DNA of 64,000 bases, taken from contig NC_079889.1 in assembly GCF_029227915.1 (NCBI RefSeq), positions 10,974,001 through 11,038,000 on the forward strand, written 5' to 3'. The notes beneath the pieces were generated by a model. The model saw only the letters and a list, made by a program, of their open reading frames with translations. It made no database searches and was not told the DNA's origin. Of the stretch, positions 1 through 64,000 are shown piece after piece (within the stretch, counting starts at the first letter, position 1; every line of letters starts with the position of its first letter). Made by a program: the position numbers and the translations under genes. Source of the DNA: Hydractinia symbiolongicarpus. Its lineage: Eukaryota > Cnidaria > Hydrozoa > Anthoathecata > Hydractiniidae.

Positions 1-76
1 ATGCTAGCTAATGAGAGCTAGTTACCTATTTTCTTTTTGTTGATATTTGTTAGAAATTCCAATTATGGTATATGGT

Positions 77-133
77 ATATCGTATGCATGTAAATACTGT
101 ATGATCAATACAGTATTTACATGCATACGATAT
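77..133. repeat. Perfect 26-bp inverted repeat (hairpin)
   Basis: Arms 77-102 and 108-133 are exact reverse complements around a 5-base loop, GATCA. The sequence is AT-rich. It lies in SGPL1 intron or 3' flanking sequence. It could be a small foldback insertion or a hairpin RNA precursor; nothing more is visible. Confidence 0.85.
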
Positions 134-460
134 AAGTTTTAGGAAAATATGTTCAAGTTATTCCCTGCAAGGAAGAAAGATATGTGGCCAGTATAAGCTG
201 CAAATTTGTGTGTAAATGACTTGTCTCATTAACATATATATATATATATATATATATTCATCTTTAAAGGTCTCAACCTTTTTATGAACAATATCTCAAA
301 GCTCTAGTGATAAAATTAGAGGGCCTTGAAACCGGGGATAATGCACTACAACTACCCCTGATTTAACAACAGGTTGTCTTCAACTCATTCGATCCTTCAT
401 GTAAGCTACATAATGTTTAATTCTTGTATTTATTTTACTGTTTAAATTGGATTGGCTCAC

Positions 461-3400
461 CCTTTTCTCCGTGGTACATCATGGAAGCCCAGGTGCAAGC
501 AATGACATTTCCAGGTCTACTTCCAGGTATAGTAGCAGAGGCGTATACTCCACCGCTCCAGTTGGGTTGTGCGAAGTACTAACAAAAAGTTTAATATTGT
601 TACTTTAATAAAAATGGTTGCTATTGTATTGTTTAAAAATGAATTTTGGGAGGTTACTACTAATTTTTACAGATCAAATTCTAAGTGCTACATGTTCTGG
701 GTGTATTTTTTAGTAATATTAGTTTAAATGTAGCGAGGTCATCTTAAAAATTTAGTTATTTTTACGACTGATCAATTTTGCTGAACTAATTTACGGACTT
801 AGTTTACGTGATTTGCTTCGAAAAGCGTAATTTTGCCGAACTTAATTCTGCAAATAGGATAGAAAAGCGTAAAAGTTTCTTTCTGCAAACATACTGACAA
901 CTGTGATTACCTGCTGTTTTCTTATTTCTTTGCTGCGGAATAAGACAACTGATGAACCTTTAGGTGCAAACCCATACTAGACAAACAAATACACAGTTCT
1001 AGTAAAAAACATTCCAAATCTGTAGTAATGGTTTTCTGAAGCTAAATATACATGTTGTTTAATCTAACACATGGTAATAAAAAAATATTTTGATATTTTA
1101 CGCAATCATATACTGTCGTTTAATTCAGTTACCTTGTGCGTATCTGCAGATATGCTTGTCACACCTGGTAACGTAAAATCGTATGGAGGAACATGAAATC
1201 TAAACAGAAACAATGTTAATAAAAATGTAAACAACATAGTGATTATAGAGTAAACAAAATTTATTGTGTGCAAATGTTTGTAACACTTTGTACACAATCA
1301 ATAAAAAACCTACCCAGCTTTTTTCATAAAAGCCACAAGAAAACCACCAAGACAGCAATCAGCATGAAAGTAGAGGTTATATCTTTTAGCCAGCTAAAAC
1401 AAAAGGGATATGTTACAGGAACTTTGATACTTAAGACGAAAAGATTAAAAAAAAATTTTAATCAAAATCCAGTTATGCTAGTTTTTCACTAGAAAGATTC
1501 ATACATGTTTGCCTGATGAAACTAAAATGTACCTTATTGGTATAAAAATTGGCGTGCACTAAATATGGCGACCCTACTTTAATCGCGATTTCGCGGATAC
1601 TAATTTTAATGCACATACCATTTGCGCGAAATATTAATATAAATTTTGGTGCATGACAAGTAAGTTAGAATTTTTATTAGCAGTATACTAACTCTTGATA
1701 TTAACAAATTTAAAATATGAACAATTTTCACTAAAAAAATGTCATAAAATTTTAGAAAAAAAAAATGCGTACTTATTTTGGCGCACACACTATTTGCTCT
1801 TAATAATAGTATAAATTTCGGCGCATTTTTAGAATTTTGCGCGAAAAAGCCCTAAAATTTACACGCGACAAATTTTTGACCAATAAAGTAGTGTCACTTT
1901 GGAGAAAATACAGACATTTTAGAACTTGACATTCATGATTAGAATTATGCATAAATATTGCTACATCAGTGATATCTGTAAAATATGTTTGTGACTTTTA
2001 CTTTAACAGAAGCAATTGTAAGATAAAAAATTAAATGAACCATCTGATTCTCGAAAAATATAAAAGAAATTAAATTATGGTAGAGGCTAAATTCATAAGT
2101 TTTTAATCTTATTATTCAAATAACTTTAAGAAGCAATATCACAAAACTTTTTGTAGCCATTTTGCAAATCATCTGGAGACTTCAGACCAAGTCCCTAAAA
2201 TCTTAAATTATAGTGAAAATTCCCCTTAATCGCCATCCTGAAAATGTATATAAGGAGTTTGTATAGTATACCTTTGAAAGATCTTCGATTGGATCAATGC
2301 AACCATGTGGGAATCCTGGAACAGATCCTACTAACTGAATACATTTTATTACATTAGCAAAAGGTTGAAAGTTGTGGAAAATTTTAAAGGTAATCAACTG
2401 TCTATCAAGTTAAGTTAAGAGCCCGTAAATATGCACCATAATTTGGATACAGAGATTTTATTTACTTAAAAGGACATGCCACAATCAGACCTTGAAATTA
2501 AATAGCAATATTTTCTCTGGTGTAAATTTCTAATTCTTTTATAGATTCAGAAAACCAATAGGTTCTAAAAATGATAAGGGAAAAATTTATCAATGTTTAG
2601 CAAGAGAAAAAAAATAATTTACAAATTCTTTTTAGAAATACGAGAACACGTACTTAGTCACAACTTGTTCTGTCAGTAATTAACAAATTATTCACCTAGG
2701 GTCTTATTAGTGTTGTTTTTAACCATTTTGATTTTCAAAAACTGATAGGAGTGACCTTAGTTTTTTAAAAAAAAATTTTGTTTATTCTTACCAGTATTGT
2801 TCTCCTGCTGATAGCTCTTTTCATTGCCTTTAAAAAAAAGAAATGGAAGTCTTATGTGCGGAAGTCTTATTTTATAGTTTAAATGCTGACATTATTTTAA
2901 TAAATATTAGTTTACCTTCACATCAGCCCGACCTGTCTTTTTGTCAACAGGTATATGCGTCAGCTTCATGTTAAAATAGTGACAAGCCTAAAAAAAAATT
3001 AAAAAGAGTCAATAAATCATAACTCAAAGTCACATTTGCACACCTCACACTATCAAGACCAATTTTTATCTTTCTTGAAACATGATGGAAAAGTAGTGCA
3101 GTATGTAATTGAAAGAAATTCCTAAGATGCTTCATTTTAATTTCTTTCAACCTTATAACAAAAGTTTTTATTACATTACCTTGTCAAAAGCTGGATGGAC
3201 ACTGTAAGGTGCAATACTGAACAAAAAAGAAAACAAAAAATACACTGCAAACTGCAATTTTTACATTCCAGAAGGAAGTTAGTAACGTAACTTTAAAAAT
3301 ATCTCAGAATATATTTACAGACTATGTTAAGATAACAATACAACAGACTTTCTGTAACGACATCCAGAAATCTTCAGACAAGTTTAAGTTTCAAATCTAA

Positions 3401-6400
3401 AACAATATTTACATTTCAGGAACTTGGATTCCTCTAGCTCTCCCAAGCTCTCTATAGCATTTGCATGCCATTAATATGCTTTCAGTTCCACCAGATGTCA
3501 TCTAAGTAAATAAAAACTCATAAGTTTTCTGATCTTAAAGGAAAAGAGGAGAGAAAAGGTCTACTTACCGTTCCACAACAATTTTCATCACCGTTAAACA
3601 TATTAACACACATGCTGACAACTTCAGCTTCCATTTTGCGAACTGAAATAGAGAAACGTAGTAACAGCATAATATGGAATAAATTTCTTTTACGATTATG
3701 ATCAAACCCTGTGCTTGAAATTCAGAACAATCAAAAGTCTTGTAGTTACATCAAGAAATAAAAAAACTGTCCTAAATTGTAGCAAATAATTAAAAGTTAC
3801 AGAAAATTAAATTAACTTTACCGTCTGGAAAAACATCTGCATGTAAAGGATTAGCCCACGAATAATTTTTGTACATCTGAAAACATTAATGTGAGAACGT
3901 TTGTAATGGGACCTTTTAATAAACTGTGGACATCATAACTTGATCCTTACATTTAGAGTTACATTTTTGACTGACTAGCTACACCTTAGCCTAGCTTTTA
4001 TAACAATCTAAATTTCCAAATCATCTGACTGATTCAATGTAAATAACAGCTTAAAAATCCCTAAACATGATCCCAATTCTAAATACATGATATAAAAACT
4101 ACACCAAATACCTGCACCATCAATTCACTTAATTCATTATCTTGAGCATAAACAGCTCCTGAGACGTAGCCATCATCGACAACGGATTTGTCTAAAAGGA
4201 ATAATACAAAAACTTGTTTTACAAATATGTCTATAAGTAACACAGTTGCTAAGATGTACGCCTTAGATTTGACCAAACATTAGGCAACTTGCTAGCAAAT
4301 TTCAGCCCTGTATCCCAGAACTTCATCCATTTAAAACCTTTCCAGTCAGAACTGGATAAGTCTTTAAAATTATGTGCTTCAAAAAAGAATCTTTTTCTGT
4401 GTGTTAAGTTAACTACTGAGAAAAACAATCGTAAGTGTCAAAGAGTATGTTACCGATGCCAGTACTGTGTTCAGGCTTGGACAGGAATTGAGTGCGATCA
4501 CACGCGTACACTTCCGCACACACTATTAATGTTTTTGGTGTGCGTATGATCGCACACCTACAAAGCATTTTGGCGTGTTCTTAAAAAGTGGTGACGATTT
4601 AGCCAGTGAACCCCAAACACTGGGAACTGCAAAAGCCTTTAAACATATAAAACCAAAATAAGCACATTTCCGTAGCTATAAATCTTCCCTAATATAACCT
4701 CAAAATTTAAAAATCAAAACATACAAAATAACGAGATAATTCAAATATAATCTGTCTTTTTTAATCAACCTTTGTTCGACATCTATTTCGTTTTGGTCAT
4801 GTGCCAGCATGAAAGTTTCATAATCCATGATAAAACTTACCACAAGTAATAAAAAACAAAGTAAGGCTGGGCATTTTTATAAGCTAAATTAAATCGCAAA
4901 AATGCGGACGCTAAAGAAAACTTAAAACACATAAAACAAAATAGGTTTTTTAAATTTGCATTATTTTTTATTATTTGTAAGTCATCACAAGCGAATAGGA
5001 AATAATATGCTTCTGGTAATAGAACATTGGTCACTGGTACTTAAAAATAATTATGCATGTCTGTTCCATCTGTAAGTATTTAAGGCGTGTACTATGCACG
5101 CCTAACTTCACTGTATAGCGTGTGGTCTGTTGCACTCACCAACAAGATTTTGGCGTGTTATGGCAACACACCAGAGATTTTACTCCTGTCCAAGCCTGAT
5201 GTTGATAGGCAAATTAGGAAACTTGAGGACTAAAAAGGCCCTTTAACACTAGATTTCAAAAATGGTTGTTTGCCAATAAAAAAGGATAGCATGATAGTAT
5301 AAAGCACAGCCTTTTCTGGTATAATAAAATACTATGTGAAATACATAATTACTAGCTTTATTACTTTCATAATAGCTTAGAAATATTTTTAGGCTTTAAA
5401 GCGAAACAAAAATTCCGCATCAGTTTAGATTAATATTTTTTTAAAAACATTTCTGTTACTATAGCACCTAGACTTCTACAAGTATACATCACCTAATAAA
5501 TAAGGCGAGGGGAAAAAATAAACAAACAAATGTATACCATCAATTTCTTGATATCTCTGTACAAGTTTCATGAGTTCATTCTAACGAAAAAAAAAACATA
5601 ACCCAATCAAATATTGTTGCAATTTTGTAGAAAATTAAATTTTGGGATAAAAAATGACCTACAGATTTCATCCCATTCCACAGCAACTATAAAGTAAAAC
5701 CAAGCAGAAAATTAAACTTTAAATTTCATAAAAATCATTGACTTTCATCAAAAAGCCTTTAAATCCTAATAAGTCCTTAACGTCATGCACATTATTTTTA
5801 AAATTATTACAAGCTCTACACTACAGATGCAATGGCTTAACAAACTTAACAAATTTTTTTGTTGCATATGGATGTGCTGTTACTGACATTATCATATTTG
5901 TATTCTAATAATGTTTGTATTTTGACATAAGGTTCCTAGAGGCCATAGAGCATATTTATGAATAGATCATTCCAACAAATATAATTAGAATATCTACCTT
6001 TTTAACATATGGTTGTCCGTTTACTTTAAAAGCAGTGGCTTCCAACTCTGCTATTGATTTGTCGATTTCTGCTTGTATCTACAGTTTTTAATGAAAACAA
6101 AAAAAATAATCAGTAACAAAGCTTTACCATAAATATAAATTTAAATTGAAGGATTTTTACAAAATAACTTATCCTAATTACAGATTTTCAGGGTATAAAA
6201 TTAAATCAAATAAAAAAAGTATATTCTGTATAACCATTCTTGCAAAAATTTACTGTTAATATACAAACTTTCTCATCTCTTGTTAAATACAATTTGGTGT
6301 ATGGTAATGATCTCACACACATCAAGTGATGGACTTTCTAATATTCAGAATTTTAAAAAGAAAAAAACTTACTTTAGTCCCTATTACTGGTAATCGTCTT

Positions 6401-8745
6401 GCAAGCCAAAATATTTTCTGTTTTATAACATTGAAAAAACCTGTAAATAAATAATGAAAAATGGTGTATATGTGTATTAACAAAAAGAACACCAGCAACA
6501 TACAGAAAATAAATAAATAAAAATGACACAAGTAAAGGCATAGAAAACATATATTAACTGGCATGACTTTAAAATACCCCTCTCATTTTAAGTTTACAAT
6601 TAAATTAACCTATACATGATGAACGTGTAGGTCACACATAAATACAATGCATTGCAATCACGTCTGTTAGGGTTAGGATTATTTTTGTAAAAATTCTGTT
6701 GTCCCGCTACGAATAGAACGCATGCTTTTATAGTATTTACATATTGCAGAGGGGGGGATTCTAAGGTTACTCTAATTGAAGTCTAAAGGCTATTAATGAA
6801 AAAAAAATCATAATTTAAAGAGTAAAAATTGGAATCTTGTTCTTTTACACATACCTTCATCATTGAAGAATATAAATGGTACAACTTTTCTTAATAATAC
6901 TTCCAAAAACAAGAACACAAAGAAACAATAAGTAATGGTGTTGACGACAATCTAAAAATGTTTTAAATCATATTAAATCAAATGGAAAATAGCTAATAGT
7001 TCTAAAAATCATTAAAATTAGTTTACTATTTTTAGATTTGATGATAAACTACGGACGTATATCTCTTACCTCCCAATTTTCCAATCCATTTGTTTTGTGA
7101 TGTATAAATAAACGAACTTCATTTAAGTAGAAGACAAATGTCCACTAAAAACAAAATTCAAATACTAGACAAAATAGTTTTTGAAGTACGATATACTTTT
7201 AAAAGAAGAAGGTAAACAAAGAAAATGTGGCAATAGATTGCTTTCACTTCTACTAAAAGTAGGAACCAGCAATAACTAGCAGTATTTTGAAGTAACCACC
7301 AGAGAACCAACTGTATTTTTAAGTAACCAACAGAGAATCAGCATTTTTTTAAGTTAGCACAAGAGAACGACCAGTTAAATAGATAAAACGAAATAAACAC
7401 AACTATTGCTTCGAATGTGAAACATTTTATAATGTATATACACAACAGTTCATGACCTATTTTTCTGAAATGTTTATGTCTGGTGTGACATAGGCTTTAT
7501 GCAACAGTTGAGACACAGAAGGCTTTTAAAACCACATGCAAGAATTAACAAAAACAAAATTATTATTTTAAATAACGAACTAATATCTGAATTGTAAACC
7601 AAATATAACGAAAAACAGTATACAGAGGAGGGTCCAAAATGAGACATTTTTTTCTTTTGGCAGACAAAGTAAAGTTTGAATGAATTAATAAATGTTGGGG
7701 AGAAACATCGTGGCATCCAGCAGGAAACATACGTTTGTTTTTCTCACATTTTATTTCAAACAATGAACTTTAAACCTTGAAAATACTATTTTTGTTCTGT
7801 TCTTTTTGTTTCCATTATTGCCTTTAGGTTAAATAAATAAATAAATTAAGTTGGTTAATCTTGAATTCTGTGAATTTTATTCATATTTTCGAAAATTAAT
7901 TTCGTAGAATCCATTTATTGGACCTCGTGAAAACAACTTAAAAGTAGCTGGTTAGCAAGAGCGTAAAGTATCAGAAAAAATCCCTGGGAACTAGGTGCCC
8001 GTTTATTTATCATATTTAGTAGTTTTAAGGTCATGAAGTGTTGTGCATAAAAATCACAACACCTTTGCGCCACTGTTGCAGCCTTATCTGGAGTAAATTA
8101 ATAATAACTGCTGGTTCTGTTGTGGTTAGTTAAAAAACAGCTGGATAGATGATAGATAGATAGATATTTCGCCGTTATAAAAAATGTTACGGGTTTTAAT
8201 TTCTTTAAATATTTACAAAAATGACTGGAGCAAAAAGAAGGCACAAGTTCCCTTATCATCACCAAGCCTCGTTTTTAAGCAAAAAAGAGAGAGAGAATTA
8301 AAATAATATTTAGATATCAAATATAGTAAAGAAATATGTTAACTATACAAAAGTCTATATACGAGTGTGTATCTAAAAATATTTACAAATGTCTATAAGT
8401 TCTGTCGTTAATAATTTTGTTTTTGTATTTTTCTTAAAAAATTTAAGAGTTTCATTTGTTTTAATTGCATGAAATAAAAGTGGTTCTCTGGTGGTTACTT
8501 CGAAATACTGCTGGTTACTGCTGATTCGTACTTTTAGTATCTACGGATTGTTTTACTTCAAAATAAAATTTTCAATTCATTCATTTTGTGTTTTTGATTG
8601 GACCTAATGAGCAATATTAAAATTTTAAAAAATATCTACTCACACACAATTCGTTCCAGTGCAAATGCTCTGGTAAATGTGGCTCCACGACACCCAAAAA
8701 TTCTTCCCATATATTTATCCAATTTTCATATAAGTAGTCCGTCAT
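461..8745 (-). CDS. SGPL1: Sphingosine-1-phosphate lyase, 3' end off the left edge
   Basis: PLP-dependent ER-membrane enzyme that cleaves sphingosine-1-phosphate to hexadecenal and phosphoethanolamine, the exit step of sphingolipid breakdown. I read 18 phase-consistent exons on the minus strand: 8745-8644, 7144-7070, 6951-6855, 6440-6373, 6078-5998, 5580-5538, 4191-4112, 3876-3822, 3642-3569, 3501-3413, 3216-3180, 2987-2916, 2827-2792, 2334-2272, 1393-1314, 1199-1133, 976-911 and 578-461. They give about 434 residues against 568 in human, so roughly the last 130 residues lie outside the window. The N-terminal hydrophobic segment is in exon 3. SGGTES is in exon 10, the HADCCLGGF cofactor region in exon 15, and the Schiff-base lysine in SISADTHK (about residue 373) in exon 16. 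[12 protein letters not shown] and PGSRPGN are also family blocks. The start ATG at 8745-8743 precedes a clean GTGAGT donor. No disrupting stops were seen, so the gene looks functional. Confidence 0.95.
4471..5199. mobile_element. MITE-like element in SGPL1 intron 7
   Basis: The ends are inverted copies of TCAGGCTTGGACAGGA (left 4471-4486, right ending at 5199). The inside is non-coding and rich in short GCGTG/CACGC palindromes. No convincing target duplication was seen. The CAGG..CCTG ends would suit a hAT-like element, but the superfamily is not settled. Confidence 0.55.
6595..6775 (+). repeat. Interspersed repeat, copy 1 (pair with 17540)
   Basis: This stretch in an SGPL1 intron shares GTTAGGGTTAGG and GAATAGAACGCAT blocks, and the order of its other blocks, with 17535-17700. 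They are two diverged copies of one unidentified repeat in the same orientation. Confidence 0.5.
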
Positions 8746-8932
8746 CTTGAAACCGCAGTAAGTTCAACGAATAGTTATATAACAAAAATACGAGGAAAAT
8801 ATGCTTGAAACATGAGAATACACTGGACTTTGACTCTTTGTGTTTTGAAAGCAAAAGTAGCGGAGCACATTTGCTACAATTTGTAAAAAGCAGACAGATA
8901 CCCTGCGCTTACAATGCAGCACGGTTGCCCCA

Positions 8933-9052
8933 AAACCTCGTACCAAGGGTTTTTTGCCTTTTCAACATCGAGCACAGGGCGGTGAAATTACTACTTGTTT
9001 AGCCATCAAATAAGTGCTTTGGCATAGGCAACAAACCCTAGGGACGAGGATG
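8933..9052. mobile_element. CCTCGT-type MITE
   Basis: Ends are AACCTCGTACCAAGGG and CCCTAGGGACGAGG, inverted and slightly degraded. The interior, with a 'GCATAGGCAACAAACCC' block, matches the copy at 54082-54179, so the two share a common source. Confidence 0.7.
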
Positions 9053-10282
9053 AGGCAACGCGCGTTTTCTCTGGAAATAGTAACTTTTGCTGATTTTCTC
9101 CTGGACACCTAATTCTAGAAAACTTCATGGTCATTTGCTAAGCTTCCATAAAATATTTCATAAATCCTATGTAGAAAAAACATTTTAACATCTCTATTTA
9201 AAATATGCTTTGCAAAAGTGCCGCCGAAAATAACTCTGGGGCGCTGGGTTAGAAAGGATGGACGAAGAAAATATTTGGACACCTAATGAGTATTCAGTTT
9301 TTGAATGGTTTTTTCTAGAAAAAGGGTCCAATTTTTGACAACTATTTCTAGGTAGCATCGTTGTACAAGTTTTGATAACCACTTCTACACTTCGCCATAA
9401 TAATGAATTGGGAAATGAAATTGGACTGCGCATTATTGACCCGCCTAACGCCAAGTAAAATTAATTTTCCTTGCAGTTGCGAAAATCGCTAAAATTCTTG
9501 GAAAAGAAGACATTTTTTTTTTGGTCAGCTAAAACACAAAACCTCGCATATTTTTACGCTTTCTTCACAATTCGCAGGCCATCCTGGTCCCCAGTGCTCT
9601 TTTTCACTTTTTGCCAATCTCTAACAACAAAAAACCTCGCTGTCGTACAGATTGTCAAAAAAGACACTTAGAGAGCTGAGGTTGAAATACAGTCGACTCT
9701 GATTATAATACAATCACTTATTTTCCCGCTTCTTAGAGAGGGGTCGTTTTCTTGATTCAGTTTGACAAAAAGAAACCGGTTTCCAGAAAGCCCATTGTCA
9801 CTTCAGCTTATAGTAAATATGGACTTCGGTTTGCCTCTGCAATTTGTTTGTCTGCAGCCTCGTTCCCAGACTAATTTTTTGCTTTTTGATATCCGAGACA
9901 GTCTCTTTGCACCGTCTCATTGAGAATGGTTTGTCTGGTAATAGGGGGTTGAAGTGTACGTTGACAAAAAAAATATCGACCGTGAAATTTATTAAAAAAA
10001 TTACATCTGCTTAGTCCGCGCAGAAATGTCTACAATAAACTCCTAACTTAGTTCTGAAACCTGGCTTTGTTGAGCAAGTACCTCTCCCGGTGCTAAGAGC
10101 TTAACAAGTGCGGCAAATTTGATTGGTCGGTTGGTACTTGAGTTTCGATTGCGCATCATTCTGTGATATCTCGTTGGCGTGTGTAAGTAGAAAGGTATGT
10201 CGCAAAGAGAACATACGCCTTGCCCTCGTGGTATGTCGCAAGGAGGTAGTATCCTCGCCTTGTTTACTACATGTGCTAGAAA

Positions 10283-10440
10283 GATAGCATTGAATCGATA
10301 GCACAGTCGGTAGAGCAGTCGCCCAGCAAGCGAGAGGTTGTGGGTCCATCATCTTTGCAGCACTTGGAAAGATAATGTACAGGGGTACTTATACCAGAAC
10401 TTCTAAGAAATTATTGTCCCAAAAAAACTGTTTAAGATTA
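10283..10440 (+). repeat. tRNA-derived SINE-like sequence
   Basis: TAGCACAGTCGGTAGAGC fits a Pol III A box and GAGGTTGTGGGTCCATC a degenerate B box about 35 bases on. The anticodon region does not fold as a working tRNA, and the sequence runs on into non-tRNA DNA. The right boundary is approximate. Confidence 0.45.
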
Positions 10441-10563
10441 AAACCTCGAGTTTATCTCAGAGAGTTTCACGGTCAATATTGCGCCTAAAATTCAAAACTT
10501 TTTGAACGATGAAGTTAAAGATGAACCTAGACAGGGTTCCCACTTATTTTGCACTTTTTAAAG

Positions 10564-11104
10564 ATACCGTAATTCTTCATTCTAACCCCCTTCCTTTGTT
10601 TAGCCCCCCTTCCAATACCCTAACCCCCTTCTCCAACAACTCAAAAAGTTATTTAACCCCTTCCTTTATTTAGCCCTCCACGGCTAAAAAAAATAAAATA
10701 ATAATAATTAAAAAAATAAAAATAGAAAAAAAGTAAAAGCAGTCAAAGAAATTCAATATTATTCATCATGATTTAACGATATCCATATTCTGCAAGTCCA
10801 TCATAGAACCAACCTCCTCCCCAGGTCCATTTTTCTCTTTCTGACAATCTCGAACGGCGAGAAGAAATTCTTCGCGCCGTCTCGGATATCAAAACAGCGA
10901 AAAATTTCCCTGGGAACGAGGTTGTCATAGAACTTCTTCTGTTAGATGAAGATGATGATGAAACAGACAAAGTTAACATTATGTATTAATTTGAAAAATG
11001 TATGTGTTTAAAATTCTATAATTTATTTAGACCTCTCCCTTTACTTAGCCCCCCTTCTATTTAGCCCCCTGTCTAAAACTTCTAGAAAAGAAGAATTACG
11101 GTAT
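10564..11104. mobile_element. TIR element starting ATACCGTAATTCTTC, with nested MITE
   Basis: 15-bp inverted ends are at 10564-10578 and 11090-11104. Next to both ends are repeated TTAGCCCCCCTTC-like blocks, also inverted. TA at the tips suggests a Tc1/mariner-type MITE. A second MITE (10810-10924) interrupts it. Confidence 0.65.
10810..10924. mobile_element. CCTCGT-type MITE nested in a TIR element
   Basis: CAACCTCCTCCCCAGG at the left and CCCTGGGAACGAGGTTG at the right form the inverted ends. The interior carries CGAACGGCGAG and GCCGTCTCGGATATC blocks, shared with the copy at 53861-53952. Confidence 0.75.
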
Positions 11105-11322
11105 GTAGGAGAACTTTTCAGGGGGTGGTATTAGGTCTGTTGTTAGGGGAATTTTTCAGCGGGGAAAACACATACAAAAATTTAGGACATTTTAGGAGAA
11201 TTTGAATTAATAATAGGGTAACTTAGAATCACAAGAAACAAAGATTTCAAAAGAACTGATTAAAGTTTATTTCCGTATTGATGGCTGCTATAGAATATCA
11301 GTAATTTGTACCATATTCCACC

Positions 11323-11408
11323 CAACCTCGATCCCAAAGCCTGTAGGGTTTTTTGATACCAGGGTGAAACGAATATAAAAAAAACAACGCTACAAGGGAT
11401 CGAGGTTG
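11323..11408. mobile_element. CCTCGA-subtype MITE
   Basis: Left end CAACCTCGATCCC and right end GGGATCGAGGTTG are exact inverted copies. The interior contains an inverted TTGATACC/AT-rich segment. It belongs to the 'GATCCCAGGACCTGT' subtype also seen at 18588 and 18953. Confidence 0.75.
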
Positions 11409-12265
11409 CATTTTATCTCCACAAAAAAAACATCCATAATAAAAATTAAGTTTTACAAATGGATGTTCCCTAAGAGTTTTTACAAAAAATCAGGAATTTT
11501 TGGATTCTTTATGATTTTATTTTATTTAAGATTTCTTTAGTGTATTTAAAGGCGTGCGAACCCTTAGGAGATCTAAGGCAGTACACAGGACTTGGGAAAG
11601 GAAAAAAAAAAGATTTTGGAAATTTCGGGGAATTGTTCTTATCAATTGTACCAATAACAACGTAATTTTCGCGTATTAAAAAAACGTTTAAAACGCCCTT
11701 CCGTAATCAACTGTCACTTCTCAAAAAACGCATTAATTTTCGCAGATTTCCCGCATAATTTCTGTACTAAAGTTCGCGCGCTAGCGAATGCGCGAAACTT
11801 GTACACATGGAAAGTAGTACGAATACACGCTTGTTTTATAAGAATACAAAAAACCCACTACTGTTCTGGAAAGTAGAACAAACTATTGTTTTTAACCAAT
11901 CCCAGCCTATTATCTATAACAAAAAGCTTGTATTTCCTTCAGATATCATTGTGCGTAGAAATTAAATGACTAAAATTGCCGAATTTTTTGTTTCTCTACT
12001 CAGCATAAAAAGATATCCTGCTAACGTCAGCATAAGGCTGCTTAAAATTTAGATTAGAATACAAGAAGAATTCTTTCATAATTTGATGATGTACATAAAA
12101 ACACATACATAGCTGCTCTCATAAAATAGAAGACTGTAAATACGATTTTCTATCAATATAATTTTATAACAAAATTTAGTTCCAATTAACGCTCAAACCA
12201 TAGGCAGGAGAACCAATCACTAATCAGATCATGTAGCACGTTATCCAATCACAAATCTTTAATCT

Positions 12266-15200
12266 CTATTTTCTTTTTCCCATAAGGAACAAAAAAAGGA
12301 CGAATACTTCGAACAAAGCTGGCAGAGCACTAAAACAGATAAAAAAGAAAAGGAATTATAAAAGTTAAAAAAAGAGTAAATAGTCGGTACTAAATATTAT
12401 TATTTAACTAGTCAAATAGGCCCGTGGAAAAATCCACTCAGGCAGAATCAAAATAAAAAAAGGATCAGTTGAATTTAAATGACGTCAGCAACTCATTCAC
12501 AAAAAATAATTTAGAACTTGTTTTAATGTTGCCTCTATTGTTGCTGATCGAGAAAATGTATAGAATCATATGTTTGCGACGAACGCCTAAGGAGATATAA
12601 GGGTTTTAAATTTTTGCAGTCCAAGGACAAATTTATTTTTTTTAGAAATTTGTATACTCTTTGCCTTTATCGTATAGATCTTGAACGCTGATCAAGAAAA
12701 TGTATAGGACGATGTACTTTTGACAAACGGTAGCAGATACATTAGGGTTTGAAGTTTTTTTGACGACGTCATTAACCCGTCCATTCTAAAACGGATTTGG
12801 GGACCCAGGTTTGGGAAAAGATACCCAAATTGGTCCTAGATGATCCCTAGTTACCCACGCGGTGAAAAATCATTGACGTCACCACCTCGTTTCCAAGTTA
12901 TTTGGCCTTAAAGTTTTCAGTGCATTGTAATGGCTTCACTAATCTTAATGTACTTTCCTTTGACGTCCATATTAATTTAATATTAAAGTTTGGTAAATTA
13001 CAGAACAAACTTATAGGTGATGTTTTAGAGAGTTTATTAAAGAAAATTGTGAAGAATATAATCGACTTTGCAAAAGTCACATATAGACACACGGAAGCAC
13101 GGTATTATTATAAAACAAGTCTTGGTATAGACCTTTTTCTTTGGTCCATGATTTTTCCCCCTATTCTTGCATTCAGCATAGCTAAATAAGAGCTTTAGCA
13201 GGAAGTCCTGTTTTTTGACATTCTTAAGGTCAAACACGTCCCACGTGTCAAATATAGCATAACCAAATGACCGAACAAACCGTTGTAAGCTGTGTTAGAT
13301 CATGAAAAAAAAATATTAGGATAGTGTCTATTGGTAACGTTAACTGACTTGGAAGAAACACAAAGAAAATGTTGTTTTCTCTTAAGCATGTGAACTTGAC
13401 AACACCTCAAGGTATGCTTAACAATTTTATTGCAGATTTTAAAATTGTTTGCTTACGCTTATTCAAAAATATGATTTTACTTTGACAAAAAAGGCCAAAG
13501 GAAATAAAGGTAAGCTTACCTACAAAACCCAAATATATACCAATAACGTTGACATTCCCAAGATTCCAAAATGAAAAGTGATAGCGTAACAGCTGCACAA
13601 ACGTGTGTGAAGGTAGCTTTATGTTGTTAAGATAAAACAATAATAAACATAGTTCCAAAATGTAAATAAACATGTCTAACGATGGCTTTACATTTTGCTA
13701 CGATAGCTATATGGTTTGCAAAGATTGCTATACGTTTTGTAATGATAGCTATACGTTGTTGTAACGATGGCTATATGTTTTGTAACGATGGCTGTACATT
13801 TTGTAACGATGGCTATACGTTTTGTAATGATGGCTATACGTGTTGTAACAATGGCTATAGGTTTTGTAACGGTGGTTAATCAATGCGTGTCCATTGGCTA
13901 TTCTAAATAAATGCCATAACAGCCTTTCTAATTCAATTTTTTGCATTGGCATTACACTGAGACTCAAACGAAAGACGGAAGACCATTTAGAACCATGACA
14001 CAAGTCAGTCCGACCTTTATCGTCACAGAGAATACTGCAAGAAGAGTGCGCACCCATGTAAGTTAAATATAACCAGAACATGGGAGAAGTTAGTTGTCCT
14101 GTGCTTTAATACAGCTTTCAAACAAATGTTCTCGTGATGAAATACCAAAGAAAAAACATGTTGAATAAAGTTTAAAAAATCTTTTTAAAAGAGGAAAGAG
14201 AAATCAATTATGTTTAGTAATAATAACTGAAATATATATCGTATTAAAAAGAAGTCCAGAATTTCTGTCACCCATACGACACAGCAGGCAACTAGTCAGC
14301 CCTACCCTCTGTTTTGTGAGAAGAGATGTTCTACGAAGACTATAACAATAGAGCCTCTTGTACAGTTTTGTTATTTTCAAAGCATGTCAATGGCGACTTC
14401 TGTGACTTCGACGCACCTCAAAAGACCAGGACTTTAGCGTTCTTATTAAACTGCTGGATCCAAATTAGTAAGAATTGAAATGGAAGATAAATGGGCTATT
14501 ATAATGAAAAAAGTATAATGAGTATATATTTACGATAGATTTAAGATTCTAAAAAAAAAATTATATGCAAAGAAAAAAATTTGCCGTTGTGAACTTGTTT
14601 TTTTCAATTTGTCTTGGCACTTACTTCGGCATCTGCCGTGTGCCGACGTAAATTAGAAAGGCTGGATAAAAAACAAATCAGAGAAAAGATACAAATCATT
14701 GCAACACTGGCGACAAACATTGATATTCCCATAAGAAAACTGATCATTTCAAATCCAAACAATGCAATTGCTACTGACAGCCCCACAGTCAACCTAAAAT
14801 ACAATAACATATACAATTACGTTAAGATAAGTAAGAGCTCAATCAAGAAGTAAATTTGCTCAAATATTTACTATTTTTAACTTCAGCATTATTCCTTCGA
14901 ATTTTCTGTTCGCCATACACTTCAACCGAGGCAGTGTTTTAGCTTTTGTAATAATAATAATGGCACAATCATTAGAGTTTATAATTTGTTTATATCTATC
15001 AAAAATTATAATGAACGTATCAACCATATATTTGCCAACATTAACACTTGAAAACTTGGAAAGAATGGAGGGGGATAATTGGGTAAGAAAGTGTAGAGAC
15101 TTGATAGTTTCTGAGGCAAAGCCCAGAGGCAGACCGAGAAAGACTTGGCAGAAGGTTATAAGGACAAATTGATACAGAGGAAGTTGAGTTTAGATCTAAC

Positions 15201-16171
15201 ACAGTCTAGATCAGATTGGAAGAGAGTCATTGATATACCCCGCCCAACCCATACTAATATGGAAAACGGTCCTAAGCTGAGAATGATGATGAATAATGAT
15301 GATTAACAATTTTTATTGGTCCAAAGCATGTTGAATGTTGCTTTCTTAGTTGTCATTAAAGAGAGGTGCATATTTTACAAATCGCAAATATTAAGGGATA
15401 TACCCTGTCTATTATTTTCAGAAGGGTCTCATGGCTTTGATGGGGAGTATTACAGTATTTAATGCTCATTTCGAGCTATGCAGACCCAATTAGGTTCCAC
15501 ACTTTGCCAGACAACTCCCTGCAACATCCAACAGCGTGCACAGTGTGCCATCTCCCTAATTTCCTCACATGGCTTTGGTTAACCTGGGGCTATGATAACC
15601 TTCACTCTCCCACATTAAATCGCCACCAAAAGAAATAAAATCCTGAGATTTATAACCACTAATCTGGCGGTCCCAAAAAAACGGATTACAACTCATTGAA
15701 AGTTATTTTCACAATACTTTAATGCCAACTTACTCAGTGTTTGCTTGATCATATTCATCTTGTGTGTATCCAAAAGGCAAGCAAGTTTTTAAACTTGAAT
15801 CCTAAAAAATGATAAATACATTAATAGTGATTCAGGAAGAGCAATTATATTTTTCAAACCTGGCTAAAATATTTAGATTTTTTTTTGTTTATATTTATAG
15901 TGGAGAAGAGTTAGAAAAGTTTTTATTTAGAACTTTATACTATGATTTTCTTAACACTTTCAGCTCAAATGTAAAAAATACCACATAATAAAGCTAAAAT
16001 TTTCAGATTATTAATTTACAGTATTCAGTGTTGGGATTCACATCAGCAAAAATACAAGAATAATAAAAGAATAAAAAAACTTACCAAAGACCATAACAAT
16101 ATGACCAAGATAACAAAATGAGCAATAAGTGCCAAAAACCGCACAGGTATAAATTTACCAACAGCATACAT
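12266..16171 (-). CDS. TMEM107: Transmembrane protein 107 (ciliary transition zone)
   Basis: Small four-helix membrane protein of the MKS complex, needed for the ciliary transition zone. Five minus-strand exons join in phase: 16171-16085, 15801-15734, 14793-14693, 13616-13520 and 12329-12266, giving 138 residues against 140 in human. Diagnostic blocks in order are FIPVRFLALIAHFVILVI (helix 1), TCLPFGYTQDEYD, GLSVAIALFGFEM and FLMGISMF (helix 2), LFILESWECQRYWYIFGFC (helix 3) and SALPALFEVFVLFL (helix 4). The stop follows GKRK. The exon 3 donor is GTATCT, weak but fixed by phase and family alignment. If it is ignored, the exon reads through to a false extension. The start ATG 16171-16169 is the only methionine in this frame upstream of the first helix. 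Introns carry a SINE, a LINE 3' fragment and a minisatellite. Confidence 0.92.
12417..12905. repeat. Hairpin-headed repeat copy in TMEM107 intron 4
   Basis: Begins with CCCGTGGAAAAATCCAC, the head motif seen also at 52679, 56933 and 60858. It continues with two diverged internal copies of 'CTGATCGAGAAAATGTATAG', an ACGTCATTAACCCGTCC block and a GGGGACCCAGGTTTGGG block. No ORF was seen and the family is unnamed. Confidence 0.5.
13679..13878. repeat. 21-bp minisatellite in TMEM107 intron 3
   Basis: About nine tandem units close to GATGGCTATACGTTTTGTAAC, with point changes between units. Because the unit is a multiple of three it leaves long open frames on both strands (CNDGYTF-like on plus, YSHRYKT-like on minus). 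These are artefacts of the repeat. Confidence 0.85.
14990..15305 (+). pseudogene. LINE 3' fragment
   Basis: The frame reads EAKPRGRPRKTWQKVI, typical of the extreme C-terminus of non-LTR retrotransposon ORF2 proteins, then stops. It is followed by a 3' tail ending in ATGATGATGAATAATGATGATT, a plausible 3' simple-repeat tail. It lies antisense in TMEM107 intron 2. Confidence 0.6.
15362..15672 (-). repeat. tRNA-derived SINE, diverged copy (family 1)
   Basis: Reverse-complement copy of the family seen intact at 44821, 45582 and 50394. It shares the GGGTATATCCC, CCCAATTAGG, GACAACTCCC and CCTCACATGGC blocks and ends in a degraded tRNA-like head. It is older than the other copies by eye, and lies in TMEM107 intron 2. 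Confidence 0.8.
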
Positions 16172-17051
16172 TATTAACCATGTTTAGTAAACTGAAAAAA
16201 TGATAGGCGCGAAAAATTATGTTGTTAGCTTCCAAACTATTGTCTGAATGACGTTTTTTGTGGAGACCTACAAATTGATTATGTTTGTTATCTTCCCATT
16301 ATATCAGAAGTTGGGAAACACTCTGAAAAAAAGGAATAAAGTGCTAAGTATTTTATGGTCCTGGAAACAAATTTAGAGTTCGGAAATTTACAAGAAAAAA
16401 ACAGCCGGCTGACGAACTCTTACTTCGTCAAGGGGTATCATGTTATAAATTTTAAACACTTGGACTGATTTTTTTGGATCTTCTTAAATTTTTTGCAATT
16501 TTTTCATGCAAATTATGTAAAAAGCAGAAATTTATGTTACAAATTTTATTTGGCTGTCAGAATGTAAAAATTCACACTAGAACTAAAGTTATTGGATTTT
16601 AGCAAGATAGTGGTATTTTGGAAACTATCAAGACATTAAAAAATAAAAACGACAAAATCTACGACATACTCACATTGCGCTTTTTGAAAAACACAAACAA
16701 CAGTCGACAACTGCCCGTTTAAACAGCCCTTCACCTATATATGGCTGCACATGTCTTATAATCGACCTCTTTTCACTTGAGTAGCTGTCGTAGCAAGAAT
16801 ACATATGCAAGATATACATACGCAAGATATACATACGCATCATGAATCAAAACAATCCTTTGAGTTTGTTTTAGTTGCACAACAGTAAAAAAGACCAGTT
16901 GCAAAAAGAAAACTGTTTTTAATAACTGATGAGAATACCCAGACCAAGGTATGACCCACTATCACGAGGAGTAATTGATTAGTCTGTGCTAGGACGGGGT
17001 CTAAAACTCCAATGACGGTAGAAATCAACTGATGATCTCATTATTCAGTTA

Positions 17052-17399
17052 GTTTTTTAAAAGAACGAAACACAAATTGCCAATATCAACACTTATATAT
17101 TGGTAGATAACCAGAGCAAACTACAACAACATGTTCGCTCAAACAAACTGAAAGTAAACCAATTTGATTGTTCAATGTACAATAGGGAAAGCGAGAGGGA
17201 ATAACACACTGATTTTCACACACATTTTTTAAAAGAACGAAACACAAATTGCCTATATCAACACTTATATATTGGTAGATAACGAGAACAAACTACAACA
17301 ACATGTTCGCTCTAACAAACTGAAACTAAACCAATTTGATTGTTGAATATACAATGGGGAAAGCGAGAGGGAATAACACACTGATTTTCACACATTGCA
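17052..17399 (+). repeat. 174-bp direct tandem duplication
   Basis: Two adjacent copies, starting near 17052 and 17226, both begin with TTTTTTAAAAGAACGAAACA and end with CACTGATTTTCACACA. They differ by scattered substitutions. No function was seen. Confidence 0.85.
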
Positions 17400-17534
17400 G
17401 TTATGCACTGATGTTGTACATGGAGACCAATGATGTAAACAGTGCTTATGAAAAGCTTCTCTCATATTTTAATCCTTTGATTTTTTACAGTCTATTCTTC
17501 TTTAAAGGCATGACTTTAGAATTTTAATTTTACA

Positions 17535-17700
17535 ATTAATATGTGACCGCACATAAAAACAATGGATTGCCATCCACACATCCATTAGGGTTAGGGTTAA
17601 TTTTGTAGGAATTCCATCGTCCCAATGCGAATAGAACGCATTGGTCACGTAGGTTACTTTTATACAACATATTGCAGGGGGTATTATTCTCAAACAAATC
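17535..17700 (+). repeat. Interspersed repeat, copy 2 (pair with 6595)
   Basis: Diverged copy of the repeat at 6595-6775, in the same orientation. It has the shared blocks GTTAGGGTTA and CGAATAGAACGCATT, then ATATTGCAGGGGG. No coding potential was seen. Confidence 0.5.
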
Positions 17701-18587
17701 TCCAAATATTGCAATAAAAAGTATAAATGGAATAAGCTACAGCAAAAACCATGGTAATTATATAAAATATGCAACGCACAAACGAAAACAGGCGAAATTC
17801 AAATCGAGGAAAACAAAATTAGCTAGGTATAGATGAGGTCAGACAACAAGATGCATGCTGTTTCTATTTTTCTGGGAAATGTTTTTCGTAAATTGCGCCA
17901 TTTATTGACGTTATTTTCCAGACCACTCGGCCCCGTTTATTGTATTCCAAGGGCAACTTACAATGTTAAAAAACGCGCTCGCAAAACAAGCGCCGGGGCC
18001 GCAAACACTCACAATATTACCATTATACATGGCCGAAGTGGTTAACATATTTGCTCAAACACAAATATTACCATTTCAAGTGCAAGCATATATGGCTAAA
18101 TTCACAATATATATACTATAATAAGTATATATTATCATCACGGAGCCGTCCCGTCAGAATACCACGGGCATAGAAGAATCCCCTGGGAACGAGGTTGGTC
18201 TACTCAACAAACTCATCACCGCCCGCAACAGGTGCTGGGAACGAGGTTGCAGTACAATGTCAATTGTAAAATTTTATATGCCCAAATGAAAATTTATATG
18301 GCCAAGTGTTCGGAATTTTTGTCCCAGGCTTTTTGACCCAAGTGCCCTTCACATGCGCTGTTGTTTAAGGTTGAAGATCTTCGTTCGATTTTTGGTACCT
18401 CCAAAGAAAAATCCGCCAGAAATTGCCCTGAACAAGGTGGATGTACAATTGTTCAAAAAATCACGAGCGTAGTTTAAATCAGCAGAGGCGCAAGAAATCA
18501 TTGACTTGACTCTAAGTATAAAGCAACTGGGGACGATCGATGCTCTCCCTCGCAGAAGTTAGAACGTAAAGCAAAGGAGATACCATG

Positions 18588-18696
18588 CAACATCGATCCC
18601 AAGACCTGTCATTTCTTTTGATATTAGAATGAAACACGACCAAGTTTCAACTTAAGACTCATATCAAATAACACTACAGACCCTGTGATCGAGGTT
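18588..18696. mobile_element. CCTCGA-subtype MITE
   Basis: Left CATCGATCCCAAGACCTGT and right GATCGAGGTTG are inverted ends with an internal ATATCAAA/TTTGATAT pair. Same subtype as 18953-19046 and 11323-11408. Confidence 0.7.
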
Positions 18697-18952
18697 GGAT
18701 ACCGTCAAAAATATACCCTGCCTGCCTCAAATTATTTGTGTTACATTAATGACCATCATAAAATTATAGTTCTAAGGTTGGTTGTGCATTTTTTCATCGA
18801 TGAGTTCAGCTGAATGGTGATATATTTAAAATGTGAGAATAGCGATCGTGCGATGTTTTTTTTGTGTTTAGCCTTTCATGAAAAAATCTGGGCTGTTCTT
18901 AGCCTGAAAGATATAAAGAAGAAAAAAAATCATTGTGGAACGGAGTGAGCAG

Positions 18953-19046
18953 CTTCAATCCCAGGACCTGTTTTTATATGAGGTTAAAAGGTGTGCAAGT
19001 TACATCCTCATATCAAAAAACGCTGTAGGCTCTAGGATCGAGGTTG
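18953..19046. mobile_element. CCTCGA-subtype MITE
   Basis: Left CTTCAATCCCAGGACCTGT and right AGGATCGAGGTTG form the inverted ends, with inner TATGAGG/CCTCATA arms. The copy is short and snap-back-like. Confidence 0.7.
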
Positions 19047-21518
19047 TGGAGCGGGTCAATAGAGGCAATAAAGACCAAAATGAAGAAGAAAAACACCCCT
19101 GCTAAAATGAATGGCCTTGGAAACTCGATTTTAGAACTTTATCGATAATAGAACTTTAAGAAACCGTTCCGGTCTGGTCTGACAAAACAATTTTCACATG
19201 ATAAAAACGTTGAAAGCTTACGGCCTAGATCTCTTTGAGATACTTTTGAGGTTTGTTCTAAGTAGCTCTGGGTCAAGAATGATTTTATCGAGATATACAC
19301 CGAGTTGTATCCTTTGAGATGTATAAGAATTGGATATCTTTCAACTACCGATAGTCATCTGTTCTACCTATATTTTGTATATTTCCACGCATGATTACAG
19401 CATTACGGATTTTCAATTTTACTGACATCGTCATGGACTAAGCATTGAGAACAAAAGATCAGCTGATTAGTTGTACATAGAAGTTACAACACAAGCGGAA
19501 AGATAGAAATTACGGGTAGTCGAGATAAGGAGTGTCTATTTTAAAAATGGCCACATACATTTTATTAAATGACCTTACATATTTTATAAACGATCATATA
19601 TTTTAAGTATTTTGTGTATACATGTATGATATTTACGAAAAAAAAATTTTGCTGATTTCAAATAGCATGTGATTCGATAGCCTAGACAACTACCCTAAAT
19701 GACAGATTAGGCGCTTCGTGCCTAATAAGCACCTCTGCCGAATAAGCGCCCTGGGGATAGGGAAATACTTGTAAATAAGCGCCCCTGCTCTAATACCCCC
19801 TTCCCCTACCCGTCAAAAAGCGCCCCCTGTCAAGATGAAAGTAAGCTCCCCGGACGTTTAATCCGTTATTTACGTTAAGTTTTATGGCCGGACTGAATTT
19901 AAAGCCTTTGTTGTCTGTCTTTCCATTTAAGATAACAACGCCCCGAATCTCACCGATTACCAATCTGACGTAACAAAAAATTGCAAAATCCAATTACTCC
20001 AAAGACTAATTTAATCAATTGACTAGTGTTATATTATAAGCGTTGCTTAGCGTAAATTCATTTCCAGTCTGAAAGTATAAGAAAACAATCAAGATATTTG
20101 CCCACACACTACTGTTGATCTTATCTGCAAATTTTCGGGTTCCATGGCAATCCATTCTTGTCCTCAGAGGTCTTTTGAGATAAATTCCTGAGGCAGGTTT
20201 GTCTAAAAGATTTCTGGGAGGAGAATAAAAGCAACCTCAAACCATCGCCTGCTTCCGTTCCCGCTTATAACTAAGAACGAGAGGTGTAGACGCGATTGTG
20301 TATCAACATTGATATTGTACGCAAAACAAGCGAACAGCTCCGGGGAAAACAAGAAGTACAGTACGTAGGAAAAGGACGTAACATCGTTTCCAGGGTTATT
20401 CCTTACTTTCTGATATTCGAACGGCGTTTTAAAAAACCGAAAAAGAGCCATTAGCCCCAACCTTGGTTTAAACGTCTGCAGGTTTTAAATGAAAGGAGAC
20501 GTCCTGCTCGTCAGCTCGTCAGCTTATTAACTCATTTTCAATTCTTACAATATGGAAAAGCTGCATTGCTATTCTCTGCTACTCATTTCTCGCCACTAAG
20601 CCTTCCATTTTTTAGTCGAAACGTCACGCATGCATTAATTTTCTATTTTGTTGCAGGCTTAATTTTGAGGAAATTTGGGCGCTTTAAGCAGGCTCTGAGA
20701 CCTAGGTGACCGATGGGCCTAGGTTGAAGAAAATGACTCAGGTAAACAAAAGTGAATGATTTTATTATTTCTATAATATACAAGCATATTAAATTACACC
20801 TGCACTAAATTAATCGTCTAAGGGACAAATAATAGCGGTTGCTTGGGCGATGCCTTTTTTGGTAAACAGTCGCTTCACCCACAACCAGTCACCCGAAACT
20901 TTACCGTTGCCTCCACACTTCTTTAGTGGCTCTTTAACAGAGGCTCCACGACTTAAGGTGTGCTCCACCCCTGACCTCCATTTGTGTATCTCCATAGCAA
21001 CCAATGTTGAAATGTAGGTTACTCGTTGTTCTACACGTATATACGATAGCTAGCATAACAACCTCGTCTTCAGGACTATTATCCTCTCAACAGCGTTGCG
21101 CTTTTTGATAGTTTTGGCAAAATAATGAAAGGAGTTGGAGTCAAGCTTGCTAAAATGAATATTTAAAAAGGAAATCACAAATTTCTATAACAACAATAAA
21201 AGGTCATGCTCATATATCTTGTTTTATGTCTCATCTCCGCGTTTACATTTAGTTGGAAATGTCTTTTCCCTGGAATATCTTTTTCCCTCACATGTCGAGG
21301 ATGCTTTCCAATCTCTTTCCCTCGTACTTTAATTTTCCAAAAAATTGAGGGGGCGTTGGCCCTGCTGTGACAAACAGGAAATGTTAGACCACATCGGCAG
21401 TGCATAGCTCTTGAGGTAGTGATTCAGTTCTGGGACACAGTGCGGATATTTAACCCACACTAAGTTTCTGCCTTACCTGGAGTTACAGTTGATAAAAAAA
21501 ACCCGTGTTACAACTTAA

Positions 21519-22359
21519 AGGAGAGGCGAACTGCGCTGCGGAAGTTTATAATAAGTGTTGATTTTAAAGACCAGACTGATTAGCTTGCTCGCCTGCTCCA
21601 TAAACTATAACTATAAATCATACATCATTTTGTTTACATTTTTGTGAGTGCTGAGATAAACGGGCGGCTAAATTAAAAAACAATGGGATATATTTCTCTT
21701 TATTGTGATGGTCACGATGGTGATTTAATAAGAAAAAGTTGAAGATCAAAATGGCAAAAATGTTGAACAACATGTAAGGAACATGTTTTTATTATTTTGT
21801 ACTACTTAACTTGCCAATACAATAGCAAGTAAAGATAAAGAAAGTAAGAAACCAAGGAAGAAAGATAAAGCCACCCTATTGCACGTTCGGTTTGTTATTG
21901 AAGGTTTCCCGTCTGTATATTTATTCAATTTTGGCGCCATCTCATGATAACAAACTTTATAGTTCGAAGTTGGTGGAAAAAGGACTCAAAACATGAAAAA
22001 ATATTGTTGTTGGTTATGACAGATATTTCTTTAGCTCAAAGAAGTTTAAACGAAGGTTATAAAAAGCTGTTACTACTATAGTACGTGAAATATTTATGGT
22101 TATTTCAAGTATGTTATTTTTTATGTTTACTAAAAAGTACATTTAAAACCTACTTATTTTCACCCCATACAGCCATGGAATTTCTGTAAAAATGTTGTTA
22201 GAAATATATATAGGTAGTTTGTCGTGAAATATAGTTTTTTACTTGGTATTATAGTAGTTATCTTGGCAGATTTTAGGATTTAGAAATCCATATATATTTT
22301 TCCCTCGCTTAAAATTTATTTTCTGGCTGCCACAAAATAGTTTCTTGTTCGCCTCTCCT
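21519..22359. mobile_element. TTAA-flanked MITE, T2/Kolobok-like ends
   Basis: Inverted ends AGGAGAGGCGAAC at 21519-21531 and 22347-22359 are each bordered by TTAA (21515-21518 and 22360-22363). TTAAAGGAG fits the TTAAAGGRR terminus of T2/Kolobok elements. The 841-bp interior has no long ORF, so it is non-autonomous. It ends about 120 bp before the candidate first exon of the dihydropyrimidinase gene. Confidence 0.8.
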
Positions 22360-22481
22360 TTAATCACTGTCTGTCGCGCGGAGAAATCCGTTCAAGGTTT
22401 TCCCCGCGCGGCTGCCAACAGAAATCACTTTTGCGTGTTGTGTGCACCTCCACCACATTTGCTCCTCATTGGACTTCAGAG

Positions 22482-22490
22482 ATGGCAGAA
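22482..22490 (+). CDS. Candidate short first coding exon of dihydropyrimidinase
   Basis: ATG GCA GAA is followed at once by a consensus GTAAGT donor. It follows a locally GC-richer stretch (22365-22450) that would suit a promoter and 5' UTR. The exon ends in phase 0, as required by the exon starting at 28526. Direct splicing gives MAE joined to TMQTKLLVQGG, a normal length for this enzyme's N-terminus. It may instead lead into the large exon at about 24774. The call rests on phase and position only. Confidence 0.4.
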
Positions 22491-24773
22491 GTAAGTGCAA
22501 AACATTTGCTTATTTTTTTAAAAAAAACCCTCGTTTTATGACTTGATAAAAAACGCCAGAGAATAATTGTTATCAACGAAACCATCCAGGTAAATTATTC
22601 TTGCTATATCATCGTTTAGCTAGCTAAAATTATGTTGATAAAGCTAAATTTATTGCTTTTATTCCCTGACTGTACTTTTTGTGTTCCAGTTCCATTCAGA
22701 TATCCTTTCATATTTCTCAATTAAGGAATATTAAAGGAAAAATCGTTTATCAATTTCCAATTTTAAATCTGATTCATATCAGAATTGCATTGTCTTCACC
22801 ATGTTTGTCCTTGCTTTGTCCAATGTCTTCATTTGAATACACCTTTACGATAATTCAATTGTACATGCGTTCCTACAGCTCTCCATCGTTTTACAATATT
22901 GGAAAAAAGGAGGTAAAAATCGTGTTTTTATGAGAGTTTGTTAGAGACGAAAGCGTGTTTTCTCCAGTTTTTAAACATCAGTCGTATCAATTTCTTTCAA
23001 ATTTTCAGGAAACGTTAATAATAATAAGATACAACTTATGTGTACTTTTCATTAAAAACAAAACGCGGCAAAAAAAGTTATCACAAAATCGTGTTTTCTC
23101 CTTAATAAACTCTTATAAAAGTGCGATGTTTACCTCCTCTGATCGCAAAATAAGCTGCAATGGAGTGTTATTTTTTCCGAATTATCGTAAAGGTGTATTC
23201 AAGGACATCCTATCCTTTGCCAAGAAAAAATGGCTATCAACTTGATGTAGAACATAACAACGATAATTTTGATGCTACGATGATTGATGCTTTTTGTAAA
23301 ATGATGTGATGTTTAAGGGGCTGAAATGTAATAATTTAAACATCATTTACCACTGATGAATTTGTTTTTAGCATTGTGGTGTACCTTTAAAATTGGGTTT
23401 ATAAGACAATTCTATATATAGAAACCAAGCAAGCTATACCATAAAAAATGTTTTCTTTTCTTTCAATTTTCCGCAGGTATTCTGGTAACAATAGTTCTGT
23501 CTCTTCTAACTGCATGCGTATATTGATAAACAAAACTTGTTATGTTTTTTTTAACTTCCTTCTATGTTGTCAATGTACAACCTTATTGTTTGACAAACCA
23601 ATACAATCCTTAATCTCTTTCAATTTTCTTATCTTCTGTTATTAAATTTGATTGCAGTGCATTTAAAGTGACCTTAGAAACCATGGTGTTAACTTTGTTG
23701 TGGAAGTGATTTTAATTAGACTAATCTATTTAATGTGTTTTGCTTGCACACTTTATGTATATAACACTGAAAATCAATTTCTGTATCGCATAAAACTAGA
23801 CAAAGTATGAAAAGTGCAGGAACAAGCACTGCTATTTATTGCAATATAGAAAGAAAAAAGAAAAAAATAGATTAAAATTAACAGTGGTTACTCATAATAT
23901 TGCCCAAGTTAACAACATCACTATATATATAACAAGTTTTAAATGGTGTTCCTTTTCATTTCTAGTACCTCTCAAATGAGCAGATATACTTATACCAAAC
24001 TAATAATATTTCTGTTACATTTCTAATGAAAATTATTATTAAGTATTAAGAGAAAATTAACAACATTTATAAATTGACAACATTCTTGAAAACAAAAGAC
24101 CTAACTCAGCTAGTGTTACCTCAATGGTTTAGTATTGAAAAACATACTCAAAATGATCTATGTATAACTTTGTTGCTAATTTAGTAAGACTCATGCTCTG
24201 TATGTATAAGTCTGCATAAATTTCAGGGGGTATGGTTTTTGTTTTGTTTATTGATAATCTAAAGGATGCTTATTTGATTGATAATTAGTTGTTTATATTT
24301 ATTTCTCTTGTGTGTTAAATATTGTTATCTTGATTACAAAACCACAAAATATTTATTTTAGCTTTGAATACATTACATATTTTTTTTCAAAAACAATGTC
24401 TCTCCTCACCCCCTGACATTTAAAGTTAGTAATATTTCTCTGGAATAGTCTTACAAGATAAATGTAAATATATTTACAAATTTAAATTGGATAGTTAATA
24501 TCACTCAACCAATATGAATTAAGTATTAATAAGTGCAAGTCATGTGTTGCATGCATGCCTAATTGTTATTTTTAAATGGCTAAACAATTCCTCTGTTAAT
24601 AAAGAAATTATAGATAAAATATGTTGATATAATAGGTGACTTAACTCTGTGCTGTGTAATTTTCTTTGATTGTAAAGTCACTTAAATACATTTCATTGTC
24701 ACTTATTGTAATTTGAAATCAAAAGAAGTAATTATTTGTGATCAAAATTTGGAGATTAAAAATATTTGATGCA

Positions 24774-26129
24774 ATGATAAGTAGACTAGAGAGAAAGATG
24801 GATGCAGATTTTATGCACTTGGAGTTTCTTGATAAACGAATTCGCAAACCACTTGGATCAAATGCGAATCAAAACGATGCAACTTTTCAAATTGGCAACG
24901 AAGATGCTAGTATTGGTCCCTATAAAACCAATCGAAAATTAGTGATCTCAAGCAGCAACCAAAATGAATCTACCTTTCAAATTGGACATGAAGATGCAAA
25001 TATTGGTCCTTCACGTACAAGTAAAAAAGTTTTTCAAATTACATCAAATGAGCATCCACCATATGGGGTTGATGCCAAAGAAGTTTCATTCAAATCACCT
25101 ATTGGAGAGGTTAAATCCCCATTTAAGTTAGAAAAAACCAATGCTGCCAAGCTAACATCTGCACAGAAACTCGTTTTTGCCGCACCTCGGCGTAATTATG
25201 ACTTTACTTACAATAAGCAACAAGCAAAAGATGCACTTTCAGAAATTAGCAAAGGCTTGTCCCCTGCTAGAGCAACAGAAAATAATTTTTCATATCAGTC
25301 AGCATCTCATTCAAATGGGCATGAAATTTCTGACAATTCTCCTACATACTATGATAGTAACAGTCAACCAAATCAACAAACCTACACTTATGGATACCAA
25401 ACTCCTTCTAGGGAACAACATTATCAAAATGCACCAGTTGCTGGAAATAGCCCTTTCTCACTAAAGCCATTAGCACGTACCTCTTCAGAACCAACTCTTA
25501 ATGTGACAGAACAAGAAGATATCTCAGTTAGAAGAGCAGGTAGTCGAAAACCTGATCCAGTTTCATATCACAAAACATCTTACTTTCAGTCTGTCTCCGA
25601 AGCAGAAAAGAACAGAAATGCAATGCGATCCCCTCCCTTAAATAGTGGTTATTACAGCGATGACGACCATTACATTACGCCAAAGCAAGCTCAAAAGCTA
25701 ACTTATGAAACACCTGCACCAAAAAAACGTGAACGGATACTTTCTCAAGATGCTTACAAACAGTTTCATCACTCCAATATTGTCATCACGCAACCTGGAC
25801 CATCACCAGGATATCGTTCACCTCCAGTTGATCATAACAATGACCGTGCTTTACGTACATCTAGATTTGTTGCTACTTCTCCATCACATAGTGATTATGG
25901 AAATTATAATGTGTCTACAACCCAAAATGTACCCATGGCAGGTGTCCCTTCCTCTCGTGGAGATGCTGTAGCCCACAGTATGGGTTACAATTATAACGAT
26001 CTTATTTCACCACGTGGTTCTGTTGGTGGAAATTCTGATGATACTATGTCACAGATGGAAGAAGCCTTTGATAATTTTTCAATTCACTCGTATTCAAGTA
26101 GAGGTAGAAACCAGAACAAGTTTTCCAAG
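24774..26129 (+). CDS. Large low-complexity coding exon, in phase with dihydropyrimidinase
   Basis: An open frame of about 452 residues in AT-rich DNA; I do not recognise the protein. It is rich in N, S, Q, Y and P and has no hydrophobic segment, so it is probably disordered. Near the N-terminus two diverged copies of about 28 residues follow each other, centred on TFQIGNEDASIGP and TFQIGHEDANIGP. The first in-frame ATG after an upstream stop is 24774; 24798 is an alternative. The frame ends FSKVY-stop at 26138, but TCCAAG|GTATAT at 26129/26130 is a phase-0 donor matching the phase-0 acceptor at 28526. It could therefore be an N-terminal extension of the enzyme, reminiscent in layout only of long CRMP isoforms. 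A separate single-exon gene is the alternative. Confidence 0.65.
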
Positions 26130-28525
26130 GTATATTAAAGTGATATAATTCATTCATTTAATTTTACTGCTATTTAACGCTTAATAATATCTGACTCTGT
26201 GTGAAGGTAAGTTGAAAGATACTGCTATTTCTGCATTTGAATCTATCAAACTATAAGAACCAAAAAACATACACTTTTTCTTTTAATAAGAATATTCTTG
26301 ATAAGAATATCAGGCTTGGAATTTAGGTTAAAACAGGTCTATTGTTTAGAACCATAGAGAAATAGATATTTGATCAGCTTGTTTAGAATTTTGATGTTCT
26401 TTTAAAAACGTGCGTAGCACGAGTCTGTGTTGTAAAGGCACTTCCATTGCGATAAAGATAATTTTCTATAAACATTGCAGCAATCATTTTCTACTTTTTA
26501 TCATTCTAAATCTTTGTTTATACAATTGATAAAAAGTTTGTGACAAAGTTATTTTTTGTTATTTAACTTCACATACAAGGCAGTTTCAATTTTCAGCTTA
26601 GTTATTTACTTTCGGTGTTTTTGTATAGGAACTGTTGCCTTCAACCCTGAAAATGATATTTTAGAAATTGTCCATTTTTCAGTTCTTTCTCAAAATGGGC
26701 AAACAGCATCACATGGCTTGTGCTCTGCAGCCAATAGCCTTCAAAAGTTCTACTTTATTGTTGTATCTACTGAGATACAACAGTAAGTTTAACACCTTAT
26801 TATAATTTATTACATTGTCATTTTTACTACTTGACAAATAAATTTACTTACTTTTACTTAATCTTTGACAGTAGTGTAGGCCGATTAACCAACGTCAAAA
26901 ATGCACCAACTGCACTATTCATTCATTTGCAAAAACTTGTTTATGTTTAAAAATATGTTCTGTAATGCAGAACGTGATTCTGAGAACTTTAAATTTACAC
27001 AGTTTTTTAAAATATAGGATGTAAAAATAAATTCTGTTTTCTACACAAATTTGATTATGTCTAATTCTCTATAAATGAACGTAGCATGCAGGAAATAAAT
27101 AATAAAAAGAGTTGTCATTCTTGTTGTGATATGTATCAGACTATCACATGGAATTATCTGATAGAGAACCTAGAACATGTAATCACATCGTATGGCTGCA
27201 AAAATTTGTGCTTCTTTTGCACCTAACATAAAAATAAATTTAATAATATACATAACATCAGAAATTCTTGTCTCTAATTAGTGTATATCCATTATATGCA
27301 TTTTGCTTTCTCTGTTAATATCGTGTTATGATCATATTTTTCTTTCTTTAGTGTGTGCTAATTAAAAAATTTTCCGTTGCGTGAGATTATTAACACCTTT
27401 TTCTAACATTTCTGGTATTTTATCTTGTGCTATTTTTTTTATCAAGTTAATACAAAGAAATTTTTTGCTACCCTCTAATCGAATTGACACTCCTGCTCTT
27501 ATCTGAGTTTTAATTAGTCTTTATTGTTTGACAAATTAATTAATTTATTGTTATGTTTATTTATGGGAGCTGAATCACACTTCAATCTTGATAAAGTTGA
27601 CCAGACAACTTTTAAACAACGAGAGTGTCTGCCTGACCTTGAAAAAAACAAGAACTAGTGCTTATAGAAAGATATTGTGTTTATACTTTTCAGTTAAGGT
27701 TTAAATGATCAGGATTGCCATTCTCGTATCTTTTTACATGACCTTATTTTTTACCTATATATGTACTTTTTCGTGTCTGTGCTTTAGAACCCTAAAATAT
27801 CACAAATTATAGTAAAAAATCATGAAAAACACCAGAGATGTCAGGAAAAATCCTGCAAACTCGACATCTTAACAAGTTCTACCTATAAGTTATAGCAACA
27901 TAATTTTCCTTTTAAGCACGACAGCCTTACCCTGTTTTTTTTTCTTACACACAAACAGGAAACATTTTCGAGGTCGGCCAAGTTCTGAAGCATGGTTAGA
28001 AAATAAAAATTGAAATGAATTATGTGCTAATTTAACAGTTTGATTTTGCTGAAGTATGAAAGAAACTCTTTTAACTAAAAAAGTAAGAATGTGTATTTGA
28101 AAATTAAAATTCTAAAAAGCTTTTCTTTAATATTTTTTTCTTTTCTTTTTATTTTGTCTGGTCCAGTATTATAAGGTTATTATTTCTTTTTTGCAAACTT
28201 TGTCTTTATAAAACATTTACATATATATTTTTTATATATATATTCTTATATATATATTATTTTTCATTTCATTTTATAATCATGGCAATAAAATATTTTA
28301 AGTTCTTATTATCCAATATGACATCATGAATTCTAAATGTAGCTTTTTTAGGTAAGTTTGTATGCTATAGAACTTTAGTTCAAACTATATAATTCCTTTG
28401 GATGCCCTGTAAAATATTATAAACATATAAATTTAGGTATTCTAACAATATTCTGTTTATTTTTGGAATGTTATCTTTCTTGTATTTTTATTTTTCTCTT
28501 GTATTTTTCTTTCTCTTTCTTGTAG

Positions 28526-35398
<6,873 letters not shown>

Positions 35399-36250
35399 AG
35401 ATGGATTTGATTGGCTTGTTTCAAGGTATGACTTTTGTCGCTTTGTTGGAAAAGTTTTGTCTAAGATTTTGTTACCTTTCAAATTTTATTTTTGACGAAT
35501 TATTTTTCATTTTTTATTTTTTTTCATTTCAGATTCAAGTGGACATATATCAACCTTATGCATACAACACAAACTAGAGAGAACCAAGAAGCAGATATTT
35601 TTGTAATGATATAGTCACGTGATTTAATAAGAAATCCACTTTGCTTTTTGGCAAGTATTGGATCATGAATCATAGATACGCCAATCGTAACGTTTTTCTA
35701 AAATCACTTTGCGCTGCAGAAATACCGTAATACTCGATTAAGCCTCCCGGGGGATTCTTATTTGTCATTAATATTTGACAGAATGTGGAGGTTTATTTAA
35801 ATTATTTTTTAAAATATTAGTGTCCACGTTAGTGTCCAAGGTAGTTACTTACATAAAAATATCTGAGCATTATCATGGAATGTATTTTTCCTCTAAAATA
35901 ATTGTTGTATATTCGAAGGTGGGGCCTAAAGAGGTTAGGACTTATTTGTAGAGAGTGGGAAGGTCTTATTCGAAATTCACGGCAAAGCATTTTGTTGTCA
36001 CGAAGTTATATGTTTCGAACACTGTTGCGAATTTTTGTTATTTTTAAAAACCGAGGGGTTTTGTTTTTCTTTAGTTCTTTGTTATGATTGCTTAAAAATA
36101 TATATTTTTGTAATCCTTTGATATATCACGTGTCTGCTGTTTTTATTTGACTTTTTTATATTACCAGGAAACTGCATAAATTAAATACGTAAAATTCAAA
36201 TTAAAAAATGATTGTTTTATGTAATTACGGTCCTCTTTATACTAAAAGTA

Positions 36251-36641
36251 GGTTTCCATACGACTGCATTTTCCGCTCAAGCGGAAAAAGCTTCGGGAGC
36301 ATTTCCGTAAAATGATCCTTTTCGCGAGTTTTTCTCCAAAAGTTGAACTCGTTCAACTTCATTAGCGCGTAGTTAAATTCATAAACTAACAAATAATAAC
36401 TTTCCCCTTTTTCATGAAAAGGTTTTCTCATCTTCCTTAGTTGTTGTTTCCTGTTACGTCTTTTTTAAGTCGCTGCCATAAAAACAATGTTATTATTTTT
36501 AAATTTCGTAGTTAAAGTCTTTTCTGTTTACGGCAGCCATTTTATTCTGAACATCTTTTCTCTCAAGCGGAAATTGATTTCCATTAAGTTCAACCTCAAG
36601 AGAAAATACGCTCGAGCGGAAAATGCGTTCGTATAGAAACC
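36251..36641. mobile_element. TA-flanked MITE with about 30-bp TIRs
   Basis: Left GGTTTCCATACGACTGCATT and right, inverted, GGTTTCTATACGAACGCATT continue into TTCCGCTC on both sides. TA lies next to each end (36249-36250, 36642-36643), as for Tc1/mariner-type insertions. The interior is non-coding. Confidence 0.75.
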
Positions 36642-37292
36642 TACCTCACCCCGGTTAATGCTTCGCGGGTTTGGGCTTTATTAAGCGGCCCCACACGACA
36701 CTCCTATGTACAGGTTGCCCAACTTCGTCCCCAGGGCTCACTACGTTCATAATATTCTGACAGAACAATGTTCGTTTTGCAGACCCGATATAAAAAGAGA
36801 ACAGGCACTAGGTCTTGCTCGTAATGTATGGCATTTGTCTATGAATTCGCGACCTTTAATGTTCGGGTTTGCGGGAATAATTTTGTTCAGGGAGGGCTGC
36901 CACTAAGTCAGGGAAATTAGGGAACTTTTGTGTTGTTTACCTTATAATTTTGATGTTTTATGTATTCAAAGTTCACCACATATAGCTGGTCTGGGTATCC
37001 ATGGGGAATGTTTATCCTAAGTATTCTGAGTTTTAGTCAATGAAAAAAGCCTGTTTCACATCCTGATATTCGTGCTTGCGCTAGCGAAAAAAGTCCTGAG
37101 AACTAGATTGTGATTTTATCCGCTTCACATCGCGTATTATAACTATCAGCTGTCTCACAGTATAAATATCAGCTCAACCTGACCTCCAGTTTTTATTACG
37201 TATGTCACCACGCAAAAGACTTTGAGAACGAGGTTGATTTCTGGTAGATACCACACTAATGCTCTTCATATGAGTCGCTTGTATACAATTCT

Positions 37293-37423
37293 CCAACCTC
37301 ATACCCAGGCTATATTGTCTTTTTTACATTGGTATAAAAAGACTAACCACTCTCTGATGTCCTGATATTAAAACGTCCCATCCCAAATTATTAAAAAGAC
37401 AAAGAATCCTGAGAATGAGGTTG
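37293..37423. mobile_element. CCTCGT-type MITE, degraded
   Basis: CAACCTCATACCCAGG at the left and CCTGAGAATGAGGTTG at the right are inverted ends; a TTTTTAC-rich middle has a weak inner inverted pair. Confidence 0.6.
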
Positions 37424-38021
37424 CACACTTTTTTGGATTTTCTTCTAGTCCCACAAACAAAACAACAACAAGCGTTTTTCAACAAAGTTCCTTCAAATTA
37501 AGGTTAGCTACGACGGTTTTTTATGTGAAAGAAACACGGTCGTATAAAAATATGTTATTGCGGAAATAGTTTCTGAAAATTCATCGTTAGCACCTCCTAA
37601 TAATCTAAATTCTGGCGCAACAAACTATATATATATACTATTAACCTCAAAATCGCTGGATTCATGATTTTTTTAACGGGAAAAGGAAAGGACATCCATT
37701 GTGTCTCAGCTATGATATTTTAATAGAATGGAAAAACGTTTTATAAATAACTTTAGGGCGTTCAATATGCTTCAAGTAATGATTTGAGAAATGAAAAATA
37801 GAAAAAAAATATAACCCGCATAGACATAGACAAAAAAGGCGCTGCGTTTCCCGTTCTATCTGTTTTCCCAAAAGTCCCTTTGCTTTTTCCGCCCCTCCGC
37901 TCGGCCTACCTTATCGGTGTCCGGAAAATAAGAATAAACTGGATTGTGGGAAGCCTTAAGTTCGGAACCAACGTGAGACGAATTCTTTTTAACAGCAGTC
38001 ACATTAAAGCCGGCAAGATGT

Positions 38022-38033
38022 CTGAGCAGGTTC
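38022..38033 (+). CDS. RPS11: Candidate first coding exon of RPS11
   Basis: ATG TCT GAG CAG then GT. Joined in phase 0 to the exon at 46917 this gives [12 protein letters not shown], the expected RPS11 N-terminus. A pyrimidine-rich stretch precedes it, with possible TOP-like starts near 37883 or 37988. Against it, the donor CAG|GTTCTT is weak beyond GT, and the implied intron is 8.9 kb, long for a ribosomal protein gene. That intron would hold the whole Kolobok/LINE/SINE nest. I found no better start between 38 and 46.9 kb. Confidence 0.35.
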
Positions 38034-38211
38034 TTATTTTTAGTATTTTTGACTTATTTTGATGATTTTTTAAGTTTTCTATGATACCCCCCCCCTGTAT
38101 TCCATCATGCAAAGTTTATTATATGCAGTACAGGTCACTGTAATGGGGCTTAACTTGTTGGAATTGGTCCAAACATTTTTATCCTAAAAAAATTCATTTT
38201 AATAACACAAC

Positions 38212-38661
38212 GTTTGGTCTAGCGGATAATCCGCCAACTCTGTGAAAAAAACACATTTAACGTCCTTATAACCATATCGTCAACATATGGGTTATTTCAA
38301 ACTTTATCGTAGCGCTATCTGTCGCGAACTGTTCAGGGGGTGGGGTTGTAAAGAAAAAAAACATTTATTAGTGGACAAATAACCCGGATCTGACATGAAC
38401 TATCATCCAATAAAGCCGTGATAGATCCTTCAACTCCGTGAAATTTGAAAAACGCGTTTTCTTGCTTTCTGACTAGCAAAAATAATTTAAAAATTAAAAT
38501 ATTCATTAGAAAACATTCTAGACTCATTGGGCCCTCAGAAAAGGTATAAATTCATACATTAAAAATGGTAGACAGAGCTGTGGTAAGTTGTTGTAGGCTT
38601 CGAAAGCAGTTTCACGGAGTTATCGGATTCACGGAGTTGGCGGATCATACGCTAAAGTACC
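38212..38661. mobile_element. Foldback element with ATCCGCCAACTC arms
   Basis: Left AATCCGCCAACTCTGTGAAA and right, inverted, GATCCGCCAACTCCGTGAA, with outer TAGCG blocks on both sides. The right side holds a second TTCACGGAGTTATCGG copy. It is non-coding; the ends are approximate. Confidence 0.5.
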
Positions 38662-39635
38662 CTTCCACAATCCTTGCAAAAAGCTTATATCTATTTTCAT
38701 AATCTAATAACCACAAATTAATTATTTCTCAGTGTGTTCTTTTGGCATGCCCTCACCATTACAAATTCTTAATTTATGTCGGCTTTTTCAGCATTGCTGA
38801 CCCAAAGCCGATCTACATGGATTCAAGGACAGTTTTTTTATGCCGCCCTATATATGTGCCAAGGTTGGCATGCTGAGAAAGCTTTATAATGTCTACAGAA
38901 TCAACCTTGTTTTGAAGGATGTAAAAAAATATTCGCTTTGTTGCTCCCATAATGTTTGTTATAGATGTTTACTTTTCAGCAGTAAGCTCTTTGGCTCTGG
39001 CATTCATTTAAAGTCCTAAGAATGCCTTCTTGTGAAGATATAGCTTAACTTTCCTTCACCTAGCGCACCAATCTTTTTTCCTGTCATGCATATGTCAAAA
39101 CCGAAATAGTTTACCACTGAAAATATACACAACGAAATTCTATCGCCTCCTTATTAGCAAGAAGCTGTGAAAATAGTCTGCATATTGTAACATATGTAGT
39201 ATGGTACACAAACTCTCCTGTAATTATGCCTGTATTTTAAACTTTACTTAAAATCTACATCTTAGTTATTTCAGACCTTAGAAATCAACTTGCCGGTCTA
39301 AGAGAAACAAGTCAAAGTTGTCAATGAATAGGAAGAATAACATGCCTGCAAAAGATATTAGTTGAGATAAATTTTCAATTTAAACAGCAAAGAAGAATAT
39401 AACGTGCTGTAAATCGACTTTGCAGACCTCATTTTCTTAACAGATAACATACCAGTTCCACCGGTATAGTCTTTAGTAGGCCAACATCAGTGGTCGTTTT
39501 AGGACTGGGGCAGGCAGGCAGGTCTTCTTTAACTTGTGTGACCCCCCCTAACAGTCTTGAAATGCGGTTTAATAAACTTTAAAAATGTTTATTGAAGTGG
39601 CAGACACTGCTTCCTCTGGTAGAATGTTTCATTCA

Positions 39636-39665
39636 TTAAAGGGATCCCGAGGTGTCTACACAAGT
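39636..39665 (+). repeat. Left TTAA plus terminal inverted repeat of Kolobok element
   Basis: TTAA followed by 26 bases identical to the reverse complement of 44141-44166. The tip contains a GGGATCCC palindrome. Confidence 0.93.
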
Positions 39666-39929
39666 AATGCTTATGCAACTCAAAACATTCAAAGAAATAT
39701 AGTAGAGAAAGTCTTTTTAGCCAAATCAATATTATGTAGAAGATATATCCATGTTTACCTCGTAAAAACAGCAGCGCTCGCCTCCATTTTGTTGTGATTA
39801 TATTTCGGTAAAATTCAACTCTAGCGTCCAGTCTTTTTTCCATGGGTCAAAGTTGTGACGCGCCAGTTCAGTATCAAAAGCGCGCGAAATACATAATACA
39901 CAAGAAAATCGTTTCGTTAATGCAGCAAA

Positions 39930-40863
39930 ATGTCTGTAAATCCTTACCAGTTTGAACCACAAAAAAAGGTTGTTAACAATTCCAACAATGATAGTGATGA
40001 TAGTTGGGAAGATGTTCCCGACTGTCCAGAAGAAGTTAGAGAGCAAGAGCCTCGTATCAATCGCCTAGACGTCGAACCATCCTCATGGTGTAAATGTTCG
40101 TTTTGCTGTACGATGCCTGTGAGTCGTGAATGTTTATGCTGCACAGAAATCGACGAAATAAAGTTGAGATATATTTCTGGTGGTATGATTCTGTATAATT
40201 GATTAGTGTGCATATTTTGTTGAATGAATAACTAAGAAATTTTTATATGCTCGATCCCAGGACCTGTATGAGACAGGCCTCTAGATCTAGTTTGTAAATT
40301 TTCCCAATTTGTTTTTTTTCTAGATTATACATGCGTAACTCAGCATGAAAGTTTCGATGCTGTGTGTTTAAATCCACATGTTTTATGGACCGCTATGGTT
40401 AGTTTGAATGACAGGGAAGGTGCATGGCTACCTTGCATAGACAATATACCGAATCGGTAAAAATATATATTATTCTCAAACATAGATCTCATACAAAATG
40501 TTTCTCAACACGCTCAACAAAATACAAAACAACAAAATAACTCTATTTATATCTCAAAAAACTATACTCAACTTATGTACATGCAAAAATATACATTTAA
40601 TGAACCTCATCCCCAGGCCTTTTTCTCGTTTTAGGACTTATCGCTACGCAGCGTATCGACAGTTTTCTTGGTTTGTTTATACAAAACTTGGAAGACATGT
40701 TCGTAGAATCATTCCCGCTTGTGTGGTTTCAAAAATTAGAAAAAAATTTCCAGAAGAAAATGGAATTTATGTGAATTTCGATGGCGACGATGAGGGAGCA
40801 GACGGGATGTCTGAAATTATCCAGGCGTGGGAGTACATGACGAGCGAAGAACAGAACAGATAG
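39930..40863 (+). CDS. Stand-alone P2X7 ballast-domain protein carried by the transposon
   Basis: Three exons, 39930-40182, 40324-40456 and 40635-40863, join in phase to 204 residues. An acidic N-terminus (residues 20-48) precedes a Cys cluster (C54, C56, C59, C60, C68, C70, C71). Later come HVLWTAMVSL (about 103-112) and the hallmark block TYRYAAYRQF (130-139), then IIPACVVSKIRKKFP and an acidic C-terminus. These are the features of the zinc-binding cytoplasmic ballast domain of vertebrate P2X7 receptors, which also exists as channel-free proteins in other animals. No membrane helix is present, so it is not an ion channel. It lies inside the Kolobok element, tail-to-tail with the transposase, 118 bp apart. 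A role in transposition is possible but not shown. Intron 2 contains part of a CCTCGT-type repeat. Confidence 0.88.
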
Positions 40864-40981
40864 AGCCCTTAACACAAACGCCTATTCGACTGAATTTGTG
40901 AACTTAGAACCCAGGACGTTTTTCAAATTTGATAGAATTAAATCGCTTCCCCCAAAACCTTTTCTAAATTACATGTATATA

Positions 40982-43711
40982 TCATGTTTTAAATCTCGCC
41001 ATTTTCGTTTTCTTCTCAATTATTTCATCTCGGCTTGCTCTTTCTTTTGGTGCCATGATTCGCTTTCTCGACCTGTGTTTTTCACGTTTCGCCGCTCGTT
41101 TGTATGCACCTATCATCATGACCTTCAAGTATTCATAATTTTTTTTCTCAAATACTGTTCTAGCGATTAACTTCTTCGTTGGTTTGCGCCAAGCAATTTT
41201 GAAGCGTGGTTTCCCAAGCTGTTCACCAGATTGAATAATTGCTTGAGTTCGCTGGCAGTTGAAGTTATTATCCAAAGCAGCCAGATAAGCACCCATGACC
41301 ATATGATCGTGCTGAAAATGGTACTGCTTAGGAATATACTTCAACAAAAGGTTGTTAAAAACTTCCACATTCGTTGTGTGCACGACATCCATTAAATACT
41401 TCAAGTCATTTTTGAAGGACTTGTCTCTGACCATTGAAACTAAATATTGATGAGCTGGTGAACCCTCTAACAACCAGTTCTTACTTTTTTGTTCTTCTTT
41501 CGTAAGTGGTTCATGTTCACACCTTTTAAATTTTTTACATCCCGGCCATTCATGTTTGTTGATAGTGTGATAGATGATTGACTGAAATTTTTCATAGATA
41601 AGGTCAGCATCGCCATTGGCAGTTGTAACGCTCCACCAGAAGTGGTTCACTATTGAAGGTACCCACTCTAACAAACTTTCATGACTTTTCTTTTTTGCAA
41701 TTTTATTGATTTTTTTATTTATATTTTTGGCAACGTGCCATGGATCAAATTGATGTTTGATTGTGTTGAACTCAGGGTTCACTCGCATTAGTTTGCGTAT
41801 TTGTGTGTGTTTATCTGTGGCCACAACATCCACGTGAACATCATTATTTTGCAGCTGTCGTAAAATACGAACAAACCCTTCTTTTTCCATGGCGTTTGAA
41901 TTCTTTACTTCTGTTACAGGTACCACAACAGTGTCAATAACTTTCCCGGTAAGTGTTTCCATGAACGTATAATTGCAGTACTTTGCAGAATGGCCAGGGC
42001 TATCGCATCTTCCGTCACCAACGAGAACAACGACATCACGCGATTTCAACAATTCCACCATACGTTTACGTTCGACATTCCACTTTTGTCTAACTACGAG
42101 AAAGATGAAATCACGTCGAATCTGATAATACACACTGTCAGATATGAATTTCAAATTAATCAACCATGCAAACCTCGAAATTTTTGCAAACGGTACCCCT
42201 GAAAAAGCGATTGATGTTGAAATAAATAAATTTCCCAATCCGTTTAGTGAGCCGACCATTGGTTGACTTTTCCATTCGATATTGCATTCATTGAAGCAAT
42301 TAAGTTTTAAATGCAATTGGGAACCGGTATTCATAACTTCTCTGATTTCAGATTGATCAACAGGCCCACCACACCTTGGACACCGACCGAGCAATTCAAA
42401 TAACTTACTCTCGTAAACTAGAAATACACGTTCATTTCTAATTTTCTCCTTCCAACTGACACACTCATTCTGCGAAAGATCAGATTCTGTTGCATTCTCA
42501 TTCTGTGAAGGAACATAATCACTATCAGCAGCGTCTTCACCACATTCGTCACTCGAACTTTCTGATTTATCATCCAATTCCAATTCATTATTTACAACCT
42601 CCAATTCATTATTTACAACCTCCAATTCATTATTTACACCATCCAATTCATTATTTACACCATCCAATTTATTATTTACACCATCCAATTTATTATTTAC
42701 AATTTCAACAGCAGCACTAATGACATCCTCCGCTTCATCTAAACCACTACTCTGAACACCCAAATTGTTACAAAAATTGTCAGCCACCACAGTCTCTAAC
42801 ACGTCAGTCGACACACTCTCACGATTCTGACAAACAATTTTTACGCCATCACTTTCTAAAATACCTTTCTTGGGTATTGGAAATTGTACACCTTTCGATG
42901 GATTGTTCTTTTTGAACGTTTTTGTTTGGCACCTAATACTTCTGAAGTGTCTCATCCTCGTGAGGGTAGACGCATCTCGATAATACGTCGGTTCTGTTTG
43001 CACACTGACTGTGTTGTAAGTGATGTCTGTTTGAGTTGACATATTTCTAGAACCTTGAACATCAGAATCAGCAGGCGAGAGGCTTCCAAGACTGTCAAAA
43101 TCATCAACTGGAATTGTATAAGAGTCTTGTTTTTCTAATAAGTCTGAGACAATCTGAAATTAAAAGAAAATCAAATGATAAGGCCTGGGTACTAAGGTAT
43201 ATTATATTATATATGTCACACCTTTTTATAACACAAAATGTATATGATTGGAAGGAAGATAAATAAATTTACGTATCTATATTTATCATTTTTCTCAAGA
43301 AGTTTCATATTTGATATCTCGTAATTATAAGCTGAAGACTGGTCACCAAGTTGTTATTGCAAATCACAATACCTCAGCTTGTTCTTTGACTTTCAATCTT
43401 TTTGTGGATGATGCTCTCTCAGGTGTTGGCTCAATATGAGGGAATAAGGTGGGTATTGCCCCTGGCACCAGCTTCCGAATCATTTTTTTATTTTTATTTG
43501 CTGCATACTTTTGTTGCATATCAAAAGATTTGTCGAAACAGTCTTCGGTGAAATGGGTTGAACACAAGTACCGATATTTTGGCAGTGAGGTCCGTTTGAC
43601 TTTGGCAATCCATGTTTTATTTAATTCTGGATCCTTTGGAAATTTATGATACGATACATTATCATTTAAATTAGATTGATTGTGACATTTATAAGCACAA
43701 CAGTGCGGCAT
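40982..43711 (-). CDS. Kolobok transposase (THAP + Zn ribbon + DDE)
   Basis: Two exons, 43711-43373 and 43153-40982, join in phase 0 to 836 residues. Residues 1-90 form a THAP DNA-binding domain: MPHCCAYKCHN, HKFPKDPELNKTW, CSTHF, then the PGAIPTLFP end motif. A disordered linker holds six 7-residue repeats (about 266-307). A Cys pair CPRC begins at about 371, followed by an RNase H-like core with probable catalytic residues D493 (VGDGRCDSPGH), D560 (VVATDKH) and E710 (HTTNVEVFNN). HQFDPWHVAKNI is also typical of the family. The basic C-terminal tail could be a nuclear signal. Neither exon has a stop or frameshift, so the enzyme may be functional. The internal ATG at 43042 is not the start, because the open frame and a good acceptor continue upstream to the THAP exon. 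Confidence 0.93.
42580..42705 (-). repeat. Six 21-bp tandem repeats within the transposase gene
   Basis: Units of the CCAATTCATTATTTACAAC type repeat every 21 bases and encode NNKLDGV / NNELEVV heptads. L and V fall 3-4 apart, which allows a short coiled coil. Copies differ by a few bases. Confidence 0.85.
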
Positions 43712-44140
43712 GTTTACACGTCCTCACAGCATGCGCACCACGTGAAAAAGACCGCGAAACAAATCTGAGATGAGCATATTTTTCAGAATGAGTTTCGTGG
43801 TCGTACACATGATCATAAAAGACATTTTATACAGAGAATGTTGCATCAACTTATAAAATAGGAAGACGAATGCAGTGAAGCCAGAGGGATTGTTTATAGG
43901 CTAACAGCAATTTTTTCACTCTACGCAACTGTGACGTCATAATAACTAATTTGTGGTTTTGAGTAATGAAAATAAGTTCTTCACTATTTCGAAAAGAAGT
44001 TGGACAAGAAGCAATGGCGGGAAGGAAGTAAGCGAGCGAAGCACAAACTTTTGATTAACGTTATTTGTTGAATCGATGAGTTTGAACAAAATAAATAACA
44101 AAGGTATAAATAAAATCATGTACATTTTCATATAAACCAA

Positions 44141-44170
44141 ACTTGTGTAGACACCTCGGGATCCCTTTAA
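44141..44170 (-). repeat. Right terminal inverted repeat plus TTAA of Kolobok element
   Basis: Exact inverted copy of the left end, followed by the second TTAA. Outside it the LINE sequence resumes. Confidence 0.93.
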
Positions 44171-44820
44171 TAACGTGTGGAACAAATGAAAATTTTCTTT
44201 TATCCAGCCTACTGTAAGGTTTCTATATCTTTTTTGAGTGTCCTTTTGTCAAATTGTCATATCCATTTATTATTTTTAATACTTCTATAAGATCAGCCCT
44301 TAATCTCCTCATATCTGCAGACATCAATTTACATTTCTTCATATGGTAGATGACCAATACCTGTCATCATTCAATACAAGTGTGTTTTTCAGTATTATTT
44401 TCTTCTACTAGCTTTCGGCTGTAAACAGCAGCCATGATCACGTATGAGAAATTACAGATCTGTTCTGTCTATATATAGACAAGTTTCAAGATCATTAGGA
44501 AAAAACAAAAACTATATAACAACTTTTATCATCTTCGTAAATATTCTCTGGACCTTTTCTATGTTGTTAATGTCTTTTTGCAGGAATGGTCTCCATGATT
44601 GTATGCTGTATTCAACATGAGGTCTCAATAGGGATTTGTATAATATACACAAGTTTCTTTTGGTTTTGCATTCAAACGTTCATTTGATGACACCCAAGGT
44701 TCTGTTTGCTTTTGACACAGCTTCTGCACATTGCTTCCTAAAATTCATAGTTGCATCAACATACACACCAAGGTCTTTTTCTACTTCTGCAGGTCTTTTT
44801 CTACTTTTTCTACTTCTTTA

Positions 44821-45184
44821 GTGGCGCCGTAGATTAGTGGTTATAGCTCTCGTACTCTGTGCGGGAGACCGGGGTTCGATTTCTCTTGACGGCGATTCAA
44901 CATGGGCGAGTGAATGTTACCATAGCCCCGGGTTAACCCAAGCCATGTGAGGGAAATTGGGAAGATGGCACACTGTGTGGGCCGTTGGATGTTGCCGGGA
45001 GTTGTCTAGTAGAGCGCGGGCTCTAATTGGGTCTGCGTAGCTCAAAATGAGCATTAAATACTCTAGGACTCTCCATCTACGCCATGGCCCCTCCTGGAAA
45101 TAATAGACAGGGTATATCCCTCGATATTTGTGAGGCTAGCCATGTAAAATATGCACATCTATCTATCTATCTATCTATCTATCT
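44821..45184 (+). repeat. tRNA-derived SINE (family 1), full-length copy
   Basis: The head has an A box (TAGATTAGTGGTTATAGC) and a B box (GGGGTTCGATTTC). A body with CCCGGGTTAACCCAAGCC follows, then a tail of about six ATCT units. It is inserted in the LINE remnant. It is nearly identical to the inverted copy at 45582-45935. Confidence 0.9.
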
Positions 45185-45581
45185 GCAGCCTCAACTAGGT
45201 GGTTATCAATATAGTACTTTATGGTATTGATTGTTCCACCCAATGCGTAGACATTTACATTTAATAAAATTGAAAAGCATACACCAGTCTTTTGACCAAT
45301 TAAACATAATTTAAAGATCATTTTGTAGTTGATCTCTATCACTTTTGTTTTTTCACAAATTTGTAAACATGAGGAAATAAAGTATATAAATTAAAAAAGT
45401 ATATATAATAAAAAAATTTGAGGTATCTATAAATAAAAAACTTGCTATGCATTTTGAATCAACAAAACGGGACTTTTCATCTACAATATAAAAATATTTG
45501 TTTAACAGTTGGTGTCCAGTATGAATATGAACAAAATCAGCAGGTTCAGTTAGTCATTTTCAATTTGTTTATGACTTTAGA

Positions 45582-45935
45582 GATAGATAGATAGATAGAT
45601 GTGCATATTTTACATGGCTAGCCTCACAAATATCGAGGGATATACCCTGTCTATTATTTCCAGGAGGGGCCATGGCTTAGATGGAGAGTCCTAGAGTATT
45701 TAATGCTCATTTTGAGCGACCCAGACCCAATTAGGGCCCGCGCTCTACTAGACAACTCCCGGCAACATCCAACGGCCCACACAGTGTGCCATCTTCCCAA
45801 TTTCCCTCACATGGCTTGGGTTAACCCGGGGCTATGGTAACATTCACTCGCCCATGTTGAATCGCCGTCAAGAGGAATCGAACCCCGGTCTCCCGCACAG
45901 AGTACGAGAGCTATAACCACTAATCTACGGCGCCA
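45582..45935 (-). repeat. tRNA-derived SINE (family 1), inverted full-length copy
   Basis: Same element as 44821-45184 in the opposite direction, 397 bp away, with (AGAT)n at its left end and the tRNA-like head at the right. The promoter boxes are intact by eye. Confidence 0.9.
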
Positions 45936-46916
45936 GAGTAAATTCAATGACAAGGTGTTGTCATAAAAAAAACATACAAGCCACATGGCAAGGTTTAATT
46001 TTCTTTGTTCTGCCTCAAAACACCTATAAGTCATCCATGTACGTTATATGCAGCACTTATTTGACTTGGTTGCTCAATTATATGCCCCAAGGTAGGAAAG
46101 GTTATTTAATCATTTTGTGTCACAATTACAGCAGACATCCCCGGGAACAAAAATCGATGTCCTGGGTCGCTCCACCCCTAACATAGATTTTGTTCCAGGG
46201 GCTGTCCAGGGTTGTTTTTTAAACCAAAATTTACCATAGACTTATTTAGGGATATTTGTCTGTCCACCCTTGTCACTTACGCTGATACTTTTTAAGAAGA
46301 TTAACGTGTGAATGGGGACAGTATTATCACGGTGAAGCAAAATATGAACCGCTGAAACATCCTGGTTCTGTGATCCACATCTTAATTTCTTAATAAATTT
46401 AAGAGAATTTAGAATACTGAGAAACAAAGGTTTATTACTTTCTTCTTCAACTTTATTTATGGTGATCAAAATTGATGGTAAAATTTGCCAAATCCACCAA
46501 ATCTTCTGTACAACCATCTTATTGCTCATATGGTATGGTCACATTAACTTTCTTCCAGCCTATTCTCAGTAAGAGGAATGTTTGTACTAACCTTTCTACG
46601 CTATAGCCTTTTGTACTGGCATCACAATAAGGCAGCCGTTACACCAAGTTTACTCTTGGAGACGATATGAAAATTTATTTTGGGTCTCCTGCCTGTTAGG
46701 GCATATTCGAGTTAATCAATTTACCCGAAAATGAAATTTTAAGGTTTAAAAAATTTATTATGGCTAAATCTTATCTTGGATCCATGTATAGCCCACCTTA
46801 GCAGACTGTGAAAAACACATTTTGCTATGATTTGTAAGCGGCCAGACCTCAGCTTCCCCCCCCAAAAAAAAAATCTTTATTTTGTATGTATTTCTAGAAT
46901 GTATTCTTTTCTTTAG
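45936..46916. other. Non-coding interval before RPS11 exon 2
   Basis: Nothing coding was recognised. If 38022 is the first exon of RPS11, this is intron 1; if not, a first exon and promoter should lie here, but I could not find one. Confidence 0.4.
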
Positions 46917-47964
46917 ACTGAGAGAGCCTATCAAAAACAAGGTCCCATCTTTCAAAATAAAAAGAGGGTAGTTGGTAAGGCAGCCAAAACCAAAGAACAG
47001 CGCTTCACCAAATCAGTTGGCTTGGGATTCAAAACACCCAGAGAGGTAATTTCATGTTCTTCTATTTGTGCTTTTTTAAATAAATGGGAAATAATTTGTT
47101 GCTTTTAGGCAGGGTATCCACCTATGACCTTTTTTCCTGTCATTTCTTGATGAGGCAAGGGGAAAATAGAATTCTTGTGGTTGTGTGTATGAAACTGCAT
47201 GAATACGTATAGTTGTTTTTTTAGAGAACAAAATACAGGTGCAGAAAACTACAGTTTTTTGTGAATAAAACAGCTCTATTTTTGTTAACTTTTTAGGCAA
47301 TAGAAGGAACCTACATTGACAAAAAATGTCCATTTACTGGAAACGTGAGCATTCGTGGACGTATTCTGACTGGCGTTGTACGTAGCACAAAAATGAAGAG
47401 AACAATCGTCATTCGACGTGATTACTTACATTACATTAAAAAATACCAAAGATATGAAAAACGACACAAAAATTTATCTGCTCATATGTCGCCGTGTTTT
47501 CGGTATGTATTTGTATTTCTTCTGTTACGCTTAATACTTGTGTAATACCAAATAAAAGGGACAAGAAACAGGTAACACAAAAAGACCACCCCACCTGTTG
47601 TTTGTTTTGTGACCTACTCTCTTGCCCTCAAGACGATATTCGCGACGATTTTTCTGCGAAAAGTAGAAACCAATCCAACTTTTCGTCATGACGAAAATCG
47701 CGACAAATCAAATTTGAGTATCGAAGACGATCGTCGTAAAAATCGTCCCGTGGAGATTCGCCTTTATATACTCAAGTTCTTGTTACATAATTGTAACTGT
47801 TTTGCTTGATTTACTGAAATTCAATTTTTTTTCATTTTAGTGATGTAAGCTTAGGTGATTTGGTGACCGTTGGACAATGTCGACCTCTGAGTAAAACAGT
47901 GCGATTCAACGTCTTAAAGGTAGCCAAATCAAACGCTGCGAAGAAAAGTTTTGAGAAATTTTAA
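46917..47964 (+). CDS. RPS11: Ribosomal protein S11 (uS17), exons 2-4
   Basis: Small-subunit ribosomal protein of the uS17 family. Exons 46917-47045, 47297-47502 and 47841-47964 are in phase. Blocks [69 protein letters not shown]-like [14 protein letters not shown], and KSFEKF at the stop. With a four-residue first exon the protein would be 156 residues (human 158). The first coding exon is not certain; the best candidate is at 38022. No interruption was seen, as expected for an essential gene. Confidence 0.95.
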
Positions 47965-49571
47965 AGTTAAATGACAACAATGTGCTCATATTTCTTGTTT
48001 TCTTGTCTTAACCTTCGGTGGTAGGGAATCATAACGAGTATAGCAAAACAAAAAGAAAGCGGTCCTCCTTGATGTTAACCTCGTTAAACTGCGATAACGT
48101 TCTTATTTAATATCCACCTAAGCGGATTTTCGCGTCGTTTTACCCTCGCCCTTGTTAAATAACATCACATATATTAAATATCTACTCCGAGATTATAAGA
48201 AAGCAGGTTATGCGCCGGGTGTCCCGAATGTTTTCAGGAAGGGTCTGGGTTAACAAAAAACTTCAGAATTTAGTTGGCCAGAACATTATTCCATTCGACC
48301 TGCCTTCCCTGCTTATTAATACCGTAATAAATCGTACAAACGCTCTTGTTTACTGAATTTTTGACTTGGGCGCTTAGGTATGAGCACTTGACAACATATC
48401 ACGGTATTCGAAGTAAACCTTAGAAATTCAAGCAGGTATATTGGGAGGCGGGATGATTTATGCGTGTGACGTCAAAGTAGTATTTTCAAGAAAAAAACAT
48501 TAAAGAAGTTTAAAAAACTCAGAATTGTGATGGGTGAAGACCATAAAAACACCAACCTCGTTCCCAGGGCATTTTACCTTGTTGATAAAGCTGATAGATA
48601 GTTGGCCACTCCGAAATAATGGCTCAGGGGCCACAAGACCCTGGGGACGAGGATGTAAAAACACATAACGTTTAGCGCAAGTCTAATCCGTGCAATAAAA
48701 ATGTAATTCTTTAATCTTGATTGAAATTATACTGTGTTCAAATCGTCTCTCAATGGTATGTGGCGGAAATATTAGAGAACGTAGATACTGTACAAACTCG
48801 ATAGACATGCAACAACTGTGCATGCAGGTTTACCAAGAACCTCGATCCCAGGGACTAATTATAATACAGGGAGAGTGGTTGAAAGCTAGTTAAAAACGGT
48901 TAATAATGATTGCTATAGGCGTTGCTACGCGCTTAAACATGCATTTCGTCAGTGAAAGACTAAAAATGCGGGTTTTTCAGTCGACCTTGGCTAAAAATAA
49001 TCATATTTAGTCAAAGTCGATTGAATCTTATATTTTTTGGAAATTTTGAATTTTCTGAGGGGGTTCACACCTAAGGTACACGGTGAAATCACAATCCCTG
49101 TGCCTCTAGAAGTGCCACCAACATCCATCCTCTCCTGCACTTGCACACCATGCAGTAGCCGCTCTATGTTGTTTAACGGCTGCAATGTTTTTCATTTTTG
49201 TCCAGGATTTTCATACTTTACACTTTTTTTAAAAGCTTTTCTAAGTAAAATTTAGAAAGTTAATTTTCATCGGCAATATAACAATACTAAACTAATACGA
49301 AGTAAATGAGTATATATAAAAAAGTAAAAATATTTTCCATATAGCAAAACTATGCACTGCACGATAATTTTACATAATTTTACATAATTTTGTCCATCTT
49401 TGATTCCGGCGCAATTTAACGTCATATTTTTTATATTCGAAAATCGTGGATACTATGTTTGGCGTCATTTGACGTCATATTTATATACACCGTACCTCAA
49501 CTTAACAGAGTAACAATGTCGGTTAAACTGATATATCCAACATAAAGAAATGAGCGCACTGCGATTGTATT
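47965..49571. other. Interval between RPS11 and the K+ channel gene
   Basis: No gene was recognised. It holds a CCTCGT-type MITE (48553-48655) and a half-copy near 48838. The channel gene's promoter is expected in 49300-49570; nothing distinctive stands out there. Confidence 0.5.
48553..48655. mobile_element. CCTCGT-type MITE
   Basis: CAACCTCGTTCCCAGGGC and CCCTGGGGACGAGGATG are inverted ends. The interior GGCTCAGGGGCCACAAGACC matches the copy at 58233-58317. Confidence 0.8.
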
Positions 49572-52525
49572 ATGGAAAGTCATGACACCATAGAAGGAAC
49601 GAGCACGATATCTGCACTAAAGACTACTGTCACACCGCTTTATATAAATAGCCACCGAAAGCTTTACATTAACATTTGTGGTCAAAAGTTTGAGTTGCTA
49701 CGAGATACGATACTAAAGTATCCTTCTACGAGACTTGGAAAAATTGTTTTGGGAAAGAGATTGTCATGCTCAAAAGGTGTTGCATCAAGCACACTTTACG
49801 ATGGGTACGATAAAATTAAAAACGAGTTGTATTTCGAGCGGGACCCATCTTGTTTCCATTTAGTTATCGCATATTATGTCACAGGGCTACTTCATGTACC
49901 CCGACATGTTTGCATCGAAATGTTTCAGTATGAAATCGAATATTGGGGCATTCCCTTCAACCTGGAAAGCTGTTGCCAAGCCTACCACCAACAAGAATGG
50001 GACGTAGTTGAAACTATGAAGAAAACAAACAAATTATTCGAAGAACGAGCTAAAAAAGCTACCTTGGATGAATGCTTGGGATCGTCAATAAATTTACGGC
50101 CTGAAAGTCGTTGGAGTGTGTGGAAACGTAAAACATGGGATTTGTTCGAAAACCACGACTCATCAAAAGCTGCAACTGTATGTATAATCACAGTTTTTTC
50201 GTGTGCAACCTGTGTGTAGACTTAACCTCGATTCCAGGGCCTTTTGTTTCTTTTCGTATATCCGACAGCAAGCAGCGTCGGTGAGAGACAAATATACCTG
50301 GGGACAAAGTTGGTGTGAACTGTCAAAATTGTTTAGCTCTAGAAACAAATATTGTGAATTTCATGGCTGCGCCATTTTCAACTCTCAATATTATGGTGCC
50401 GTTACTTAGTGGTTATAACTCTTCCACTTTTGCGAGAAACCAAAGTTCGTTTTCCCTTGACGGTGATTCAATATAGGCGAGTGAATGTTACCCTAGCCTC
50501 GGGATAACCCAAGCCATGTGAGGGAGATTTGGGGAGATTGCACACTTTATGGGGCGTTGGATGTTGCAGGGAGTTGTCTGGTAAAGCGCGGGCCCTAATT
50601 GGGTCTGTTTAGCTACAAATGACCAATAAATACTGTAGGACTCCTTTATTTTGGTCCCTCCTGGAAATAATATGCAGGGTATATCCCTCGATATTTGTGA
50701 GGCTAGCCATGTAAAATACGCACATCTATCTATCTATTCGTGGAAAATTTCTTCTCGTGAAATATATCAAAATCAGCCATAGTTTTAACAAAAATTGATA
50801 CTTTTTGTATAAAATGGTTTGGAATTTAGGTATTAAAAGAGGATAGATGGATTAAAAAATAGGATAGGAATTATAAAAAAAATTCTGAATGTAAGATTAT
50901 TGTCTTTAGTCGTTTTTAAAAATTAATTCCTGCGAAAAAGGTTTGTAAGCACTTCATTTGCAAACCTTTTTTCGCGAGTTTGCCTTATCGCTTGGATTGT
51001 TGCATAATCAGTTCACGTTTGAAGTGTAAAAATATTAGTAGGCACAGCTCTTCAAGTATGCAATATTTAGGTAGTCAACCTCGTCTCCAGGGCTTTTTTC
51101 TCTTTCTAAAAATTTGGGAAGATAAGACAGTGCAACTGTACTTTTTAAACGAAGGAGAAAGAGGGTGGAGAGTGTAGCTTTGGCGAACACTAAACAAAAG
51201 GGTGGTGTTATTGAGAAGATTCAGCGTACTAAATGCGTCACGGAAAATTTTTCTTCGCGAACCTTCTTCACCCTATTTGTTGAAAATTTCCGTAAAGAAC
51301 GAACAAAGTTATTTCTCATGTCATGTCTTTCCCAAATAAGGAATTTAATCTCCAATCTCCAAGGCACGATGTTTACCTACTTCACTTCACAAGACAAACT
51401 TAAACAACACTCCGATGTCACAAAACCACTAGCAAGTGAGCAAAATAAAAAAAAATAAACACAAGCAACCTTGTCCCCCCTCCCCCGCCCCGCCTATTTC
51501 CCACCTAGTTGTGGAACTTGTCTTTATACTAGCGTTAGTTGCACTATAAAACTAGCTTGGATTATACAATTCATTTTCTTTTTATTCTATTTTAGGTTGT
51601 GTCTTTTATCTCATCCTTCATGGTCATAATCTCTACGATAACACTTTGTGTGAACACGCACCCGGACGTTCAAGTAACACTGTCCGATGGTACGAAAACG
51701 GATAACCCGAATCTCCTAATTATCGAGATCATTTGCATCTTTTGGTTCACACTGGAATATCTATCTCGAGCCATAGCATGTCCGAACAAAAAGCAATTTC
51801 TTAAGTCTGTTTTAAATGCCATCGACTTGTTAGCAATTATGCCATTCTATATCGGAATTATAATCGAAACTTTGCATGGAGGTGTCGACGAAAATTTTAC
51901 TGACGTACGTCGATTTGTGCAGGCGTTACGAATCTTCCGTATCGTTCGTATTTTTAAAGTAGCACGCCACTCGACCGGCTTGCAAGTGCTCGGTTACACC
52001 GTTAAAAATAGCAGCTCGGAACTAGGACTTTTATTTATGTTACTAATTATGGGTATGACGTTATTTTCCTGTCTTGTGTATTACGCAGAACAAGATGAAA
52101 AAGATACAAAATTCGAAAGTATCATTGCAGCGTTTTGGTGGGCTATCATCACCATGACAACAGTTGGTTATGGCGACATGTATCCGAAAACGCCGTTAGG
52201 TCAAATAATCGGCAGTATGTGTTGCGTGTCGGGAATTATATTCATAGCGTTACCTATTCCGACGATCGTTAGCAATTTTTCGGCGTTTTATAAAGATCAT
52301 ATGAACAAGGAAAAGTTAAGCAAACTCTATACAATGGCCGACGATGATGTTGAATCGGAAAATGGGAGTGATGTTATCATAAAGGATTCTAAGGATTCGC
52401 TTTTTCATGTAAACACAATCCCGCAACCGAAGCTCAGCATGGCTCAATTAGAACGACATGGACACTACCGACGCCGTATGTCACGCCTTAGCACTGTCGG
52501 AGCTTTACCAGAAGAAACCGTGTAA
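49572..52525 (+). CDS. Shab/Kv2-type voltage-gated potassium channel
   Basis: Two exons, 49572-50177 and 51596-52525, give 511 residues in phase 0. The N-terminal T1/BTB tetramerisation domain (about 30-140) has a Zn-binding pattern HVPRHVC...ESCC, as in non-Shaker Kv channels. Six membrane segments follow. S4 (about 307-325) reads RRFVQALRIFRIVRIFKVAR with regularly spaced Arg/Lys. The pore has TMTTVGYGDMYP (selectivity filter about 391-396) and S6 has ALPIPTIV (the gating PxP bend). ARHSTGLQVLG and the short S3-S4 link favour the Shab subfamily over Shaker, Shal and Shaw. It should carry delayed-rectifier K+ current in excitable cells. The C-terminus is short (about 80 residues after S6). 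The intron (1.4 kb) carries a SINE and MITE relics. Confidence 0.93.
50223..50312. mobile_element. CCTCGA/T-type MITE in channel intron
   Basis: AACCTCGATTCCAGGGCC at the left and CCTGGGGACAAAGTTGG at the right, with an inner ATCCGACAGC/GCGTCGG arm pair. It lies 45 bp inside the 5' splice site. Confidence 0.65.
50394..50738 (+). repeat. tRNA-derived SINE (family 1), diverged copy
   Basis: Same order of blocks as 44821-45184 but with more substitutions. The B box is degraded (AAAGTTCGTTTTC) and the tail is (ATCT)n. It lies in the K+ channel intron, sense to the gene. Confidence 0.88.
50931..50976. repeat. Short inverted repeat in channel intron
   Basis: TGCGAAAAAGGTTTG and CAAACCTTTTTTCGCG face each other across a short loop. 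It is a likely MITE remnant. Confidence 0.5.
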
Positions 52526-53493
52526 TTGTAGTTCCTAAAAATATTTTCGATTAATTATATTGGTTTTTTTTGGGTCTGCCCGTCCTTTTTATACCACATT
52601 GCGTACGTCTCGCTACTTGAGGTACCATTTTGCGTAACAGACAAACGTATACGGGTATTATAATATAGACTAGTCGTTGCCCGTGGAAAAATCCACGGGT
52701 TCGCCCGTCCTTTATATTTACCCGTCGCAACAAAGTGGATAAAAATATATCGCATTTGATATTCGTGTTTCCGTAACATCATTTTCTAACTAAGCGCGGA
52801 ATCCGCGCAGAGACAGACAGACGACAGCTATTATTAAAGAGATAATATACCATGGACTTAGTAGGCATCAAAGCCCTGAACCATAGCAAGAATAAACTAT
52901 TCAGAAGAACCGTTAGGAGAGATTCTGCGATATCCCCCCTGAACCCTTAGACTTCTGGACTGCATAAATTTAATGGATTTACCACAGCTACGGTCAACCC
53001 AGGCCATATGAAGAAAATTGGGTAGACAATGCCAGTATATAACTAATGTATATATTCAGAACACAGGACCAACATTGATAACAGTGTTCCCAACGGTGGA
53101 ATGGCTATATCCCGTATAAATGTTCGCTTTTTAATAATAATATTAAAAAGCAGTTTATTCTTGTTGTTAATCAAGTAGATGATTAAAAAGTCTTGATGTT
53201 TTATGCTCCAATCTATCACAAAATAATGTCGAACACAACACGCATTCGAGAAAGCTGAAGGATCTAAGACTTCAATGTAACAAAAGGCGATGCATGGAGT
53301 TCACTTCAGACGAATACTTAGATCGCTATCCTTGCTTATCACAGCCTTTTTTGTTGTAGCTCGAGTATTTCTTTCTCAGGGAAATATTTTATTAACCACT
53401 ATAGTTTATGCAAGTTAATGTTTACAAAGAAAACATCTATGCAAATAAAAGTCTATAAGGTGCTAATGTAACATAAATTTATCAGGCGCCTTT
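52526..53493. other. Interval between K+ channel and secreted-factor genes
   Basis: No gene was recognised. It holds two hairpin-headed repeat copies (52572-52645 without the head; 52668-52835 with CCCGTGGAAAAATCCACGGG) and a family-2 SINE 3' part (about 53070-53152, GATAACAGTGTTCCCAAC then TAA-rich tail). The two genes are convergent here. Confidence 0.6.
52668..52835 (+). repeat. Hairpin-headed repeat copy
   Basis: CTAGTCGTTGCCCGTGG then AAAAATCCACGGG form a perfect 7-bp stem (CCCGTGG/CCACGGG). The copy ends in GACAGACAGACGACAG, a small ACAG tract that is expanded at 60956. Confidence 0.7.
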
Positions 53494-55317
53494 TCATACA
53501 AATCTTTCTATCAATCCACCTTTAAGCGCTTGACATGAACAACAGGTACGAATTTTCTGGCGATATTTCGACCATTCTCCAAGACGGTTCAAACCTACTT
53601 CGTTTGTATCCCTTCGAAACTCAAGAAGGACGTAGTTTTGGTAACACCTTCCTTGACGTGTCAAGCAAGTTGTATCTCTGTCGCAAATAATTTCATTTAT
53701 AAAGCGCGGGAATCTAAAAAAAAAATATTTAACATCAACCACGTGTTCTTTTTTATCATCCAGATGTGTGTAACTGAAACGAAAGTATATATTGTCTGGT
53801 GTTACAAGAAGTTAATGCACAAAATGTTTGGAAGTTGGACCTATGAAATTAGCAAAAACACAACCCCGTCCCCAGGCCAATTTTGCGCTTTTTTGATATC
53901 CGAGACGGCGCGGACATTAAAAAAGCGAAAAATTGGACTGGGAACGAGGTTGCAAGAACAGTTTCTATACTGATTTATCTGTCTGACAAACGGATTTTTT
54001 AAAGTCGTGTTTAAAACATTTTATAGAAGACCTAGATTATCATTATGTCACTTGGATTGGAACATATTGAGAGTTCAGCGCTACCTCGTCCCCAGGGGCT
54101 TTTTTCTTTTTGACATTGTTTAGCCGTCAAGTAAGCGCTACCGACTTTGTCATAGGCAACAAACCCTGGGGACGAGGATAAGTCAAGTGCTCTTTTTCTT
54201 TTATACCGATGTTTCATTTAACGACCAATCTGACAAAACAGTTCGTCTTGCAGTCAGATACAGAAAGAAACAACAGGTCCTTGATTTATTCAGTCCATGC
54301 TATGATAACTTGACAGGAGAATACAGGAGAAGACGCACCTCGTCAATCCGCTGTAAAGAAGAGACAAAGTCCCTGGGAACGAGGTTGAGACAACATATTT
54401 AAATCATTAAAAAAAAACTTTAAAAATCACATTTTAAAACATTATATAAAGTCGGGTTTTCTTAATTTAGTTTCTCAGTTGTCCTTAAATATTTCTGTCT
54501 AGGATATTAATATTTGCAGTCTATTCTTTGCAACATGTAAGAATATCTTTCAACCTCGTCTTTCCTTTTCTCTTTCTAACAACGGTGAAAGAAAAAAAGC
54601 CCTGGAGATGAGGTTGTATATTTCTTATAACATTACCTTTCTTGTAGTAACTAAACTTTAATTTTTAAAATTGACACGTGCTTTTTCTTAGAACAACCTC
54701 GTTCCCATGCCGATAAAGTGTACTTACACGTTCTGTGGTAATGTAGTAGTAGCAGCACACATTTTACATAACCTCAAGTTGTTGTTAAGTGTAACTGTTC
54801 TCCGTTCGGAACAGCCCCTTATTTCTGTAACACTCCCGTCAGAATTTGTTGTCGTGGTCATACGCCGTACACGGTGATGTTCGTCTGAAGCTTGTTGTCT
54901 GGATGCTGTTTTATTATCGCAAGTGTAACTTGCAAATATATCTTGAAGCTCGAGTATTTTACAATCTGTATATTTTGGTAAAGTTTTATTCGCGCAAACT
55001 TCATAAGGCGGGCGCACGATCTCTTCAAGTAACATCTGGTTGGTAAAGTTATCTGCTTGCGGTCGCGTTATTGCAAACATGTCTGGGTTAACCGTTCGAG
55101 CGGCTTCAAAAATCCTTTTTACTTGATCTGCTGCTTTTTTCTGTCTCCTTGCTAGACTATTGTAACCATAATATTTGTAATATCGGTGTGCGTAAACCCG
55201 ACGGTAACTCCGACGGTAATTCTGATGACGGCGCAAATACTTGCTTGACGTTCCTTCGACGTATAGTGATAATATAAAGGAGACGCAGAAACCATACAGT
55301 AATAATGTGGAAAGATT
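53494..55317 (-). CDS. Secreted cysteine-rich factor precursor, probable cystine-knot cytokine
   Basis: Exons 55317-54728 and 53713-53494 join in phase (donor GT|GTAAGT, acceptor TTTTAG|A), giving 269 residues; the exon with the start ATG is missing upstream. The first residues, STLLLYGFCVSFILSLYVEG, look like a signal peptide. A basic/Tyr-rich region follows, then a propeptide and a furin site RVRR (about 149-152). The released C-terminal part (about 117 residues) has cysteines arranged as GCSERR, LCKMC, IICDRDTTC, GRC and CCSC, plus NVFPRFINEIIC and FRRD. This resembles IL-17, trunk/PTTH and noggin-type knots (hydrophobic-PR-x-I-x-E-x-x-C; final C-C-x-C), but I cannot assign one family. Membership in some cystine-knot superfamily is the inference. 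The intron is full of MITEs. Confidence 0.75.
53861..53952. mobile_element. CCTCGT-type MITE in secreted-factor intron
   Basis: CAACCCCGTCCCCAGGCC and ACTGGGAACGAGGTTG are inverted ends. It has inner CGCTTTTTTGATATCCGAG blocks, as in 10810-10924. Confidence 0.8.
54082..54179. mobile_element. CCTCGT-type MITE in secreted-factor intron
   Basis: TACCTCGTCCCCAGGGG and ACCCTGGGGACGAGGATA are inverted ends; the interior matches the copy at 8933-9052. Confidence 0.8.
54551..54616. mobile_element. Minimal CCTCGT-type MITE
   Basis: Only 66 bp: CAACCTCGTCTTTCC...CCCTGGAGATGAGGTTG with an inner TTCTCTTTC/GAAAGAAAA pair. It is among the shortest members seen here. Confidence 0.75.
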
Positions 55318-56111
55318 CTAAAATACAAAATATCGTAACATATTTCAACATCAGTAAAAATTTGCTTTTCTGCGTTTTAGGGGCCTAGGTCGGATTATTT
55401 AGGAACAGGTTTATGTTGTGATTGAAACGTGGCATTTTTATGCGCAATATATTGTTATACTTCCATCTCTTTTAGTAAAATGTCATACTGTAGTCCTAAA
55501 GTTTAAAGTATATTTTAAGCAACCTCGTTCTCAGGGCAGTTTCTATTTTTAATTAATTTGATATCGGTCCGTAAGGTACATTTTAGGCTGGAGAGATGTG
55601 GCCTTCCTAGTTACTTAATACGAAAGATGTTTATAAATTTATAATCTTGTTTCTTCAACTGTCAACCTAAGGCTACAGCTCAACAGTAAAGTCATTTCAC
55701 CCCCTGCATTGAGATGACTCATATCAACAATTCAAACAACCCTTAGGGACGAGGGTGCTAGCAATCCTAGCTGTGTTATTGACATCAATTTAATATTATT
55801 GACGTCATTTTAACGTTTTGGCGTCAATGTGCGACCTCATTCGTCCGCAAGAGTTACAGCCAGTTCATGTTTTTCTTAGAACCTGTTTTTTCGTGAAATC
55901 TGTATTAAAATGTGGTTAGGACTATTTTCGCACTTCGAAGAAAAACTATCGTTTCAAGATGGAGGTGTTCCCGTATATATCCTTTCACTAGAGTCAGAAA
56001 GTTCACTAGATGCTCGTAAAGCCATGTTCGTTTTTGATGGTTTGGATGTTGTGAATGCCATTTTAAAAATCAATCTTGCTTTTGTGCAAAAAGAACGAAA
56101 TGCTAAACGAC

Positions 56112-56163
56112 TAACCTCGACCCTAGGACTTTTTTTCGTATAAGACAAAGAACCCGGGGTTGA
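56112..56163. mobile_element. Short CCTCGA-type MITE
   Basis: TAACCTCGACCCTAGG on the left and CCCGGGGTTG on the right, about 50 bp in all; degraded. Confidence 0.45.
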
Positions 56164-58232
56164 CTAAATGGCACTTTTGACTCTGAAGTGAAACCGATAT
56201 TTGTTCTTGTGACGTCAGAACAGTGTGACGTAATACCTATCCGCAGTGATTTAAAGTGTCACCAGCAACATATTATGAGAAGTCTATTGATCTTGCTTAT
56301 CTCTGTACCAAGACTGTACTTTCACATACCGTAAATCTTCGAACATAACCCCTGGGATGATACAAGCTGGACAGGGGTCTTTTAGGGTTCTTTGTGCGTG
56401 CAAACCCTGATGGGTTATTATGGCTTATTTCAACCGCGTCCCCCAGGGTCTTATGGCTCCTGCGCCGTTATTACGGAGTGACTTTATCAACAAGGCATAA
56501 TGCCCTGGAAACGAGATTGGCTTTCACTAACATTTACTACGCATTCTTGCGCCATCTTGTCTGGAAGTTATATTTATTTTCTTCTCCAATGGACCCATAA
56601 ACACGGAGGGGCTACGATAATAGCAATAGGTCTTAGAAAAGAGGGAGGGAGTATTCCGAGGTTTACGCTAAAGGATCCGCTCACAAAATGCGATAGAATA
56701 TTGGTAGCGGTCTCTTTCAGATTTACGCTGTATTTATGATTGTCAAGGAAATTAAAATGGCGTTTTAATTCCGAGTTTAATTAAAGAGACTGTTATTCTC
56801 ACGTGTAAAAATAATTTATTTGTGGTAATTACCTGATTAGTTTGCGAATAATAATTTTACATCGCTTAGCTGTTTTTATAACATACAAGTTTGATTCCTA
56901 TTATTTTCAATTAAATCCTTCTATATAAGCCTATAGAAAAATCCACGGGAATTGCCCGTCGTTTCTTGCAGCTACCATTTTGGCACGCAGACAGACACCC
57001 CTAGCCAATCCTTCCAAAATGCTGTGCCGTAAATAATAAATATAAAAATACTGAATAATCATTGATAGAGGGTAATGCAGGAAACATATGATTTGCAGAC
57101 GTCAAGTTAAGCTAAAACCAGATGTCCGGATCAAATACGTCAGACAAACAAAGAAAAACAACATTACAAAAGAAAGAAAAATAGTAATAATTAAACAACA
57201 AACCATTTTGTTATCACACCTTCACCTTGTTCCTTCAATGACAATATAAATTTATTTTCCTTCATTCTATTTATATAAAAATAAACTATTGTTCCACGCG
57301 TGTTGTTAATTACACACCCTGGCCCTGAATTTTGAAAAAGACGGGGGTAACAACTATTATTTTTATCAAAATAATATTCTAGCCGTAAATAGGTTTGGTA
57401 TAAAAACCTTTTGGACACTGAGATAAAAAAAGAGAGATGACAGGTAAGTGTCCTATTTGATATAAAAATAAGATTCAAATCTTTTATTTTGAAATATCAG
57501 CTTATCTGGTCCCCCCTTTTAAGATGGCAATACGGTGCTTATAATTTTATGATAACGAGTTGGTAATTAATTATACGCGTTTTAATTAACAACAAAATTT
57601 AAACAATAACATATGAGGTATCGAAACTCTAGCAGTGACGAGGAAAAAACATTGCAGGGGAACTAGAAGAAAATTATATGACAAAACATTTAAGTTCATT
57701 ATAAATAATTATGCTCAATTGAGACTGCGTCATTTCAAGTATTCTACTTGCATTTGATTGAGCAAATCGCCAATAACGTCACAATTGTTTTGGTGCGTAG
57801 CCATGGTAACAATAGCGAAACAACTAACTTAATCTCTAGGGCTTGTTATGTTTTTTTTTGAATTAAGACTTTTCATATATAAAAAAAACCAATAGGAACT
57901 GGGAAGGAGGTTGTTGGTCAACATAAATATTTGGTGGCAAGCGAAACTATCGAAAGAAATTTCAAATGATTTTATTGAAGTAATTTCTTTTGGGGAATGT
58001 ATTTGGCTGCAATCACCTCATTGTTCAAGAATTTGTCACAAGATGATGCAGCATAAAAACTTGTTTATTTGTCCATCGAAGATTAAAACACGTGTTAAAA
58101 ATCAGACAGACTTGAAACAGTGGGAGGGGAACTGTTACTTTCAGAAGGAGGAGAATTGATATTGATCAATTGATTATGTCTGACACGCCAGAGGAAATTT
58201 AAAAAAAATAAGCATAAGTATCGTATTAGTTC

Positions 58233-58317
58233 CAACCTCGTCCCTGTTCCCTCGTTCTCATTGTTATCCACTCCGTTATAACGGCTCAGGGACCACAAGA
58301 CCCTGGGGACGAGGTTG
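58233..58317. mobile_element. CCTCGT-type MITE
   Basis: CAACCTCGTCCCTG and CCCTGGGGACGAGGTTG are inverted ends; the interior shares CGGCTCAGGGACCACAAGAC with 48553-48655. Confidence 0.8.
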
Positions 58318-58428
58318 TTATTAGTTCATCTGAGGTTTCAGAATGTTGCATTTGGAGACGAGATCAGGATTTATAAGGTTTTTTTGGTGAAACAAACTAA
58401 TGATAAACGTTTGAGTGTCATTTATTGG

Positions 58429-58473
58429 ATGAATGAATGAATGAATGAATGAATGAATGAATGAATGAATGAA
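58429..58473. repeat. (TGAA)n microsatellite
   Basis: About eleven uninterrupted tetranucleotide units. Confidence 0.95.
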
Positions 58474-58526
58474 GCTTAAACCTGATGATATTCATAAAGG
58501 TAAATCTTATGGAAAAAGTACACCAT

Positions 58527-58629
58527 CAACCTCGTTCACAGGGCATTTTGATATTTTTATTAATTTCACAGCAGCGAATATTGGCCACCCCACAATGAGA
58601 GATCCCAAGAGATCCTTAGGATGAGGATG
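58527..58629. mobile_element. CCTCGT-type MITE
   Basis: CAACCTCGTTCACAGGGC at the left, CCTTAGGATGAGGATGG at the right. The interior GGCCACCCCACAATGAGAG resembles the 48553/58233 subgroup. Confidence 0.6.
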
Positions 58630-60844
58630 GTGCATCATTTCTTTTTAGAAGTTCAATCATGTGACTCAGGAATCATGTGATTATCTAAAAAAAAACAACA
58701 AAGGTTTACAAAGCAAGTCTTTTATAAGAAAGCGATTTTTTTTAATGAATCAAGAATGTATTTAAGAGTTCTCTTGTTCTGTTTTTTTTAGAGTTTCTCG
58801 TTGTAATTTGTGACATGCTCCAAAATGCCTCAACAAAATCAGATTTTAAAGCTTAAATTCTCGTATATCATTTTAACTATGTTTTTGTAATGCTTTTTTT
58901 CGACCACAAAATGTGTTAACGTGTTTGTTGTGTTGTGTATCAAATTGTTTTTGTAGTCTTTTTTCGTGGAATAATAATTGAGTGTCTTACTAAAATGCTG
59001 ACGTATGTTGATTACGCTAAAGTAACGCCCAACGTCCTCTACTGTTACGCCCACGTCATCAATTTTTAACCATAACGAACTCTACTTCTATCTCAATGAT
59101 CTCTACCTTAACCACTGGTGACCTTTACGACGCCAAACGCCCTCTACCATCACCTCTAACGATCTTTATATATATACAAGACGCGTAGTGTGTCAGCCAT
59201 CTTTTGTTTACTGATTGATTGTAAATTTTTATTGGTCTTACATTAAATTATCTCGCCTCGTGTTCACGCTGATAATTAATTAATTGACGTCATTTTTGAT
59301 TTTAGAGTTCCCAAATGTGTTGTGTTGTGTTATGTCATTGTTTGCACCATGAAAGTGAAAGAAATTCAAATTTACAATACTCATGTCAACACAGTTCCGC
59401 TTCCGTGCAAGTATAAAAAATATTAATTATAGTATATAAAAAACGCCATGTAGGCAACTGGTTGAGTTTTCGATATTGTCAACAACGGTGTGGCGGTTAA
59501 GACTGTGAAGAAAATCCATGGTTTGTGTACGTTCTTTCATGTTTGAGTGTTCTTTAACACTAACATTACCCCGTGAAAGAATAAAAAGAGGTTCGTCATG
59601 CGACCCAAGCACACAGCAGCCAGAAATAACCCAGAGCAGAAGAGTAAACACGGAAGCATTAGTTACAATTTTTGATGGTTTACTCCGCACTTTATTTTGT
59701 TGGTTATTAAAGCCATTGCAATCACAAGTAAAATAGAAAAGTTTTTTTGGTATATTTTCACGATTGCAGAGGCAAGCAATCTCGTCCCCTGAGCTCTTTG
59801 TGGTGAGCCACGAGGTTCCTTCTAAAAAGAGCGCTGGGAACAAGAATGCAGAAGCAACACCTAACAGATAATGTCAAACCGACACGACATTCTCATTGTC
59901 AACAAAGTCGATGTCAAATTTGCAATGTAGCAGGACATAGATTTTGTAGAAGGTATATAGTGCTGCGGTGAAAATGGTTTATTTACAAAGAAGATAGTGA
60001 AACATTTAAACGGTTTAGTAATTACAATCGCATTAAAAACATCTAAACCGTACATTAAAAACCGCGGATGACGTTCTTTTATCCCTCTTATATAATTCCT
60101 ACCGTTAACTTCCATTACGTGGTGTAACTGCTCTGATATAATGTTGACAGCGCGTTTAAAATGAGGCGTAGCTCATTTTATTGATAGTGCGTTAATCGTG
60201 CTTTTACGGGGACTTAATCGAAGTTGCGGTTTCACGAAAACAAAAACTAACAATGCGGCGATGTGACGCTAAAAAAGAAAAACACGTTTTAGAGTTTTGT
60301 TTAACAAAAACGTGCTTTCTAATCCATTTAGCGGAGAGATGAAGAAGAGTAATGTTCCAACCCTGTCTAATAAAGCGGTGTTGTTTTAGAGGTTAACATG
60401 TTTCCTTATTTCCAGACTTCTCCCTAGAGCTGTTATCACAAGATGGCTTTAAAAGGCATTACACTCTATATTTCCTTTAAACAATAACTATACGCTATTT
60501 CTTTATTAAGAACATGCTTATAAGAATATCAGGCTGGGATTTTAGGTTAAAAAAACAAAACAAAATGTATTTATTGTGTAGAACAATAAAGAAAAAAGAA
60601 TGATGGCCAGCCTGGTTAGTCAGGTATGTATTGATATATTGATTATAGCAATGTTTAACCTTTTACAGAAGGTGCCGATAGTGTGAAACTATTTCATAGA
60701 TTTTTAAGGTTTTTAAATAAAAAATTAAAAGGCCATTCATAGCATATCCACAATTCACCGTTTTCGTTATTTTAACATTCACAACGCATTATAGCAGTTA
60801 ATAATAATTACTATTACCATATGAACATCTGAACGCTAAAATGA

Positions 60845-60955
60845 TTTGATATATACTAGTCGTTCCCCCGTGGAAAAATCCACAGGTTCGCCTGTCCTTT
60901 TTATACTGCACTGCGCGCTTGTCGCTACTTGCGCAGCTAAGCTACCATTTTTCGT
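60845..60955 (+). repeat. Hairpin-headed repeat preceding the (ACAG)n array
   Basis: ACTAGTCGTTCCCCCGTGG then AAAAATCCACAGG, followed by GTCCTTTTTATAC and GCTACCATTTTTCGTGACAG, as in the copies at 52572 and 52668. The copy runs directly into the microsatellite. Confidence 0.75.
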
Positions 60956-61442
<487 letters not shown>

Positions 61443-61605
61443 GTATTAGAATAGAGATTATAGAATAGCGTATAAAGAAATTATTTAACTTTTACTGAAT
61501 AATGAATTTGTTTCAGACTTTTTAAAACCTTCGTGAAAGGATATGTAGAAGTATTAGTCTACATAGAATAAAACTTCTACTAGTTTTAACAAGTAGCTGT
61601 TGATT

Positions 61606-61800
61606 AGTAACTCAGTCAGTAGAGTGCTGGACTCATAGCCAATACGTTGTAGAAGTGATCCCAACGAGACGGGAACGATGACTTAAGTCGTTTCCCTCGT
61701 TCAAAGATCTCTAGAGGGATGTAGGAATGTTACAGGAGCTGTATGCAAAGCGTTTTGCTAGCCCTGACACGTGTTTATACAGTATGAGATGAGGGTGGTA
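61606..61800 (+). repeat. tRNA-derived SINE-like sequence (family 3)
   Basis: TAGTAACTCAGTCAGTAGAGTG is an A-box-like head and GTTGTAGAAGTGATCCCAAC a weak B box. A non-tRNA body follows. Boundaries and family are uncertain. Confidence 0.4.
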
Positions 61801-62191
61801 CTGATGACCAAAGCAAAAAAAATTAAATACCGTCAGAATCAGTCAGATTCTTAGTTACCCCATAACCAGGGCTTTTTAGTTTTTTATAATTGGAAGGAAC
61901 ATGCAACAAAATTGCGTTACAAGGGATTTTTTATGTCCATGATATATGTAAGCGTAGAAGAGCCCTTGAAACAAAGTTGCGTCAGAAAAGCACAAACCCC
62001 GCAATATTTGTTTTAGATAAATTTTAAAGTAAATGTGTTCTGCTTGGCAACTGATCTTGTCATTTTCTTTTCCTGTTTATCATTGGCGACAAAGGTCAAG
62101 ACATGGCCCCCACATTTGGAGAAAATAATGAATTCGATGGGATAAACGAAACATGGAAGATTAGGTGGAAATGTTCCACATTACCAACAAT

Positions 62192-62398
62192 GCAGACGTC
62201 AACTATATAGCAGACGTCAACGATATAGCAACCGTCAATGATATAGCAAACGTAAACCAAATAGCAGACGTCAACAATATAGAAGACGTCAACGACATAG
62301 TAGACGTCAACAATATAGTAGGCGTCAATGATGTAGCACCCTTCAACGATATAGCAGACGTCAATGATATAGCACCCGTCAACGATATAGCAGACGTA
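62192..62398 (+). repeat. 18-bp minisatellite inside gag remnant
   Basis: About eleven imperfect units of AGACGTCAACGATATAGC. They encode DVNDIA-like hexapeptides on plus and stay open on the minus strand too. It separates the gag start from the next gag remnant. Confidence 0.9.
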
Positions 62399-63892
62399 GA
62401 AAAGAAAAGAGTGATTTTGCCGAGCGGTTGCGGCGCGAAGACGTACAACCTTTTCAAGGGTTTTTGTAACACTAAACAAACCCAGCCATTTGAGCTACAC
62501 CACACTGGTTGAAACGATTAAGCGACATGAGAATTTAACGCTCCACCTAATAGCCAAACGTTTTCGGTTTAACCTTCATCAACAAGGCTTCTTCTTCTGT
62601 TAAACCAATCGTGGTAAAGATAGTCTTTAGTGGACTCGAAGACGAATATGGAGATTGACACAAGCACTTCGATGACAGTAGTCGGCGAGAACGTTTTTAA
62701 TTTAATTGACCATGACAACAAATCTGTGAAGTTGATACCCAGCAAGGTGAAATTAAAAACGTACACTGGGGAGCGTGTTAATTCTTCTGGTGAAACTGAT
62801 GTTTGTTTTAGGGGACAATTCCATGAAATGACTTTAATAGTGATCCCAAAGGACGGCCGAAGCTTAATGGGGCGAAACTGGTTTCTCAAGATGAGATTAG
62901 ATTGGCTTGAACTTTCAATGTTAATGTCAACTGTGTTGATAAAACGAAACTTAATAACATTTTGAATCAGTATAAAGATGTTTTTAGTCCTGGATTAGGC
63001 AAACTTAAAGATACGAAAATTAAGATCGATCTGAAGGCAAATGTGTCACCACGATACTGCAAAGTACAACCCGTACGCTATGCCCTAAGAACGAATGTTG
63101 AAAGTGAACTCGACAGACTTGTATCTAAGAGTATTCTTAAAGCGGTAGAAGTTTCTGAGTGGGCAAACCCGTAGTTGCAGCCATTGAGGATGATGGTAGT
63201 GTCCAATTGTGTTATGATTATAAACAAACCATCAATAAGGAGGCGAAATGTGATAACTACCCAATACCAAAAACTGACGAGAATGAGATAAGTGAATAAG
63301 ATGTGATCCATCGTGGATTACTAGACCCACTGGGATTTTTCAGGGGGGAAATGCATCAACAACTTGGATATAACCTTGGAGTGAAGGTGCGAGTGGATGA
63401 CATGCTGCTTTCAATAAGGATGACAAGGAACATATACAAACACTGAACGAAGTGCTGAAAATAATTCACGAAAGCGGTATAAAACAACAAAAAATAATGT
63501 AAATATGTTTTCTTTCCAGATAAAGTAATTTTTATTGGCTTCAAGGTAAATAACTGAAAATTGACCGAACGTATTGATAACTTATTGAATGACTCTGCAC
63601 CAATGAATTCTTCTGAATTAACGTCGTTTTTAGGTATGCTTAGCAGTGATGCTGTGTTGTCTCACGAAATGCCTAACAAGACGGAACGACCAATCGCCAA
63701 CTCCTTGAGAACTATGATACAGGTGGAACGGAACGGAACGGAAATACTCACAGGTTGAGAAGAAAGTATTGTCGCTAGTGTATGGAATTAAAAATTTCTA
63801 TCAGTAACTGTTAGGTTGACACTTGAAGATTTTGATTGACCACAAGTGGTTGTTGGGTATACTTGCAGAGGAAAAAAGATTCCACAGTTGCC

Positions 63893-64000
63893 AGCCTCTC
63901 GAATTGAAAGATGGACGTTAACATTGCCAGCCTCTCAAATTGAAAGATGGGCGTTAACATTGCCAGCCTCTTGAATCGAAAAATAGGCGTTAACATTGTA
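63893..64000 (+). repeat. 36-bp tandem repeat at the right edge
   Basis: Three units starting TTGCCAGCCTCT and ending GCGTTAACA-like. They lie in the RNase H-like part of the retroelement, so a 12-residue piece is tripled. It may continue past the window. Confidence 0.85.

Follow-up and report, generated by a model that had tools for sequence, protein, structure and literature searches.

A young family of KolX-bearing Kolobok transposons in Hydractinia symbiolongicarpus, with evidence for purifying selection on KolX

Examination of a 64-kb stretch of the genome of the colonial hydroid Hydractinia symbiolongicarpus (hereafter the window; C15:10974001-11038000 in the 480.9-Mb assembly, the one genome sampled in our genome-wide counts) revealed a 4,527-bp element that is almost certainly a Kolobok DNA transposon with a gene for the ballast-fold protein KolX. 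We consider it probable that the element belongs to a recently active Kolobok of the KolX-bearing (Kol0) kind, in which KolX works with the transposase. The features of the element are as follows.

39640-44166, whole element, 4,527 bp
39636-39639, no strand, left TTAA target site (from the sequence)
39640-39665, plus strand, left 26-bp terminal inverted repeat (from end comparison)
39930-40179, plus strand, KolX exon 1, zinc cysteine cluster (Pfam and translation)
40324-40456, plus strand, KolX exon 2 (Pfam and translation)
40635-40863, plus strand, KolX exon 3, YRYAAYRQF stretch and stop (Pfam and translation)
40982-43153, minus strand, transposase exon 2, DDE core, a 2.2-kb exon (Pfam and translation)
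43373-43711, minus strand, transposase exon 1, THAP domain (Pfam and translation)
44141-44166, minus strand, right 26-bp terminal inverted repeat (from end comparison)
44167-44170, no strand, right TTAA target site (from the sequence)

KolX was described by Kojima and Bao in 2022 as a ballast-fold protein encoded by Kolobok elements of the Kol0 lineage, clearly similar to P2X7 476-595 and having a fold with seven conserved cysteines; the lineage occurs in vertebrates, annelids, cnidarians and sponges, and a P2X4-like gene that fused with KolX was proposed as the origin of P2X7 (PMC9587614). Both the pairing of transposase with KolX and a transposon source for the P2X7 tail were thus already published, and the hydrozoan element is a new individual family. 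It shares with the published elements the TTAA target, the 5'-RR/YY-3' termini, the DDE transposase, the ballast-fold second gene and the cnidarian range, and differs from them not in kind but in representing one young hydrozoan family. What we add to that work is a selection test on KolX and a sample of one genome, which independently support the published view that an immune receptor took its ballast domain from a transposon gene. Our literature search traced KolX-bearing Kolobok elements to Kojima and Bao alone, and led only there for a link between the P2X7 ballast and a transposon. For Hydractinia together with Kolobok it gave one siphonophore genome paper. The stand-alone ballast domain had been described earlier, in the sections we draw on, by Rump et al. 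2020 (PMC7016195), the main text of which does not contain the word stem "transpos".

The ends of the element support its assignment to Kolobok. The terminal inverted repeats are identical at 26/26 bp and TTAA abuts both of their outer edges, bearing out to the base what the initial annotation had proposed. Kolobok elements are distinguished from piggyBac by 5'-RR/YY-3' termini at a TTAA target (PMC9587614); the termini here are AG...CT, i.e. 5'-RR and YY-3', and the TTAA duplication is present on both sides of the window element and in 12/13 of the copies described below. Within the element the KolX gene (plus strand) and the transposase gene (minus strand) are convergent.

The transposase gene (exons 43711-43373 and 43153-40982) encodes 836 aa with zero internal stops. 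Pfam matches include THAP (3.3e-19) and the Mutator-like transposase family PF20700 (2.2e-8), and the catalytic motifs GDGRCDSPGHSAKY, ATDKH, FDPWH and NVEVFN were found in the translation. The DDE triad with the C/DxxH motif that characterizes Kolobok is present, and its columns (D350, D417, D440/H443 and E567, in the numbering of the relative P0018) are invariant in 11 relatives. Kolobok transposases are described, in the part of that source we use, as having a THAP domain and an H2CH zinc finger (PMC6004289). Both occur here, and the H2CH columns H499, H504, C515 and H517 (P0018 numbering) are likewise invariant in the 11 relatives. P0018 itself, an H. symbiolongicarpus record, is 99% identical to the window transposase and is encoded letter-for-letter in copy L010 on C7. 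A piggyBac assignment was rejected, as Pfam gave Mutator-like, ISL3-type and THAP matches and no piggyBac family at E values up to 0.1. The KolobokP lineage was also rejected: it needs terminal direct repeats of approximately 450 or 660 bp, and we found only a 21-bp minisatellite and one weak 37-bp pair. The minisatellite lies at 42579-42702, inside transposase exon 2.

The predicted structure of the transposase (mean pLDDT 65) places the first D on a strand, the second D after another strand, and the E in a helix. A structure search with this model gave weak matches to retroviral integrases and to the P-element transposase, with TM scores of at most 0.28 among matches at E<=0.001. The P-element transposase, at ranks 2 and 3 of that search, resembles the Kolobok protein in its N-terminal THAP domain and DDE/RNase H core. 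It differs in having, as stated in the portions of the report we cite, an internal GTP-binding domain and 8-bp duplications (PMC7776569), whereas the element has a TTAA target and a separate KolX protein. The initial annotation had called the transposase gene intact. This holds for the open frame; intactness beyond the frame is in doubt because residue 465 is leucine in the window protein and proline in 11/11 relatives and in both other open copies, so that activity of the window transposase is not assured despite its open frame. The Kolobok-KolX identification is independent of the activity of this one copy.

The second gene has three exons separated by GT-AG introns and encodes 203 aa; its structure and its orientation toward the transposase were annotated correctly at the outset, and its length had been given as 204 residues. 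P2RX7_C was the sole Pfam family matched (1.3e-14) and the P2X channel domain is absent, unlike in a P2X7 receptor, where the channel is joined to the ballast. The protein matches a P2X7 chain by sequence at 1.7e-6, and cysteines C54, C56, C59, C68, C70, C71 and C87 are invariant in 6/6 aligned KolX proteins. KolX, the ballast fold and the seven cysteines that define Kol0 are thus all found, and it is on the presence of KolX that the putative Kol0 label of the element rests. The fold was modelled for P0001, a protein 60% identical to window KolX; confidence was low (mean pLDDT 57), and a PDB search with the model returned P2X7 chains at all of ranks 1-14 (E 3e-4 to 2.4e-3, TM approximately 0.4), the match after these having an E value of 1.9. 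KolX is therefore like the P2X7 ballast in sequence and modelled fold, and differs from the receptor in lacking the channel and in keeping 2/5 of the guanine-nucleotide contacts: as read from the alignment, rat R546 and R578 correspond to R131 and R163, and H547, R574 and K583 are missing. Scans of viral contigs and genome contigs for KolX found no relatives.

To find further copies we searched with the left 361 bp (the KolX end), a query that detects copies having that end. It located 13 genomic places, eight at 99-100% identity (family A, which includes the window copy) and five at 70-74% (family B). The left end with TTAA matches at 13/13 places and the right end with TTAA at 12/13, a recurrence beyond chance; the right end of L023 was not found within 9.4 kb. 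KolX is open across its 203 aa in 7/8 family A copies, the exception being L015, in which a deletion replaces the last residues; in L016 the open frame carries C70R, a change of a zinc cysteine. The transposase is open in 3/8 (window, L010 and L016). It is frameshifted in L014, carries deletions in L015 and L012, lacks the start of the gene in L023, and is interrupted in L022 by a 1.7-kb insertion in an exon, a foreign sequence with no long open frames. Family B has one full-length copy, L020, whose KolX contains one stop and whose transposase is broken. Deletions have shortened the other four (L017, L018, L019 and L021) to 1.9 kb; these resemble one another at 95.7-98.3%, have lost the transposase and have a broken KolX frame in 4/4. 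Because these short non-autonomous copies multiplied with broken KolX, the gene is dispensable in cis. Judged from the copies' sequences, this is how an element that was active recently, and on which short copies depend, usually looks.

Two observations had been named in advance as counting against KolX as a transposon gene. Full copies lacking the ballast gene were not seen among the 13 places found from the KolX end. Decay of the gene is present in part: it affects 4/4 short family B copies and, as one stop, L020, and it is not seen in 7/8 young copies. Within the young copies dN/dS is uninformative, each KolX having 0-1 replacement and 1-2 silent differences, except L015 with its deleted 3' end. 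Between subfamilies, we compared the window copy with L020, using our own script for the Nei-Gojobori method. The ratios are rough, as dS approaches saturation and L020 has itself decayed: for KolX, dN 0.106, dS 1.64, ratio 0.065; for the transposase, dN 0.195, dS 1.67, ratio 0.117. Divergence at aligned sites is 46% and 48% in the KolX introns, 58% in the intergenic stretch and 18-25% in the KolX exons. These values point to clear purifying selection on KolX, no weaker than that on the transposase, and supply the comparison between copies that had been proposed for the ballast gene. Where the transposases of the young copies differ from that of the window, most of the changes are replacements (5-10 versus 0-2 silent, five copies), and several occur in the window copy alone.

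We also took advantage of the PF20478 profile to ask how ballast sequences are distributed in the genome. Among 465 candidates, at least 150 scored matches lay above the curated cut-off as listed; these are matches rather than proven genes, and 150 is a lower bound because the 13 element copies are absent from it and split genes score low exon by exon. Of 14 control genomes, none (0/14) gave a match. For the best 30 of the 150 (L024-L053), flanks of 1.5 kb were searched by tblastn with 121 transposases (120 listed relatives and the window transposase) at E<=1e-6. A Kolobok-type transposase lies within 1.5 kb of 27/30 of these best loci and is convergent with the ballast sequence in 27/27. The 30 loci are not independent of one another: computed clustering with the strands separated gives seven groups, which we read as about five families. 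The flanks of L031, L032 and L051 gave no transposase match; L024, which resembles L031 and L032 at 96%, does adjoin a transposase, and the transposase match of the L024 group is distant (24-25% identity). A control tblastn over the 64-kb window returned one transposase-like stretch, the element itself. The recurrence across loci rejects chance adjacency of the two genes. The initial annotation had proposed that the ballast protein is a second transposon gene; recurrent pairing across copies and families and purifying selection uphold this, and the gene had already been named KolX. With 27/27 convergent orientation and constraint, the pairing indicates that KolX is a standing transposon gene rather than a one-off capture.

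That last alternative, in which the element picked up a host gene on one occasion and has since carried it as a passenger, was given some plausibility by the channel-less ballast proteins that, in the sections we draw on, are reported from many animals (PMC7016195). These stand-alone proteins (ZCD, nanor-like) share with KolX the zinc cysteines and the RYxAY and IPxC...IRxxFP stretches. They are there described as encoded by one or few (<10) genes per species, without transposons, in contrast to the at least 150 matches found here, 27 of the best 30 of which lie beside a transposase. The same pairing and layout recur in several other element families of the genome, KolX is constrained between subfamilies, and Kol0 elements of other animals carry KolX (PMC9587614). 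Copies with open KolX, constraint and recurrent convergent pairing together lead us to rule out a single capture, which we regard as hardly credible.

What KolX does for the element is less certain. The constraint, the fixed pairing and the convergent arrangement of the genes speak for a direct partner of the transposase, and an accessory role in transposition is the most likely function, to which we give an even chance; the initial annotation had suggested that this role might resemble that of the Myb-like protein of Harbinger elements. By analogy with the family, the THAP domain would bind the element ends and the DDE core would move the element between TTAA sites; KolX, a small zinc-cysteine protein of ballast fold, may work with the transposase, whether in pairing the ends, joining the target or delivering the complex, and deletion copies could receive it in trans. 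It is possible, though we consider it less likely, that KolX has its effect outside the DNA reaction, on the host or on expression, by countering silencing or by tuning how much transposase there is or how active it is. Strong constraint shows that KolX matters to the element and is silent on how, and the portions of the ballast-fold literature we consulted describe no catalytic or DNA-binding role; convergent pairing with the transposase fits both readings, however, and nothing favours regulation. We think it improbable that KolX is a guanine-nucleotide-dependent cofactor, an in trans counterpart of the GTP-binding domain of the P-element transposase. The P2X7 ballast binds guanine nucleotide (PMC7016195) and the P-element THAP-DDE transposase needs GTP for end pairing and positioning (PMC7776569), as stated in the parts of these reports we rely on, but three of the five rat P2X7 contacts are missing in window KolX and the P-element structural match is weak (TM 0.19-0.28). 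Just as speculative is a scheme in which KolX, dependent on both zinc and guanine nucleotide, would position the ends in trans; the ballast of P2X7 would then descend from transposition machinery, and its nucleotide pocket would have started out as a switch for transposition. The young copies in this cnidarian offer material for probing what KolX does.

A loose N-terminal PYxFEP-like motif is present in 65/74 ballast proteins that have the cysteine cluster and RYxAY, and the strict form in 62/128 examined; we suggest it as a candidate docking motif. Six loci (L024-L027, L031 and L032) have a single open ballast frame of 167-173 aa, with a transposase beside 4/6, and the motif is absent from the frame shown. 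They may constitute a separate lineage.

A tree of ballast domains was built from 76 rows: the 74 of 128 proteins with the cysteine cluster and RYxAY, the window protein and one P2X7 stretch, the relatives being drawn partly from 120 listed of 393. Window KolX pairs with P0001 (100/99), and the two next join Oculina, Montipora and P0009 from Porites (99/91). The P2X7 row sits on a branch of 2.81 with no settled position, and the tree is uninformative on P2X7 origin. The Oculina patagonica KolX P0004 and transposase P0027 come from contigs of equal length (64437903) and are probably on one chromosome; the contigs of P0193 and P0113 also agree in length (3588), which could be chance.

At least one cnidarian gene record named "P2X purinoceptor 7-like" (P0149, from H. 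symbiolongicarpus) adjoins a Kolobok transposase. It is encoded at 100% identity by L028:1444-2055 (G000:C4), convergent with the Kolobok-type transposase, so the record probably describes a gene of a transposon. Other ballast loci also deserve mention. L037 and L038 each have TTAA and a different terminal inverted repeat enclosing about 1.87 kb. Equal-score matches at G000:C6:11542348, 11547338 and 11552328 follow one another at intervals of exactly 4,990 bp and may form a tandem array of elements. On G000:C7, three pairs of matches at about 22.09-22.10 Mb and 32.68-32.69 Mb are mirrored in order and strand, which may reflect an inverted duplication of large size or an artefact of the assembly.

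An Rfam search of the 64-kb window gave no match. Elsewhere in the window, open frames at 49554-52525 resemble a voltage-gated potassium channel (TTVGYGDMYP), positions 31585-31822 hold a perfect 118-bp tandem duplication, and positions 60956-61442 hold a perfect GACA array of 487 bp.
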